DNA of 53,726 bases from Pseudobutyrivibrio sp. (lineage in GTDB: Bacteria > Bacillota > Clostridia > Lachnospirales > Lachnospiraceae), in the NCBI RefSeq assembly GCF_015057185.1, contig NZ_SVEV01000026.1, forward strand, positions 1-53,726, written 5' to 3'. This document shows, one piece after another, positions 1 to 53,726 of this stretch; position 1 is the stretch's first letter, and each line of letters starts with the position of its first letter. A program made the translations under genes and the position numbers. A model generated the notes under the pieces. The model was not told the origin of the DNA, made no database searches, and saw only the letters and a program-made list of their open reading frames with translations.

Positions 1-409
1 TTTTTGTTTTTTCTTTTTTTACTTCTTTATTTTTAGATTTTTTTGAAGAAGCTTCTTGCCCATTTGAAGTTTCTTTTTTTATAGGTTCCTTCTCTTGGGT
101 AGAATTATCTATGACCTGATTATCTGATGAAGGCTCATCGCCATCCAACGAATAAACCTTTGGAATATCATTTGAATTGAATGATTCTACGGTAATCAGA
201 TTCTGATATAACTGAGAAAGAAACCCCATTCCAATCTCAGTTGAAAACAGCCTTTGATTTATAAGCTTTTTATAAATCTGAAGAACTTCAGTTTCGTCAG
301 CAGTCTTTATTTGAGCAAGAATATACTCTACTGCTTTAAGTTCTTTGGCCGCCTTTTTGGCGCTTTCTTCGTCGCTAAAGATATACCCACCAATGTTATA
401 TTTCGCCAT
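1..409 (-). CDS. Hypothetical protein, 3' part cut off by the window edge
   Basis: I do not recognise this protein. The reading frame opens at an ATG at 407-409, preceded by an AGGAAA ribosome site, and runs without a stop to the left edge, giving 136 visible codons. Residues 1-100 look globular, mixed helical and soluble, starting MAKYNIGGYIF. From about residue 105 the sequence becomes a low-complexity tail rich in Lys, Glu, Ser and Asn that continues off the window. There is no signal peptide or membrane segment. It is transcribed divergently from the endonuclease/phosphatase-family gene at 614. The open frame, start and ribosome site make it a real gene, but its function and length are unknown. 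Confidence 0.75.
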   Translation of the reverse strand, partial: MAKYNIGGYIFSDEESAKKAAKELKAVEYILAQIKTADETEVLQIYKKLINQRLFSTEIGMGFLSQLYQNLITVESFNSNDIPKVYSLDGDEPSSDNQVIDNSTQEKEPIKKETSNGQEASSKKSKNKEVKKEKTK

Positions 410-549
410 ATCTTTTTCCTGATTATTATATATGTTTATTTTAGCAATTTTGTATAGAAAAATCTATTAATATCTTTAAATTTTTAGTTTAATTCCAAAT
501 AATTGATAAATATATGGAATATAGTATCCTGTTAACCTGTTACAAATCC

Positions 550-577
550 TTGAAATAAGGGTGCCTTATGGTAAAAT
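550..577 (+). promoter_or_regulatory. Predicted sigma-A promoter for the 614 gene
   Basis: TTGAAA at 550-555 and TAAAAT at 572-577 are separated by 16 bp. A TG at 569-570 forms an extended -10. The expected start of transcription is near 584, about 30 bases before the coding start. Confidence 0.6.
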
Positions 578-613
578 AATTAGGCAAAATTCGAATAAAG
601 AAAGGAATTCATC

Positions 614-1696
614 TTGAAAAAAATACTTAAGCTTATTCTTTCTATTTTCATTATTATTCTACTAGTAGTTATCGGCTATTTAGCCTATGTATTTATCTCT
701 TATCAAAGAATTGAAGATAATTTACCATTGGATGTAGAATCTAAGGGTGCTCCATCTTCATCAATATCCACTGAAACCAATTATCGAATAGCATCAAATA
801 ATATTGGTTTTGGCGCATACCAGGATACATTCTCCTTCTTTATGGATGGTGGAACAGAATCTTGGGCCTTCTCTAAAGAAGATGTAATCAACAACACAAC
901 AGGCTTAATTGAAAATATCAAATCATTAAATCCTGATTTTATCATCCTGCAGGAAGTTGATGTAGACTCTACTCGCAGCTACCATGTAGATGAAGCAGCA
1001 CTGATGATTGATTCACTTTCTAAGCAATATGATGATTTTTCATATACCTTTGCTTGTAATTATGACAGCCCATTTTTAATGTATCCACTTACTCAGCCTC
1101 ATGGAAAATCCAAGGCTGGATTGCTTACCATAAGCACTGCAACAATCACTGATTCCATCAGACGTTCCCTTCCTATTGATGAAGGAATCACAAAGGTTTT
1201 GGATTTGGATAGATGCTATTCCAAAAATCGTATACCTGTAGACAATGGAAAGGAACTTGTAATCTACAACGTACATCTTTCTGCTTACAACAAAAATCCA
1301 GAGACATCTGAATACCAGCTAAAAATGCTTAATGAAGACATGTTAGCCGAAGCAGAGTCGGGAAACTATGTAATCGCCGGTGGCGATATGAACAAGGATT
1401 TATTAGGCGACTCATCAAAGTACTTCGGTGTAAATGGCGTATCTGTTAACTGGGCCGTAGCCTTTCCAACAGAACTACTAGATGATGAATTCACTCTTGT
1501 TGCCCCATTTGATGAATCAAATCCTGTTCCAACATGTCGAAATGCAGACATGCCTTATTGTGAAGAAGACTTCGTATTAACATTAGATGGCTTTATAGTT
1601 TCTTCTAATGTAGAGGTTGTAGAGTCTAATGTATTAGATTTACAGTTTAAATACTCAGATCACAACCCAGTTTATATGGATTTCATTCTCAAATAA
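614..1696 (+). CDS. Membrane-anchored endonuclease/exonuclease/phosphatase family protein
   Basis: This 360-residue protein has one N-terminal membrane segment (about 7-29), a short Ser/Thr-rich linker, and an extracellular EEP-fold hydrolase domain (about 57-360). Family landmarks are the metal-binding Glu in LQEVD (E114), a His in NVHLSAY (H221), the GGDMN motif (D258, N260) and the C-terminal SDHNPV motif (348-353). These are the catalytic positions of the DNase I / sphingomyelinase / inositol phosphatase superfamily, so it is probably an active metal-dependent phosphoesterase. The substrate cannot be told from sequence. The start is TTG at 614, eight bases behind an AAAGGAAT ribosome site; no nearer ATG fits. 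Its stop codon directly abuts the stop of the convergent gene at 1697. Confidence 0.85.
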   Translation: MKKILKLILSIFIIILLVVIGYLAYVFISYQRIEDNLPLDVESKGAPSSSISTETNYRIASNNIGFGAYQDTFSFFMDGGTESWAFSKEDVINNTTGLIENIKSLNPDFIILQEVDVDSTRSYHVDEAALMIDSLSKQYDDFSYTFACNYDSPFLMYPLTQPHGKSKAGLLTISTATITDSIRRSLPIDEGITKVLDLDRCYSKNRIPVDNGKELVIYNVHLSAYNKNPETSEYQLKMLNEDMLAEAESGNYVIAGGDMNKDLLGDSSKYFGVNGVSVNWAVAFPTELLDDEFTLVAPFDESNPVPTCRNADMPYCEEDFVLTLDGFIVSSNVEVVESNVLDLQFKYSDHNPVYMDFILK

Positions 1697-2902
1697 TCAA
1701 GCATTTATTTGGCCATTTCTAGAGCTAGTACCACAAAGCTTGTCCACTGATTTGATGATTTCTTGTATTTCAGGTAGATAGTGCTCATGTTCAACCATGA
1801 GTCTATCTATCTCATCTCTTTCTTCTTGAACAATTCTTCTATGATCTTCTATTCTATCTCTGATTTTTTTACGACGAGTAACCAGTCTATGCCTACATTC
1901 AGCCATATCATGCCTATCAATTAAAGCGTTAACCTGATTAAGCCAAATTTTGTCATCGGCAAGTCCTATTTCCCCAAGGATTCTCTCTAATTTGTCATTA
2001 TAGAATTCCAAATCGTAATTGTTTTGAATATACCTCTGCTGGTCTCTAACCTTGTCCTGATACTGCTCCCATACATATTGTAGCTCCGTGGCAGTTTTCA
2101 CATGATATTTATCCTTGGTGTATTCGATAGCGTTTGTAACATTTACATATTTCATTCGTTCAACATTAAGAACACTAATTGCTTGGTTCAAATGAACAAT
2201 GGCAACTCTATTGCCCTTTACTATGTAATTTTGTCTAAGGAAAATGATAAATCCGCAAGCAGCACAGATAAACAAAACTATATACGCCCAAATAGAAATA
2301 TCCGTATTTGCGGTGTTGTACATTACAAAAAGCAATATCAACAAAGTTGTAAACGAAGTCATGATTACCATTGCCATTTTTTTGAAAAGCTTAGCCTGCT
2401 CTTGGAGTTCTTCTCGTTCTATCTCCCAACGACTTTTCTCGCCCTCTAAATATGACAAATTTCTTTTGAGCTTACTTTGGTAGATTTCATTATCAATATA
2501 CCTATTGATTATCTCAGGCATGTCTGCCTCATCTGAAGAAATAACCTCGAACTGTTCTTCAGTTATATTTCTTTTTATATCCTTGGCGTTAGTGAGATTT
2601 TCCTCAAGCTCACATATTTTTGCTGCAGTTCCTCGAAGATTCTTTGCCTTATCCTTTGGAAGATTTTCAAGAGCCTTAATATCATTAAGATACTGAGTAA
2701 CAACTCTGTACTCTGTTTTTTGTCGTTCCATTTCCTTGGTTGAAGCAATGATTTGCTCACAGGAATCAAGAATATATCGTTCTAGTTTCTTTGGATTCCA
2801 TGTGTCAATTCCTTCGATTTGAGAATAGACTCTATTAAAGGCGTCATCAATTTTAGCCGCCTTCATTTCTTTTTTCTTCTTACGATTTGTAAATAAACCC
2901 AT
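1697..2902 (-). CDS. Coiled-coil protein with two central membrane segments, last gene of the DUF5716/5717-type operon
   Basis: A 401-residue protein of unknown function. A basic start (KKKKEMKAAK) leads into a long helical, charged region with coiled-coil character (about 15-175). Two membrane helices follow at about 177-195 and 203-222, joined by a short loop, then a second helical/coiled-coil region to the end. Both coiled-coil arms should therefore face the cytoplasm. The start is ATG with a GGGGAG site. It lies 17 bp after the stop of the helical-repeat protein at 2920 and is the last gene of the operon that begins at 8550. I infer that it anchors the operon's other products to the membrane, because it is the only member with membrane segments. 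Confidence 0.8.
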   Translation of the reverse strand: MGLFTNRKKKKEMKAAKIDDAFNRVYSQIEGIDTWNPKKLERYILDSCEQIIASTKEMERQKTEYRVVTQYLNDIKALENLPKDKAKNLRGTAAKICELEENLTNAKDIKRNITEEQFEVISSDEADMPEIINRYIDNEIYQSKLKRNLSYLEGEKSRWEIEREELQEQAKLFKKMAMVIMTSFTTLLILLFVMYNTANTDISIWAYIVLFICAACGFIIFLRQNYIVKGNRVAIVHLNQAISVLNVERMKYVNVTNAIEYTKDKYHVKTATELQYVWEQYQDKVRDQQRYIQNNYDLEFYNDKLERILGEIGLADDKIWLNQVNALIDRHDMAECRHRLVTRRKKIRDRIEDHRRIVQEERDEIDRLMVEHEHYLPEIQEIIKSVDKLCGTSSRNGQINA

Positions 2903-2919
2903 CCCCGTATCTCCCCAGT

Positions 2920-3753
2920 TTAAATTTTACAAAGCTTGATATATTCCTTTTTCCAGCTATTAATAATATTTTCTATTATTTCTTTTGAATTGTCTGTAGC
3001 GGTATCATCATACACCAAATCGTTTACAGCCTTGTCAAAATCAAGAATTTGCTCATTATTTGAGGCAGTCAAAACAATGTTTTCTACCTCTAAAACATCT
3101 TCTGATGAAACCTGATATTTTTTAACGTATTCTTCAAATCCTTCTGGGCTGCCTAAACATTTATTGGCATACAAAAGACAATACAACGTCTGCTTTTTTC
3201 TATTGCGTTTGTATCCCTCATCAAAGCATTTAATAGCTTCGTCAAAAAGGAATAGCTTAGCAAAAGCGCAGCCCAAATTGTGGTATACATCACCTTCTAT
3301 AGCAGATGGTAATTGCTTAACTAAATCGTCTGCAAGCAATGTCTCATATTCGTAAATGGCATCCACAAGCTTGTTTGATGCCATAAGTCTATCGGCCCTG
3401 ATTTTACGTCTCTCAGATTCAGATTTATTTTCAAAGGTTGAGATTATAGCAAGTGCATCCTTTATCTCTTTGTTTGAGGAATAGCCATTTGAGCCTAAAA
3501 TATGTCCTATGAAAATGTGAAGCGGTGCATTACTTTGAACTAAGCCTAAAAGCTCCTTTGCAAGATTAGGATTTTTAAGTTCTCTACCAATCCAATTACA
3601 TAGCTCTGGATTCATCATTTTAGAAGAAAGCAGGTATACATTGTTTAGAATGTAATAACTAAGCTCTTCTAAAGAATAAACATTAAGAGATGCCTCTTCT
3701 ATGTAGTATGGCGAAGCCGCTATTGAATTTTTGCAATAAATTAATGTACTCAT
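2920..3753 (-). CDS. Tetratricopeptide-like helical-repeat protein
   Basis: A 277-residue soluble protein made of paired helices. The clearest TPR-like repeat is around residues 145-200, with the pattern YHNLGCAFAKLFLFDEAIKCFDEGYKRN. The N-terminal half carries a conserved-looking helical segment with YYIEEASLNVYSLEELSYYI. There is no catalytic motif, signal peptide or membrane segment. The start is ATG with an AGGTG site. It is the third gene of the minus-strand operon, 7 bp after the Hsp70-like gene. TPR proteins usually hold protein partners together, so an adaptor role for the neighbouring ATPase is reasonable but inferred. Confidence 0.8.
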   Translation of the reverse strand: MSTLIYCKNSIAASPYYIEEASLNVYSLEELSYYILNNVYLLSSKMMNPELCNWIGRELKNPNLAKELLGLVQSNAPLHIFIGHILGSNGYSSNKEIKDALAIISTFENKSESERRKIRADRLMASNKLVDAIYEYETLLADDLVKQLPSAIEGDVYHNLGCAFAKLFLFDEAIKCFDEGYKRNRKKQTLYCLLYANKCLGSPEGFEEYVKKYQVSSEDVLEVENIVLTASNNEQILDFDKAVNDLVYDDTATDNSKEIIENIINSWKKEYIKLCKI

Positions 3754-3760
3754 AAAACAC

Positions 3761-4996
3761 CTACTTAATGGATATTACGTGCTCCCATTTTTTACCTGAA
3801 GCTGGTGAGATTTCTCCAAAGCCTAAATCTGTAATAGAAATGGCAACAGCCACATCAGATACAGGACTTGCTTCGATTCTAAGTCTAGTAGTACGGTTTT
3901 CCCTCTTTGGCAAATCCGTTAGCTCTAAGACTTCGGTGTGAGCCTCTCTTGATTCTGGTCTCTGGATAAAAAACTCTATCTCAGGCTCACCATCAAGGAT
4001 GACCTCACATTCTCCCTTTACATCGTACCAGCTTTCACCGGCATCGATTAATGTGAAGAATTTCATTACATTATTATCTAAAATTTTAATTGATAGATTT
4101 AGTTTTAAATCGTTATCACCTATAAATACAAATGGCCAATCTCTTTTTCCATCCTTGGTATAGCCAGCATAGCAAGCTCCCTTTGAATAAAGGTTTTTAC
4201 CGAGAAATACTTTACGGCCTTTGCATAGCCTTGTAAGAGACGACTTCATCCAATCTCCATCAAAGCCATCACCCACAAGGTATACTGCCGAGAATAGATT
4301 ATTACCAATTGTTCTAGTAATAATATCATCAAAAAGCTCATCTCGATTGTCTGTAATATCTCCATGATTACATACATCAAGTGTAACCAGCTGTGGTCTA
4401 GTGCTTTGATTGCGATTTAATAAGCAGGAGACCACATTGGTGCCGCTATAATCAAACAATGCTACATTGTATAAGAATAGTTCTGGTTTCTGGGAAAGAG
4501 CATAATGATAAAAGCATTCGTTTCTATCAATTAGCATCAAACGCTTAGTGTCTATTTCAAGCATAGATGCCACATAATTCATCAGCTCCATAACCTCTAA
4601 GCTCACTGATTCCACGCATATAACCAGCTTTGCAACTGTATCCATGGCAGCCATAGGGCCAGGAATTGAAAAAATCTTTTTTAAGAAAATAACAAGTAAC
4701 TGTCTAGCTTCATAGCTGGTATTGTCAACGAAGACTGTCTCATTTTTCAAGGCAGCCAAAAACAGATTATCAACTAGTACTGCCTCTTTTGTGCGGCTGC
4801 GTTTTATGGCTTCATCACCGAAAAACCACTGTCCCATACCAACCTTTTTTGCTAGTACAGTCGGAATGGAATAGCTCTCTTCCCCCAATACAGTACTAAC
4901 TGTGGCTGGCTCTGGCATATCTGCCCTATAGACACTGACTACAGTGTATTTTGAACTTATATCTATTCCTAAATATGCAGCCTCTGAACTACTCAT
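3761..4996 (-). CDS. Hsp70/actin-like ATPase-fold protein (DUF5716-like)
   Basis: This 411-residue protein begins with a phosphate-1 loop of the Hsp70/actin superfamily (LGIDISSKYTVVSVY, about 9-23). A segment resembling the IPS...VGEEA region of DnaK follows (IPTVLAKK...WFFGDEA, about 44-63). A phosphate-2-like strand is LFDYSGTNVVSCL and an adenosine-like loop is VYLVGDGFDGDWM (about 257-269). After about residue 300 the chain turns into a beta-rich domain in place of a normal substrate-binding domain. I believe it matches the DUF5716 family, from memory. It is predicted to bind nucleotide, but the degenerate loops leave hydrolysis uncertain. It sits directly downstream of the giant protein, with an AAGGAG site ahead of its ATG. 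Confidence 0.8.
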   Translation of the reverse strand: MSSSEAAYLGIDISSKYTVVSVYRADMPEPATVSTVLGEESYSIPTVLAKKVGMGQWFFGDEAIKRSRTKEAVLVDNLFLAALKNETVFVDNTSYEARQLLVIFLKKIFSIPGPMAAMDTVAKLVICVESVSLEVMELMNYVASMLEIDTKRLMLIDRNECFYHYALSQKPELFLYNVALFDYSGTNVVSCLLNRNQSTRPQLVTLDVCNHGDITDNRDELFDDIITRTIGNNLFSAVYLVGDGFDGDWMKSSLTRLCKGRKVFLGKNLYSKGACYAGYTKDGKRDWPFVFIGDNDLKLNLSIKILDNNVMKFFTLIDAGESWYDVKGECEVILDGEPEIEFFIQRPESREAHTEVLELTDLPKRENRTTRLRIEASPVSDVAVAISITDLGFGEISPASGKKWEHVISIK

Positions 4997-5016
4997 ATAA
5001 CTCCTTAAACATCAAA

Positions 5017-8000
5017 TTAAAGTATCGAAAAAATATTGTTTGTAACAGTTTGTAAGCCTTGATATTTTTTCATGCTGGTAGCAAGTTCATTAAGCTCTCC
5101 ATATAGATTATGGCGAGAAATATCATTCATCAAAGCATAACGGCCTTTTGTCTTTTCTAATTCATCACTAGCCACGAAAGTGTCGCTCTTGATTGGATCC
5201 TCGGAAATCTCATCGCAGTATATTTGGTACTCAAGCTGATCTCCGTAGAAAAGAATAAACTGTTTAACATATAATCCATCATACATTTCAATCATGTCCT
5301 CTTCTATTTCAGGACCATTATTAATCGAATATACGATGGTAACTGGAAGTCTAGAATCACTATTAAATTCTATAAAGTGTTTATCATAAAGATGATATTT
5401 GATTTTAAGCTTGTCATTGCAATTAACAAAGAAACCAAAATACTGATTTCTAAGAATTGCGTCAGCCAGTAATATATCAAGCATTTCTAAATCGTCATCA
5501 TCTAAATCTTTGTTTGTGCACAGATATTTTAAAAGGGCAACTCTCATACTCTCATTAACAGGCTGTGCCTTTTTATATCTGTTGTAAATGTATGAGAATA
5601 TTAATTCTGGAATATCCTCACCCTTTGAAAGATATGCATGAGCCTCATAAGTAAGGAATGCCTCAACAATCATTTTGTTATTGCGGCGGGATGCATAAGC
5701 TTCAAAAATATCCATAATGCCATCTGGCAGAAAATCTCTGTAAAGTACCTGAGTGATTATGCGCTCAGCAAACTCGACAACATCTTCACCCTTTTCATAG
5801 GCATGATTAAAAATTTTCATCAAGGTCTTTGTTGGGCCAACATAAAAGCGAATCAAATAGCGAATCATATCGCCGTGGCAATAGCCCTTTTCTACCAATG
5901 ATGCAACCATCAGAATCAAGAAATCGTCAGCTTTGCTAGTATCCTGATTAATAATAAACTGACACAGCTTTGTTGCAATTTCAGGCTTAAGCATAGTTGC
6001 ATTAGTATGTTTAATCATGTAGAAAGCTTCTTCATATTTGCTTCTATATATAAAGGTTTCAAGAACCGATGCAATAATTTCAGCATTAAGTGCCTTTAAA
6101 TCTGCATCATTCATGAAATGCTTTTCTATTAGCGCTTCTCTATCATGAAGCTTAAGAATATTAATTATCTTTGGATAAAGCTTTCTAAGATAATCAGGGG
6201 ACAACTGGTTAGAATTAAGCAGAAGCTCTGCCTCTTCTAATGCCTTTTCATTGTCAGGCTGAATCTCTTTATCTCCATCAAAGTCCATAAGTGTATATGG
6301 CAAGTTGATTGACGTAAGATTTTTTAGATTGCCCATGTAAGCTTCTGGATGAATGATATCCTCAAGAAGATATGCTTCATCATCCACAAATAAGTAGCCC
6401 TTGCTATCCTCTAGGAAAATAACACCATCCTTACCAATATAATTAAAATAAGCTCTATGATCATTAATATTGGCAATAGTTGGTAATTTGAACTCATCCT
6501 GATATAAGAAAATCCTGCGCACATCAGAGCTAATAACAGCAATTTTCTTTTTAAAGCTAAGCTCCGAAATAAGTCTAGCAACTTCATTATCAAAGATTCC
6601 CATTTCCATGAGACGCTGATAGCAAACTGCAAGATTATCATCTAATTTGCCCATACGAAGCTGTTCCAAGGAAAATATCTCAATGGCAGACTCATATTGC
6701 TCATAGGTGTCAGGATCCTCGTCCTTGTGTAAAACAATATTTGCATAAAGCAAAGCTTTTTTCTCAGAAGTAAGCTCGTTATTATATTTGAAAAACATTG
6801 TAAGAAGCTTTGGTAACCTATCCACTGAATAAAGTGGCAAAGCATCCATATATGCTTCAAACAAACCTGAAATATGAAGATTCTCTTCGATTGCTAATGC
6901 AAACCATTTTATAAAGCTATACTCCATAGTTGGTGCTTTTAAAAGATAGGTAACAATAGCTAAAAGGAATCTAGGATCAGGGTAAATATCATAGCAGTCG
7001 CTTAGTATTGGCAATACCATTGGGTTAAAATTATGCTCTGTCTCAAGCACGTGAACCATTTGGATTGCAATATTTTTAGAAAGCGCTTTCTTTTTCCTAG
7101 CCCAGTTAAGAACCTTTACATTCAAGTCGTCAAAGTTTGCAATCATGTAAGGATCCTGCAGGAAAATAGAATAGACTTCTATGTATAGTAGTGGTGAATC
7201 ATATCCGGTATTAATCCACTCGGCAATATCTCTAAGCTTTGAAGCAGGATTTTTTATGTACTCAGTTCTAAGGAACAAAAGGAACCAAAAAATCCTAACA
7301 TCATCAGGGTGCTCTCTAAATATACCTTCAATATTTTCTGTAAGTCTGTCCACGTAGTCTTCTTCGCGCTCTATTAAAGTGCAAATGTAGAGTAAAAATG
7401 CCCACTCACAGCTACCCTTGTCCTCAATGGTACGCTTCAAGTCCTGGATAATCCAAAGAGCCTCTTGCTTTTGATTATTTGTTACATAAAGTAGTGCCTT
7501 CATGAGAAGAACAAAATTGTCATCAGAAAAATCATTTTCTAATGAATCTAATAATTCTAGAGTCCTAGTAGACCACTGATTTGCAGTGATATTACGTAAA
7601 CGGAAGTCCTCATATAAACGACATGCTTTCAGCTTTGCAATATTTGTTTTATGGGACTGGGACTCTAAAGTCTCCCCTTCTTTGAGGCATGTGGCCATAA
7701 TAGTAATTTCTTTGTGAATATCTCTATAATCAAAAGAAATCTTGGCATAGTTTGTGCCTGCATGCATTTTTTCTTTATGAACATAATAGTTTAAGGTAAA
7801 AATAGAACCCAAGAAGAAATCATTAGTGATATGAGTCCTATCGATAGAAACAAAATCAGCATCACAGCTGACCTCAATATCAATATATCCCCATGTAGAA
7901 CGGGATAATTCTATCTCCCCTTTGACATTCTCATTTATCTCATAATATTTATCGCAACGCTCCTCAAGATCAAAAGTCATTTTCTCCTTGAAGCCGCAAG

Positions 8001-8550
8001 AAACCAAAAACTCATCTACGTTAATTGCAGATATAGGAGCTGATTTAAAGCCTCGGTAAAGCAATCGGGTACGTTTGTCTAGACCTTCGATAAAAGCACC
8101 AAATCTATCTGAATAAAATAGACTTACTGCTTCAGAAAATCGATTCTGGGCAAAATCCGCGTAATCCTTAAGTTCTTTGATTTCGCCTGTGGAGGTCATA
8201 AGTGGCTGTTTGCAATAAGTAATGGTAAATGGGATGTATTTTTCGTATCCAACAGCAACTACTACAAAATCTCCAGATAGCTCCTCCCCTACTTTGAAGT
8301 TGTAATCATCTACACTATAGTTAATTTTGACATTTACACTGTCAAATAATGGCTCCTCTAACTTGATGTAAGGATTGGTGCAATATACAACGCCTCGAAT
8401 CTTTACATTGTTATTGCTTTTGAAGCTTAATGTGCCATTAAATTTCTCTCCAATGAAGCATGTCTCATTAATTTGTTCAACTTCGAAATCTATATTTGGT
8501 TTTAAGTCTCCGAATTTATCCTCAGAAATCCGATAGATTCTCTTTCTCAA
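5017..8550 (-). CDS. Giant helical-repeat scaffold protein (DUF5717-like)
   Basis: A 1177-residue cytoplasmic protein without signal peptide or membrane segment. Residues 1 to about 290 form two beta-rich, Ig-like modules (for example CFIGEKFNGTLSF and ENVKGEIELSRSTWGYIDIEV). Residues about 300-1020 are almost entirely paired amphipathic helices of TPR/solenoid type, with many Leu, Tyr and acidic residues. Residues about 1030-1177 form a second beta-rich module. I believe this is the DUF5717 family, which has no assigned function. The start is TTG at 8550, behind a GAGGG site; no closer ATG is available. It is the first gene of the operon and has its own promoter and palindromic operator at 8643-8670. 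A scaffold for the adjacent Hsp70-like ATPase is the natural inference. Confidence 0.85.
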   Translation of the reverse strand: MRKRIYRISEDKFGDLKPNIDFEVEQINETCFIGEKFNGTLSFKSNNNVKIRGVVYCTNPYIKLEEPLFDSVNVKINYSVDDYNFKVGEELSGDFVVVAVGYEKYIPFTITYCKQPLMTSTGEIKELKDYADFAQNRFSEAVSLFYSDRFGAFIEGLDKRTRLLYRGFKSAPISAINVDEFLVSCGFKEKMTFDLEERCDKYYEINENVKGEIELSRSTWGYIDIEVSCDADFVSIDRTHITNDFFLGSIFTLNYYVHKEKMHAGTNYAKISFDYRDIHKEITIMATCLKEGETLESQSHKTNIAKLKACRLYEDFRLRNITANQWSTRTLELLDSLENDFSDDNFVLLMKALLYVTNNQKQEALWIIQDLKRTIEDKGSCEWAFLLYICTLIEREEDYVDRLTENIEGIFREHPDDVRIFWFLLFLRTEYIKNPASKLRDIAEWINTGYDSPLLYIEVYSIFLQDPYMIANFDDLNVKVLNWARKKKALSKNIAIQMVHVLETEHNFNPMVLPILSDCYDIYPDPRFLLAIVTYLLKAPTMEYSFIKWFALAIEENLHISGLFEAYMDALPLYSVDRLPKLLTMFFKYNNELTSEKKALLYANIVLHKDEDPDTYEQYESAIEIFSLEQLRMGKLDDNLAVCYQRLMEMGIFDNEVARLISELSFKKKIAVISSDVRRIFLYQDEFKLPTIANINDHRAYFNYIGKDGVIFLEDSKGYLFVDDEAYLLEDIIHPEAYMGNLKNLTSINLPYTLMDFDGDKEIQPDNEKALEEAELLLNSNQLSPDYLRKLYPKIINILKLHDREALIEKHFMNDADLKALNAEIIASVLETFIYRSKYEEAFYMIKHTNATMLKPEIATKLCQFIINQDTSKADDFLILMVASLVEKGYCHGDMIRYLIRFYVGPTKTLMKIFNHAYEKGEDVVEFAERIITQVLYRDFLPDGIMDIFEAYASRRNNKMIVEAFLTYEAHAYLSKGEDIPELIFSYIYNRYKKAQPVNESMRVALLKYLCTNKDLDDDDLEMLDILLADAILRNQYFGFFVNCNDKLKIKYHLYDKHFIEFNSDSRLPVTIVYSINNGPEIEEDMIEMYDGLYVKQFILFYGDQLEYQIYCDEISEDPIKSDTFVASDELEKTKGRYALMNDISRHNLYGELNELATSMKKYQGLQTVTNNIFSIL

Positions 8551-8584
8551 AACTTATTCCCTCTTCAAAAATATAAAAATATGA

Positions 8585-8604
8585 CGATTTTCTGATGAAA
8601 ATCG
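8585..8604 (-). terminator. Leader hairpin followed by U-rich tract, possible attenuator
   Basis: CGATTTTC and GAAAATCG form an 8-bp stem with a 4-base loop in the 5' leader of the 8550 gene. In the minus-strand RNA the stem is followed by TCATATTTTTATATTTTT, which ends just before the ribosome site. The stem is AU-rich, so termination would be weak. It could modulate entry into the operon. Confidence 0.4.
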
Positions 8605-8642
8605 CTATCCTTTGCAGTCTAAACCTAGCATATTCATAATTG

Positions 8643-8670
8643 ATTATAGCACAACATGTTGTGTTTTCAA
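8643..8670 (-). promoter_or_regulatory. Near-consensus promoter with a perfect palindrome filling the spacer
   Basis: On the minus strand TTGAAA (8665-8670) and TATAAT (8643-8648) are separated by 16 bp. Fourteen of those bases (8650-8663) are the perfect palindrome CACAACATGTTGTG. A dimeric repressor bound there would block RNA polymerase directly. The promoter drives the 8550-1697 operon. No copy of this palindrome was noticed elsewhere in the window. Confidence 0.75.
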
Positions 8671-8691
8671 ACTTAATAGCCAACAAACTTA

Positions 8692-8720
8692 TGGATATTT
8701 AGACCCTTAGGTGCTAGAAT
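8692..8720 (+). promoter_or_regulatory. Predicted promoter for the aminotransferase gene
   Basis: TAGAAT at 8715-8720 has a TG at 8712-8713 (extended -10) and a poor -35, TGGATA, at 8692-8697 with 17 bp spacing. It is divergent from the operon promoter, with its -35 about 22 bp from the other -35. A protein bound to the palindrome could affect both. Confidence 0.5.
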
Positions 8721-8759
8721 GATAAAAAACATTATTAGGCATAATTAAGGAGGCATTTC

Positions 8760-9848
8760 ATGATTAAACATAAAGATCATTTTCATGGAAGTGATTTGGA
8801 AAAAATAGAGCAAATATATGGAATCAAAAAGGAAGATATCATTAGCTTTTCTGCTAATGTTAATCCCCTTGGAATATCACCTAAGTTAAAAAACGGCATT
8901 GCCTCTAACATAGATTGCATTACTACTTACCCTGATAGGGATTACGTAGAATTGAGAAAAGCAATTGCCAATTATTGCGAGACCGAAGTAGAAAATATCA
9001 TCGTTGGAAATGGTTCTACTGAATTAATTTCTCTATTCATTCAGATACAAAAGCCTCAAAAGGCTATGATATTAGGTCCAACTTATTCTGAATATGAAAG
9101 AGAGATTGCACTCCAAGGTGGCAAAACTATCTACTATCCTCTTCGTGAAGAAAACGATTTTGTGCTTGATGTAAATCACTTTATTAGCAAGCTTTCAGAA
9201 GACATCGATATGCTTGTAATTTGCAATCCAAACAATCCTACAGGCACAGCCATAAACAATCATGACATGAGAAAGGTTCTCGACGCCTGCAAGGAATGCG
9301 ATATCTTCGTGATGGTTGATGAAACCTATGTAGAATTTGCTGAAAACATAAAAGATATTTCATCAGTAACTTTGACACGTACCTATGGAAACATTGCTAT
9401 TCTTCGTGGCACTTCAAAGTTTTTTGCAGCACCAGGTTTACGTTTAGGCTATGCTATTTGTTCAAACTCAGACCTTATGTCTATCATGAATCAAAGAAAA
9501 GACCCTTGGACTATCAATTCCATTGCTGTAGTTGCAGGAACACTCATGTTTTCAGACAAGGAATACATTGAAGAAACCCGCCAGCTTATATCATCTGAAA
9601 GAAAACGTCTATACGATATCTTTGATAATAGCACTCGTTTTAAAGCATACTACCCACAAGGCAATTTTATGCTTTTGAGAATCCTTGAAGAAGGCATCAC
9701 TAGTGGTGAGCTATTTGACAAATGCATCAAAAAAGGACTCATGATTCGCGACTGTTCAACTTTCCCATATCTTGGAGAAAACTACATTCGCTTTTGCTTC
9801 ATGAATCCTTCTGATAACGATCGATTAGCAGAATTGCTACTCAGCTAA
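8760..9848 (+). CDS. PLP-dependent class I/II aminotransferase, CobD/HisC-like
   Basis: A 362-residue fold-type I PLP enzyme. The N-terminus (HGSDLEKIEQIYGI...SFSANVNPLG, about 9-38) is typical of L-threonine-phosphate decarboxylases (CobD). The core shows CNPNNPTG (155-162), the cofactor-contacting DETY (187-190), and the Schiff-base lysine in TSKFFAAPGLRLGY (K220). CobD and histidinol-phosphate aminotransferase share these motifs, and no cobalamin or histidine gene is nearby, so the substrate stays open. The ATG at 8760 is six bases behind AAGGAGG. Its last 12 bases overlap the 3' end of the convergent muramidase gene. Confidence 0.85.
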   Translation: MIKHKDHFHGSDLEKIEQIYGIKKEDIISFSANVNPLGISPKLKNGIASNIDCITTYPDRDYVELRKAIANYCETEVENIIVGNGSTELISLFIQIQKPQKAMILGPTYSEYEREIALQGGKTIYYPLREENDFVLDVNHFISKLSEDIDMLVICNPNNPTGTAINNHDMRKVLDACKECDIFVMVDETYVEFAENIKDISSVTLTRTYGNIAILRGTSKFFAAPGLRLGYAICSNSDLMSIMNQRKDPWTINSIAVVAGTLMFSDKEYIEETRQLISSERKRLYDIFDNSTRFKAYYPQGNFMLLRILEEGITSGELFDKCIKKGLMIRDCSTFPYLGENYIRFCFMNPSDNDRLAELLLS

Positions 9849-10850
9849 CCACAAATCTAAATCAACATTTCCGTTGATACCATTTACATGGCCCGTCTCC
9901 GAGTACTGCCATAGGTCGTACTCGTAGGGCCAATAAAATTCTCTATTGTATCCTGCAAACCACTTTTTATACTCAGTTAATTGAGTTAAATCTAAAAGCA
10001 TTGCCCCCATTTCAGTATTATGATAAATCATTGTGTCGTATCCGGCATTTTCCATTGCTTCTAAAAAGGATTTGGTAAGGTCAGTACGTTGCTCAACTGT
10101 TAAGCTATTAGTACGTGCTTCGCTGTCATTAACCTTTTCAACATCAAAAACAATTGGAAGCTGCAATGTGTAGCCATCTAATAAATTAAGTACTGTTGAT
10201 GCCTCTTCTAACACTTCTGCTTCATTAATAGCCTGTGAAAACACATATACACCAACATCAATTCCTGCAGCCTGAGCGCCTTCTATATTTTCTATACATT
10301 TATCATCTACAACAAGCTTTCCTGTACCATAGCCACGATAAACTGCTCTGATAAAAGCAAACTCAACTCCATCAGCAGCTACTGCTTCCCAATCGATATC
10401 GCCCTGATGGGCACTAACATCTATGCCAAATTTTGAAACATCTGTATCATCCACTATATATGAATATCTGTTGTTATTTTCATTAACCACAAGATTATCA
10501 ATGTTATAGTTGTTCTTTGCCAAGGAATTATCAATTGGAACAAAGTTATATTTGGAATTAGCTGCGACAACAATATATTCTGGATATAAGGATTTTAAAA
10601 CAGAAATAATGGTAGAGCCATCCTCTAGAGAGTCCTTTAGTGAATCTAATACAGTAACTTTACCTTCTGCAACACCTTCTGCCTTTGCCTCATCAACTAG
10701 TTCTTCTACCTCGGCAGTGGAATAGTCTCCATCATCAATAATGTTAATTCGGTTATGTGTATCCGCGATTATATAAATCACACTAACCGCTATAAGTGTG
10801 AAAAAAATCGATAGTATTGAAACTAAAAAATAACGAAATGCTTTTTTCAT
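9837..10850 (-). CDS. GH25 muramidase (lysozyme), membrane-anchored
   Basis: A 337-residue cell-wall hydrolase. Residues 8-28 form a membrane anchor or uncleaved signal, and about 40-140 is a stalk region. The GH25 domain (about 141-337) opens with FGIDVSAHQGDIDW, containing the catalytic-site Asp (D144). The catalytic Glu lies in PIVFDVEK (about 233-240), and DLWQYSETG and DLDLW near the end are also family-typical. It should cleave the MurNAc-GlcNAc bond of peptidoglycan outside the membrane. It is the second gene of a pair: the upstream acetyltransferase stops one base before this ATG (TAG-C-ATG), so translation is probably coupled. No clear terminator follows it; the 3' end overlaps the convergent aminotransferase. 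Confidence 0.9.
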   Translation of the reverse strand: MKKAFRYFLVSILSIFFTLIAVSVIYIIADTHNRINIIDDGDYSTAEVEELVDEAKAEGVAEGKVTVLDSLKDSLEDGSTIISVLKSLYPEYIVVAANSKYNFVPIDNSLAKNNYNIDNLVVNENNNRYSYIVDDTDVSKFGIDVSAHQGDIDWEAVAADGVEFAFIRAVYRGYGTGKLVVDDKCIENIEGAQAAGIDVGVYVFSQAINEAEVLEEASTVLNLLDGYTLQLPIVFDVEKVNDSEARTNSLTVEQRTDLTKSFLEAMENAGYDTMIYHNTEMGAMLLDLTQLTEYKKWFAGYNREFYWPYEYDLWQYSETGHVNGINGNVDLDLWLAE

Positions 10851-10851
10851 G

Positions 10852-11379
10852 CTATATGTTAAGTGTCATATCATCAAGCGAACCAATCTGCTTGCGATAC
10901 CACACAATCCCCTTCCATTCTCCAAATTTGTATCCAATATCTGTGAAATGGCCAACTAGCTCAAACCCATTAGCCTTGTGGAATTCAATGCTGTCCTGAT
11001 TGTCATCGGTTATAACTCCATACATAAACTTATATCCCATTTCACTAAGTCGATTTTGGAGTTCTTGATATAGTTTAGAACCTACTCCAGTATGCTTTGG
11101 CGCCTCATGAGACAAATAGATAGTTGCTTCTACTGAGAATCTGTATGCATCATGGTGTCTGATTTGACCAGCATAAGCCATGCCAACAACCTTCCCTGAT
11201 TCATCACATGCAACTATATAAGGATAATGCTTCTGAGTCTCAATAATAGAATCTCTATATTCTGATACAGAAGGGTTAACCTCTGTAAAGGTGACAAATG
11301 TATTTTCGGCATAATAGCCATAAATATCATGAATTGCCTGGGCATCTGAAGCTTTGGCATTTCTAATTGTATAATTCAT
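10852..11379 (-). CDS. GNAT family N-acetyltransferase, phosphinothricin-acetyltransferase-like
   Basis: This 175-residue protein is a single GNAT domain. It begins YTIRNAKASDAQAIHDIY and has the family's FVTFTEVNPS...Y segment. The acetyl-CoA pyrophosphate loop region is APKHTGVGSKLYQEL (about 94-108), followed by NQDSIEFHKANGFELVG. This layout is typical of the PAT/MNAT subgroup, which acetylates small amines such as phosphinothricin or methionine derivatives. The actual substrate is unknown and resistance cannot be concluded. The ATG at 11379 follows a GGAG site by eight bases. It is the upstream partner of the muramidase gene. Confidence 0.85.
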   Translation of the reverse strand: MNYTIRNAKASDAQAIHDIYGYYAENTFVTFTEVNPSVSEYRDSIIETQKHYPYIVACDESGKVVGMAYAGQIRHHDAYRFSVEATIYLSHEAPKHTGVGSKLYQELQNRLSEMGYKFMYGVITDDNQDSIEFHKANGFELVGHFTDIGYKFGEWKGIVWYRKQIGSLDDMTLNI

Positions 11380-11460
11380 ATTTTATTCTCCGTGTGTAAA
11401 AACTAACATTAAAAGGATAACAAACTAGGCCTAATTATTCAATGGAATGAACAATATACC

Positions 11461-11489
11461 TTTACAAAAATCCTCTTTAGGCTTATAAC
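11461..11489 (+). promoter_or_regulatory. Predicted promoter for the HAD hydrolase gene
   Basis: TTTACA (11461-11466) and TATAAC (11484-11489) are spaced 17 bp apart, each five of six to consensus. They lie about 35 bp upstream of the start at 11524. Confidence 0.6.
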
Positions 11490-11523
11490 AATTAATTGTA
11501 AAAAATACTAAAAGGATGATTTT

Positions 11524-12174
11524 ATGAAATACGACACAATACTTTTTGATTTAGATGGGACACTTCTATACACACTTGAGGATTTAACAGACGGAATCAA
11601 TCATACTTTGAAGGAGTACGGGCTTCCAACTCATCCTATCGAAAGCGTTAGACGCTTTGTAGGAAACGGTTTAAAAATGCTTGCTATCCGCGCTCTTCCA
11701 GAAGGTGAAAACTACGAGAAATTCGACCAATTCTTTAAAGACTTTGTAAATTACTACAACGGTCACAATAGAATAAAGACAAAACCATATCCTGGAATAA
11801 CCGAAACAACAGAAAAGCTTGCTTCAATGGGAATAAAGATGGCCATTGTCACAAACAAGGGGCAAACAGCCACCAACTCTCTCATGGACGACTATTTCAA
11901 GCCACATATCACTATAGCTATCGGAGATGATGGAAAGCACGCAAGAAAGCCTGATCCAGAGCCAATAAACATGGCCATGGACGCCTTAGGCATCACTGAC
12001 AAATCAAGGGTTTTATATGTGGGAGACTCAGATGTAGATGCCACCACCGCAGAAAACTCAGGACTTGATTATGTGCTTTGCACCTACGGCTTTAGAGATA
12101 TGGATGATTTGAAAGACTTTAAGCCTGTAGCCTTTATCAACAATATAGAAGAATTATTATCTGTTATAGCATAA
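11524..12174 (+). CDS. HAD-superfamily phosphatase, phosphoglycolate phosphatase-like
   Basis: A 216-residue haloacid-dehalogenase hydrolase. Motif I is FDLDGTL with nucleophile D9 and acid D11. Motif II is IVTNKG (about 111-116). Motif III is the Lys in RKPDP (about 149-153), and motif IV is VGDSDVD (about 171-177). The helical cap between motifs I and II (about 15-85) is of the C1 type found in Gph/PpaX phosphatases. It should dephosphorylate a small phosphorylated metabolite such as phosphoglycolate or pyrophosphate; the exact substrate is not fixed by sequence. It is a single-gene unit, with AAAGGATG ahead of its ATG and a strong terminator right after its stop. Confidence 0.9.
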   Translation: MKYDTILFDLDGTLLYTLEDLTDGINHTLKEYGLPTHPIESVRRFVGNGLKMLAIRALPEGENYEKFDQFFKDFVNYYNGHNRIKTKPYPGITETTEKLASMGIKMAIVTNKGQTATNSLMDDYFKPHITIAIGDDGKHARKPDPEPINMAMDALGITDKSRVLYVGDSDVDATTAENSGLDYVLCTYGFRDMDDLKDFKPVAFINNIEELLSVIA

Positions 12175-12179
12175 AAAAC

Positions 12180-12211
12180 GGCAATCTAGAAATCTAGATT
12201 GCCATTTTTTA
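12180..12211. terminator. Bidirectional rho-independent terminator
   Basis: GGCAATCTAGA (12180-12190) and TCTAGATTGCC (12193-12203) form a 10-11 bp stem. It has six Ts on the plus side (12205-12210) and six As on the other (12173-12178), so it can stop transcription from the HAD gene and from the convergent carboxypeptidase gene. The carboxypeptidase stop codon lies in the T run. Confidence 0.85.
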
Positions 12212-13339
12212 TTTCGTATAATTTTTATAAATTGCTACATGATCATATATACATTGCCAAGAGCTAGATGATTTTGCAGTACAGCAAATATAATTCGTGC
12301 CAGAATCTGATGTCATTGAGCTAACAGCGCAGCTGCCAGACTCATCAACATAGCCAGTCTTGGCTCCACCAATTGTACCACCTATATCCTTGTCCTCTAT
12401 TCTACGTAGGAACCAGTTAGAAATAGTGATTCCCTCTGGATTAACATTTGTAGCTGTGGACTGATAAACCTTGGTATTTAAAACTTCATTACAAATATCA
12501 TCATCCAAAGCAGCCATCATGATAATAGCAATATCATAAGGCGTACTGTAATGGTCCTCATTATAGAAGCCTACAGGGTTTGTAAAATGTGTACCTGTCA
12601 AACCAAGCGAATCAGCTTCCTTGTTCATCATATCTACAAAAGAATCTATATCACCAGCCACATACATAGCTAATTGGGCTGCAGCGTCACCACCTGAAGG
12701 AAGAATTGTTCCATAAAACAAATCCCTAACAGTAACCTCTTCATCTTCAACAAATCCAGATGTGGAGCCGCCACCTGCATAAGAGTAATCAACTGCTTCA
12801 TGAGACATTGTAACCACCTCATCCAGCTGATCGGCTGAAATATTTTTTGCAGCTACTAAAACTGTCATAACCTTTGTCATTGATGCTGGTACAATTCTCT
12901 CTGTAGCATTTTTGCTGGCAACAATTTGTTTAGTGTCATTGTTAATCAAAATGCCATATTCACTGACTACATCACCACCAATAGAAACTGTGTCGCCAGT
13001 GTCTACAGCAGAATAAGTGCCAGTGCTTGCTGCGACTTCTGATTCTTCAGTTACTGTGGTTTCAGATTCTTCTGAGGCAGCATCAGGATCCTCTCCAGCC
13101 ATAGCAGACACCTTTAATCCTGTATCCTCTTCCACAGCGGCATTAGCTTCTGATTCTTCAGCAGCAACAGTCATACCTGTATCTTTTTTACCTAATTTGG
13201 AAACAACTAGAACGGCAACCAATCCTATAACAATAACAATCAGTGCCAATTCAGAATATACTTGAATACGACGAATCAATCTTTTACGCCTACGATAGGC
13301 ACGACGTTCCTCGTAAGACATTTCTCTTCTTTTACTCAT
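12209..13339 (-). CDS. D-alanyl-D-alanine carboxypeptidase, S11 family, with atypical second motif
   Basis: A 376-residue penicillin-binding protein of the DacA family. A basic cytoplasmic tail (1-28) precedes a membrane segment (about 31-49). A Glu/Ser/Ala-rich spacer (about 55-120) leads to the peptidase domain. The active-site motifs are SMTK (S153, K156) and KTG (327-329). The second motif, usually S-x-N, reads SGG (215-217) within LPSGGDAAAQLAM, so the Asn is replaced by Gly. The family trims the terminal D-Ala of peptidoglycan stem peptides outside the cell. The start is ATG at 13339, and its promoter lies at 13379-13407. Confidence 0.88.
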   Translation of the reverse strand: MSKRREMSYEERRAYRRRKRLIRRIQVYSELALIVIVIGLVAVLVVSKLGKKDTGMTVAAEESEANAAVEEDTGLKVSAMAGEDPDAASEESETTVTEESEVAASTGTYSAVDTGDTVSIGGDVVSEYGILINNDTKQIVASKNATERIVPASMTKVMTVLVAAKNISADQLDEVVTMSHEAVDYSYAGGGSTSGFVEDEEVTVRDLFYGTILPSGGDAAAQLAMYVAGDIDSFVDMMNKEADSLGLTGTHFTNPVGFYNEDHYSTPYDIAIIMMAALDDDICNEVLNTKVYQSTATNVNPEGITISNWFLRRIEDKDIGGTIGGAKTGYVDESGSCAVSSMTSDSGTNYICCTAKSSSSWQCIYDHVAIYKNYTK

Positions 13340-13378
13340 AACAATTAATTCTCCATACCCCGTTACATTACATAAAAA

Positions 13379-13407
13379 ATTTTAACATTGCCATGTATTC
13401 TGTTCAA
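13379..13407 (-). promoter_or_regulatory. Predicted promoter for the carboxypeptidase gene
   Basis: On the minus strand TTGAAC (13402-13407) and TAAAAT (13379-13384) are spaced 17 bp apart, with TGT before the -10 (extended -10). The -35 overlaps an imperfect palindrome, TGTTC-N6-GAACA. Confidence 0.5.
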
Positions 13408-13440
13408 TTCAGAACACACATTTCGTGACATTTGTCCAAA

Positions 13441-13477
13441 AGAAAAAGCTCAGGAAGAATATTTCTTCCTGAGCTTT
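13441..13477 (-). terminator. Terminator of tmRNA
   Basis: A perfect 15-bp stem (13445-13459 with 13463-13477) has a 3-base loop and is followed by five Us in the minus-strand RNA. It begins 10 bases after the mature tmRNA 3' end. Confidence 0.9.
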
Positions 13478-13487
13478 AAATTAATAG

Positions 13488-13826
13488 TGGATCTGACGGG
13501 AGTCGAACCCGTGTCCAAAAGCCAATTCCCGGCCCTTCTACGAGTGTAGTTTGTATTTTTACATTCCCTCCACATGACGCCCACAAACAGGCTGCATGCT
13601 TAAGTAGCTTCATAATACGCCCACTATCGCAAAGCTTAGATAATGTCGTTTCCTACAAGTTCGAAGCCTGGGTCCTAAGGTGTAGGTGCCCTAGGTCAGA
13701 CTGCTGCCATTAGGCAGCTAATGCTACTCTATCGTTAGCGTTTAATTTTAATTTTGCCCATTTAACCCATTAGCGTGGGACTCGCTTCTTCCGCTGCATG
13801 ACCCCTGTCGAAACCATGACAGACCC
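13488..13826 (-). ncRNA. ssrA: tmRNA (SsrA)
   Basis: The 5' end GGGTCTG (13820-13826) pairs with the 3' end CAGATCC (13489-13495) to form the acceptor stem, giving a mature RNA of about 339 bases. The T-arm GGTTCGACTCCCG sits just before the 3' end. The mRNA-like part encodes a tag from the GCT at 13737-13739 to the TAA at 13710-13712, read as ANDRVALAA-stop, ending in the LAA degradation signal. The CCA tail does not appear to be encoded, since the discriminator A is followed by CTA. It rescues stalled ribosomes together with SmpB, which is encoded just upstream at 14431, and RNase R at 15010. The RNA is transcribed from a promoter inside maf. Confidence 0.95.
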
Positions 13827-13870
13827 AAAGTTTGTTGCAAATGGCTATACAACCATCACAGACTCAAGTG

Positions 13871-14422
13871 TTATCTATTATAAAGCTCTCGATAGACAAT
13901 GGCAAGAGGTAATCCAACAACATTGTTGTAATCTCCCTGTATACTCTCTATCAGAAGAGCTCCTCGTCCTTGAATACCATAAGCTCCTGCTTTATCCATC
14001 GGCTCTTTGGTGGCAATGTAATCTCTAATCTGCTTTTCTGTAAGGTCATACATTCTAACATCTGTACAAACAGAAAATGTATTTATTGTATTATCTGGAT
14101 ATACAATAGTAACCCCAGTAAATACTTGATGTAAGCGACCTGATAATTCTGAAAGCATCTCAAAAGCATGCTCTTCATCTCTAGGTTTTCCTAAAACCTT
14201 ATCATCTAAAGCCACAACGGTGTCAGCCGCAAGAATTGTTTCGCCCTTATGAGACTTTGCAACCGCCATAGCCTTTTGTCTGCTAAGGTCTTCTACGACT
14301 CTATAAGGCTCCACCTCATTTGTAGCTTCTTCTATATCGGCAGGACATACCTCATATTCAATTCCGGCCTGTTCTAATAGTTCTCGTCGTCTTGGAGAAC
14401 CTGATGCTAAAATAACTTTCAT
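13871..14422 (-). CDS. maf: Maf family nucleoside triphosphate pyrophosphatase
   Basis: A 183-residue Maf/YhdE-type protein. The start ILASGSPRRRELLEQAGI (about 4-21) holds the SPRR substrate loop. The ADTVV motif (about 67-71) and GKPRDEEHAF (about 78-87) follow, with QGRGALLIESIQGDYNNVVGLP near the end. Members hydrolyse dTTP/UTP or modified nucleotides to the monophosphate plus pyrophosphate, cleaning the nucleotide pool and affecting septum formation. It lies between smpB and ssrA, 8 bp after smpB, and its 3' end carries the tmRNA promoter. I see no anomaly in length or motifs. Confidence 0.93.
   Translation of the reverse strand: MKVILASGSPRRRELLEQAGIEYEVCPADIEEATNEVEPYRVVEDLSRQKAMAVAKSHKGETILAADTVVALDDKVLGKPRDEEHAFEMLSELSGRLHQVFTGVTIVYPDNTINTFSVCTDVRMYDLTEKQIRDYIATKEPMDKAGAYGIQGRGALLIESIQGDYNNVVGLPLAIVYRELYNR
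13877..13905 (-). promoter_or_regulatory. tmRNA promoter within the 3' end of maf
   Basis: On the minus strand TTGCCA (13900-13905) and a perfect TATAAT (13877-13882) are spaced 17 bp apart. The expected start near 13870 gives a precursor about 44 bases longer than mature tmRNA at the 5' end, to be removed by RNase P. Confidence 0.75.
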
Positions 14423-14430
14423 ATTTCCCC

Positions 14431-14895
14431 TTATCTAAGTGACATTTTGTAATCTCTCTCTGCCTCGCGCTTCATATCCTTCTTTTGAATATCCGCACGC
14501 TTATCGTAGAGCTTTTTACCTTTTGCAAGAGCAATTTTAACCTTTACAAGTCCATTATTAAGATAAACCTCCAAAGGAACGATTGTGTACCCACTCTCCT
14601 TGATTTTACTGAAAAGTCGATTAATCTCAGTCCTATGTAAAAGTAACTTTCTAGGACGAAGTGGGTCTCTGTTGAAAATATTGCCCTTCTCGTAAGGATT
14701 AACGTGCATCTGATATATGTACATTTCCCCATTATCAATACGTACAAAAGCCTCTTTGATAGAACACTGGCCCATTCTCATGGATTTTACCTCGGTGCCA
14801 TGAAGCTCGATACCAGCCTCATATTCCTCCTCCATAAAATATTCATGATAAGCCTTTTTATTATTTGCAATTAGCTTTCTGCCTTCTTTGTTCAT
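14431..14895 (-). CDS. smpB: SsrA-binding protein SmpB
   Basis: SmpB binds the tRNA-like part of tmRNA and brings it to stalled ribosomes. The protein starts [20 protein letters not shown], as usual for the family. [24 protein letters not shown] forms the beta-barrel RNA-binding face, and a basic C-terminal tail ends [21 protein letters not shown] chose the ATG at 14895 (154 residues) because a GGAG site lies eight bases ahead and the family normally starts there. A start at 14952 would add 19 unrelated residues and falls inside the palindromic element. It is followed by maf and tmRNA and preceded by rnr, the classic Firmicutes trans-translation cluster. Confidence 0.95.
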
Positions 14896-14913
14896 TACAT
14901 AATCTCCAAATCC

Positions 14914-14998
14914 GCTAGTTACATAGACAAGCCTTAGTATTTCTTCGCTCATCTAACACGATTCGCTTAAGAAATCTAAGAGCTTGTCTATTACTAGC
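14914..14998. repeat. Imperfect palindromic hairpin element, copy A
   Basis: This 85-bp element folds on itself. Outer arms GCTAGT/ACTAGC and ATAGACAAGC/GCTTGTCTAT are followed by CTTAG..ATTTCTT pairing with AAGAAAT..CTAAG. The tip is ATC/GAT around TAACAC, flanked by gctc and tcgc. It lies between the rnr stop and the smpB ribosome site, so it forms the immediate leader of smpB. Copy B is at 41855-41938. Where the two differ, paired bases tend to change together. Confidence 0.75.
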
Positions 14999-15009
14999 TC
15001 ATTTAAATA

Positions 15010-17265
15010 TTAAAAACGTTTAAACTCCTCAAGAATAAAATCAATTGTACGAGCCTGTTCATCAACAGAATCCAAAATGACAGTTACCGACTGTCCTAAT
15101 TTGAAGGTACGACCAGTGTGCTCTCCTACTAATGTAAGATTTTCTTCTATGAAATCATAGTGGTCATCATATAAAGTAGACACATGAACAAGCCCTTCCA
15201 CGGTGTTTTCAAGTTCCACATAAATTCCCCAACCTGTAACAGAAGAAATATTGCCTTGGAATTTCTGTCCAATGAATTCTTTCATGTATTGAACCATCTT
15301 TAGTTTATCTACTTCACGCTCGCAATCCTCAGCACGACGCTCAAGCTTGCTAGTTTGAATTGCAACCTCTGGAAGGATGCTCTCATAGTGAGAAAGCTTT
15401 CTCTCATTCATTCTACCTCTGAGATGATCCTTTATGATTCTGTGAATTTGTAAATCAGGATATCTTCTGATTGGAGATGTAAAGTGACAATAATACTGGG
15501 CTGCCAAACCAAAGTGGCCTTTACACTCTACATCATATCTAGCCTGTTGCATACTTCTGAGAGTCATTTTAGTGATAACAGCCTCATCCTCATGTCCTTT
15601 TAGAGATTCTAACATTTTCTGAATCTCCTTTGGATGAATATTGTCTGTTTTTCCTTTAAGCACATAACCGCATGCCCCTAAGAATTTGCCAAGAGTCTGC
15701 ATTTTCTCTGGATCAGGTGCACCGTGAACTCTGTATACAAAAGGTGATTCCATAAGATTAAAATGCTCTGCAACAGTTTCATTTGCTGCAAGCATGAAAT
15801 CCTCAATAAGCTTATGAGCATCGTTTCTCTCGTATGGAGCCAGCCCAATTACTTTTCCATTTTCGTCTATTAAAATATGAGTTTCAGGAAAATCAAAATC
15901 TATTGCGCCTCTCTTTTTGCGCTTAGCTCTAAGAATCTGTGAAAGCTCATACATTTTATCAATCATTTCTGACACATCAGCATACTTCTGACGCTCTGTT
16001 TCATCACCTGTCATAATGGCATAAACACTAGTATATGTCATGCGATGATTGCTATGGATAACTGACTCACATATCTCATGGTCAATAAGCTCGCCCTTTT
16101 TATTAAAGGTCATAATGCAAGAAAGGGCTAGTCTATCCTCTCCTTCATTTAAAGAACACATGCCATTAGAAAGAGTGTGTGGCAACATAGGAATAACTCT
16201 ATCTGCCAAATAAACAGAAGTTCCACGCTTTAATGCCTCTACATCAAGTGCCGATGACTCCTGTACATAATTTGTAACATCAGCAATATGTACACCCAGC
16301 ACATAATTACCATTTTCCATTACAAGTGAAACACCATCATCAATATCCTTTGTATCCTCACCATCAATAGTGACAACGCATAAATCTCTAAGATCATTAC
16401 GCCCAGCCATGTCTGCCTCTGAAACTGGCTTGGCTACTGTTGATGCCTGTTTGATTACCTTAGCAGGAAATTCTGATTCGATTCCAAAGCCACGAACAAT
16501 GGATAAAATATCTACACCAGGATCATTCTTATGGCCTAGTATCTCAGTAATATGTCCCTCTGGCTTGTGGCTATCATCACCATAATCATCAATATGGCAG
16601 ACAACCTTGTGACCGCTAACAGCTCCCATATCCTTACCTGCTGGGATAAAAATATCTCTTCCAAGCTTTTGGCTGTCAGCTACAACAAATCCAAAATTCT
16701 GGCTCTTTTCAAAAGTACCAACTACGTCCGAAAAACCATGTGTAATGATTCTAATTACTTTGGCCTCCTGGCGTTTGCCTGGCGCTCCAAAAGTGAGAAC
16801 AGCAGCAACAGTATCATCTTGCATAGCAAAGCCTGTATTGTCTCTGCCTACAAAATAATCTTCATCCTGTCCCTCTACCTCTATGAATCCAAATCCATCC
16901 TTGTGAGAAATAAATCTACCTATGATATCAGGCTCTACATTATCGTAATTAGGCTTGTTTGCCCTTTTTGCCACCTCATTAAGAGACTGCTTTTTAGCAG
17001 CCGCCTCTGCCTTTGTAGGCTTTTTAGAACGATGGTCTTTTGTTTTAATAAATTTAGGTCTATTTTCAGCGATTTGATATTTGCCTCGTTTTGTAATCTC
17101 TACCTGTCCTTCCTCAACAAGCTCCTGTAAAACCTGGGCAAATTCTGCGCGTTTATCCTTTTCTACATCTAAAAGAATTTCTAAATCCTTTTTCTTCATA
17201 GGGATATAAGCCGAGCTTTTGAAAACGTCCATTAAAAAATGTTTTTGTTTGTCGAATTCCTTCAT
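15010..17265 (-). CDS. rnr: Ribonuclease R
   Basis: A 751-residue 3'-5' exoribonuclease of the RNB family. It has an N-terminal winged-helix segment (about 1-65) and a Lys-rich linker. Two cold-shock domains (about 85-235) precede the RNB catalytic domain, which contains the metal-binding Asp cluster TIDGEDTKDIDDG (about 297-309) and HFTSPIRRYPDL. A C-terminal S1 domain (about 665-745) completes it. It degrades structured RNA and, with SmpB-tmRNA, non-stop messages. The start is ATG with AGGAGG. It lies 33 bp after the secG terminator, with no obvious promoter in the gap, so some read-through from secG is likely. Confidence 0.96.
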   Translation of the reverse strand: MKEFDKQKHFLMDVFKSSAYIPMKKKDLEILLDVEKDKRAEFAQVLQELVEEGQVEITKRGKYQIAENRPKFIKTKDHRSKKPTKAEAAAKKQSLNEVAKRANKPNYDNVEPDIIGRFISHKDGFGFIEVEGQDEDYFVGRDNTGFAMQDDTVAAVLTFGAPGKRQEAKVIRIITHGFSDVVGTFEKSQNFGFVVADSQKLGRDIFIPAGKDMGAVSGHKVVCHIDDYGDDSHKPEGHITEILGHKNDPGVDILSIVRGFGIESEFPAKVIKQASTVAKPVSEADMAGRNDLRDLCVVTIDGEDTKDIDDGVSLVMENGNYVLGVHIADVTNYVQESSALDVEALKRGTSVYLADRVIPMLPHTLSNGMCSLNEGEDRLALSCIMTFNKKGELIDHEICESVIHSNHRMTYTSVYAIMTGDETERQKYADVSEMIDKMYELSQILRAKRKKRGAIDFDFPETHILIDENGKVIGLAPYERNDAHKLIEDFMLAANETVAEHFNLMESPFVYRVHGAPDPEKMQTLGKFLGACGYVLKGKTDNIHPKEIQKMLESLKGHEDEAVITKMTLRSMQQARYDVECKGHFGLAAQYYCHFTSPIRRYPDLQIHRIIKDHLRGRMNERKLSHYESILPEVAIQTSKLERRAEDCEREVDKLKMVQYMKEFIGQKFQGNISSVTGWGIYVELENTVEGLVHVSTLYDDHYDFIEENLTLVGEHTGRTFKLGQSVTVILDSVDEQARTIDFILEEFKRF

Positions 17266-17297
17266 ATTCCTCCTAAGTAACGTCTACATAAAACACG

Positions 17298-17319
17298 AAA
17301 AGCCACCCAAACGGGTGGC
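17298..17319 (-). terminator. Hairpin terminator between secG and rnr
   Basis: GCCACCC and GGGTGGC form a 7-bp GC-rich stem with a 4-base loop. It is followed by UUUU and a further U-rich stretch in the minus-strand RNA. The rnr start is only 33 bp further on. Confidence 0.75.
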
Positions 17320-17335
17320 ATAAATATCATAAAAC

Positions 17336-17578
17336 TTAAAAACTCTTAATATTAAGAACTGCAGAAAGTACAAAGAAAAGAATAACACAAACGCTTGTAA
17401 GCTTAACAAGTAATCCTTCTCTAGAACGTCCTTTGTTGCGGCTCCAATATGAGTCAAACTGCTGTCCTGATAAAGAACCGAGTCCGTTCTGCTTTCCTTC
17501 CTGGAATAATATTATAACTGTGAGTGCCACACAAATAGCTATTAATAGAATAATAAGTACTAATTTTAATGTTTGCAT
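17336..17578 (-). CDS. secG: Protein-export membrane protein SecG
   Basis: An 80-residue subunit of the SecYEG translocon. It has two membrane helices (about 4-25 and 57-77) joined by a cytoplasmic loop holding FQEGKQNGLGSLSG, the conserved loop of SecG. The length is normal for Firmicutes. The start is ATG with AGGAGG and a promoter at 17603-17631. The order secG-rnr-smpB is common in this phylum. Confidence 0.93.
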   Translation of the reverse strand: MQTLKLVLIILLIAICVALTVIILFQEGKQNGLGSLSGQQFDSYWSRNKGRSREGLLVKLTSVCVILFFVLSAVLNIKSF

Positions 17579-17602
17579 AATGCCTCCTAATTAGGGCTAA
17601 AA

Positions 17603-17631
17603 TTTATAATACTTGTTACTAGTTTTCGCAA
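17603..17631 (-). promoter_or_regulatory. Predicted promoter for secG
   Basis: On the minus strand TTGCGA (17626-17631) and TATAAA (17603-17608) are spaced 17 bp apart, ending 25 bp before the start codon. Confidence 0.6.
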
Positions 17632-17671
17632 CATTTGAAGTATATCATAGCATTCTTTCGATTTCAACCCT

Positions 17672-18187
17672 TTATAATCGAGCATCAAAATTCATTCCTG
17701 CCAATAGTCCTTCATCAGCAGCTTTTCTCTGTTTTTGATAAGGATTATCTTCATTAGGATATTTTATTTGTGTGGTGGTTGTTCCGCCAGAAACATAAGA
17801 TTTACCGCATTCAGGGCAGATTGCAGTATGTATAGCAACCGATGCATTTAGAACCTTCCCGCCCTCTTTTTTAGCTTTGTCATAAGCGTTAGAAACATGC
17901 TCCTGTTCATGACCACGAACTCGAGACGCCGCAGCCTCAGGAGAAACATGCTGGGCAGACTTAAAAGAAACCTGTTCATCACTTCCATCCTGATATTTTC
18001 TTGAAGCACAGGTTTCACATTCAATAATACCTGCTCGTTTGGCCGCACGTTCAGAGGTAAAATTTTTGGCTAACGCATCATTTTTACCCTCTGCTTTAAG
18101 CTCCTCAGCCACACGAGTAGATCCATATGAATTGTATGGTCCTATACCAGCACCTGGCATATTATATGCTGAACTAATACCTAGCAT
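17672..18187 (-). CDS. Putative metalloprotease-related protein (SprA-like) with HEQEH motif
   Basis: A 171-residue protein with a CETCASRKYQDGSD segment (about 56-69), an RGHEQEHVSNAYDKA segment and a late CPECGKSYVSGG. The HEQEH string matches a gluzincin HExxH zinc site, and the overall pattern resembles the SprA-related family, recalled rather than searched. The first 50 residues are Gly/Ser/Ala/Asn-rich with no classical signal peptide or membrane helix. The CxxC pairs could bind a second metal or form disulfides. The start is ATG with an AAGGTGGTG site. It stands alone, divergent from the CmpB-like gene. A real gene; proteolytic activity is only a suggestion. Confidence 0.75.
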   Translation of the reverse strand: MLGISSAYNMPGAGIGPYNSYGSTRVAEELKAEGKNDALAKNFTSERAAKRAGIIECETCASRKYQDGSDEQVSFKSAQHVSPEAAASRVRGHEQEHVSNAYDKAKKEGGKVLNASVAIHTAICPECGKSYVSGGTTTTQIKYPNEDNPYQKQRKAADEGLLAGMNFDARL

Positions 18188-18321
18188 AAAAACACCACCT
18201 TTACCACTGCCTATAGTTATTTTTACTATATCATCTTAATAAGAAAAATCTATGAACACCTTTTATTTTGTTAAAATGAGTTTTATACTATCAATATTAT
18301 GTTAAATGCGGGGGAAGAATT

Positions 18322-19110
18322 ATGTTAAGTAGATATTTTGTATACTTTATTATATATAGCTTTTTAGGTTGGATTTACGAGACAATCTATTGCACTCTAC
18401 ACGAGAAAGCATGGGAAAACAGAGGCTTCTTATATGGACCTTGTATTCCCCTTTACGGTGTTGGTGCCACGCTAGCCCAGTTTTTATTTGTTGATTTACC
18501 TTTTTATGGAGTCAACCACCCATCATATTTAACAATCTTCCTTGGTTGCGCTCTAGGTTCTTTCATTCTAGAATATTCCACCTCATACGTTTTGGAAAAA
18601 CGCTTCCATGCCAGATGGTGGGATTATTCAGAATTTCCATTAAATATCAATGGTCGAGTATGTCTAATATTTACTGCATGCTTTGGCGTAGCAGGCATTA
18701 TAGTCACCCAGTATATTGTCCCACCTGTGGTATGGGTACTAGCTTTTATACCTGAGACTATAATCGAGCTACTAGCTCTCATATTCATGTTTTTGTTTGG
18801 ATTTGACATGGCATTAACTATTTCTGCTCTTACTAGTTTTGCCAAAGAATTTGAACGTATCAATGAACAAATTAATGCTCAAATGGCTGAAAGAATTCAG
18901 GCTGCCTTTGCAAAGCACGAACCTGTTACCCAGTCTGACATAGACATGAAGGAACAGCTTTCTACTGAATACGTAAAACAATGGATCAAAAACGCCACTG
19001 CTACTCAGCGTGGCCAGTTCCGTCACATTGCAAAGTTTACTCACCCTGTAGCGTCTACAAAAGCTTTGTTGGATAAAGGCTCTGAATATTTAAGAAGAAA
19101 AAAGAAGTAA
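18322..19110 (+). CDS. Putative ABC-transporter permease-like membrane protein, CmpB family
   Basis: A 262-residue integral membrane protein. The opening YFVYFIIYSFLGWIYETIYCT, followed by NRGFLYGPCIPLYGVGA, is the signature of the family named putative ABC transporter permease (CmpB-like). About five membrane helices span residues 1-175. A cytoplasmic helical tail (about 180-262) ends in basic residues. No ATPase or binding-protein gene is adjacent, so a transport role is not supported by context. The start is ATG behind a GGGGGAAG site, and the gene is followed by a terminator. Confidence 0.8.
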   Translation: MLSRYFVYFIIYSFLGWIYETIYCTLHEKAWENRGFLYGPCIPLYGVGATLAQFLFVDLPFYGVNHPSYLTIFLGCALGSFILEYSTSYVLEKRFHARWWDYSEFPLNINGRVCLIFTACFGVAGIIVTQYIVPPVVWVLAFIPETIIELLALIFMFLFGFDMALTISALTSFAKEFERINEQINAQMAERIQAAFAKHEPVTQSDIDMKEQLSTEYVKQWIKNATATQRGQFRHIAKFTHPVASTKALLDKGSEYLRRKKK

Positions 19111-19114
19111 TAAA

Positions 19115-19155
19115 AAACATCTGCCAATCGAATTGATAAGCAGATGTTTTATTTT
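19115..19155. terminator. Bidirectional terminator between the CmpB-like gene and yajC
   Basis: AACATCTGC and GCAGATGTT form the stem, with an A run on one side and TTTTATTTT on the other. The two flanking genes converge here. Confidence 0.8.
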
Positions 19156-19164
19156 ACCTAATTA

Positions 19165-19479
19165 TTATTTAGCATTCTCGTTAGCTTTAACTGCATCCTC
19201 TGGCTTCTCAACCTGTGCAATAGCAGCCTTCTGCATTGGAATACGGCAGTTCTTGTTGCTACCAAACTCTACAATAACTGTAGTCTCATCTGGAATTGAA
19301 ATAACAACACCGTAAAAACCGCTAGTTGTAAGTACTGTATCTCCAACAGCAAGAGCATTCATCATAGCTGTCTTAGCGTTCTGCTCCTTTTTCTGTGGGC
19401 GAATCATGAAGAAATACATGAATACAAAAAGTACTACAATCCAAATAATCAAGCTGATTGAACTATTCATTCCGTCCAT
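19165..19479 (-). CDS. yajC: Preprotein translocase accessory subunit YajC
   Basis: A small protein of about 104 residues. One N-terminal membrane helix (about 8-27) is followed by the family signature FFMIRPQKKEQ and a small beta domain containing GDTVLTTSGFYGVVISI. It associates with SecDF-YidC in protein export. The ATG at 19477-19479 lies eight bases behind AGGAGG and is preferred over an adjacent upstream TTG. It follows tgt on the same strand, the usual tgt-yajC order. Confidence 0.93.
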   Translation of the reverse strand: MDGMNSSISLIIWIVVLFVFMYFFMIRPQKKEQNAKTAMMNALAVGDTVLTTSGFYGVVISIPDETTVIVEFGSNKNCRIPMQKAAIAQVEKPEDAVKANENAK

Positions 19480-19595
19480 CAAATTATCCTCCTAAATCTT
19501 GACTCACTAGAAGTCTTTATAACACTGAAATCTATTTTACATAAATACTATTTCTTAAGCAAGAAAATTTAGCCTAATTAATATTATTTTAAGAA

Positions 19596-20732
19596 TTAGT
19601 CTTCTCCTGCAGCCATAGATTCTAATTTGAACTTCTTGTAAGCCGCAAAATTACCTGTATCTAAGGCATCTCTAATCTCTTCCATCATAGTATTGTAGAA
19701 ATAAAGATTATGCAGAACGCAAAGTCTCATACCAAGCATTTCTTTGGCCTTTAACAAATGTCTAACGTAGGCTCTAGAATATGTTCTACATGTAGGGCAT
19801 CCACATCCCTCTTCGATAGGTCTCATATCCTTTTCAAACTTCTGATTGAAAAGATTGAGTTTGCCATGATTTGTATAAACATGACCATGGCGTCCATTTC
19901 TACTTGGGTAAACACAGTCAAAGAAATCAATTCCTCTGTCAACTGCCTCTAAAATGTTAGCAGGTGTTCCTACGCCCATCAAATATGTAGGCTTATTCTG
20001 TGGTAAATGAGGAACTACATTATCCAAAACATCATACATCTGCTCATGACTCTCACCTACAGCAAGTCCACCAACAGCATAGCCTGGTAAATCAAGCTCT
20101 GAAATCTGTTTTGCATGTTCAATACGAATGTCATTGTAAATGGCACCTTGGTTAATACCAAAAAGAAGCTGTTCTTTGTTTATGGTATCCTCTAAGGAAT
20201 TAAGGCGATTCATTTCTTCTTTGCATCGATATAGCCATCTAGTTGTTCTAGCGACAGAATCCTCTACATATTTACGTTCTGCAAGTGCAGGTGGGCACTC
20301 ATCAAATGCCATAGCAATTGTAGAACCAAGATTTGATTGAATCTGCATAGACTCTTCTGGACCCATAAAAATCTTGCGCCCATCGATGTGGGAATTAAAG
20401 GTAACACCCTCTTCCTTGATTTTTCTGATACCAGCAAGAGAAAATACCTGGAATCCGCCTGAATCAGTGAGGATTGGTCTATCCCAAGCCATGAACTTAT
20501 GAAGACCGCCAAGTTCTTTTATGAGTTTATCTCCAGTTCTAACATGAAGATGATATGTATTCGATAATTCAACCTGACATTTTATTTCACGCAAATCATC
20601 AGTAGATACAGCTCCTTTGATTGCAGCAACTGTACCAACATTCATAAATACAGGTGTCTCAATAACACCGTGAGCAGTGTGAAATCTTCCCCTTTTGGCC
20701 CTTCCCTCAGTTTTTAATAATTCGTATTTCAA
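19596..20732 (-). CDS. tgt: tRNA-guanine transglycosylase (queuine tRNA-ribosyltransferase)
   Basis: This 378-residue TIM-barrel enzyme exchanges guanine-34 in GUN anticodons for the queuosine precursor base. Landmarks are SNTYHLHVRTG, the active-site DSGGFQVFSL, FDECPP, the GGLAVGE loop, and the zinc site CGCPTCRTYSRAYVRH with a further His about 25 residues on. The start is TTG at 20732, overlapping the aroC stop by four bases (TTGA), so the two are translationally coupled; AAGGAG lies 11 bases upstream. No preQ1 biosynthesis genes are in the window, so the precursor is made elsewhere or imported. Confidence 0.95.
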   Translation of the reverse strand: MKYELLKTEGRAKRGRFHTAHGVIETPVFMNVGTVAAIKGAVSTDDLREIKCQVELSNTYHLHVRTGDKLIKELGGLHKFMAWDRPILTDSGGFQVFSLAGIRKIKEEGVTFNSHIDGRKIFMGPEESMQIQSNLGSTIAMAFDECPPALAERKYVEDSVARTTRWLYRCKEEMNRLNSLEDTINKEQLLFGINQGAIYNDIRIEHAKQISELDLPGYAVGGLAVGESHEQMYDVLDNVVPHLPQNKPTYLMGVGTPANILEAVDRGIDFFDCVYPSRNGRHGHVYTNHGKLNLFNQKFEKDMRPIEEGCGCPTCRTYSRAYVRHLLKAKEMLGMRLCVLHNLYFYNTMMEEIRDALDTGNFAAYKKFKLESMAAGED

Positions 20733-21823
20733 TTTTTATAAAACTCCTTAATATATTCAACTCTATCTGTCATATGACTAAGCATTGCATCACAGATAGT
20801 AATAGCACACATGGCCTCTATAACAACCACAGCTCTTGGAACAATAACAGGATCATGTCTACCATGTATCTCGATATCTACTTCTTCCCCCTTCTCATTT
20901 ACAGTATGCTGCATTTGAGAAATTGAAGGAGTTGGTTTGATGGCAGCTCTAACGATAATGTCATCACCATCAGAAATGCCTCCAAGTATTCCACCACTAT
21001 GGTTAGTAGATTTAATTATTTTATCATCAAAAATTTCAAATTCATCATTATTAAGTTTTCCTGTAGATTTAGCAGCAGCAAAGCCATCGCCAATCTCCAC
21101 ACCCTTAACTGCACCGATTGATACTAATGCTTGAGCAAGCTTAGCATCTAATTTATCAAATACTGGATCTCCTATGCCAGCAGGAACTCCAGTTACAACA
21201 CATTCAACTACACCACCTGCACTATCTTGATTCATGATACATGCATCAAGATATTCCTCTGCAGCTTTAGCAGCGAATGCATCTGGCATGGCAACAGAAT
21301 TCAGATCACGCTCACCCAATTCAAACTCCGAAATAGATACATCACCAATAGATTTCGTATATGCGAATACTTCTATTCCTAATTCTCTAAGGAGCTTGGC
21401 ACAAATAGCTCCTGCAGCAACTCTTCCAATAGTTTCTCTACCAGAGGAACGTCCGCCACCTCTATAATCACGTCTTCCAAATTTCTCATAGAATCCAAAA
21501 TCAGCATGACCTGGTCTAAAAGTATTTGCAATGTTGCCGTAGTCCTTTGAATGCTGATCATTATTTCTAACCATCAAAGAAATAGGTGTTCCGGTAGTAT
21601 GTCCCTCAAAAACACCTGAAAGAATCTCTACTTTATCGCCCTCAGCTCTTTGGGTTGTGTATTTAGACTGTCCTGGTTTCCTACGGTCTAAATATATTTG
21701 AATATCTTCTTCACAAAGACTTAAGCCTGCTGGAAAACCATCAATAACCACGCCTAAAGCAGCTCCATGAGACTCACCCCATGTTGTAATAGTAATTTTG
21801 TTGCCGAATGATGAACCTGCCAT
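20729..21823 (-). CDS. aroC: Chorismate synthase
   Basis: A 364-residue enzyme converting 5-enolpyruvylshikimate-3-phosphate to chorismate with reduced flavin, the last shikimate-pathway step. Family motifs are TWGESHGAALGVVIDG near the start, RRKPGQS, the RPGHADFGFYEKFGRRDYRGGGRSS region and the C-terminal HGRHDPVIVPRAV. Length and motifs are complete. The start is ATG behind GGAGG. A strong terminator hairpin ends only about a dozen bases before the start, leaving no room for a promoter of its own. Confidence 0.96.
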   Translation of the reverse strand: MAGSSFGNKITITTWGESHGAALGVVIDGFPAGLSLCEEDIQIYLDRRKPGQSKYTTQRAEGDKVEILSGVFEGHTTGTPISLMVRNNDQHSKDYGNIANTFRPGHADFGFYEKFGRRDYRGGGRSSGRETIGRVAAGAICAKLLRELGIEVFAYTKSIGDVSISEFELGERDLNSVAMPDAFAAKAAEEYLDACIMNQDSAGGVVECVVTGVPAGIGDPVFDKLDAKLAQALVSIGAVKGVEIGDGFAAAKSTGKLNNDEFEIFDDKIIKSTNHSGGILGGISDGDDIIVRAAIKPTPSISQMQHTVNEKGEEVDIEIHGRHDPVIVPRAVVVIEAMCAITICDAMLSHMTDRVEYIKEFYKN

Positions 21824-21835
21824 TTCAATACCTCC

Positions 21836-21861
21836 AAAAAAGGGGCTGTAATCACAGCCCC
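21836..21861 (-). terminator. Strong terminator abutting the aroC ribosome site
   Basis: GGGGCTGT and ACAGCCCC form an 8-bp GC-rich stem with a 4-base loop. Six Us follow directly, and these touch the GGAGG of aroC. It should terminate the lactonase-gene transcript. Confidence 0.85.
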
Positions 21862-21872
21862 AAGTAAAAGCC

Positions 21873-22925
21873 CTATTTAATCTTTACAATGATAATGCTA
21901 TTTGGTTTAGCAATTTTGATTGGTGCATTCTGCATAAGTGAATGTCCATGTTCTTTATCAATAGTAAAGCTTCTGATTTCGTTTGTATCGTGATTAAGTG
22001 AAACGTAATATTTATCACCTGGTAATACAGCAAAGCTCTTTGGATAATCTCCACTAATAAAGCTGTGTGAGAAATAAGAAATCTTTCCTGACTTTGGATC
22101 TCTCTTGTACATGCAAATAGCATTGAGACCATCAACACTGGCATATATAAAATTGCCATCCTCACCGAATCTAATATTTGTACCAGTACTAATTTCCTCA
22201 TCCTCCCCAACAAGAAGTGAAACAGTCTGGATATTCTCGAAATCAGGATGATCCTCAATAATATGATAGTCATAAACTAAAATCTCATTAGACATTTCAG
22301 TAATGACATATGCATATTTGCCATCTGGTGAGAATTTCATTTTAAGAGGTGCTGAACCCATTGTGCATCTAACGATATCAACAAGACGAAGCTTGCCCAT
22401 CTCGTAGTCTACCTCGTATATTTTGATCTGATGAAGACCATTTTCTACAACACAAAGGAATCTCTCATCTGGAGTAAGCTCAACACATGTGCAGTGTGGG
22501 TAAAGAGGTCTATCAGCAACTGATTTACCAATTCCCTGATGGAAAATACCATCTGCAATACCAGCAATACTGCCATCCTCATTAAGCTTCATCATGGTAA
22601 CACGACCATCATGATATCCTGCAACGAATAAATATCTATTTTGAGAATCAACGCAAAGGTTGCAACCACGCATACCTCCAACCCATTCCTGATTCATTTT
22701 TTCAAGGTCGCCATTCTCAAGAATTCTGAATGATGCAACACCCTCATCTGCAATAGAATATAAAAATTTATTATCCTTTGAATTAATAATATCTGAAGGA
22801 TTATTAATAGGTGCAACACTCTGTTCTTTAAGTACGCCAGTATCAGGATCAACATCATAAACATAAATACCAACGCTTGTCTCATGAGTGTAAGTTCCAA
22901 CGTAAGCTACATATTTGTCTGCCAT
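21873..22925 (-). CDS. Lactonase family beta-propeller protein (6-phosphogluconolactonase-like)
   Basis: A 350-residue seven-bladed beta-propeller of the PF10282 type. It starts YVAYVGTYTHETSVGIYVYDVD, the usual first blade. Repeated blade strands include NKFLYSIADEGVASF, RYLFVAGYHDGRVTM, FLCVVENGLHQIKIY and GKYAYVITEMSNEILVY. Members of the Pgl subgroup hydrolyse 6-phosphogluconolactone in the oxidative pentose phosphate pathway. Others are of unknown role, and no glucose-6-phosphate dehydrogenase gene is nearby. There is no signal peptide, so it is cytoplasmic. It is separated from aroC by a terminator and follows the U32 gene by 20 bp. Confidence 0.85.
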   Translation of the reverse strand: MADKYVAYVGTYTHETSVGIYVYDVDPDTGVLKEQSVAPINNPSDIINSKDNKFLYSIADEGVASFRILENGDLEKMNQEWVGGMRGCNLCVDSQNRYLFVAGYHDGRVTMMKLNEDGSIAGIADGIFHQGIGKSVADRPLYPHCTCVELTPDERFLCVVENGLHQIKIYEVDYEMGKLRLVDIVRCTMGSAPLKMKFSPDGKYAYVITEMSNEILVYDYHIIEDHPDFENIQTVSLLVGEDEEISTGTNIRFGEDGNFIYASVDGLNAICMYKRDPKSGKISYFSHSFISGDYPKSFAVLPGDKYYVSLNHDTNEIRSFTIDKEHGHSLMQNAPIKIAKPNSIIIVKIK

Positions 22926-22945
22926 TGTATTCTCCTCGTATTTAG

Positions 22946-24172
22946 CTATGCTTCTTTGCGTCTAAGTATATCAAACTCATCTGGAGTAACTGAAAGCTTA
23001 ATGAAAAGCTTTTGCTTTGGATGAGGACAACTCTCCATATCTGCTCCATTTTCATCCTTTATACCTAAAACTTTTACTTCTATATTATCTCCGTTTGGCT
23101 TCATAATTTCAATAGTTTCGCCAACTGAAAATTTATTACGCTGTTCTATCTCAAAGAAACCTTCGGAATTAGTAGCGCCAGCGATACCTAAATACGTATA
23201 TCCGATATTATATGTATTGTTGTCGTAAATCTGTGACTCCTCTGATGGCTTACCATAGAAGAATCCAGTAGTAAACTGACGATAAGTACATGCAGAAATT
23301 TGTTCCTTGTACCAATCTAAATTTGCTTCATATTTTTCAACAGATTCCTTGCAATCATCAATAGCCTTGCGATAAGTTCTAGCTACTGTTGCAACATAAA
23401 GAGCAGTCTTCATACGACCCTCAATTTTGAAGCTGTCAATACCTGACTCTAACAAATCAGGAACATGCTCTATCATACACAAATCTTTTGAATTGAAAAT
23501 GTATGTACCTCTCTCATTTTCTTCGATTGGAAGGTACTCACCTGGACGCTGTTCCTCAACAACAGCATATTTCCATCTGCATGGATGAGTGCACTCGCCG
23601 TGGTTAGCATCTCTTCCAACAAAGTAATTTGAAAGAAGGCAACGACCTGAATAAGAAATACACATTGCACCATGGATGAAGGTTTCGATTTCTAAGTCAT
23701 CAGGGATATTTGCTCTAATCTCTTTGATTTCTTTTAAAGATAATTCTCTGGCTGAAACTACTCTAGTGGCCCCAAGATCATACCAGAATTTGTATGTACC
23801 ATAATTAGTATTGTTTGCCTGTGTACTAACATGACGCTCAATATTAGGACAAATCTCCTTTGCCAACATAAATACAGCTGGATCAGCAATAATTAAAGCA
23901 TCAGGACCAATTTCTTTTAATTCCTTGAAATATTCCTTAACGCCTTCAAGATCCTCATTGTGAGCTAAAATATTGGCTGTAACATAAACCTTTACTCCAT
24001 GATCGTGAGCAAATTTAATACCCTCGATCATATCTTCCTTTGAGAAGTTCTTTGCCTTTGCTCTAAGACCATAAACCTCTCCACCGATATAAACTGCATC
24101 TGCTCCATAAATTACAGCAACCTTTAATACTTCAAGGCTGCTAGCTGGAACTAATAATTCTGTATTTCTCAT
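22946..24172 (-). CDS. U32 family protein, TrhP-like tRNA uridine-34 hydroxylation protein
   Basis: A 408-residue member of the former peptidase U32 family. It starts ELLVPASSLEVLKVAVIYGADAVYIGG, and the family signature appears in ETFIHGAMCISYSGRCLLSNY. The Cys residues in SGRC and HPCRW match those in RlhA/TrhP proteins. TrhP hydroxylates U34 of certain tRNAs in a prephenate-dependent route to 5-hydroxyuridine. The upstream neighbour is the matching methyltransferase TrmR, two bases away, which strongly supports tRNA modification over proteolysis. In Bacillus the same neighbours occur as yrrM-yrrN-yrrO; only one U32 gene is present here. Confidence 0.88.
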   Translation of the reverse strand: MRNTELLVPASSLEVLKVAVIYGADAVYIGGEVYGLRAKAKNFSKEDMIEGIKFAHDHGVKVYVTANILAHNEDLEGVKEYFKELKEIGPDALIIADPAVFMLAKEICPNIERHVSTQANNTNYGTYKFWYDLGATRVVSARELSLKEIKEIRANIPDDLEIETFIHGAMCISYSGRCLLSNYFVGRDANHGECTHPCRWKYAVVEEQRPGEYLPIEENERGTYIFNSKDLCMIEHVPDLLESGIDSFKIEGRMKTALYVATVARTYRKAIDDCKESVEKYEANLDWYKEQISACTYRQFTTGFFYGKPSEESQIYDNNTYNIGYTYLGIAGATNSEGFFEIEQRNKFSVGETIEIMKPNGDNIEVKVLGIKDENGADMESCPHPKQKLFIKLSVTPDEFDILRRKEA

Positions 24173-24174
24173 TA

Positions 24175-24816
24175 CTATCCTTTCACACTAATACTAACAC
24201 CGTCTCCAAGAGGAAGAATCGTCGTAGTAAAATCGCCATCATGTGTCAATTCGTAAAGATAATCTCGCATTCTTTTGTGAATGGTACGATTACGTCTGGT
24301 AATAGCATAACGTGACTCAATAATATCTCCATCCTGTAAAACGTTGTCAGTAACTACCACACCGCCACTTCGAATCAATCTTTTTATTTCTGGCCAGAAA
24401 TTAATGTATTGACCCTTAGCTGCATCCATAAATATGAAATCAAATGGTCCCTCTAGAGTAGGGAGAATTTCCATTGCATCCCCCTCTAAAAGTGTAATTT
24501 GATTATCTCTGCCAGTTCTTTTGAAATTCGCATTTGCGATAGGAATGCGAGGCTGGTAATTCTCAATAGTGGTAATCACTGCATCCTCGCCAGCTGCCTC
24601 AGCCATAACATTTGCAGAAAAGCCAACTGCGGCCCCCACCTCTAAAATACGCTTTGGTTGATTCATTCTGATTAGCAGCTGAAGCAGATTAACTGTTTCA
24701 GTTCTAATAATCGGAACGTAGGTCTCTAAAGCTTCTTTTTGGATTTCCTGTAAAACAGGACTAAGCTCTGGATAGAGACTATTTAGGTAAGTGGTATATC
24801 TTTCATCAACAATCAT
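24175..24816 (-). CDS. trmR: tRNA 5-hydroxyuridine-34 O-methyltransferase (TrmR/YrrM-like)
   Basis: A 213-residue class I SAM-dependent O-methyltransferase of the COMT-like group. Motif I is RILEVGAAVGFSANVMA, followed by ITTIENYQP and the metal/substrate region FDFIFMDAAKGQY and VVTDNVLQDGDI. Adjacency to the U32 gene, as in Bacillus yrrMNO, points to TrmR, which turns ho5U34 of tRNA into mo5U34. It lies one base after the RNase J stop and two bases before the U32 start, so the three are almost certainly co-translated. The alternative is a small-molecule catechol-type methyltransferase. Confidence 0.85.
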   Translation of the reverse strand: MIVDERYTTYLNSLYPELSPVLQEIQKEALETYVPIIRTETVNLLQLLIRMNQPKRILEVGAAVGFSANVMAEAAGEDAVITTIENYQPRIPIANANFKRTGRDNQITLLEGDAMEILPTLEGPFDFIFMDAAKGQYINFWPEIKRLIRSGGVVVTDNVLQDGDIIESRYAITRRNRTIHKRMRDYLYELTHDGDFTTTILPLGDGVSISVKG

Positions 24817-24817
24817 T

Positions 24818-26494
24818 TTAAACTTCCATAATGATTGGAATAATCATTGGTCTACGCTGTGTTTCGTGCCATACAAAATCAGAAAGATTATCTCTGATTT
24901 CTGATTTAATTTTGTTCCAATCAGTAATATTCTTTTCTTCAAGAGCTTCCATTGTCTCGGTAAGAACTGCTCTTGCGCTGTCCATCAAGTCCTCAGAATC
25001 TCTAACGTAGACAAATCCTCTCGATACGATATCAGGACCAGCAAGAACTGTACCTGAAGCGCTGTCTAAAGTAAGAACTACAATAATAATTCCATCCTCA
25101 GCAAGCTTCTGTCTATCTCTAAGAACTATATTACCTACATCACCGACACCAATACCATCTACCATAATAGCGCCAGTATGTACATGACCTGTAATCTTAG
25201 AATAATTATCTCCTAATTCAAGAACATCTCCTGAACGAATAATTTTGATATGGTCATGATCCCAACCAAGGGACTCAGCGATTTTAGCCTGAGCTGTAAG
25301 GTGTTTGAACTCGCCATGCACTGGAATGGCAAACTGAGGACGTACCAAAGAATAAATAAGCTTGATTTCCTCAGCACAAGCATGTCCCGAAACATGAACA
25401 TCCTGCATTACGATTTGTGCTCCACGCATAGTAAGGTCATTTATAACATTGGATACTGCCTTTTCATTACCTGGAATTGGATGTGATGAAAATACAATCA
25501 TATCTCCAGGCTTGATTTGAACCTTTTTGTGAGTGCCGTTAGCCATACGCGAAAGCGCAGCCATAGACTCACCCTGAGAACCAGTTGTAACAAGTACAAT
25601 CTTCTCATCAGGATATGCCTTTAGTGATTCAATATCAATAAGTGTATTATCTGGAATGTGAAGGTATCCAAGCTTTTGAGCTGTATCAATAGTATTAACC
25701 ATTGAACGGCCCTCTACACATACCTTTCGTCCGTATTTATCAGCTGAGTTAATAATCTGCTGAACACGGTCTACGTTTGATGCAAATGTTGCAATGATAA
25801 TACGTGTTTTATCATTGTCAGCAAAAATAGAATCAATTGTTTTACCTACAGTTTTCTCAGAGGCAGTAAAGCCAGGGCGCTCTGCATTTGTACTATCGCA
25901 CATAAGAGCAAGTACACCCTTTTTACCGATTTCTCCTAAACGCTGTAAGTCAATTGGGTCACCATAAACAGGTGTGTAATCTACCTTGAAATCTCCAGTA
26001 TGAACTACGATACCTGCAGGTGAATAAATAGCAAGAGCCGCAGCATCCTGAATACTGTGATTTGTACGAATAAACTCTACTCTAAAATCACCAGCATTAA
26101 TATGTGTACCGTATTTAACTACCTTACGCTTAACCTTTGTAAGCATCTTGTGCTCCTCGAGCTTGTGCTCAATAAGGCCGTTTGTAAGCTTAGTTGAGTA
26201 AATAGGACAAACATTAAGCTCCTTAAAAACATAAGGAATAGCACCAATATGGTCCTCGTGACCATGGGTGATAAAAAAGCCTTTAAGCTTGTCTTGATTC
26301 TCCTTCAGATATGAAATATCTGGAATAACCAGATCTACGCCCAGCATATCGTCCTCAGGAAATGAAAGTCCGCAATCCACCACAATAATACTGTCTCCAT
26401 ATTGGAAAGCAGTAATATTCATGCCGATTTGCTCAAGACCTCCAAGTGGAATAATCTTTAGCCTTTCAGCTGTCTGTTCAGTTTTCTTTTTCAA
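24818..26494 (-). CDS. rnj: Ribonuclease J
   Basis: This 558-residue metallo-beta-lactamase/beta-CASP ribonuclease has endonuclease and 5'-3' exonuclease activity and is central to mRNA decay in Firmicutes. Motifs are the start IIPLGGLEQIGMNI, the metal site HGHEDH (about 75-80), HSIQDA, HTGDFKVD, and the beta-CASP segments TTGSQGE and SSHPIPGNE with a late VSGHA and HGEFKH. The start is ATG with AGGAGG. It occupies the place that mltG has in Bacillus between DUF1292 and trmR, and is tightly coupled to trmR. Confidence 0.95.
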   Translation of the reverse strand: MKKKTEQTAERLKIIPLGGLEQIGMNITAFQYGDSIIVVDCGLSFPEDDMLGVDLVIPDISYLKENQDKLKGFFITHGHEDHIGAIPYVFKELNVCPIYSTKLTNGLIEHKLEEHKMLTKVKRKVVKYGTHINAGDFRVEFIRTNHSIQDAAALAIYSPAGIVVHTGDFKVDYTPVYGDPIDLQRLGEIGKKGVLALMCDSTNAERPGFTASEKTVGKTIDSIFADNDKTRIIIATFASNVDRVQQIINSADKYGRKVCVEGRSMVNTIDTAQKLGYLHIPDNTLIDIESLKAYPDEKIVLVTTGSQGESMAALSRMANGTHKKVQIKPGDMIVFSSHPIPGNEKAVSNVINDLTMRGAQIVMQDVHVSGHACAEEIKLIYSLVRPQFAIPVHGEFKHLTAQAKIAESLGWDHDHIKIIRSGDVLELGDNYSKITGHVHTGAIMVDGIGVGDVGNIVLRDRQKLAEDGIIIVVLTLDSASGTVLAGPDIVSRGFVYVRDSEDLMDSARAVLTETMEALEEKNITDWNKIKSEIRDNLSDFVWHETQRRPMIIPIIMEV

Positions 26495-26530
26495 AAAATA
26501 ACCTCCTAATTCAATTTAAAAACATCGTAA

Positions 26531-26794
26531 TTAATAATCAATGTCAGCATCCTCGCCAACTAACTCTTCAAATAGTTTTGCTACTGCTTCGAATTCAACA
26601 TCATCCTCTACAAATTCATAGACAATATTGTCGCCTTCATCAGCAACTGCTTTAAGGATAGTGCCTTCACTATCCTCATTCTCATCTTCGCTATCGCAAA
26701 CAAGTAAATATTTATTTCCAGAAAGCTGGGTCTCTTCTAGTACATAAAATGTTAAATCTTCTCCATCTGCTCCAGCTAAAATAATCTTATCCAT
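26531..26794 (-). CDS. DUF1292 family small acidic protein
   Basis: An 87-residue very acidic protein with the DUF1292/YrzB layout: DGEDLTFYVLEETQLSGNKYLLVCDSEDENEDSEGTIL-type strands and an acidic C-terminal helix. Its function is unknown. It lies one base after ruvX, and the order ireB-ruvX-DUF1292 is conserved in Firmicutes, which supports the assignment. Confidence 0.88.
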   Translation of the reverse strand: MDKIILAGADGEDLTFYVLEETQLSGNKYLLVCDSEDENEDSEGTILKAVADEGDNIVYEFVEDDVEFEAVAKLFEELVGEDADIDY

Positions 26795-26795
26795 A

Positions 26796-27221
26796 TTATC
26801 TCCTATTATCTAAGTAATCCTGTAAAATGATTGCCGCTGCAATCTGGTCAATAACCTTTTTGCGGTCTTTTTTAGCAACTCCAGACTCTTCAAGAATCTC
26901 ATCCGCATATACAGTAGTAAGTCTTTCGTCAACTAGCTCAATAGGAATATCAACTCTCTTTTCTAAGAGTGCTTTGAATTTGAGGGTATCCTCACAACGG
27001 AATCCCTCACTATCATCCATATTTCGTGGATATCCAAGAATAATTTTCTCTACTGAATATTCATCACAAATTTCTTTTATTCTAACAAGAGTATGACGCA
27101 AAGCACTGGCTCTCTCACGAGTGATTGTCTCAAATTCTTGTGCAGTCAAAAGCAAAGGGTCACTAAGCGCGACCCCCACAGTTTTTGTCCCATAATCAAG
27201 ACCAAGAATTCTTCCTGCCAT
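26796..27221 (-). CDS. ruvX: Putative Holliday junction resolvase / pre-rRNA nuclease YqgF family
   Basis: A 141-residue RNase H-fold protein. It has GRILGLDYGTKTVGVALSD at the start with the first catalytic Asp, IILGYPRNMD, the Glu in VDERLTT, and a final acidic residue in the KKDRKKVIDQIAAAIILQDYL region. Family members resolve Holliday junctions or process 16S rRNA 5' ends. Its start overlaps the ireB stop by one base (TAATG). Confidence 0.93.
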   Translation of the reverse strand: MAGRILGLDYGTKTVGVALSDPLLLTAQEFETITRERASALRHTLVRIKEICDEYSVEKIILGYPRNMDDSEGFRCEDTLKFKALLEKRVDIPIELVDERLTTVYADEILEESGVAKKDRKKVIDQIAAAIILQDYLDNRR

Positions 27222-27487
27222 TACTTGCTCCAGCTCTCACTAGAAATGTATTCCTTAAGAAGCTCCTCAACGAGCTCATCACGTTCAACCTTCATAATAA
27301 GGCTTCTTGCATTATTATGACTTGTGATATATGTAGGATCACCAGACATAATGTATCCCACAATCTGATTCACCGGATTATAGCCTTTCTCTGATAATGC
27401 ACTATACACCTGCTCAAGTACATCCTTAACTCCAACAGGATTCTCCTTTTGAACCTTAAAATATTGTGTGTTACTTAAATCTGCCAT
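27221..27487 (-). CDS. ireB: IreB family regulatory phosphoprotein
   Basis: A protein of about 88 residues. The family core is [23 protein letters not shown], then [22 protein letters not shown] and [22 protein letters not shown]. In enterococci IreB is a substrate of the PASTA kinase IreK and affects cephalosporin resistance; no kinase gene is in this window. I chose the ATG at 27487 because GAGG lies five bases upstream and the family starts there. An in-frame GTG at 27514 has no ribosome site. Confidence 0.92.
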
Positions 27488-27556
27488 AATTACCTCGTCT
27501 CTCAAAAATCCCACAATATAGCAACCATTACTGAGATTATTGTAATATAGAAATGC

Positions 27557-28876
27557 CTAAATTTCAATAACCAAGTACTGCCCGTCACCGGCAACATCTG
27601 TAGCTTTCGCTTTCAAAATACAATTGCTATAATCCTTATTATTTTCATTCAATAGAGCACATTTAATATACTCTTTTGAATAACCTACAAAATATTCTTT
27701 TCCATCGATAGTAGCTTTTTCTTCTAGTAGAACATCAAGCGTTTTACCAATATGATTCTTTCTATATGCTAGTGTGCTTTCATTACCCTTTGCAATAAGT
27801 CTAGCACTTCTATCCTTTTTAATCGCGTTAGTTAACTGGCCAGGCATTGATGCAGCCTTTGTACCAGCGCGCTTAGAGTAGGCAAAAACATGAAGCTCAT
27901 AAAAAGCTATCTGCTCAACATAATCTTCTGTAATCTGGTATTCTTCCTCTGTCTCACCTGGGAATCCAACAATAATATCAGTTGTGATAGCAGGATCATC
28001 AAAATATTTTCTAAGAATAGCGACTCCATTAGTATACTCTTCAATTGTGTATTTTCTGTTCATTCTTTTAAGAACAGTATCACATCCTGATTGCAAAGAT
28101 AAATGGAAATGTGGACATATCTTTTTCAATGCAGATACTCTCTTTGCAAAATTCTCTGTGACAATCTGTGGTTCTAACGAGCCCATTCTAATTCTCTCTA
28201 TACCTGGAATTTGTTCTACAGCCTCTAGTAGATCTGCCAAACCATAATCCTTGCCGTTTCCATATGAGCTTAGATGAATGCCTGTAATAACAACCTCTTT
28301 ATATCCATTGTTTGCAAGCCCTGTAACCTCTGTCACAACATCCTCAATGTCTCGGCTTCTGATGCGACCTCGAGCAAATGGAATAATGCAGTAGCTGCAG
28401 AACTGGTTACATCCATCCTGAACCTTAACGAAGGCTCTAGTATGTTCAGAATCCTTCTCGATAATCATATTCTCGTAGTCCACATTGCCTTCGTTAATAT
28501 CTATATAATCAAGAATTGGTTCTCCACCAAGATTCTCATAATATTCGTGAATTTTAGGAACTAAATCGTTCTTTTTATTATTTCCAAGGATAATATCTGC
28601 TCCAAGCTCCTCTGCTATATCCTTACCAAAATTTTGAATATAGCAACCAGCTGCCACAACACAGGCATCAGGATTAAGCTTTTTGCATTTATGTATCATT
28701 TGTCTTGATTTTCTATCAGCAATATTTGTAACAGAACAAGTATTGATGACATATACATCTGCCTGTTCATCAAAACTAACTATGGTAAATCCGTCTTTTT
28801 TTAAGAGCTCTTCCATGGCTTCTGTTTCATATGCATTAACCTTGCATCCAAGGTTGTGTAAAGCTGCTTTTTTCAT
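27557..28876 (-). CDS. mtaB: tRNA t6A37 methylthiotransferase MtaB
   Basis: A 439-residue radical-SAM methylthiotransferase. The N-terminal domain contains LGCKVNAYETEAM, NTCSVTNIADRKSRQ and VAAGCYIQ, whose three Cys bind the auxiliary iron-sulfur cluster. The radical-SAM motif is CNQFCSYCIIPFARG, with the xxSR segment following. A C-terminal TRAM-type domain (about 370-439) binds RNA. LGCKVN and the NIADRKSR segment fit MtaB rather than MiaB or RimO. It converts t6A to ms2t6A at position 37 of ANN-decoding tRNAs. It lies upstream of ireB on the same strand and diverges from the HPr-like gene. Confidence 0.93.
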   Translation of the reverse strand: MKKAALHNLGCKVNAYETEAMEELLKKDGFTIVSFDEQADVYVINTCSVTNIADRKSRQMIHKCKKLNPDACVVAAGCYIQNFGKDIAEELGADIILGNNKKNDLVPKIHEYYENLGGEPILDYIDINEGNVDYENMIIEKDSEHTRAFVKVQDGCNQFCSYCIIPFARGRIRSRDIEDVVTEVTGLANNGYKEVVITGIHLSSYGNGKDYGLADLLEAVEQIPGIERIRMGSLEPQIVTENFAKRVSALKKICPHFHLSLQSGCDTVLKRMNRKYTIEEYTNGVAILRKYFDDPAITTDIIVGFPGETEEEYQITEDYVEQIAFYELHVFAYSKRAGTKAASMPGQLTNAIKKDRSARLIAKGNESTLAYRKNHIGKTLDVLLEEKATIDGKEYFVGYSKEYIKCALLNENNKDYSNCILKAKATDVAGDGQYLVIEI

Positions 28877-28896
28877 TGATATTTTAGCCTTTCTAT

Positions 28897-28925
28897 TTGA
28901 CTTTTAACTGCCATTGTTTTAGTAT
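28897..28925 (+). promoter_or_regulatory. Predicted promoter for the HPr-like gene
   Basis: TTGACT (28897-28902) and TAGTAT (28920-28925) are spaced 17 bp apart, about 43 bp before the start at 28968. Confidence 0.5.
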
Positions 28926-28967
28926 AAATTTATATATTTAATATAAATCTTTGGAGGAGGCAGCAGA

Positions 28968-29198
28968 ATGAAAACAGTTCAAATTTCTCTTAACTCAATC
29001 GACAAGGTAAAGTCTTTTGTTAACACAATTAGCCAATTTGACTATGATTTTGATCTAGTAAGCGGACGTTATGTAATTGACGCAAAGTCTATTATGGGCA
29101 TCTTCTCACTTGACTTATCTAAGCCTATCGATCTTACAGTTCATGCTGAAGGCGATGCTGAGGACGTAATGTCTACATTAAAGGATTACATCGTTTAA
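28968..29198 (+). CDS. HPr-like protein lacking the phosphorylatable histidine
   Basis: A 76-residue protein with the HPr fold pattern. The Ser-46 region of HPr is clear: DAKSIMGIFSLDLSKPIDL (about 38-56), with S41 in the position that HPr kinase modifies. The His-15 loop (normally GLHARPA) is absent; the matching segment reads SIDKVKSFV. It therefore cannot act as a sugar-PTS phosphocarrier but could serve, like Crh of Bacillus, in Ser-phosphorylation signalling to CcpA. The start is ATG behind GGAGGAGG. It is a single-gene unit with its own promoter and terminator. The family assignment is fairly sure, the role inferred. Confidence 0.85.
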   Translation: MKTVQISLNSIDKVKSFVNTISQFDYDFDLVSGRYVIDAKSIMGIFSLDLSKPIDLTVHAEGDAEDVMSTLKDYIV

Positions 29199-29221
29199 TC
29201 TTCGCTATTAGTAATAATATT

Positions 29222-29252
29222 AGGAGCCTTGCAATTGCAAAGCTCCTTTTTA
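29222..29252 (+). terminator. Terminator after the HPr-like gene
   Basis: AGGAGC and GCTCCT enclose the internal palindrome TTGCAATTGCAA, followed by TTTTTATTT. Confidence 0.8.
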
Positions 29253-29253
29253 T

Positions 29254-30435
29254 TTATCTTACTTTTACAATCTCAACTGTCTCTATAGCTTGCTTCATAA
29301 GCTCATCAATCTTCTCATCCAAATTATGCTCATGCTTCTCAATAGCCTCAAGCTTTGGTTTTGTCACTGGATGCTTTGCAACGAAAATTGTACAACAATC
29401 CTCGTATGGCAAAATCGATGTCTCGTAAGTATCAATCTTTTCAGAAATATCTACAATATCCTGCTTATCAAAAGCAATTAATGGTCTGTATACAGGAAGT
29501 GAACATACCGCATTAGTACAATTTAATGACTGCATAGTCTGGCTAGCAACCTGGCCAATTGACTCACCTGTAACAAGTCCAAGACAATCATTTTCCTTAG
29601 CGAAATGCTCAGCAATTCTCATCATGTATCTTCTCATGATAATAGTAAGCTCCTCATGAGCACACTGCTGATAAATGTATAACTGAATATCTGTAAAATT
29701 AACTATATGTAAATCGATTGGTCCAGAATACTTAGCAACAAGCTTTGCTAAATCAACAACCTTTTGCTTTGCCTGCTCTGAAGTATATGGTGGCGCATGG
29801 AAATATGTAGCAGAAAGTGTAACGCCACGCTTTGCAATCATATAACCAGCTACAGGAGAATCAATTCCACCTGAAAGCAAAAGCATAGCCTTGCCTGCTG
29901 TGCCAACTGGCATACCACATGGTCCAGGAATCTCTGTAGAATAAATCGCAATGTTCTCTCTAACTTCTACATAGATAATTTTGTCTGGCTTGTGTACATC
30001 TACATGCATCTCTGGGAATGCATCAAGTAAGCGTGCACCAATTTCTGCAGCAACCTCCATTGATGTCATAGGGTATTGCTTGTTTGCACGGCGTCCCATT
30101 ACCTTAAATGAAAAGTTCTTGTCCTCAAACTCTTCATCAACATACTTAATAACTGCCTCTGCCATTTTATCGAAGCCCTCGTCTGGGACTACTACTGTAG
30201 GGCAGATTGCGCTGATACCAAAAACATGCTGCAATGCAGCTACTGCCTCATCATAATCGTACTCTCCCTCAACAGAGATAAAGATACGACCACTTTGTTT
30301 TTTAACGATAAAGTTGCCATCTACTTCGTAGAGTGCTCTCTTAATCTGACGAACAAGTGCATCCTCAAAAACATAGCGGTTCTTGCCCTTAACACCTATC
30401 TCAGAATATTTAATTAAAAATGCTTGATATGTCAT
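29254..30435 (-). CDS. thiI: tRNA 4-thiouridine-8 sulfurtransferase ThiI
   Basis: A 393-residue protein with an N-terminal ferredoxin-like/THUMP RNA-binding region (about 1-170; IKYSEIGVKGKNR at the start) and a PP-loop ATPase domain with LLLSGGIDSPVAGYM. It adenylates U8 of tRNA and exchanges the oxygen for sulfur supplied by a cysteine desulfurase. It lacks the C-terminal rhodanese domain of the E. coli enzyme, as is normal for Firmicutes. It follows the NifS-type desulfurase gene by 10 bp, the same pairing as nifZ-thiI in Bacillus. ATG start with AAAGG. Confidence 0.95.
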   Translation of the reverse strand: MTYQAFLIKYSEIGVKGKNRYVFEDALVRQIKRALYEVDGNFIVKKQSGRIFISVEGEYDYDEAVAALQHVFGISAICPTVVVPDEGFDKMAEAVIKYVDEEFEDKNFSFKVMGRRANKQYPMTSMEVAAEIGARLLDAFPEMHVDVHKPDKIIYVEVRENIAIYSTEIPGPCGMPVGTAGKAMLLLSGGIDSPVAGYMIAKRGVTLSATYFHAPPYTSEQAKQKVVDLAKLVAKYSGPIDLHIVNFTDIQLYIYQQCAHEELTIIMRRYMMRIAEHFAKENDCLGLVTGESIGQVASQTMQSLNCTNAVCSLPVYRPLIAFDKQDIVDISEKIDTYETSILPYEDCCTIFVAKHPVTKPKLEAIEKHEHNLDEKIDELMKQAIETVEIVKVR

Positions 30436-30445
30436 AATAACCTTT

Positions 30446-31600
30446 CTATAAAACCATTAATGGTACTAGTTCTTCCATTGCTTTAATTGTAGCCTCTACT
30501 TCTTCCATTGTATTCTCAGGACAGAAACTAAAACGAATAGTACGTTCAAGTAAATCCTTTTCAAGACCAATAGATTTGAGAGTCTCACTAATTGCTGGCT
30601 TGTTAGATGAGCAAGCGGAGCCAGCAGAAACAAATACTCCGTAATTGTCCTGAAGAGCATTCAAAATAACCTGTGCCCTTGTTCTATTTCCTTTGATAGA
30701 TGCACTAACTATTTGTGGTGCACTATTCTCATCAACATGACCATTGATTGTGACTCCGTCAATAGCCGAAAGGCCTTCAATCAGTCGATGTCTCATAGCA
30801 TACATGTGCTGACGATTACTGTCAAGATTATCGTAGGCTTCTTTGACAGCAACGCCAAGAGCTGCAATAGCTGGAACATTTTCTGTACCAGAGCGCATAC
30901 CTCTCTCATGGCCACCACCAAGAATCTGTGGAACCATGATGTTGTAAAGTGCCTCATTAATATAAATAAATCCAGAACCCTTTGGACCGTGAATTTTGTG
31001 ACCACTAACAGTAAGAATATCAATATCCATTTTCTTTGGTAAAATTTTGAACTTACCAAAGGCCTGAATAGCATCCACATGGAAAATAATCTCTTTATTA
31101 AAAGCTTTAATGAGCTTGCCGGCCTCGGCAACTGGCTGAAGAGCACCTATCTCATTGTTAACCATCATAATAGATACAAAAATTGTATCTTCTCTAAGTG
31201 CTGATTTTAGCTCCTCAAGGTCAATAACGCCATACTCATCTGTACCAAGATATGTAATTTCAAAGCCTTGTTTTTCAAGATACTTGATAGGGTTTAAAAC
31301 GCTGGCATGCTCGATTTTGGTGGTGATAATATGATTGCCACGGCGCTTTTTAGCCTCTACCCCGCCTTTAATAGCAAGATTGTTACTCTCAGTTCCACCA
31401 GAAGTAAAGTATATTTCCTTTGGCTGAACCTTTAGAACTCCCGAAATAATCTCTCTAGCTTCCTTAAGATAATCCTTACCCTTTGCTCCCATACTATGTA
31501 AAGAAGATGGATTACCAAAGTTCTCTTGGAGACATTCCTGCATTATTTTCATCGCACCATCAGAGCATCTGGTGGTTGCGGAATTATCAAAATAAATCAT
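30446..31600 (-). CDS. Cysteine desulfurase, NifS/IscS family, NifZ-type partner of ThiI
   Basis: A 384-residue PLP enzyme that releases sulfur from cysteine. It starts IYFDNSATTRCSDGA. FTSGGTESNNLAIKG, IEHASVLNP and HVDAIQAFGK (PLP-Asp) follow, then the PLP-lysine in SGHKIHGPKGSGFIYI. The catalytic Cys loop is SAGSACSSNKPAIS. Its position directly ahead of thiI suggests it feeds tRNA 4-thiouridine synthesis. I chose the ATG at 31600, eight bases after GAGG, whose A is also the last base of the rsmE stop (TAATG). A start 15 bases upstream is less likely. Confidence 0.93.
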   Translation of the reverse strand: MIYFDNSATTRCSDGAMKIMQECLQENFGNPSSLHSMGAKGKDYLKEAREIISGVLKVQPKEIYFTSGGTESNNLAIKGGVEAKKRRGNHIITTKIEHASVLNPIKYLEKQGFEITYLGTDEYGVIDLEELKSALREDTIFVSIMMVNNEIGALQPVAEAGKLIKAFNKEIIFHVDAIQAFGKFKILPKKMDIDILTVSGHKIHGPKGSGFIYINEALYNIMVPQILGGGHERGMRSGTENVPAIAALGVAVKEAYDNLDSNRQHMYAMRHRLIEGLSAIDGVTINGHVDENSAPQIVSASIKGNRTRAQVILNALQDNYGVFVSAGSACSSNKPAISETLKSIGLEKDLLERTIRFSFCPENTMEEVEATIKAMEELVPLMVL

Positions 31601-32331
31601 TACATTTCCTCGCATTTAAGCATCAACATACTGAGTGTACAAATAGCTGCGGTGTCTGTTCTTAGGATTCTACTTCCAAGCGAAATGAGTCTGGCAGAAT
31701 CCTTAACCATTTCGATTTCAGTGGAATCAAATCCGCCTTCAGGGCCAATAAATACGCCAATGCTTTGACCCTTTTTAATTGTTGCTAGAACATCAAAAGT
31801 ATCCTGCATTCCATTTTTACACTCATATGGTAAAAGAATTATGTCTAAATCCTTGGCATATTCATAAGCCTGTTTGAAGGTCATTATCTCGTGAATATTT
31901 GGGATAATTGATCGCTTAGATTGTTTTGCCGCAGACTCAGCAATAGCCTGATATCTTTGTAATTTATTCTTTTTCTTTTTATCATCCAGCTTTACTATAC
32001 AGTTTTTCATTTCAACTGGTATGATCTCGTATGCTCCAAGCTCCACACATTTTTCGATGATAGTTTCGATTCTATCTCCCTTTGGAAGAGCCTGAAATAG
32101 ATATATTTTATTAGGAAGCTCAGTAGAAGGAACCTGCTCTACCACAGAAACAACCAGTTCATCATCGCAGGCTTGTTCAACCTGACAGATGTAGTTCTCA
32201 CCATCTGAGCATGAAACTCTAATTTTCTCGCCATTTTTAAGGCGCACAACTCTAATAAGATGATGTGCGTCTTGGCCAGAAATCCTAATTTGTCCATTAA
32301 CTGGAGAATTTTCAATAAAAACCTGTTGCAT
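31600..32331 (-). CDS. rsmE: 16S rRNA (uracil-1498 N3)-methyltransferase RsmE
   Basis: A 243-residue SPOUT methyltransferase. An N-terminal PUA-like domain (about 1-70; GQDAHHLIRVVRLKNGE) is followed by the knotted domain with FQALPKGDRIETIIEKCVELG, ESAAKQSKR, and the SAM loop IGPEGGFDSTEIEMV with SLGSRILRTDTAA near the end. It methylates U1498 in the 30S decoding region. It directly follows prmA, the very common prmA-rsmE pair, and overlaps the desulfurase start by one base. Confidence 0.95.
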   Translation of the reverse strand: MQQVFIENSPVNGQIRISGQDAHHLIRVVRLKNGEKIRVSCSDGENYICQVEQACDDELVVSVVEQVPSTELPNKIYLFQALPKGDRIETIIEKCVELGAYEIIPVEMKNCIVKLDDKKKKNKLQRYQAIAESAAKQSKRSIIPNIHEIMTFKQAYEYAKDLDIILLPYECKNGMQDTFDVLATIKKGQSIGVFIGPEGGFDSTEIEMVKDSARLISLGSRILRTDTAAICTLSMLMLKCEEM

Positions 32332-32336
32332 AATTA

Positions 32337-33293
32337 TTATTTACGAGCGGTGATATTAACCCACTCACCTTGATGATTAATCTCTACTACAGTAAGTCCA
32401 ACATTCTCTAAAGCGGCTTTAACCTCTTGTTCCTTGAAGTCAATTATACCTGAGGAAATAAAGTACGCTCCATCCTTCATAGTAGGTGGAATGGCTGGAG
32501 CCATTGCAATAATGATGTCTGCTAAAATATTAGCTACAACCACATCATATTTGCCGTATCCTACCTGATTCTGTAGGTTTTTGTCATCAATAAGGTTTCC
32601 AACATAAAAATCGCCAGCAGATTTATCAATATGATTAACCTCAAAATTCTCATAGGTGGAAGCAATACAATCCTCATCGATATCTGTACCTACTAAATGG
32701 CATTTTCCATCTAAAAGCTTGTTGGCGATGATAGAAAGAATACCGCTGCCGCAGCCGATATCAAGAATTTCGTCCCCAGCCTTAAGATATTTCTTTAATT
32801 GTCTAATGCAAAGCTGAGTAGTCTCATGCTTACCTGTACCAAAAGAAACTCCTGGGTCAATTTCAACGAAAATTTTGCCCTGGTCTGCAGGTGCAATTTC
32901 TTCCCATGTAGGTTTAATTAAAATATCATCGATATAGAAAGACTTGAAGAACTGTTTCCAGTTGTTAATCCAATCCTCTTGCTTTGTAACAGAAGTATCG
33001 ATTGTAGCCTCTCCAATATCCATATTCTGCTTTAATTCTTCAAGAGCAGCCTTAACCTGAAGTAATAATGATTCGTGATCATCGTCCTCTCCAAGGTAGA
33101 AGCACACTTTTGATAAACCTAAATCCTCTGGCAAATCAGGCTGAAGCTCTTCGTACTCGCCCCCCTGCTTTTCACCAGATACAGGCACATTATTTTCTAT
33201 CTCGATTGACAGAATGCCAAGCTCCATAAGAGCTGCACTAACAAAATCTTCTGCCTGTGTAGTTGTATTAATAGAATATTTAATCCAATTCAT
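32337..33293 (-). CDS. prmA: Ribosomal protein L11 methyltransferase PrmA
   Basis: A 318-residue SAM-dependent methyltransferase trimethylating ribosomal protein L11. The N-terminal substrate domain (about 1-150) begins MNWIKYSINTTTQAED. The catalytic part holds DPGVSFGTGKHETTQLC, motif I DIGCGSGILSIIA, and VVANILADIIIAMAP. The ATG at 33293 sits five bases after GAGG and is preferred over an upstream in-frame codon at 33314, which would lie inside the terminator hairpin. A strong terminator ends about 10 bases before this start, leaving no space for a separate promoter. Confidence 0.95.
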   Translation of the reverse strand: MNWIKYSINTTTQAEDFVSAALMELGILSIEIENNVPVSGEKQGGEYEELQPDLPEDLGLSKVCFYLGEDDDHESLLLQVKAALEELKQNMDIGEATIDTSVTKQEDWINNWKQFFKSFYIDDILIKPTWEEIAPADQGKIFVEIDPGVSFGTGKHETTQLCIRQLKKYLKAGDEILDIGCGSGILSIIANKLLDGKCHLVGTDIDEDCIASTYENFEVNHIDKSAGDFYVGNLIDDKNLQNQVGYGKYDVVVANILADIIIAMAPAIPPTMKDGAYFISSGIIDFKEQEVKAALENVGLTVVEINHQGEWVNITARK

Positions 33294-33303
33294 ATTAACC
33301 TCA

Positions 33304-33338
33304 TAAAAAATCACATATCAGAGTTTCTCTGATATGTG
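33304..33338 (-). terminator. Strong terminator just before prmA
   Basis: A perfect 12-bp stem (33312-33323 with 33327-33338) has a 3-base loop and is followed by AUUUUUU in the minus-strand RNA. It should end the glnS-DUF2225 transcript. Confidence 0.85.
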
Positions 33339-33352
33339 TAATAAATAAAATA

Positions 33353-34222
33353 CTAAGCTTGTGACTTGGCTGCTGCCGCCTTTGCAGTAATCTCTTCCTT
33401 TAAGTCAACGCATTTATCCTTTAACTTGCGAGAAGTACTAGGCGACTGAATAAGTCTAGCAACAAGTTTCATAGCTGCATCATATTTTTTGAAATGCATA
33501 GACATATTGGCAAGCATAAATTCAACTGCCTCTGATGCCATTCCGCAATATGGTGGTGTCTCTGAAGAAATAGCCTTCATGAAGCCCTCATAAGCCTGTC
33601 GATAGAAACCATCATATTCCTTTTTAATCATTTCTACGATTTTTGGATCAGCATCCTTCTGCCCCTGCAATTCTTTGAGCTGAGCTCTACGTAACCAAGC
33701 TATTTTAAGGCAAACATAAGCCTTTTCTGACATTTTGGCACGTTTCTTCAGGGTACAAATAAGTGCAAGCTTGAACTTTTCTATTGAATATTCGTATGAA
33801 TAAGTCTCAGGAAGTGTCTCTCCTGTCTGTGGTTTAAAGCTAGGGCAAAATTCTGAACGAATAAGCTTCACTCTCGCTGTATCTATCTTTGAAAATGTAG
33901 TGTCCAAAGCTGAATATCCACACTTAGGGCATGATATAAAATCATATTTGCATTTGTCTACATATTCATAGTTAGGTCTAAGATCATAGTCTGGCTCAAG
34001 TCTTTTGAGCTTTGTAGTAAGAACAGCCTTTATAGGAAATTCATTATCACATACTGGACATCTAACCTTTTTATCAAGTATGAAGTCCTTTTCTTCTTTG
34101 ACTACAGGGGCAGCCGCCTGTGCTGGACCAGCTGCATTTTTCTTAGGTTTGTCCTCTGCCAAAATATCTAGCTCCCCATCCATTGAGAAGCCAAACTTTT
34201 CCATTCCTGAAAGTAAATTCAT
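33353..34222 (-). CDS. DUF2225 family protein
   Basis: A 289-residue cytoplasmic protein. After a short Lys/Ala-rich linker, the first half holds two zinc-ribbon-like pairs, VRCPVCDNEFP and ISCPKCGYSALD (about 54-105), characteristic of DUF2225. The second half is helical with TPR character (about 150-280) and ends in an Ala-rich helix. Its biochemical function is unknown. It lies 13 bp after glnS and ahead of a terminator. Confidence 0.85.
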   Translation of the reverse strand: MNLLSGMEKFGFSMDGELDILAEDKPKKNAAGPAQAAAPVVKEEKDFILDKKVRCPVCDNEFPIKAVLTTKLKRLEPDYDLRPNYEYVDKCKYDFISCPKCGYSALDTTFSKIDTARVKLIRSEFCPSFKPQTGETLPETYSYEYSIEKFKLALICTLKKRAKMSEKAYVCLKIAWLRRAQLKELQGQKDADPKIVEMIKKEYDGFYRQAYEGFMKAISSETPPYCGMASEAVEFMLANMSMHFKKYDAAMKLVARLIQSPSTSRKLKDKCVDLKEEITAKAAAAKSQA

Positions 34223-34235
34223 AATATATCCTTTT

Positions 34236-35906
34236 CTAGTTTGTAGTAGGTAACTTAAACGAACTCTTTAGGGATACGATTCTGTTGAATACAAGAGACT
34301 CTGGCTTTGAATCCTTTGAGTCTACACAGAAGAATCCCTGTCTAACAAATTGGAAACTGTCATATGCCTTTGCATCCTTAAGAGATGGTTCAACAAGGCA
34401 ATCCTTAAGAACTGTAAGAGAGTTTGGATTAATATTCAAACTTCCATCCTCATTATACACTCCTTTTTCTTCGTCTACAATGTTTTCATAGAGACGTACT
34501 TCGGCCTTAAGAGCTGTCTTTGCAGCAACCCAGTGGATTGTTCCCTTTACCTTACGTCCGTCTGGAGCATCTCCACCCTTTGTAGCTGGATCATATGTAC
34601 AGTGAATACATGTAACCTTTCCATTTTCATCTGTCTCATATGATGTACATGTAACAAAGTAAGCATTCATAAGACGTACTTCATTGCCTGGGAAAAGTCT
34701 AAAGTACTTCTTAGGTGGCTCAATCATGAAGTCCTCTCTATCGATGTAAAGCTCTTTACCAAATGGTACCTGACGGCTACCAAGCTCTGGATTTTCAAGG
34801 TTGTTTGGAGCATCAAGCCATTCAACATCATCACTCTCATAGTTATCGATTACAAGCTTTACTGGATCAAGTACTGCCATAACACGTGGACGGCTAGTCT
34901 TTAAATCCTCACGAATACAATACTCAAGCATTGCATAATCTGATGAAGAATTAGCCTTTGAAACACCTGAAAGCTCAACAAACTTTCTAATTGATGAAGG
35001 TGTAAAGCCTCTACGTCTAAGAGCTGCGATAGATACAAGACGTGGATCATCCCAACCATCTACAATACCATCCTCAACAAGCTTTTTGATATAACGCTTT
35101 CCAGTAACAACATTTGTAAGATACATCTTTGCAAACTCAATCTGGCGAGGTGGATTTGCAAAGCCTGCTGACTTAACAACCCAATCATAAAGAGGTCTAT
35201 GGTCCTCAAATTCAAGTGTACAGATTGAATGTGTGATACCCTCGAAAGCATCCTCAAGTGGATGTGCAAAATCGTACATTGGGTAAATGCACCATTTATC
35301 GCCTGTATTGTGATGAGTCATGTGTGCAACTCTGTAAAGAATTGGATCACGCATGTTAATGTTAGGTGATGCCATATCAATCTTTGCACGAAGTGTGTGG
35401 CTGCCATCCTCATACTTGCCATTCTTCATATCTTCGAACATCTGAAGATTCTCTTCTACGCTACGGTTTCTGTTTGGGTCTTCTTTACCTGGCTTTTCAA
35501 AATCGCCACGGTATTCTCTCATCTCATCAGCTGTAAGGTCTGAGACATAAGCAAGTCCCTTTTTAATAAGGTCAACAGCAACCTCATACATTTTATCGAA
35601 ATAATTTGAAGCAAAATAGAGATGCTCGCCCCAATCTGCTCCAAGCCACTGAATATCAGCCTTGATTGAATCAACGAACTCTACCTTTTCTTTTGTAGGG
35701 TTTGTGTCATCAAATCTCATATGGAACTCACCATTGTACTTTTTAGCAAGGCCATAATTAAGGATAATTGATTTTGCATGTCCTATATGTAAATAGCCAT
35801 TTGGCTCTGGTGGAAAGCGTGTACAAACATGATCGTAAACGCCTTCCTTAAGATCCTTATCGATTTCAAGCTCGATAAAATTTTTGCTAACTACTTCTTC
35901 ACTCAT
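34236..35906 (-). CDS. glnS: Glutaminyl-tRNA synthetase
   Basis: A 556-residue class I aminoacyl-tRNA synthetase. The start region has [19 protein letters not shown] with the HIGH motif and FDDTNPTKE. The middle has [16 protein letters not shown] and DGWDDPRL. The KMSKS equivalent is diverged, reading VTGKR about ten residues before the DGWDDPRL motif. The C-terminal beta-barrel anticodon-binding domains run from about 340 to 550. It charges tRNA-Gln directly, so this organism need not rely only on the GatCAB route. The start is ATG behind a GAAGGGA site; the rhomboid-like gene lies 21 bp upstream. Confidence 0.95.
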
Positions 35907-35927
35907 TATATATATAATCCCTTCTAA

Positions 35928-36830
35928 TTATTTTACGTGGTTGTGTGTAAACAAATGGTCACTGCAATATTCGTAATTGCCATTACATTTGCTACAAAAT
36001 CTAAATTCAAGCTCAGGATTAGTAAGCTCAGTGCGGCCACAAACGGCACATTTGTGCTTTGAAATAGGCGATCCATCCCTATAATGTGTACGAGGTGGTG
36101 TTGCCTGTCTTCTGAACTCTGCTCGTCTATGAATCTCCTTTGGATTATAGCGAGACATATTCCTTGTAGAGAAATAAAAAATAACAAAATTTAATAATGA
36201 TGCTATAACTGGTATTACAACGCACCATGCACCAGCAGTAATATAAGAAATAATATTATATCCAATGATAACTAAATAGAATATTGCCATCCATTTCATT
36301 TTTATTGGAATAATAAAATATAAAAGGATTTGCATATCTGGGAAACAAACAGCAAAAGCCAAAAATATTGTCATTAGTATATTCTCAGTAGTAATGATAT
36401 TACCAACAATCATACCACCGTTTAATTGATATACAGTATTGAATTTATCGCCATATTGAAGCATTAACATAAAGTATGAAACAAAAGCAGCGATTATTGT
36501 AAAAATTATTCCGCCGAAGATATATACATTAAATTTAAAGGTTCCCCAAGTTCTCTCTAATGTACCACCGAGCTGATAATACAGCAGGAACATAATCAAT
36601 AAAATAAGAGGATTTCCTGAAGGTGGAATAAGAACCCATGTAAAAATACGCCATATTTCTAAATTGTTTATAATTAAATACGGCTCAAGTTTTAATAAGT
36701 CTAAGTATCTAACGCCTGTAAAACTCTGTCCAAATTGTAATAGATAGCCGATGATATATCCGCCTAACAAATAAATGATTAAGTTATTAATTGCGTATTT
36801 TCCGAATTTCTTTTCTAGTTTATCTAACAC
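35928..36830 (-). CDS. Rhomboid/derlin-like membrane protein without the serine-protease motif, plus C-terminal zinc ribbon
   Basis: A 300-residue protein with about six membrane helices in residues 12-225. The WRIFTWVLIPP and GGTLERTWGTFKFN segments resemble loop 1 and helix 2 of rhomboid and derlin proteins. The catalytic GxSG and the matching His are not visible, so it is probably a pseudoprotease. A basic stretch (about 228-262) leads to a cytoplasmic zinc-ribbon-like tail with CAVCGRTE and FCSKCNGNYEYC. The start is a TTAG-preceded GTG/TTG-type codon at 36830, behind GGAGGAG. It is first in the glnS cluster. The promoter lies at 36878-36907. Confidence 0.78.
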   Translation of the reverse strand: MLDKLEKKFGKYAINNLIIYLLGGYIIGYLLQFGQSFTGVRYLDLLKLEPYLIINNLEIWRIFTWVLIPPSGNPLILLIMFLLYYQLGGTLERTWGTFKFNVYIFGGIIFTIIAAFVSYFMLMLQYGDKFNTVYQLNGGMIVGNIITTENILMTIFLAFAVCFPDMQILLYFIIPIKMKWMAIFYLVIIGYNIISYITAGAWCVVIPVIASLLNFVIFYFSTRNMSRYNPKEIHRRAEFRRQATPPRTHYRDGSPISKHKCAVCGRTELTNPELEFRFCSKCNGNYEYCSDHLFTHNHVK

Positions 36831-36864
36831 TTATCTCCTCCAAATTTTATATTTAGACATAATA

Positions 36865-36899
36865 ATAGACTTTAAAGATTATAAACCTTTAAAGCCTAT
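36865..36899 (-). terminator. Hairpin overlapping the rhomboid-gene promoter
   Basis: A 13-bp stem (36865-36877 with 36887-36899) closes fully only in the minus-strand RNA, where one pair is G-U. It lies downstream of the coiled-coil gene at 36929 and is followed by AUUAUUAU, so it is a weak terminator for that gene. The loop contains the -10 of the next promoter. Confidence 0.5.
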
Positions 36900-36907
36900 A
36901 TTAGCAA
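36878..36907 (-). promoter_or_regulatory. Predicted promoter for the rhomboid-like gene and glnS cluster
   Basis: On the minus strand TTGCTA (36902-36907) and TATAAT (36878-36883) are spaced 18 bp apart. The -10 lies in the loop of the hairpin at 36865-36899. Confidence 0.55.
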
Positions 36908-36928
36908 TAAATTTATTAAATTTTTGTC

Positions 36929-38068
36929 TTAACTAAATGGAGAATATTTCTTAATATTCTTATTTATTCTTGCTGACTCTGCTGCGATATTATTATTTAT
37001 GTAATTAGCTTCTTCAGTAATTTTATGTTTAATACTTTCAGACTCTGCAACCACAGTCGCACGTGTCATAGCTCCATCCGCCTCAATTTGGTTGCTTAAC
37101 TTTGTAAAGTTTTCATTTACAGCATTAAAAGTATTCATTTGTAATTCCATCTGCTGCGTTAACATCTCTTTATGTTCACACTGCATTCTAAGCATTTCAT
37201 TTCTGTATAGATACTCTTCAAACTTGTCCATAGCTTCTCGCATATTAGAAACTCTGTTATTTTCAAATAACTCACAGAAATATGCAGCTGCCTCTGGATA
37301 TGAATATTTAGGTGGATACCAATCTGCAAAATCTTGCTGATATTCAATAGCTAAATCATTTAACTCGGATTCAATAGAATATATCTTGTCTTCACATAAA
37401 GAAATCTGCAATTCTAGTTCCTTCGCATGTTCTTTACATAAATCAACACCCATATTATGTTTTTTTACGCTTCTACGCTCGTAAAAATATGACAATAAAC
37501 CAATGATTAAGATAATAAAAATCGGTTTAATTATTAAACCCAATCCAACTCTGAATTTGCAAGTTGCTTCTATATGATTTTCATAATTAGGTGTAGCAAA
37601 ACCAAACCTTGGAACATCATCAGGATAATCTGTCACTACGCCGGAAAAAAATTCGTCTGATTCTGGAACTAAATTAATTGTGTAGTGAATATTATCTTCT
37701 ATGTACCAAGTACCATCAAAACTAAATCTAGGAGATTCAAATTCAAATGTCTTATTTGAATTAATTGTCAAAACATAAGACTCATCTTCGGTGGATACAT
37801 ATGTACCTACCATAGAATTATTAGCTTTTTTAAATCCAATGAATGCAACAATTAAACAAATAACAAACGCTAAAATATATACAGATGTTTTACGTGTAAT
37901 TTTTGCAGAATCATCTATATCCTTATAGTATCCATATGTAGTATTAACTTGTTCTAATTCAGCCGAAGCATCATCCAAGCTTTCATTAAGTCGTTCGTAT
38001 GTTTTAAAAATATCTTCAACACGCGAAAGCTTTCTTACCATTTCCCTATTATTTGATAACTTTTCCAT
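36929..38068 (-). CDS. Coiled-coil protein with two membrane segments and an extracellular beta domain
   Basis: A protein of about 379 residues that I do not recognise. Residues 1-55 are helical and charged. A membrane segment (about 61-78) is followed by an extracytoplasmic beta-rich domain (about 85-170) with YVLTINSNKTFEF and DGTWYI, resembling lipocalin-like stress-sensor folds. A second membrane segment (about 178-197) leads to a long cytoplasmic coiled coil to the end. The ATG at 38068 is chosen because GAGAGAGG lies just before it; an ATG 15 bases upstream has no such site. It has a strong promoter of its own at 38108-38136 and appears monocistronic. Confidence 0.75.
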   Translation of the reverse strand: MEKLSNNREMVRKLSRVEDIFKTYERLNESLDDASAELEQVNTTYGYYKDIDDSAKITRKTSVYILAFVICLIVAFIGFKKANNSMVGTYVSTEDESYVLTINSNKTFEFESPRFSFDGTWYIEDNIHYTINLVPESDEFFSGVVTDYPDDVPRFGFATPNYENHIEATCKFRVGLGLIIKPIFIILIIGLLSYFYERRSVKKHNMGVDLCKEHAKELELQISLCEDKIYSIESELNDLAIEYQQDFADWYPPKYSYPEAAAYFCELFENNRVSNMREAMDKFEEYLYRNEMLRMQCEHKEMLTQQMELQMNTFNAVNENFTKLSNQIEADGAMTRATVVAESESIKHKITEEANYINNNIAAESARINKNIKKYSPFS

Positions 38069-38107
38069 ATTTACCTCTCTCATGGTATTACTTCATTCCA
38101 AAAGTTC

Positions 38108-38136
38108 ATTATAGAGGCCATTATAGAAAACGTCAA
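38108..38136 (-). promoter_or_regulatory. Near-consensus promoter for the 38068 gene
   Basis: On the minus strand TTGACG (38131-38136) and TATAAT (38108-38113) are spaced 17 bp apart. A second TATAAT sits inside the spacer. Confidence 0.75.
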
Positions 38137-38158
38137 TAAGACATTTTATAACGCATTT

Positions 38159-38182
38159 AAAAAAGACTCAACCGAGTCTTTT
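38159..38182 (-). terminator. Terminator after azlD
   Basis: AAAAGACTC and GAGTCTTTT form a 9-bp stem with a 4-base loop; the minus-strand RNA ends in UUUUUU. It overlaps the end of the azlD region. Confidence 0.8.
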
Positions 38183-38491
38183 CTAAACAAGTGCGAATTC
38201 ACTTATTAATACCACAGCGCAACAAATACAAGCCACCTTGAATAGGCTCATATTAAACCAAGCTGCAATTGTGCCAGTTACCAAAGCTAAGATACCTGAT
38301 ATCTTGCTTTGGGTAGCATTAACAATTGCAGGGAATGTCATGACTGCGAGAGTCACATATGGAACATAATATAAAAACGACCTGATAAATCTATTTTTTA
38401 TTGGTTTTCTAAACACTGTTACTGGCAAGACTCTAATAAAGGTACTAACCAGCGCAGCAACCAAAATATAAATGTATATTTTAGTCATCAT
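38183..38491 (-). CDS. azlD: Branched-chain amino acid exporter small subunit AzlD
   Basis: A 102-residue membrane protein with about four hydrophobic helices. It contains AALVSTFIRVLPVTVFRKP and RSFLYYVPYVTLAVMTFPAI, typical of AzlD. It works with AzlC to export branched-chain amino acids or analogues such as azaleucine. It overlaps azlC by 11 bp, so the two are co-translated. The ilv genes lie nearby at 40161-41734, which fits amino-acid balance, although they are separate units. Confidence 0.9.
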   Translation of the reverse strand: MMTKIYIYILVAALVSTFIRVLPVTVFRKPIKNRFIRSFLYYVPYVTLAVMTFPAIVNATQSKISGILALVTGTIAAWFNMSLFKVACICCAVVLISEFALV

Positions 38492-39209
38492 CTTCTACCT
38501 CCGGATGTGGAAATACAATAGCTGCAACAGAAGCAATAACTACTGTAAGAATTATAGTTTTCGTTCCACTTGACACCTCAGAGAGCAATGGAGCTTTTGT
38601 GGCTACATAACTTAGTGCAAAGCTAATAAATATTAATACTGCAACAATCTTATGCTTTCTGCCCTCAGGCATAATACATGCTAAGAACATTCCATAAAGG
38701 GCAACTGAAAGTGCCGATACAAGTCTAATTGGCATCAACTCTCCAGCTACAATTCCACAAGCTGTTCCAATTGACCAACCAAAAGCAGCAATTGCAAATG
38801 CGCCATAATTATAAAGAGGTTCTATAAACCCTGGTCTTTTTATTGTGATAGCAAATAGCTCATCTGTAACTTGGAAGCCAACAAGTATTCTATGAAGCAT
38901 GGAAGTTTTAGAGTCAAACTTTTGGCTTAATGCTGTTGACATAAGCAAATACCTTGCATTTACAACTAAAGTCATAATAGCCATTTCAATAAAGCTTGCT
39001 CCAGCGCCAACCACAGTATATACAGCATATTCACCAGCACTTGCATGGTTCAAAAAGGAATTTACAAAGCCTTGAACGGGCGTAAAATTAGCCTTTCTAG
39101 CAATTATACCCAAGGAAAAAGCTACAGCAAAATAACCTAAGGCTATAGGAATACCATCTTTAAAGCCTTCTCTAAAGACCTGTTTTTTTGTTTTCATTTC
39201 ATAATTCAT
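38481..39209 (-). CDS. azlC: Branched-chain amino acid exporter large subunit AzlC
   Basis: A 242-residue integral membrane protein. Family signatures are FREGFKDGIPIALGYFAVAFSLGI, the SFLNHASAGEYA segment and VNARYLLMSTALSQKF with VTDELFAI. About seven helices are visible. It is the main subunit of the AzlCD exporter. The start is ATG at 39209; no regulator of the Lrp/AzlB type is adjacent. Confidence 0.93.
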   Translation of the reverse strand: MNYEMKTKKQVFREGFKDGIPIALGYFAVAFSLGIIARKANFTPVQGFVNSFLNHASAGEYAVYTVVGAGASFIEMAIMTLVVNARYLLMSTALSQKFDSKTSMLHRILVGFQVTDELFAITIKRPGFIEPLYNYGAFAIAAFGWSIGTACGIVAGELMPIRLVSALSVALYGMFLACIMPEGRKHKIVAVLIFISFALSYVATKAPLLSEVSSGTKTIILTVVIASVAAIVFPHPEVEDDD

Positions 39210-39273
39210 AGTTTTTTAATACTTTCTTTTTCTCAAAAGTGTACAATCATGTTATGGGGATAGGGGGTAAAAT

Positions 39274-40083
39274 ATGAAACCTGGAGTATATGAAGCAAAA
39301 AGAAAAAATGGTGAAATCTACTATAGAGGAAATATAACCTATAATGGAAAACACATAAGTCTTGGCAGCTTTGATACTGAGGCTGAATGCAGCGAGGCTT
39401 ACAACGAAGCCTGGACCATTTTAAAAGATAATAAAGTAACTTTACTCTCCTATCAAAATATCTTAAAATCTCTTCCCTTTGATAAATGCATTTCATTAAT
39501 TAACTTTAGAGATAACCACATTTACATCAAAAACCCAATCTATTTGTTTAAGGGATATTTCGTATATTATCTTGACCAGTTAACTGTTCTAAAATTTGAC
39601 AATGATGACTTATTCTACTATTCAAGCCACAAAATTCAAAATCGAGGCGGTCACTTATTCGTAAGCGATTATGGAATGCAATACAACATTTTAGGTCGCT
39701 ACGGAATCAAGCCCTATAGTGTCAAAAATCGTGATTATAAATTTGCTAACGGAGACGAAACTGACTACAGATACTCGAACATTATTCTTGTTAACAAATA
39801 TCACGGAGTCTTTCGAGAAGAGAAAAAGGGCAAAGTAAAATATGTTGCCAGAATTCATTTAAACGGAGATTTTATCGTCGGGCGTTATAAGGATGAAGCG
39901 GTTGCAGCCATTGCATATAACAAGGCCGTAGACCTTTGTAAAGCACGAGGCATGACTAAAAAGTTCCCAACAAACTTTATTTCCGAGTACACGCCTCGTG
40001 AATACGCTGACATATACACAGAAATAAAAATTTCATCTCACCTGTACAAATTTTTCCGTAATAAAAATTTCCGTGAGGCTTAA
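39274..40083 (+). CDS. Protein with two AP2/ERF-type DNA-binding domains
   Basis: A 269-residue protein. Residues about 4-50 (GVYEAKRKNGEIYYRGNI then KHISLGSFDTEAECSEAYNEA) and about 178-235 (YHGVFREEKKGKVKYVARI then GRYKDEAVAAIAYNKA and FPTNFI) each match the AP2 fold: three strands ending in L/VGxFxT/DExxA and a helix with AYN. The segment between (about 125-172; YGIKPYS...GDETDYRYSNIILV) resembles an HNH nuclease of AP2-HNH homing endonucleases, but its His/Asn pattern is degenerate. It probably binds DNA; nuclease activity is doubtful. The start is ATG behind GGGGG. It is flanked by a terminator and stands alone. Confidence 0.8.
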   Translation: MKPGVYEAKRKNGEIYYRGNITYNGKHISLGSFDTEAECSEAYNEAWTILKDNKVTLLSYQNILKSLPFDKCISLINFRDNHIYIKNPIYLFKGYFVYYLDQLTVLKFDNDDLFYYSSHKIQNRGGHLFVSDYGMQYNILGRYGIKPYSVKNRDYKFANGDETDYRYSNIILVNKYHGVFREEKKGKVKYVARIHLNGDFIVGRYKDEAVAAIAYNKAVDLCKARGMTKKFPTNFISEYTPREYADIYTEIKISSHLYKFFRNKNFREA

Positions 40084-40088
40084 AAATG

Positions 40089-40126
40089 TAGCCACCTTGA
40101 ACCAATTGTTCTAGGTGGCTATTTTT
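40089..40126 (+). terminator. Terminator after the AP2-domain gene
   Basis: TAGCCACCT (40089-40097) and AGGTGGCTA (40113-40121) form the stem, with an inner GAAC/GTTC pairing, followed by TTTTT. Confidence 0.85.
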
Positions 40127-40160
40127 AGCAATGATAGTCAGCCCCATTTAAAAGCTGTGA

Positions 40161-41201
<1,041 letters not shown>

Positions 41202-41233
41202 CTAATATTTATAATTAATAATGAACAAGCGAT

Positions 41234-41734
41234 TTAAAGAATAACAACATCATCTGTTCCACGTGTAAGTCCTGTAACTCCTGTACGTGCTAACTCTAAG
41301 ATGTCGTATGCTCCAAGCATATCTAAGAACGCTTCGAGTTTGTCCTGATTTCCTGTAAGCTCAAGTATCATAGAATCATGAGTAACATCTACAACTTTTC
41401 CATGGAAAATCTCTACAATAGTAAGTACATCCTGTCTTTCCATGCTTGTAGCTGCGATTTTAACAAGCATAAGCTCTCTCTTTACAGATAGGCCATGCTC
41501 TAATACCTTGAGATCAACAACCTCAGTGAGCTTTGAAACCTGCTTTTCAATTTGCTCAAGAATCATATCATCACCATGAGTAACGATAGTAACTCTTGTA
41601 TATCTAGGATCAGCAGTTACTCCTGCCGAGAAACTATCAATATTGTATCCTCTACGAGAAAATAAGCCTGAAATGCGGCTTGTGAGACCTGGTGTGTTCT
41701 CAACTAAGATAGATAGAACCTTTTTAGACTCCAT
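41234..41734 (-). CDS. ilvN: Acetolactate synthase small (regulatory) subunit
   Basis: A protein of about 166 residues with an N-terminal ACT domain (LSILVENTPGLTSRISGLFSRRGYNIDSFSAG, about 5-40) and a C-terminal ACT-like domain (about 80-160). It binds valine and activates and feedback-regulates the large catalytic subunit, which is encoded elsewhere. I chose the ATG at 41734, eight bases after AGGAG; an in-frame GTG at 41752 lies ahead of that site and is unlikely. A strong promoter precedes it, and ilvC follows. Confidence 0.95.
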   Translation of the reverse strand: MESKKVLSILVENTPGLTSRISGLFSRRGYNIDSFSAGVTADPRYTRVTIVTHGDDMILEQIEKQVSKLTEVVDLKVLEHGLSVKRELMLVKIAATSMERQDVLTIVEIFHGKVVDVTHDSMILELTGNQDKLEAFLDMLGAYDILELARTGVTGLTRGTDDVVIL

Positions 41735-41799
41735 AACATTTGCTCCTAACACAAAAATTTTACCACTTTAATGATTTACAGTATAAAACTGTTATTGAA

Positions 41800-41827
41800 A
41801 TTCTATCACACTATGCTCCAATGTCAA
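41800..41827 (-). promoter_or_regulatory. Strong promoter for ilvN-ilvC
   Basis: On the minus strand a perfect TTGACA (41822-41827) and TAGAAT (41800-41805) are spaced 16 bp apart, with TGA just before the -10 (extended -10). The leader of about 60 bases shows no T-box or attenuator that I can recognise. Confidence 0.75.
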
Positions 41828-41854
41828 CAGAAAATTTAGAGTAAATTTAATTCC

Positions 41855-41938
41855 GTTGGTCACGGATATAAGCCTTAGTAATTCTCTGCTCGGCAAAACG
41901 CCTCGCTTAAGAATTCTAAGAGCTCGATGCCTACCAAC
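41855..41938. repeat. Imperfect palindromic hairpin element, copy B
   Basis: This 84-bp element has the same layout as copy A at 14914-14998. Outer arms are GTTGGT/ACCAAC, inner arms CTTAG..AATTCT with AGAATT..CTAAG, and the tip is GGC/GCC around AAAAC, again flanked by gctc and tcgc. It lies between the phosphopantetheinyl transferase terminator and the ilvN promoter, in the same orientation relative to its neighbours as copy A. Confidence 0.75.
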
Positions 41939-41954
41939 TCATCTAAAACACTAC

Positions 41955-41982
41955 AAAATAGAGCTCCTAAATAAAGGAGCTC
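41955..41982 (-). terminator. Terminator after the phosphopantetheinyl transferase gene
   Basis: GAGCTCCT (41961-41968) and AGGAGCTC (41975-41982) form an 8-bp stem with a 6-base loop, followed by UAUUUUG in the minus-strand RNA. Confidence 0.65.
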
Positions 41983-41998
41983 CGTGTTAAATATGCTT

Positions 41999-42655
41999 TT
42001 AATAGTATTTTCCATCGTAAGGATTATACAACCCCATTTGTATTGGCTGTCGTTTATCCTGGTAACAAAGAGTGATATAAAAATCTCTAAACTCAAAACC
42101 TTGCTTAGTCCATTCAGTTTTGCCCTTTTCACAGTCGCAATACTCGCTATAATCAATCCACTGCAGAATCTGCATCAACGGTCTGTCCATCATTTTACAA
42201 GTAGCTTCCTTGAAGGTCCAAACCTCGGTAAATTTTTTATTTACCTCATTTTGCTTTACAGATTCTAAAAATTCCAAATCATACTTTGTAAAGAAACGCT
42301 GAACTAAATCCTTGTCGTAAGGTCTAATGCGCTCAACATCAATTCCCACCGGCTTGTCAGAAATCGCTGCAACAGCGAAAAAATTAGAGTGAGAAATACT
42401 AAAATCTACATTTTTCGGTTGTAAAAAGATTGGTTTACCTTGGGATGTTGTTGAATAAACGTAAGGTCTTTGAATATGGTTTTCCCATAAAAGCTTTTCT
42501 AAAAGATGTGCAGCGCCTAAACGCTCGCACTTTCCCTTAAGAGTTTTGGCCTCGTCAACATGAGCCCTGCGCTGAGGACTTATCATGTCATAAACCTGGT
42601 CAAATATGAATGGATTTTGTAGTGGTTCACAATTGTAGGCTGCTGCTTTAATCAT
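41999..42655 (-). CDS. 4'-phosphopantetheinyl transferase, Sfp type
   Basis: A 218-residue two-lobed enzyme that moves the phosphopantetheine arm of coenzyme A onto carrier proteins. Landmarks are GKPIF and DFSISHSNFFAVAAIS in the first lobe, the magnesium-binding VGIDVERI (about 116-123), and FTEVWTFKEATCK with the Glu and Lys of the WxxKEA motif. The C-terminal part contains the usual short strands. No peptide- or polyketide-synthase gene is in the window, so the partner is unknown; fatty-acid acyl carrier protein is possible. The start is ATG behind GAGGAG. It is divergent from the glycosyltransferase. Confidence 0.9.
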   Translation of the reverse strand: MIKAAAYNCEPLQNPFIFDQVYDMISPQRRAHVDEAKTLKGKCERLGAAHLLEKLLWENHIQRPYVYSTTSQGKPIFLQPKNVDFSISHSNFFAVAAISDKPVGIDVERIRPYDKDLVQRFFTKYDLEFLESVKQNEVNKKFTEVWTFKEATCKMMDRPLMQILQWIDYSEYCDCEKGKTEWTKQGFEFRDFYITLCYQDKRQPIQMGLYNPYDGKYY

Positions 42656-42763
42656 ACCATTCTCCTCTTATCTGTATATGTAAAAGTATAACATAGTGAT
42701 AAAAAAGTATGTTAAAATTCTATTAAATATCAATGTCTATTGTGTTTTCTATTGGGGGAGTTT

Positions 42764-43921
42764 ATGAAGTTTTTAATCTTTGAAATGAAAACTGTTTGCT
42801 ATAATTCATATCTATATTTTGGTGATTCCTTGGGAAGTGCATTGTCATCACTTGGCCACCAGGTAGATTATTTTAAGGTCGACGAAGATTCCTTAGATGA
42901 TTTAGAAAAATTCGTTGGTGCAAAATATGACGCCGTTTTCGATTTTAATTCCGATTTACCTCGGGCTCTAATGGATGATGATTCATTCTTTCTAGATCAT
43001 ATAGATGCTCCATTTTTTGATATTATTTTGGACCATCCTCTATATCACCACGATACCCTCAAGCACAAATTGCAGAATTTTCATGTTGTCTGCCTTGATT
43101 CAATACATCGTGATTACATTCTAAAATACTACCCTCATATCAAATCAGTTACGGTAACTCCTATGACAGGAGAATTAGCCTTTGGCAAGGAAAATGTTGA
43201 GTGGGACAATTGGGAAAAACGTCCTTATGACATTATTTTTTCTGGAACCTACACTTCTCCTACCAGAATCGAAACTGCCATAGATAAGCTTCCTGATTTA
43301 GTAAAGGAAAATGTATATGAACTTATAGATATGATGAAGCACGACAGCTCTCTTACCATTGAAGACGCTGTTGATAGGCTTGCAGCAAATGAATTCTATG
43401 ACTACATCAATTCAGACAAGCCTCTACATACTCAAATATTTTATCTTGCAGATACGTATATACGATGCATAAATAGGAAAAAGCTTGTGGAAGCAATTGA
43501 TAACTGTGGCCATGAAACTCAGCTATTTGGAGCTCTTTGGGAAGAATTAAAATTAAAGCATGCCACTATACATCGAGAGATTCCATTTAACCTTACTTTT
43601 ACCGTATTTGCGAAGTCGAAAATTTCCGTTAACATACAGCCCAACTTTAAAGCCGGCAGTCACGACAGAGTATTCTCCGCCCAGCTAAATGGTGCCGTAT
43701 CATTAACTGACCCTACTACGCTTTTACGTAGTGAGTATTCAGATATGGAAAACATTCTTTTTTATGAATTATCTGATATTGATGCTGCAGCTCAAAAGGT
43801 GGACGATGCTCTTAATGACCTTGGAAATCTCCAAAAAATAGCTCAAAATGGATTTGAGATTGCAACAACTCGACATACATGGGCTAATATTGCCGATATA
43901 GTTATAAATGCTGTAAAATAG
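42764..43921 (+). CDS. CgeB-like glycosyltransferase family protein
   Basis: A protein of about 385 residues. The N-terminal half (about 1-185) starts FLIFEMKTVCYNSYLYFGDSLGSALSSLGHQVDYF, a Rossmann-like domain seen in proteins with CgeB-like glycosyltransferase domains. The C-terminal half contains the donor-binding-like segment SKISVNIQPNFKAGSHDRVFSAQLNGAVSL, typical of family 1 transferases, and a late ATTRHTWANIADIV. The middle (about 185-240) is a helical insertion. The acceptor and sugar are unknown; surface glycan or flagellin glycosylation are possibilities. I chose the ATG at 42764 because GGGGGAG lies just before it. Confidence 0.8.
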   Translation: MKFLIFEMKTVCYNSYLYFGDSLGSALSSLGHQVDYFKVDEDSLDDLEKFVGAKYDAVFDFNSDLPRALMDDDSFFLDHIDAPFFDIILDHPLYHHDTLKHKLQNFHVVCLDSIHRDYILKYYPHIKSVTVTPMTGELAFGKENVEWDNWEKRPYDIIFSGTYTSPTRIETAIDKLPDLVKENVYELIDMMKHDSSLTIEDAVDRLAANEFYDYINSDKPLHTQIFYLADTYIRCINRKKLVEAIDNCGHETQLFGALWEELKLKHATIHREIPFNLTFTVFAKSKISVNIQPNFKAGSHDRVFSAQLNGAVSLTDPTTLLRSEYSDMENILFYELSDIDAAAQKVDDALNDLGNLQKIAQNGFEIATTRHTWANIADIVINAVK

Positions 43922-43983
43922 CTATTGATAGATTTGGCTTTTAAAAGCTGCTTAACAAATATCTTTCGTTTAGGAGATTATTT

Positions 43984-44337
43984 ATGTCAGATAACATTAT
44001 TTCAGAACGCATCACTGCCGCTAGAGAACAGCTTGGCATTACAAAGGCTGAGGCCTCTCGCCGATTGAATTTATCAAAAATCGGCTACAGTAGGTATGAA
44101 TACGGCGAAAGGACTCCATCAGTGCAAACATTAGAGGTTATTGCACAATGCTTCGGGACGTCAGTGGATTATCTTACTGGAAAAACTGATGAAATTGCGC
44201 CTGATAAAATCGTAATAGATAAAAATAACAATCCTACATTTTTTGATTTAGTGAAAAGGCTATCTAATTTAGATGATGCCCAGATAAAGAGGATTGCTGT
44301 TTATGCTACAAAATTGCTAGATGTAAAAGTTGATTAA
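43984..44337 (+). CDS. XRE family transcriptional regulator
   Basis: A 117-residue protein with a Cro/C1-type helix-turn-helix at about 6-62: ISERITAAREQLGITKAEASRRLNLSKIGYSRYEYGERTPSVQTLEVIAQCFGTSVDYLTG. The remaining residues form a short helical tail, perhaps for dimerisation. Such regulators are common in accessory regions and often control a neighbouring gene, but here a terminator follows at once and the next genes are on the other strand. Its target is unknown. The start is ATG with AGGAGA upstream. Confidence 0.9.
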   Translation: MSDNIISERITAAREQLGITKAEASRRLNLSKIGYSRYEYGERTPSVQTLEVIAQCFGTSVDYLTGKTDEIAPDKIVIDKNNNPTFFDLVKRLSNLDDAQIKRIAVYATKLLDVKVD

Positions 44338-44356
44338 AAACTGAACCAATTTATTA

Positions 44357-44392
44357 ATGCCGCAACTGATGTTGCGGCATAATTTATTTAGT
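44357..44392 (+). terminator. Terminator after the XRE regulator
   Basis: ATGCCGCAAC (44357-44366) and GTTGCGGCAT (44371-44380) form a perfect 10-bp stem with a 4-base loop, followed by AATTTATTT. Confidence 0.85.
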
Positions 44393-44405
44393 GTAATAAC
44401 GCAGT

Positions 44406-44621
44406 TTAAAGTTTATCTGCGTATTTTTTGTAGTCTGCTTTTGGAATGCCTAGAGCTTCCATGGCTTGGTCTGACGTAAGTTTCAAGTTGTTCATTAATT
44501 GGGTAATATTATTAAGGATTGTATTTTCCTTACCTTTTTGTATGCCTTTTTCTATGCCTTCCTCAAAGCCTTCAGCCTTGCCTTCAGCTCTTATGATGGC
44601 TTCCTCTTCCCATTTTTGCAT
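44406..44621 (-). pseudogene. Orphan C-terminal tail of an Rpn/PD-(D/E)XK-family protein
   Basis: A 71-residue reading frame with the Gly/Lys/Glu repeat AEGKAEGFEEGIEKGIQKGK followed by LMNNLKLTSDQAMEALGIP. These two blocks are the usual C-terminal end of Rpn-family recombination-promoting nucleases and PDDEXK transposase-like proteins, whose nuclease domain of about 200 residues is entirely missing. Immediately upstream is the PIN toxin gene, not the lost part. An ATG at 44621 has a GGGG site six bases away, so the tail may still be translated. It is either a decayed remnant or a stand-alone short form; C-terminal Rpn forms made from internal starts can neutralise the full nuclease. Confidence 0.7.
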
Positions 44622-44641
44622 ATATTTCACCCCGACTCATT

Positions 44642-45049
44642 TTATTCCTCTCCATATAATTCATCTAGAGATGTGCGCAGTTCATGTACTGGATAATGTT
44701 TTAAATTTCCAGTAACAAGTTTTGCATTCATACACTTAGCTGCATCAAAAAAGGCTCTATCATCCTCATCAACCATATCAACTTCGTGCTTCTTCGTTGG
44801 TAGAGGCTCAATCCATATTGAATTAATTTTTATAAACGCCAAAAATCTTTCAACTAAAATAGGATTCAGCTTTAGATATGGTCTGGACAAAACATCCTCA
44901 TATTCGCGTAATATCGGTGTAGAAATAACAATTGTATGATTGCCTGAAATAATATCCATAATTAATCTCTGCGATTTAGTAGGATTATCTCTATCTAATT
45001 TACTTTTTATTGCACTCACAAGTATATTAGTATCTACAACAACTAGCAT
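44642..45049 (-). CDS. PIN-domain toxin of a toxin-antitoxin pair
   Basis: A 135-residue PIN-domain ribonuclease. The acidic active site is intact: D6 in VVDTNILVSA, E49 or E51 in REYEDVLSR, D96/D97 in VDEDDRAFFDAA, and D102, followed by KLVTGNLKHYP. The pattern fits the group annotated as putative toxin component, PIN family. Such toxins cleave RNA to halt growth. It overlaps the upstream antitoxin gene by seven bases, which supports co-regulation. Twelve bases after its stop region begins the Rpn-like tail. Confidence 0.88.
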   Translation of the reverse strand: MLVVVDTNILVSAIKSKLDRDNPTKSQRLIMDIISGNHTIVISTPILREYEDVLSRPYLKLNPILVERFLAFIKINSIWIEPLPTKKHEVDMVDEDDRAFFDAAKCMNAKLVTGNLKHYPVHELRTSLDELYGEE

Positions 45050-45249
45050 CGTCTCTCTTTTCTAACCTCAGACACAAAATCATTTATTTCTTGCTCTGAC
45101 AAAGGATTCTTTGAGCCATCTTCGCATAAAGCATCAAAAACATCTAATGCATCAGTAGAAGCAGTCAACTGATCTATAAAATTTATCACAGCATTCATTT
45201 TTTCTTGAGATAATGAATCTAATTTATCTAGTGTTTCTTGTGGTAACAT
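45043..45249 (-). CDS. Predicted antitoxin of the PIN pair
   Basis: A 68-residue small protein of three to four helices (ETLDKLDSLSQEKMNAVINFIDQL, then LSEQEINDFVSEVRKERRC). It has no recognisable DNA-binding fold in my reading, but its size, position and overlap with the PIN gene identify it as the antitoxin. I chose the ATG at 45249, eight bases behind AGGAGG; the GTG three codons upstream overlaps the ribosome site and cannot be the start. The consensus promoter and an inverted repeat precede it. Confidence 0.8.
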   Translation of the reverse strand: MLPQETLDKLDSLSQEKMNAVINFIDQLTASTDALDVFDALCEDGSKNPLSEQEINDFVSEVRKERRC

Positions 45250-45281
45250 AAAATACACCTCCTATTAGATATATATTATCA

Positions 45282-45308
45282 CAAAATGTAATCTATCATA
45301 CAATTTTG
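45282..45308. promoter_or_regulatory. Inverted repeat in the toxin-antitoxin leader, likely operator
   Basis: CAAAATGTA (45282-45290) and TACAATTTTG (45299-45308) are inverted copies separated by eight bases. The repeat lies just after the expected transcription start and overlaps a second, weaker promoter (TTGTAT at 45298-45303, 17 bp, GATAAT at 45275-45280). Autorepression by the antitoxin complex would fit. Confidence 0.5.
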
Positions 45309-45327
45309 TTGCACACCGATAATATGT

Positions 45328-45356
45328 ATTATAGTAACCATTGGATATGTTGTCAA
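45328..45356 (-). promoter_or_regulatory. Perfect-consensus promoter for the toxin-antitoxin operon
   Basis: On the minus strand TTGACA (45351-45356) and TATAAT (45328-45333) are spaced exactly 17 bp apart. A promoter this strong usually needs a repressor, in keeping with the operator-like repeat downstream. Confidence 0.85.
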
Positions 45357-45372
45357 TGTTTTATTTCAATAG

Positions 45373-45410
45373 AAAAAAGCTTATAGCTCTGTTATTGCAG
45401 AACTATAAGC
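45373..45410 (-). terminator. Terminator after the small membrane protein gene
   Basis: GCTTATAG and CTATAAGC with an inner TCTG/CAGA pairing form the stem, followed by six Us in the minus-strand RNA. It closes the envelope cluster. Confidence 0.8.
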
Positions 45411-45420
45411 CATTGAAACA

Positions 45421-45759
45421 TTATTCCATTGTTTGTTCAATAATAGCAAGCAACGATTTTATAACTCTAATTTTTTCTTTACATACTAAGCACCATATTC
45501 CCCATAAAGCAGCAATAGTACACGCTACACCAATTGCAGACTTCAGATTATTGATTGCTGAAGAAGCAACAATCGTAACAACCCATCCTAAAAGAGTTAT
45601 TAAATCATTATATATTTCATAATCAGCCATTTTCCCCTTAAGGATTGCAATTGCTATTCGCCTCTGTTCCTCACTATACGCCTTAATCTCATTATAAGTT
45701 GTTGTTGCATTTGCTTCTGCAACTGAACTTGAATTATTATAATTAGTTATTATATCCAT
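45421..45759 (-). CDS. Small protein with two membrane segments, unknown function
   Basis: A protein of about 112 residues. A polar N-terminal part (Asn, Ser, Thr, Glu-rich, about 1-50) is followed by two hydrophobic helices, about 56-70 (ITLLGWVVTIVAS) and about 78-95 (GVACTIAALWGIWCLV), and a short basic tail. I chose the ATG at 45759 because an AGGGAAA site precedes it; upstream in-frame codons would add 28 residues without a ribosome site. It is the last gene of the cluster starting at 50378, 80 bp after the large zinc-ribbon protein, so it may be co-transcribed. No family recognised. Confidence 0.65.
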   Translation of the reverse strand: MDIITNYNNSSSVAEANATTTYNEIKAYSEEQRRIAIAILKGKMADYEIYNDLITLLGWVVTIVASSAINNLKSAIGVACTIAALWGIWCLVCKEKIRVIKSLLAIIEQTME

Positions 45760-45839
45760 ATAATTTTTCCCTTTCCCTGTTATAATAATTATTACCTCTT
45801 TGAGATTAAACAAAGCATTGTTTTCATATAACAAGACTA

Positions 45840-48332
45840 TCAATAATTCTGAAGAATAAAATTCATCTCTTCAAAGGGACCAAAATCACATTTTACAAAA
45901 TTATTTCTTATATCTTCATATTTTGAAATAAAATTCTCGTCGCTATCTATTTCATTCTCTGTATAAGCTAGATAAGTATCTGTCATGTTAGAAAAAAAGT
46001 AAGTTTTCTGATTAATTTTATTCCCCTCAATCAGATTCAGAAATACATCATCATCTTCCGCAAAGCCTATATATTTCTTCCCGTCAATATCTACTGTTCC
46101 CAACGAGTGTTCGTACTCGCTCTCGCTCCACCTTGAATTAGTATGATACACTTGAGATACCCCCTGCTGAGAATCATAAGCATAACAATAATAACTAGCA
46201 TAATTATAATTATCATTTTTGTAATCTCTTTCACTACCAACAAATTTAAAAATTAAAAAGGGAGCCTCATTCTCTGAATAAAAACAAAGTGAGATATCAA
46301 CATAATTAAAAGCATCTATATTGTCCAGAACCCACTCTTCCTCTGTCTTACTATTCAAAAAATCATAATACGCCTGTGCCCAAGCGGAATCGTCATTACC
46401 ATCCCACCAATAATTATTCTCCACAGAGTTATTATTGTAGCAACGCTGTATAGGCGAAACTACGCCGTTTCGAATTTCGAATACCTCCCAAACCAAGGCG
46501 TTTACGTTCTTAGGCATGTTGTAGGATGCGATAAGTCCATTGCTGTTGTAGACGCTGACATTGGCTCCAGAGTATGACATTTCGGTAGAGTAGGAATTGC
46601 CAGCGCTTGAGTTTGAAAAGTCTACTACACAGTATTTGTAATATTTTGATGTATCAAACTGGCTGATAGTAATTGTTTCAGGGCCATAGGAAGAAGTATC
46701 ATCCACGTCAAGCCAGTTGCCATAATCGTCGGATCTGTTGGAATACCAAACCTGCTGAGTGTCACTTCCTGATGAGGTGAATAGATGAGAATCCAAATCG
46801 TTAGGAGTCTCGCCCCAGGTGAGTACCACTGCCAGCTGTCCTTCGGCAAGCTCAGGCGCTGCATAGAAGGAATAGCTTGAAGTACCAACTGTAGGATTGG
46901 AAACAATAGTGTAATACATGCTCTCGTAACCAGTAGCCTGGACTTCGATAGTGTAAACACCAGCCTTTACAGACATTGCGCTGTAACCATTTTCGTCTGA
47001 ATTAAAGGTGTATAGAATGTCCCCAAGCTTGTTGTTGATACCAGCTCTTACATTTATAACTGCATTTGATAAGCGCTTGAGGGTCTCCCCATCATCAGCA
47101 TAATTTGCAGCATCTCCAAGGGTCAGTTGTACCTCCGCGTCAGAATCTGACTGAGGCACTAAATATGCAGTATCTGGATAAGCCTCTATATTTGTTGCAT
47201 TAATGAGAATGTCAAAAATACTACAAGCCAAACATCCATCTAAACTTACAGTAATATTATAATTGTAGTCAGATACAGGGACTAAAATATTGTATGCACC
47301 AGTATCATCTGTAGTACAACTGAAAAGCTCTGTGCTAAAATCATCACCAAACAAATCAACTGTAGCATTTGCAAGAGCATTACCATTTGAATCAACTGCC
47401 ATACCTGAAATAGTAGCAATTCCATCTGCCGCCATTACTGTATTCAAAGTATTGTATGCAGCATTAATCATCTGTTTTTCGTAGGTATCCACCTGATTTT
47501 TCTGCTCATCATTTAAGTCAGAATATTTGTAAATCTGATTAGAATGATAGCTATCTTTTAGGCGGTCAGCCTCATTTTGACCGCAGACAAAGTTTGCAAT
47601 TTCTCCATCCTGAATGAATCGCCAAGTGCACAATGAATCATTATTAAACAAGAATCTCTGACCATCCTTGTCTGGTGTGGCATAGGTGGTCACATAATTG
47701 TCAGTAGAATACATAAAAATGAAATTAATTTTGCTGTCATCAGTGAAATAGTACTCCATGACATCAATTCCAGATTCCACATTTTCAATGCTTACAATTT
47801 TATTAGGCTTGCCTGAATTAGGGTTAATATAAATTTCATACTGGATTATATTTCCAGTAGACGCATTTCTTAGCTGCTTTCTGATAAGATCGCAGTTGTT
47901 TTTGCTGATGTATCCGCTATTATCTTCGTAACCCTCTAGTGCGTAGAACAAAATTGGATCCCAAACCGCATTCTCATCCTTGTCCGCTGGAGAATAATTC
48001 TCGGCAAATACATCAATTGTAGCCATTTCATAGTCACTGCTATTTAGACTTGCAATCAAATCTGCAAGCTCATTTGTAGAAGAAATCTCTTGCTCATAGG
48101 TAACTTCATCAGTTACTGTAGTTTCATCTTTTTTATCAGTTTCATCTCCCTTTTTGATAAAGAAAAATGCACCTACGCCAACTGCGACCGCCAACACAGC
48201 AGCCACAACGGGAATAACTATTTTAAACGGAAAATGCTTTGATGCAACAACATCTTCCTCTAATGGCACACCGCAGTCTCCACAGAACTTGACATCATTT
48301 GGATACTGCTTTCCACATTTTTTACAGTACAT
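45840..48332 (-). CDS. Zinc-ribbon membrane protein with carboxypeptidase-regulatory-like and DUF2135-like domains
   Basis: An 830-residue protein. It starts with a cytoplasmic zinc ribbon (CKKCGKQYPNDVKFCGDCG, about 3-21), then a membrane helix (about 35-58) and a large extracellular part. That part holds two Ig-like carboxypeptidase-regulatory modules (ISGMAVDSNGNALANATVDLF, about 305-380; about 420-490). Next is a DUF2135/YfaP-like module with LTWGETPNDLDSHL and YCVVDFSN (about 500-625), and finally a C-terminal region of unknown fold (about 650-830). It may sense or bind something at the cell surface. The start is ATG behind GGAGG. The same ribosome-site and start context precedes its neighbour at 49130. 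Confidence 0.75.
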   Translation of the reverse strand: MYCKKCGKQYPNDVKFCGDCGVPLEEDVVASKHFPFKIVIPVVAAVLAVAVGVGAFFFIKKGDETDKKDETTVTDEVTYEQEISSTNELADLIASLNSSDYEMATIDVFAENYSPADKDENAVWDPILFYALEGYEDNSGYISKNNCDLIRKQLRNASTGNIIQYEIYINPNSGKPNKIVSIENVESGIDVMEYYFTDDSKINFIFMYSTDNYVTTYATPDKDGQRFLFNNDSLCTWRFIQDGEIANFVCGQNEADRLKDSYHSNQIYKYSDLNDEQKNQVDTYEKQMINAAYNTLNTVMAADGIATISGMAVDSNGNALANATVDLFGDDFSTELFSCTTDDTGAYNILVPVSDYNYNITVSLDGCLACSIFDILINATNIEAYPDTAYLVPQSDSDAEVQLTLGDAANYADDGETLKRLSNAVINVRAGINNKLGDILYTFNSDENGYSAMSVKAGVYTIEVQATGYESMYYTIVSNPTVGTSSYSFYAAPELAEGQLAVVLTWGETPNDLDSHLFTSSGSDTQQVWYSNRSDDYGNWLDVDDTSSYGPETITISQFDTSKYYKYCVVDFSNSSAGNSYSTEMSYSGANVSVYNSNGLIASYNMPKNVNALVWEVFEIRNGVVSPIQRCYNNNSVENNYWWDGNDDSAWAQAYYDFLNSKTEEEWVLDNIDAFNYVDISLCFYSENEAPFLIFKFVGSERDYKNDNYNYASYYCYAYDSQQGVSQVYHTNSRWSESEYEHSLGTVDIDGKKYIGFAEDDDVFLNLIEGNKINQKTYFFSNMTDTYLAYTENEIDSDENFISKYEDIRNNFVKCDFGPFEEMNFILQNY

Positions 48333-48350
48333 ATATCATCCTCCAAAATT

Positions 48351-49130
48351 TTATTTACTGCCTAGCTCTGCTCGACGTTTATCCTTAATTTTATTAAGTT
48401 TTTTCATAAAACCTGATGCTTTATGTTTGTTTGATGCATTTAGTTCAAATAGAATTTCTCCACCAGAATAATCTATTTTCAAATACGATTTTCTTTTTAA
48501 AAAGAATGTTAATACGATAATAGAAATCAAAATAATTATGACCCAAGTATACGTAACCTTCATGCTTCCCACATCACCATTCCCATTAAAGCCAAATAAT
48601 TCTCCTAATATTATTTCATTAAAAAATGTATAATGATAATCAATCCATTCCTGATGTCCAAAAGCTCTAAGATAATCTGCAAACACATAAACTAATATTG
48701 CCCCCCAAATAATCAACGATTTAAAAGGACTAATACTTTCTATAGTACCCCCAGAAACATCCTCTACATTAACTACCTGCTCACATTTGACAATTTTCCC
48801 TTTCTTCAAAGACTTTCCCTGAAAATACAATCTCTTATTTGAAAGCATCAAAGAATTATTCTTTATTCCGTGGGATAATACAAGATTTTTTACCCAACCA
48901 TTTCCAAGGGCATCTATCTTTTGTTCGTCAGCATCTACAAACACATCAGAGTCGCTTGCCATAACCACAGTCTCAGGTGCATTAACCGGAGCAGATGCGT
49001 TTTCTGCTCTTTCAGTTGTCACATTTTCATAAGATGCATTAGCTTCCTTCTTCTCCTCTTGAGTCTGTCCACAATAAGGACAAAACTTTAATCCATTCTC
49101 AATTTCTTTTCCACATGCTACGCAATACAT
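48351..49130 (-). CDS. Zinc-ribbon protein with two membrane segments
   Basis: A 259-residue protein starting with the zinc ribbon CVACGKEIENGLKFCPYCG (about 3-21). A polar linker leads to a small beta domain (about 75-135) with LMLSNKRLYFQGKSLKKGK, which resembles PH-like or bacterial GRAM-type domains. Membrane helices follow at about 144-160 and 200-218, and a basic C-terminal tail. The order ribbon, beta domain, membrane recalls a family of signal-transducing membrane proteins, but I cannot assign one. It lies between two other zinc-ribbon genes on the same strand, with gaps under 20 bp, so it is co-transcribed. Confidence 0.72.
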   Translation of the reverse strand: MYCVACGKEIENGLKFCPYCGQTQEEKKEANASYENVTTERAENASAPVNAPETVVMASDSDVFVDADEQKIDALGNGWVKNLVLSHGIKNNSLMLSNKRLYFQGKSLKKGKIVKCEQVVNVEDVSGGTIESISPFKSLIIWGAILVYVFADYLRAFGHQEWIDYHYTFFNEIILGELFGFNGNGDVGSMKVTYTWVIIILISIIVLTFFLKRKSYLKIDYSGGEILFELNASNKHKASGFMKKLNKIKDKRRAELGSK

Positions 49131-49147
49131 ATATCATCCTCCTACCT

Positions 49148-49567
49148 TTACTTTATTATTTGATTTCCGCAATTTGTGCAGAATTTAACATCTGTTCCGA
49201 CTATTGCTCCGCATCTTGAACATATCTGTCCACCAATGATTCTTTCAAAATCAAGCTGTTCCAACTTTGTACCGCATCTATTGCAGAACATGCTATTTAA
49301 CTCAATTACAGACTTGCAGGAATCACATTTTCTCTTTCCCTTGAAAGCAAGAATCTTCACTTCTGTTTCTTCTTTTTGAGCCAGCAATTCAGTGATTCTA
49401 GCAAACTCTTCCTTATAGTCAGCCTCAATTGCCTCATCATCCAAATGTTTTTCTACATACTTTTTTCCAATTATTGCTTCTAACGCTTTTACTGATGCAT
49501 CAATCCTTGCTAAAGTTTGTTCCCCTTCCATAATTTTGCTTGCTACTTGGGTTTGATTAGTCGCCAT
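49148..49567 (-). CDS. Cytoplasmic double zinc-ribbon protein
   Basis: A protein of about 139 residues. The N-terminal half (about 1-80) is an amphipathic coiled coil (MEGEQTLARIDASVKALEAII). The C-terminal half holds two zinc ribbons, CDSCKSVIELNSMFCNRCG and CSRCGAIVGTDVKFCTNCG, separated by about 12 residues. There is no membrane segment. The ATG at 49567 has a GGAG site and overlaps the end of the amidase gene by 11 bp, so the two are translationally coupled; longer upstream starts lack a ribosome site. Function unknown; a protein-protein adaptor is plausible given similar ribbons in both downstream genes. Confidence 0.72.
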   Translation of the reverse strand: MATNQTQVASKIMEGEQTLARIDASVKALEAIIGKKYVEKHLDDEAIEADYKEEFARITELLAQKEETEVKILAFKGKRKCDSCKSVIELNSMFCNRCGTKLEQLDFERIIGGQICSRCGAIVGTDVKFCTNCGNQIIK

Positions 49568-50378
49568 TTTCATTCTCCTTTTCAAAATAATCATCTATTC
49601 CATTAGCAATCCCCTGAACAATTTTTTCCTGATATTCTGGAGTTTGCATAATTTCATCTTCGTCGGGATTTGTCATATATCCCATTTCTACTATAGTAAC
49701 TGGCACCTGGCACCAGTTGATACCGCTCATGGTGTCTGTCTCCCAGACGTATTCTCGATTGCAACCTGTAGAATCAACATACGAATCCAAAACACATTCT
49801 GATAAGTCGTAACATTGTTGATAAATAGCGCCATTATAAGGATTATCCATCGTCTGGCAAATAGTCATAGCCCCTGTGTCAGCGCTATTTTCTGAACCGT
49901 TTGCATGAATCCTAATAAAGGCGTCTGCATTTGCTTCATTTGCAATCTGAGCCCTCTCAGAATTAGATATATCAACATCATTAGACTCTCTAATCATGAT
50001 TACCTGATAGCCTCTTGATTCCAATTCATCTCGTAGCTGTAGAGAAATCTCAAGCGTTAGCTCATACTCATATACACCCGTGGATACTCCTTTTGTTCCT
50101 GCAGCTACCTTTGGCTTTGTCTCAGATGCACCTGGACCTATTGGCTCTTTTTCTAAACTAGGAGAACCTTGATGACCTGCATCAATTACGATTTTGTATT
50201 CACTATTACTGTCTTCTGATGTAGACTCTATCGTCTCTTCTTTTTCTATATCTTCTGATACAGCCGTATCTACTTCCTTTTTCTGCTCATTTTTTCCATC
50301 ATTAAAAATCCACACAAAAAGCATCGCCAAGGCAACAATAAGCGATACACCAAGTATAATTTCCAAAAACCTTTTCAT
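49557..50378 (-). CDS. N-acetylmuramoyl-L-alanine amidase, Amidase_3 family
   Basis: A 273-residue cell-wall amidase. A membrane anchor or signal (about 5-26) and a Glu/Ser-rich spacer precede the catalytic domain (about 62-265). Zinc-site landmarks are IVIDAGHQG with the first His, a Glu in YEYELTLEISLQL, the HANGS motif with the second His, and the catalytic Glu in VPVTIVEMGYMTN. It cuts the bond between muramic acid and the stem peptide. It is the first gene of a cluster of zinc-ribbon membrane proteins and overlaps the next gene by 11 bp. A terminator-like hairpin lies 35 bp before its start. Confidence 0.9.
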   Translation of the reverse strand: MKRFLEIILGVSLIVALAMLFVWIFNDGKNEQKKEVDTAVSEDIEKEETIESTSEDSNSEYKIVIDAGHQGSPSLEKEPIGPGASETKPKVAAGTKGVSTGVYEYELTLEISLQLRDELESRGYQVIMIRESNDVDISNSERAQIANEANADAFIRIHANGSENSADTGAMTICQTMDNPYNGAIYQQCYDLSECVLDSYVDSTGCNREYVWETDTMSGINWCQVPVTIVEMGYMTNPDEDEIMQTPEYQEKIVQGIANGIDDYFEKENENGD

Positions 50379-50412
50379 TTATCAAACCATTTCCCGATTC
50401 ATTTTTTACAAC

Positions 50413-50452
50413 AAAAAAAGCAACACCTTAGGGTATTCCTAAAGTGTTGCTT
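50413..50452 (-). terminator. Terminator-like hairpin upstream of the amidase
   Basis: A 15-bp stem (50418-50432 with 50438-50452) includes one pair that is G-U only in the minus-strand RNA. Seven Us follow. It may end the aldolase transcript, or act as an attenuator in the amidase leader if the promoter at 50541-50569 is used. Confidence 0.75.
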
Positions 50453-50486
50453 AAAATATGTATAGTTATAGCCAAAGATTAAGCTA

Positions 50487-50537
<51 letters not shown>

Positions 50538-50540
50538 AAG

Positions 50541-50569
50541 ATTATATTAATCATAACTATTTGTTACAA
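50541..50569 (-). promoter_or_regulatory. Possible promoter directly ahead of the GACA repeat
   Basis: On the minus strand TTGTAA (50564-50569) and a perfect TATAAT (50541-50546) are spaced 17 bp apart. The start point would fall at about 50534, the first repeat unit, so the tract would form the 5' end of a transcript leading into the amidase cluster. Confidence 0.5.
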
Positions 50570-50633
50570 CTCCTGTTATCAATTATTTTCCCTTTGATAT
50601 AATAACACGATTCTGCCACAAATGTATAGAAAA

Positions 50634-51611
50634 TTAATCGATGTTTTGCATTTCCTGATAGAATGCGAAATAATCCTTGCGTCCCTGCTTTGTAAATTCA
50701 ATAGCTGTACGTGGATGTTGATTCAAAAGGCCTGTTGTAAGGTACTGCATATCGTATCCCCAAACAATGCCCTGTTCCTTTAATGGAAGCATGTAGTCTT
50801 CAATGAATTTAATTGCATAGCGTTCCTTATATTTAGGATTTTTAAGGAAACCAAGGAGTAATTCCATTGCGCAATTGCCTGCTCCACGTCCCATGCTGCA
50901 GTATGTTGCATCAAGATAATCAACCATATCACCGCAGGCTTCTATCGTATTTGCGAATGCAAGCTTTTGATTATCGTGTGCATGCATACCAACTTTTTTG
51001 CCATATTTATTAGCAATCTCATAGTACATATCAGCAATACGCTCTGTCTGTTCTGGATAAAGCGAACCATAGCTATCAACTATATAAATACATGAAATTG
51101 GTGTCTGGCAAACAATATCAAGAGCCGATTTGATGTCTTCCATTGATGCAGTAGAAATAGCCATGATATTACATGTAGTCTCGTAGCCTTTTTTATATGC
51201 ATCTTCAATCATCTGAACTGCGCCAGGCAACTGATGTAAATATGTAGCCACACGTATTAAATCAACAGGGCTCTCATCCTTTGGACGGATATCCTCCATG
51301 TAATTGCATCGTCCTACATCGGCCATAATAGCTATTTTTAAATCTGTATCATTTTCACCAACAATTTTGCGAATATCATCATCAGACGAGAATTTCCATG
51401 GACCAAATTTGTCCACGTCAAACTGCTCCTTATCAGCTCTGTATCCCATCTCCATATAGTCAACTCCAGCCTTTACATTTGTAAGATAAAGAGCTTTAGC
51501 AAATTCATCTGTAAAATAAAAGTCATTTACTAGACCTCCGTCGCGAAGAGTTGCATCAACAACTCTCACACTTTCTCTTACCTCTAAAAGCTTGGATATT
51601 TCTTTTTTCAT
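50634..51611 (-). CDS. HMGL-type aldolase / 4-hydroxy-2-oxovalerate aldolase-like protein
   Basis: A 325-residue TIM-barrel enzyme of the HMGL/DRE-TIM family (PF00682). The metal-binding start is VVDATLRDGGLVNDFYF (about 18-34), with later YIVDSYGSLYP and the metal site GMHAHDNQKLAFAN. Members join or split carbon-carbon bonds with divalent metal, as in citramalate or hydroxy-oxovalerate metabolism; the exact substrate is not given by sequence. The ATG at 51611 is nine bases after GGAGG and overlaps the stop of a 12-codon leader ORF (TAATG). No related pathway gene is adjacent. The family is clear, the specific reaction unknown. Confidence 0.85.
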   Translation of the reverse strand: MKKEISKLLEVRESVRVVDATLRDGGLVNDFYFTDEFAKALYLTNVKAGVDYMEMGYRADKEQFDVDKFGPWKFSSDDDIRKIVGENDTDLKIAIMADVGRCNYMEDIRPKDESPVDLIRVATYLHQLPGAVQMIEDAYKKGYETTCNIMAISTASMEDIKSALDIVCQTPISCIYIVDSYGSLYPEQTERIADMYYEIANKYGKKVGMHAHDNQKLAFANTIEACGDMVDYLDATYCSMGRGAGNCAMELLLGFLKNPKYKERYAIKFIEDYMLPLKEQGIVWGYDMQYLTTGLLNQHPRTAIEFTKQGRKDYFAFYQEMQNID

Positions 51612-51649
51612 TATTTTTTTCCTCCATTCGCTTTATCGCTTAAAAGCAT
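51611..51649 (-). CDS. Predicted 12-residue leader ORF coupled to the aldolase gene
   Basis: ATG at 51647-51649 opens MLLSDKANGGKK-stop. A perfect AGGAGG lies seven bases upstream (51657-51662), and the TAA stop overlaps the aldolase ATG by one base. The aldolase ribosome site lies within its last codons. The AGGAGG is buried in a 15-bp stem. The spacing and overlap suggest real translation, but no protein evidence exists. Confidence 0.5.
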   Translation of the reverse strand: MLLSDKANGGKK

Positions 51650-51652
51650 TAA

Positions 51653-51686
51653 AGTACCTCCTAGTATATACATACTAGGAGGTACT
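51653..51686 (-). promoter_or_regulatory. Perfect 15-bp hairpin sequestering the leader-ORF ribosome site
   Basis: AGTACCTCCTAGTAT and its exact complement face each other across a 4-base loop. In the minus-strand RNA the 3' arm contains AGGAGG paired to CCTCCT. It begins 12 bases after the chemoreceptor stop. The U tract behind it (UUUAAUGCUUUU) is broken, so it is a poor terminator; translational control is at least as likely. A TATAAT at 51698-51703 just upstream could start a transcript there. Confidence 0.6.
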
Positions 51687-51698
51687 GTCAAATAGGGA

Positions 51699-53546
51699 TT
51701 ATACTATTTCAAATTTCTGGGTGCTAGCATTAAGTTGTTTTGTAACATCATTATTTTGATCCATAGCTTCATTGATGCCTTGAATTTCACCTACAATTTC
51801 TGTAGCAGCCTGTGCAGACATTCCTATTGCATTAGAGCTTTCATTTACAGAATTAGAAATAGTCTCAATTCTGTCAGCCATCTCATTCATTACATTGTTT
51901 AGATTGTCAGCCTTGTCTGAGAATGTAGCCAACATTTCATCAATCATTGTAGCTGTATCTTCAAATTTAGATCCAGTTTCTACGAAGGCATCATAATCAG
52001 CCAAAACATTTTCATTGATGAATTCAATAACTTGAACCGCATTATCTGAAAGTGTTTTAACAGCCGCTGTAACCTTAGCGGAAATTTCCTGAATATTTCC
52101 AGCTGTATCTCTTGAGTTTGCTGCAAGCTTACTAATCTCATCAGCTACAACAGCAAATCCCTTTCCAGCCTCACCAGCTCTGGCAGCTTCGATAGACGCA
52201 TTAAGAGCAAGCAAGTTTGTCTGGCTGGCAATGTCTAGAATCTCGTTTGTCAAATCACCAATTTGGTTAACCTGCTCGGATTCTTTTACAGAAACCTCGA
52301 GAACTTTAGATAACTCTTCCATCTTAGCTCCAGTGTTATCCTTCTTCTCAGTTGCTTCTTTCTTAATTTCATCAGCTGCCATTTTGATTTCATTTGCTTT
52401 AGAAGCGCCTTCTTTTGCTTCGGCATCTATAGCATTTGTAGCCTCTCTAACTTCAAATACCTTGTCATTTAAATCAACTGCTGTAGTCGAAACATTTTCC
52501 ATTGAAGCAGCAAGCTCTTCCATAGCTGCCGATGTATTTGTAACATTATCTGATGCGCTCTGAATTTTAGTAACCATGCTATCGGCAGATGTAGTTAATA
52601 TAGAAGCGCCGTCCTTAACGTCTTTGATAACGCCCTGAAGTGTCTCAAGGAATTGGTTGATACCATCCGATATCATAGCCAGCTCAGTCTTGGTTTTTGT
52701 AGTAATACGAGCAGTAAGATTACCCTTGCCCTTATTAATGTTATTAATAATTTCCTGTAATTCATAAGATATACCAAGAATAGCTTTATTGATTCTAAAA
52801 AATGTAAGTGCGAAACCACAGATGATAATAATAACAACGATAGCCATAACAACGTAGCCCTTGAATGACTGTTGTTTAATATATCCTGTTAAATATGTAC
52901 CAAAGCCATCACTCAATGAGTTGATACCTTCATCTATTGAGTCTAGAGAAGCATAACAAGCTCCAAGCTGAGTACCGTAATCCGTTGACACATACTGAAT
53001 TGCCGAAGCAATATCCCCCGCAAGAATAGATGATCTCATATTAACGGCTGTTTCAACAAAAGCTTCTACACTAGATCTCAATGAGGCAACTCTATCTGGT
53101 CCATCAGGTAGATTTGAAACCAAAAGGCAGTCATCCATATACTTAAGATGTCCATCTATATCCGAAACATATGAATCCATGTCTGCAAAATCAGCCTCTG
53201 TCATAACAGTTCCAGCTTCCATTTGACCAAGATTCTTGTTTATTTCAGCAGAAATATGAATAATATCCTGTTTTAATGTAGCTGCTTCCTGTGAACATAT
53301 TAATTCATTTTCACTAGCCACAAGCGCTTGTGACTTTACACTATTCATTGCCTGATTTGAAACAATAGCATAAACAATGAAGGCAACTAAAATAATGCCG
53401 TAAACTAATAGGTTTTGGAAAGAAATTGATTGGAAGAAGTTACCCTTATTTGACTCAGCAATTTTGGCAACACCTTTCATGTTTTCTCTCTGTTCTTCAG
53501 TTAAATTTTCCTCAAATCGTTTAATTCTTTCTTCTTTTTTGCTCAT
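51699..53546 (-). CDS. Methyl-accepting chemotaxis protein
   Basis: A protein of about 615 residues. A short cytoplasmic start precedes membrane helix 1 (about 44-64). An extracellular four-helix-bundle-like sensor domain (about 65-235) contains the pattern of 4HB receptors. Membrane helix 2 (about 238-258) is followed by a HAMP region. The cytoplasmic signalling domain has the highly conserved hairpin tip [33 protein letters not shown]. There is no C-terminal pentapeptide for CheR. The ligand is unknown. I chose the ATG at 53546 because GAGGGG lies before it; the open frame continues 26 codons upstream without a ribosome site. The cell is inferred to be motile. Confidence 0.93.
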
Positions 53547-53642
53547 TTTAATCCCCTCACAATACAAAGTAACCTTTAATTGAAAATAATTATAAAACGA
53601 TTTTTTGAAGAAAATGTGTAGCAAACAGTATTTTTAGTCACT

Positions 53643-53672
53643 TTTTTGTTAACAAAAACCTGCTAACAAAAA
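53643..53672. promoter_or_regulatory. Palindrome plus direct repeat upstream of the chemoreceptor
   Basis: TTTTTGTTAACAAAAA (53643-53658) is a perfect 16-bp palindrome. Its right half, GTTAACAAAAA, is repeated as GCTAACAAAAA at 53662-53672, 14 bp further on. This layout suits a regulator binding site about 100-125 bases upstream of the receptor start. No clear sigma-28 promoter was found. Confidence 0.4.
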
Positions 53673-53726
53673 TCAAGTATGAATTTCAAATATACTTTTT
53701 AAATAATTAATTGCATCACAATAAGG

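Follow-up and report, generated by a model that had tools for sequence, protein, structure and literature searches.

The Window and Its Two Copies

The window, by which we mean the whole stretch of DNA analyzed (53,726 nucleotides from Pseudobutyrivibrio sp.), contains two copies of a long hairpin element, both on the minus strand. Copy A (14911–15002) lies between rnr (15010–17265, minus strand; RNase R, with Pfam domains RNB, CSD2, OB_RNB, and S1) and smpB (14431–14895, minus strand; Pfam PF01668). Copy B (41852–41942) lies between an ACPS-family gene and the gene for the acetolactate synthase small subunit, both assigned by Pfam; at A and B alike the flanking genes are on the minus strand, the same as the folded strand. 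The covariance model gives 106.8 bits to A and 85.7 bits to B, which are themselves among the copies used to build it, and the scores that follow in the window are 21 bits for the complement of A, then 11.7 and below. The initial annotation had reported two distant hairpins, and the model finds them at the same places; its span for the first, 14914–14998, covers exactly the whole outer stem of A and is too short for the full element.

Two further features were seen at these loci. A tmRNA gene lies beyond smpB (13485–13826, minus strand; Rfam RF00023, 137.6 bits), so that copy A sits in an rnr–smpB–tmRNA neighborhood. Downstream of copy B, between it and the acetolactate synthase small-subunit gene, the sequence reads as a promoter-like TTGACA-N16-TAGAAT (41800–41827, minus strand); copy B may therefore lie ahead of a putative promoter serving the gene that follows, and so belong to the trailer of the preceding gene rather than to a leader.

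The element has the overall shape of a single long hairpin with recurrent irregularities. On the folded strand, here named R, a base stem (GCnnGU/ACnnGC) is followed by an internal loop with A opposite GUA, and then by a helix of ten columns, five of them variable (one mostly mismatched, in 21 of 30 copies) and the rest CAAGC/GCUUG. Above this come a single bulged U, CUUAG/CUAAG, a bulged A, and RUUUCU/AGAAAY; the apex consists of a GC step, a tandem G·A, a three-pair stem, and a loop, and some low-scoring copies have another apex. In copy A (all positions minus strand, from the alignment and structure), the base stem P1 has its 5′ arm GCTAGT at 14993–14998 and its 3′ arm ACTAGC at 14914–14919; P1 cells are 98.3% paired in the alignment, and five of the six pairs have changed on both sides. 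The GTA side of the internal loop is at 14920–14922, opposite the single A at 14992; the bulged U between the two lower helices is at 14981, and the middle helix has its bulged A, an A in most aligned copies, on the 3′ side at 14938. The tandem G·A step is formed by GA at 14963–14964 (5′ side) and its partner GA at 14949–14950 (3′ side).

Predicted folding energies are −41.1 kcal/mol for copy A against −15.5 (SD 2.9) in 200 mononucleotide shuffles, and −33.0 kcal/mol for copy B against −20.3 (SD 3.1) in as many. The stems that had been named in the two copies do pair, and the changes noted on both sides are real, as is the intermediate stretch that pairs in A and poorly in B, where four positions are mismatched. 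By themselves, A and B are weak evidence that pairing has been kept.

Family Size and Range

Queried with copy A at the DNA level, the host genome gave 40 matches at E ≤ 10, 31 of them with E below 0.003. The initial annotation had proposed a covariance-model search, and one model (R1) was built from 30 copies aligned by sequence only (alignment A1); it yielded 108 matches at E ≤ 1 among 150 candidates scored in the host genome, or about 110 copies. A set of 97 copies, which is most and not all of those in the host genome, was taken from 40 stretches, the window, and eight short loci (103 matches minus six seen twice). Scores in this set lie between 107 and 39 bits, apart from a single copy at 25. 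The model has 92 positions, and 95 of the 97 copies are 89–101 long; the other two (74 and 151) were left out of the counts given below for 95 copies of the host genome. Eleven copies, ten on the same strand and several of them weakly scoring variants, occur within one 40-kb region (L183 and L184; G000:C25:10000–49999).

In the genus Pseudobutyrivibrio, 28 of 29 genomes match a second model (R2) at E ≤ 0.001, including all 21 of good quality, each of which has 20 or more copies; the total is at least 1,683 matches, a lower bound set by the 149 candidates scored per genome. Few or no matches were found in certain incomplete genomes (G020, none; G006, one; G003, eight), and other incomplete genomes are rich in them. 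In the wider family Lachnospiraceae, R1 matches two of 348 genomes, both Pseudobutyrivibrio, and R2 one of 100, from the same genus, with 12 and 43 candidates scored per genome, respectively, a depth at which a very divergent relative could be missed. Outside the family but within the same order, none of 16 genomes matches the hairpin model. SmpB relatives at 92–96% also indicate Pseudobutyrivibrio as the genus, although one of these records bears the title Butyrivibrio fibrisolvens 16/4.

The window has no gathering-level match to Rfam 15 over an element. Among 24 loci, some overlapping, the sole Rfam match at E ≤ 1 over an element was to MIR7993 (L153:554–629), on a low-scoring copy; with 27.5 bits where the cut-off is 100, and E = 0.95, it is at chance level and was rejected. 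Away from the element, a sub-threshold match to ssnA was noted (L003:2381–2438, the same as L041:2370–2427; 26 bits against a cut-off of 37.3). No description of the hairpin was found in the open-access literature searched for Pseudobutyrivibrio and Butyrivibrio repeats, part of which was judged by title, and the main text of PMC8040213 has no occurrence of Butyrivibrio or Lachnospir.

Gain, Loss, and Conservation at Orthologous Sites

The rnr–smpB gap could be read at 21 other Pseudobutyrivibrio loci (two more were cut off). Seven are occupied, one of them by a copy in inverted orientation (L130), and 14 are empty, so no single copy need be essential. The comparison of three relatives took in 24 copies that lacked a matched orthologue; 37 target regions were fetched for 22 of them, and eight sites were read closely. 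Clean empty counterparts were found for L157, L168, L226, L244, and L176; the site of L244 is empty in the other two species alike, an indication of gain. The other sites among the eight are L264, which gave no such clean counterpart, and L182 and L165, taken up below. At many of the remaining target sites the counterpart holds a copy or other sequence. The L157 copy and the rnr–smpB copy are present in G391 and G393 and absent in G392, the genome nearest to G391 by its rnr gene, and from these two cases losses, too, seem to be clean. A nested arrangement occurs in L275, the orthologue of L158 and L171, with a whole element inside the stem of another. L311 and L291, the counterparts of L182 and L165, carry a short terminator-like hairpin that resembles the element base minus its apex. 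This presence and absence, inversion, and nesting at orthologous sites bear out the earlier suggestion of a mobile hairpin.

With regard to a MITE identity, empty sites were found; no consistent target-site duplication was seen by eye, and no parent transposon was identified. There was no clear signal of the 5′-truncation associated with retrotransposition (outside full copies, 30 5′-type matches against 23 in shuffled sequence, and six 3′-type matches against two), and several remnants have the look of a central deletion. Y1 transposases have a match in 10 of 29 genus genomes, with one match in the host genome; none was found in G011, G012, G016, or G018, which carry 71–100 copies, and no element was found at any of 18 Y1 loci, so a resident Y1/RAYT transposase is not supported as the mobilizer. 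Copy A had no blastn match that would indicate a phage or plasmid carrier; a gapped pattern picked out eight viral contigs, of which the model scored none at E ≤ 0.1, and on these searches a phage or plasmid carrier was rejected. Integron attC sites were considered and dropped because the copies are dispersed.

Several variants were noted in passing. In the rnr–smpB gap of another species, a copy is stretched to 170 nt with small palindromes inside (L112:2807–2976). A possible split copy (L185:8085–8240) has a 5′-type motif at 8085 and a 3′-type motif at 8224, separated by other sequence. A further copy is common to two related species, at a similar distance beyond smpB in each (L103:5755–5848 and L104:5748–5841, minus strand). 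In L176, upstream of the copy at 1501–1592 (minus strand), a different-looking GC-rich palindromic stretch, GTTGCGGCT...AGCCGCAA, adjoins the element; as the orthologous gap in L309 lacks this stretch, another repeat family may be present.

Copies that stay in place are closely conserved. Both flanks were matched for 37 orthologous pairs, 23 of which have a measurable downstream coding stretch, and in 19 of these 23 the identity of the element exceeds that of third codon positions (medians 97.8% and 78.7%; Wilcoxon p = 1.5 × 10⁻⁴); the pairs are not independent, as three genomes were compared mutually and some pairs share a copy. The rnr–smpB copy is 98.9% identical between two species, and the third positions of smpB are 56% identical. 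Against the upstream spacer, the element is the better conserved in 13 of 16 pairs, a comparison confined to pairs with more than 92% element identity and a measurable spacer, which favors the element. At a few orthologous sites the variants differ strongly, with many paired changes at once (L167/L252, 64% identity; the nested L275 against L158 and L171, 77%); here stepwise change and replacement by another copy are equally likely. Three further low pairs (54.5–69%) match neighboring tandem copies and are probably not true orthologues.

Placement among Genes

Genes were called with a simple script, and no called gene spans the middle of any of the 97 copies. In co-directional gaps of the host genome, 65 copies are sense and 14 antisense (p = 5 × 10⁻⁹); 13 others are convergent, three divergent, and two at contig ends, against a background, for gaps of at least 20 nt, of 274 co-directional, 38 convergent, and 48 divergent. 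In three other species, 100 copies (mostly the best-scoring per genome) comprise 74 sense, 21 convergent, three antisense, and no divergent, with two left unassigned. Sense copies begin a median of 48 nt after the preceding stop and end a median of 20 nt before the next start codon (5–30 nt in 47 of 65).

Convergent copies differ in their base and flanks. The base stem has a median of 11 bp in the 13 convergent copies and 6 bp in 64 sense copies (p = 3 × 10⁻⁵), being 6–17 bp in 12 of the 13 and 1 bp in the remaining one, and the flanks have more T after the stem and more A before it. On the R strand, TTTT follows the stem in four of 13 convergent and three of 64 sense copies; AAAA, equivalent to a T tract on the opposite strand, precedes it in 10 of 13 and 10 of 64. 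As the opposite-strand tract is the commoner, a terminator role may serve the converging gene.

The R strand is more stable than its complement in 95 of 95 copies, and the 14 antisense copies of the host genome keep the R-strand fold equally well (95.9% paired; 13 G·U and no A·C). This is the main result against a reading in terms of mRNA, as the fold may have been selected for mobility and not for a role in sense mRNA.

That observation is one of several that would suit purely selfish palindromic DNA, its hairpin being the signal for a single-strand transposase (as in REP/RAYT or IS200/IS605 systems) and its placement no more than tolerated insertion. Gain, loss, nesting, and inversion, the one Y1 match in the host genome, and the avoidance of genes and divergent gaps agree with this, as does a GTAG at the foot of the inner hairpin like that of GTAG-tagged REPs (PMC3733652). 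Against it stand a sense bias as strong as 65:14 and 74:3 and orthologous copies that surpass both third codon positions and spacer; Y1 matches, moreover, are missing from several copy-rich genomes, and the Y1 loci contain no element. Purely selfish DNA is a serious minority possibility, with perhaps one chance in a few.

A regulon-type cis-regulatory RNA, that is, a protein- or ligand-binding leader controlling the downstream gene, is less probable still, and we regard it as unlikely. The short distance from most sense copies to the next start codon would be expected of a leader, and the recurrent irregular loops suggest a bound partner. Yet no gene follows the 13 convergent copies in their own direction, only three of 97 copies occupy divergent gaps, where a leader role is the sole possibility, and presence at the same gene varies by species; moreover, Rfam gives no credible match, and riboswitches are not typically single hairpins.

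Preservation of the Fold

The 30 copies of A1 allowed the earlier claim of preserved base pairing to be tested statistically, and it was upheld. Paired cells are standard in 93.4% of cases against 77.6% in shuffles; 26 of 33 pairs have changed on both sides (15.0 in shuffles), and the cells so changed number 170 against a shuffle mean of 48, a value reached by none of 500 shuffles, with slid partners giving at most 21. The covariation score is 0.466 against 0.161 when shuffled (again reached by none of 500) and at most 0.085 for slid partners. Weakest of the measures is the count of further pair types, 56 against 47.0 in shuffles, which one shuffle in 500 attained. On the sequence-only alignment, G·U exceeds A·C by 23 to 9 (p = 0.02); on model-fitted alignments the counts are 102 to 13 and 86 to 7, though fitting may lean towards structure. 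With this strand-specific covariation, the conservation in place, and the want of a credible Rfam match, the suggestion of an undescribed RNA motif is also sustained.

The irregularities are kept as well as the pairs. The lone A of the internal loop is present in 97 of 97 copies and the GTA opposite in 93 (GTG in three, TTA in one), the bulged U in 30 of 30 copies of A1, 92 of 97 in the wider set, and 76 of 95 in three other species, and the tandem G·A in 30 of 30, 82 of 97 (missing in 15), and 79 of 95, respectively; by these counts the base of the fold is its most constant part. Positions outside the base stem also co-vary, TGA occurring with GGA in 22 copies and ATA with GAG in 10 with no crossed combination (p = 1.6 × 10⁻⁸), a linkage that could alternatively derive from the common ancestry of two subfamilies.

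Palindromes can undergo arm-to-arm correction, so matched arms might in principle result from gene conversion or from template switching during replication, without any selection for the fold, and the many paired changes made at once at some orthologous sites are of the kind expected. Such correction would erase irregularities, however, and the A/GUA loop, bulged U, and tandem G·A persist in nearly all copies or most of them; nor does correction predict an excess of G·U over A·C, and we consider this origin very improbable. A remnant of coding sequence, raised by the initial annotation from the frame ELV...LL(D/E)FLSE (LLDFLSE in one form), over which A and B are both open, is refuted by a stop in 90 of 95 copies, lengths without a three-base rhythm, and the placement of all 97 copies outside called genes. 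Neither a lack of further copies in related genomes nor codon-type conservation, both looked for, was found.

Proposed Role

Our preferred interpretation, held with moderate confidence, is that of a domesticated ERIC- or REP-like mobile repeat, which spreads as mobile DNA and is held at gene junctions for the role of its RNA. The number of copies, the strand-specific compensatory fold, the intergenic and mostly sense placement, the gain, loss, inversion, and nesting, and the conservation of orthologues support it directly; transcription, an effect on message ends and decay, and recognition by a protein are what we infer beyond them. By analogy with ERIC, REP, and bcr repeats, the Pseudobutyrivibrio element is probably transcribed. 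The transcribed R strand (about 92 nt) would fold where the preceding message ends, or in the space from one cistron to the next; its irregular stem could there resist or direct exonucleases and so separate the fates of neighboring cistrons. Between convergent genes, the lengthened base stem and A/T-rich flanks might supply the core of an intrinsic terminator; the presence of a T tract on the R strand after only four of 13 convergent copies counts against this part of the junction-hairpin reading. The recurrent non-canonical features may be recognized by an RNase, an RNA-binding protein, or the mobilizing enzyme. Further points that weigh against the preferred interpretation are the empty rnr–smpB gaps, the strongly different variants at a few orthologous sites, the possible position of copy B ahead of a promoter, and the loss of the tandem G·A step from 15 of 97 copies.

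A more speculative extension, to which we give low odds, is that one protein-recognized RNA hairpin, dispersed to many junctions, makes up, within this one genus, a genome-wide post-transcriptional network dependent on a single RNA-binding factor. It is equally tentative that such a network would set transcript ends, decay, and cistron balance while its copies are gained and lost between species.

REP and ERIC repeats have long raised the question of whether such elements are selfish or useful. Here, a mobile hairpin whose fold and copies are closely preserved suggests that the cell has put the element to use. With 20 or more copies per good genome, presence and absence between species, near-identical orthologues, and a precise fold, counting and simple mutants should allow selection in place to be told apart from mobility. 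An abundant element that Rfam does not contain is also put on record for Pseudobutyrivibrio genomes of the gut and rumen.

Comparison with Known Repeats

One of the closest likenesses by description is to the ERIC repeats of enterobacteria, Yersinia, and Vibrio, which are about 69–127 bp long, form a single long stem-loop, and are intergenic in tens to hundreds of copies; those of Yersinia are reported to regulate neighboring genes through RNA hairpin folding (PMC2267715). The Pseudobutyrivibrio element shares the size, the one long stem-loop, the intergenic position, and the multiple copies. It differs, as far as that source describes ERIC, in occurring in another phylum and in having non-canonical loops, a base stem that is longer at convergent genes, and nested copies.

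REPINs are here grouped with GTAG-tagged REP/RAYT systems. The GTAG-tagged REPs themselves are described as 20–40 bp palindromes with an unpaired GTAG at one end and RAYT transposases, found mostly between unidirectional and convergent genes, with the uni-REPs close to the preceding stop (PMC3733652). Likenesses on this description are the palindromic form, the intergenic position in unidirectional and convergent gaps, and the GTAG at the hairpin foot (PMC3733652). In contrast, the Pseudobutyrivibrio element is about 92 nt long, outside the 20–40 bp range, and has GTAG (GTAA in some copies) inside a longer stem with GTAAC opposite; its GTA is conserved but lies between two helices, and the next G or A pairs with C or U on the other side. 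Its sense copies end near the next start codon, whereas uni-REPs are described as lying near the preceding stop (PMC3733652), and an associated Y1 (RAYT) transposase is lacking, most Pseudobutyrivibrio genomes having no Y1 transposase at all.

Intrinsic terminators resemble the convergent copies, 12 of 13 of which have a base stem of 6–17 bp, with A/T-rich flanks; they differ in that the element stem carries a long structured apex and that 61 of 64 sense copies are without TTTT. The bcr repeats of the Bacillus cereus group are likewise similar by description, being intergenic and in part MITE-like or endowed with a conserved RNA structure. Of these repeats, 84 of 165 and 62 of 155 were detected in mRNA, whether as UTR, as intercistronic sequence, or as separate parts (PMC3446304). 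In that account, MITE-like behavior (bcr1–3) and conserved RNA structure (bcr10 and bcr18) belong to different families, whereas the Pseudobutyrivibrio element shows mobility and RNA structure in one (PMC3446304).

The element has all the characters of an interspersed intergenic palindrome (a long stem-loop, many copies, intergenic position, and site polymorphism). As it departs from the GTAG REPs in size, transposase, and position relative to genes, it is filed as a new family of interspersed palindromes, and as a variant form in that one family unites mobility with an irregular RNA fold, itself closely kept, and with a base stem whose form at convergent genes is terminator-like.
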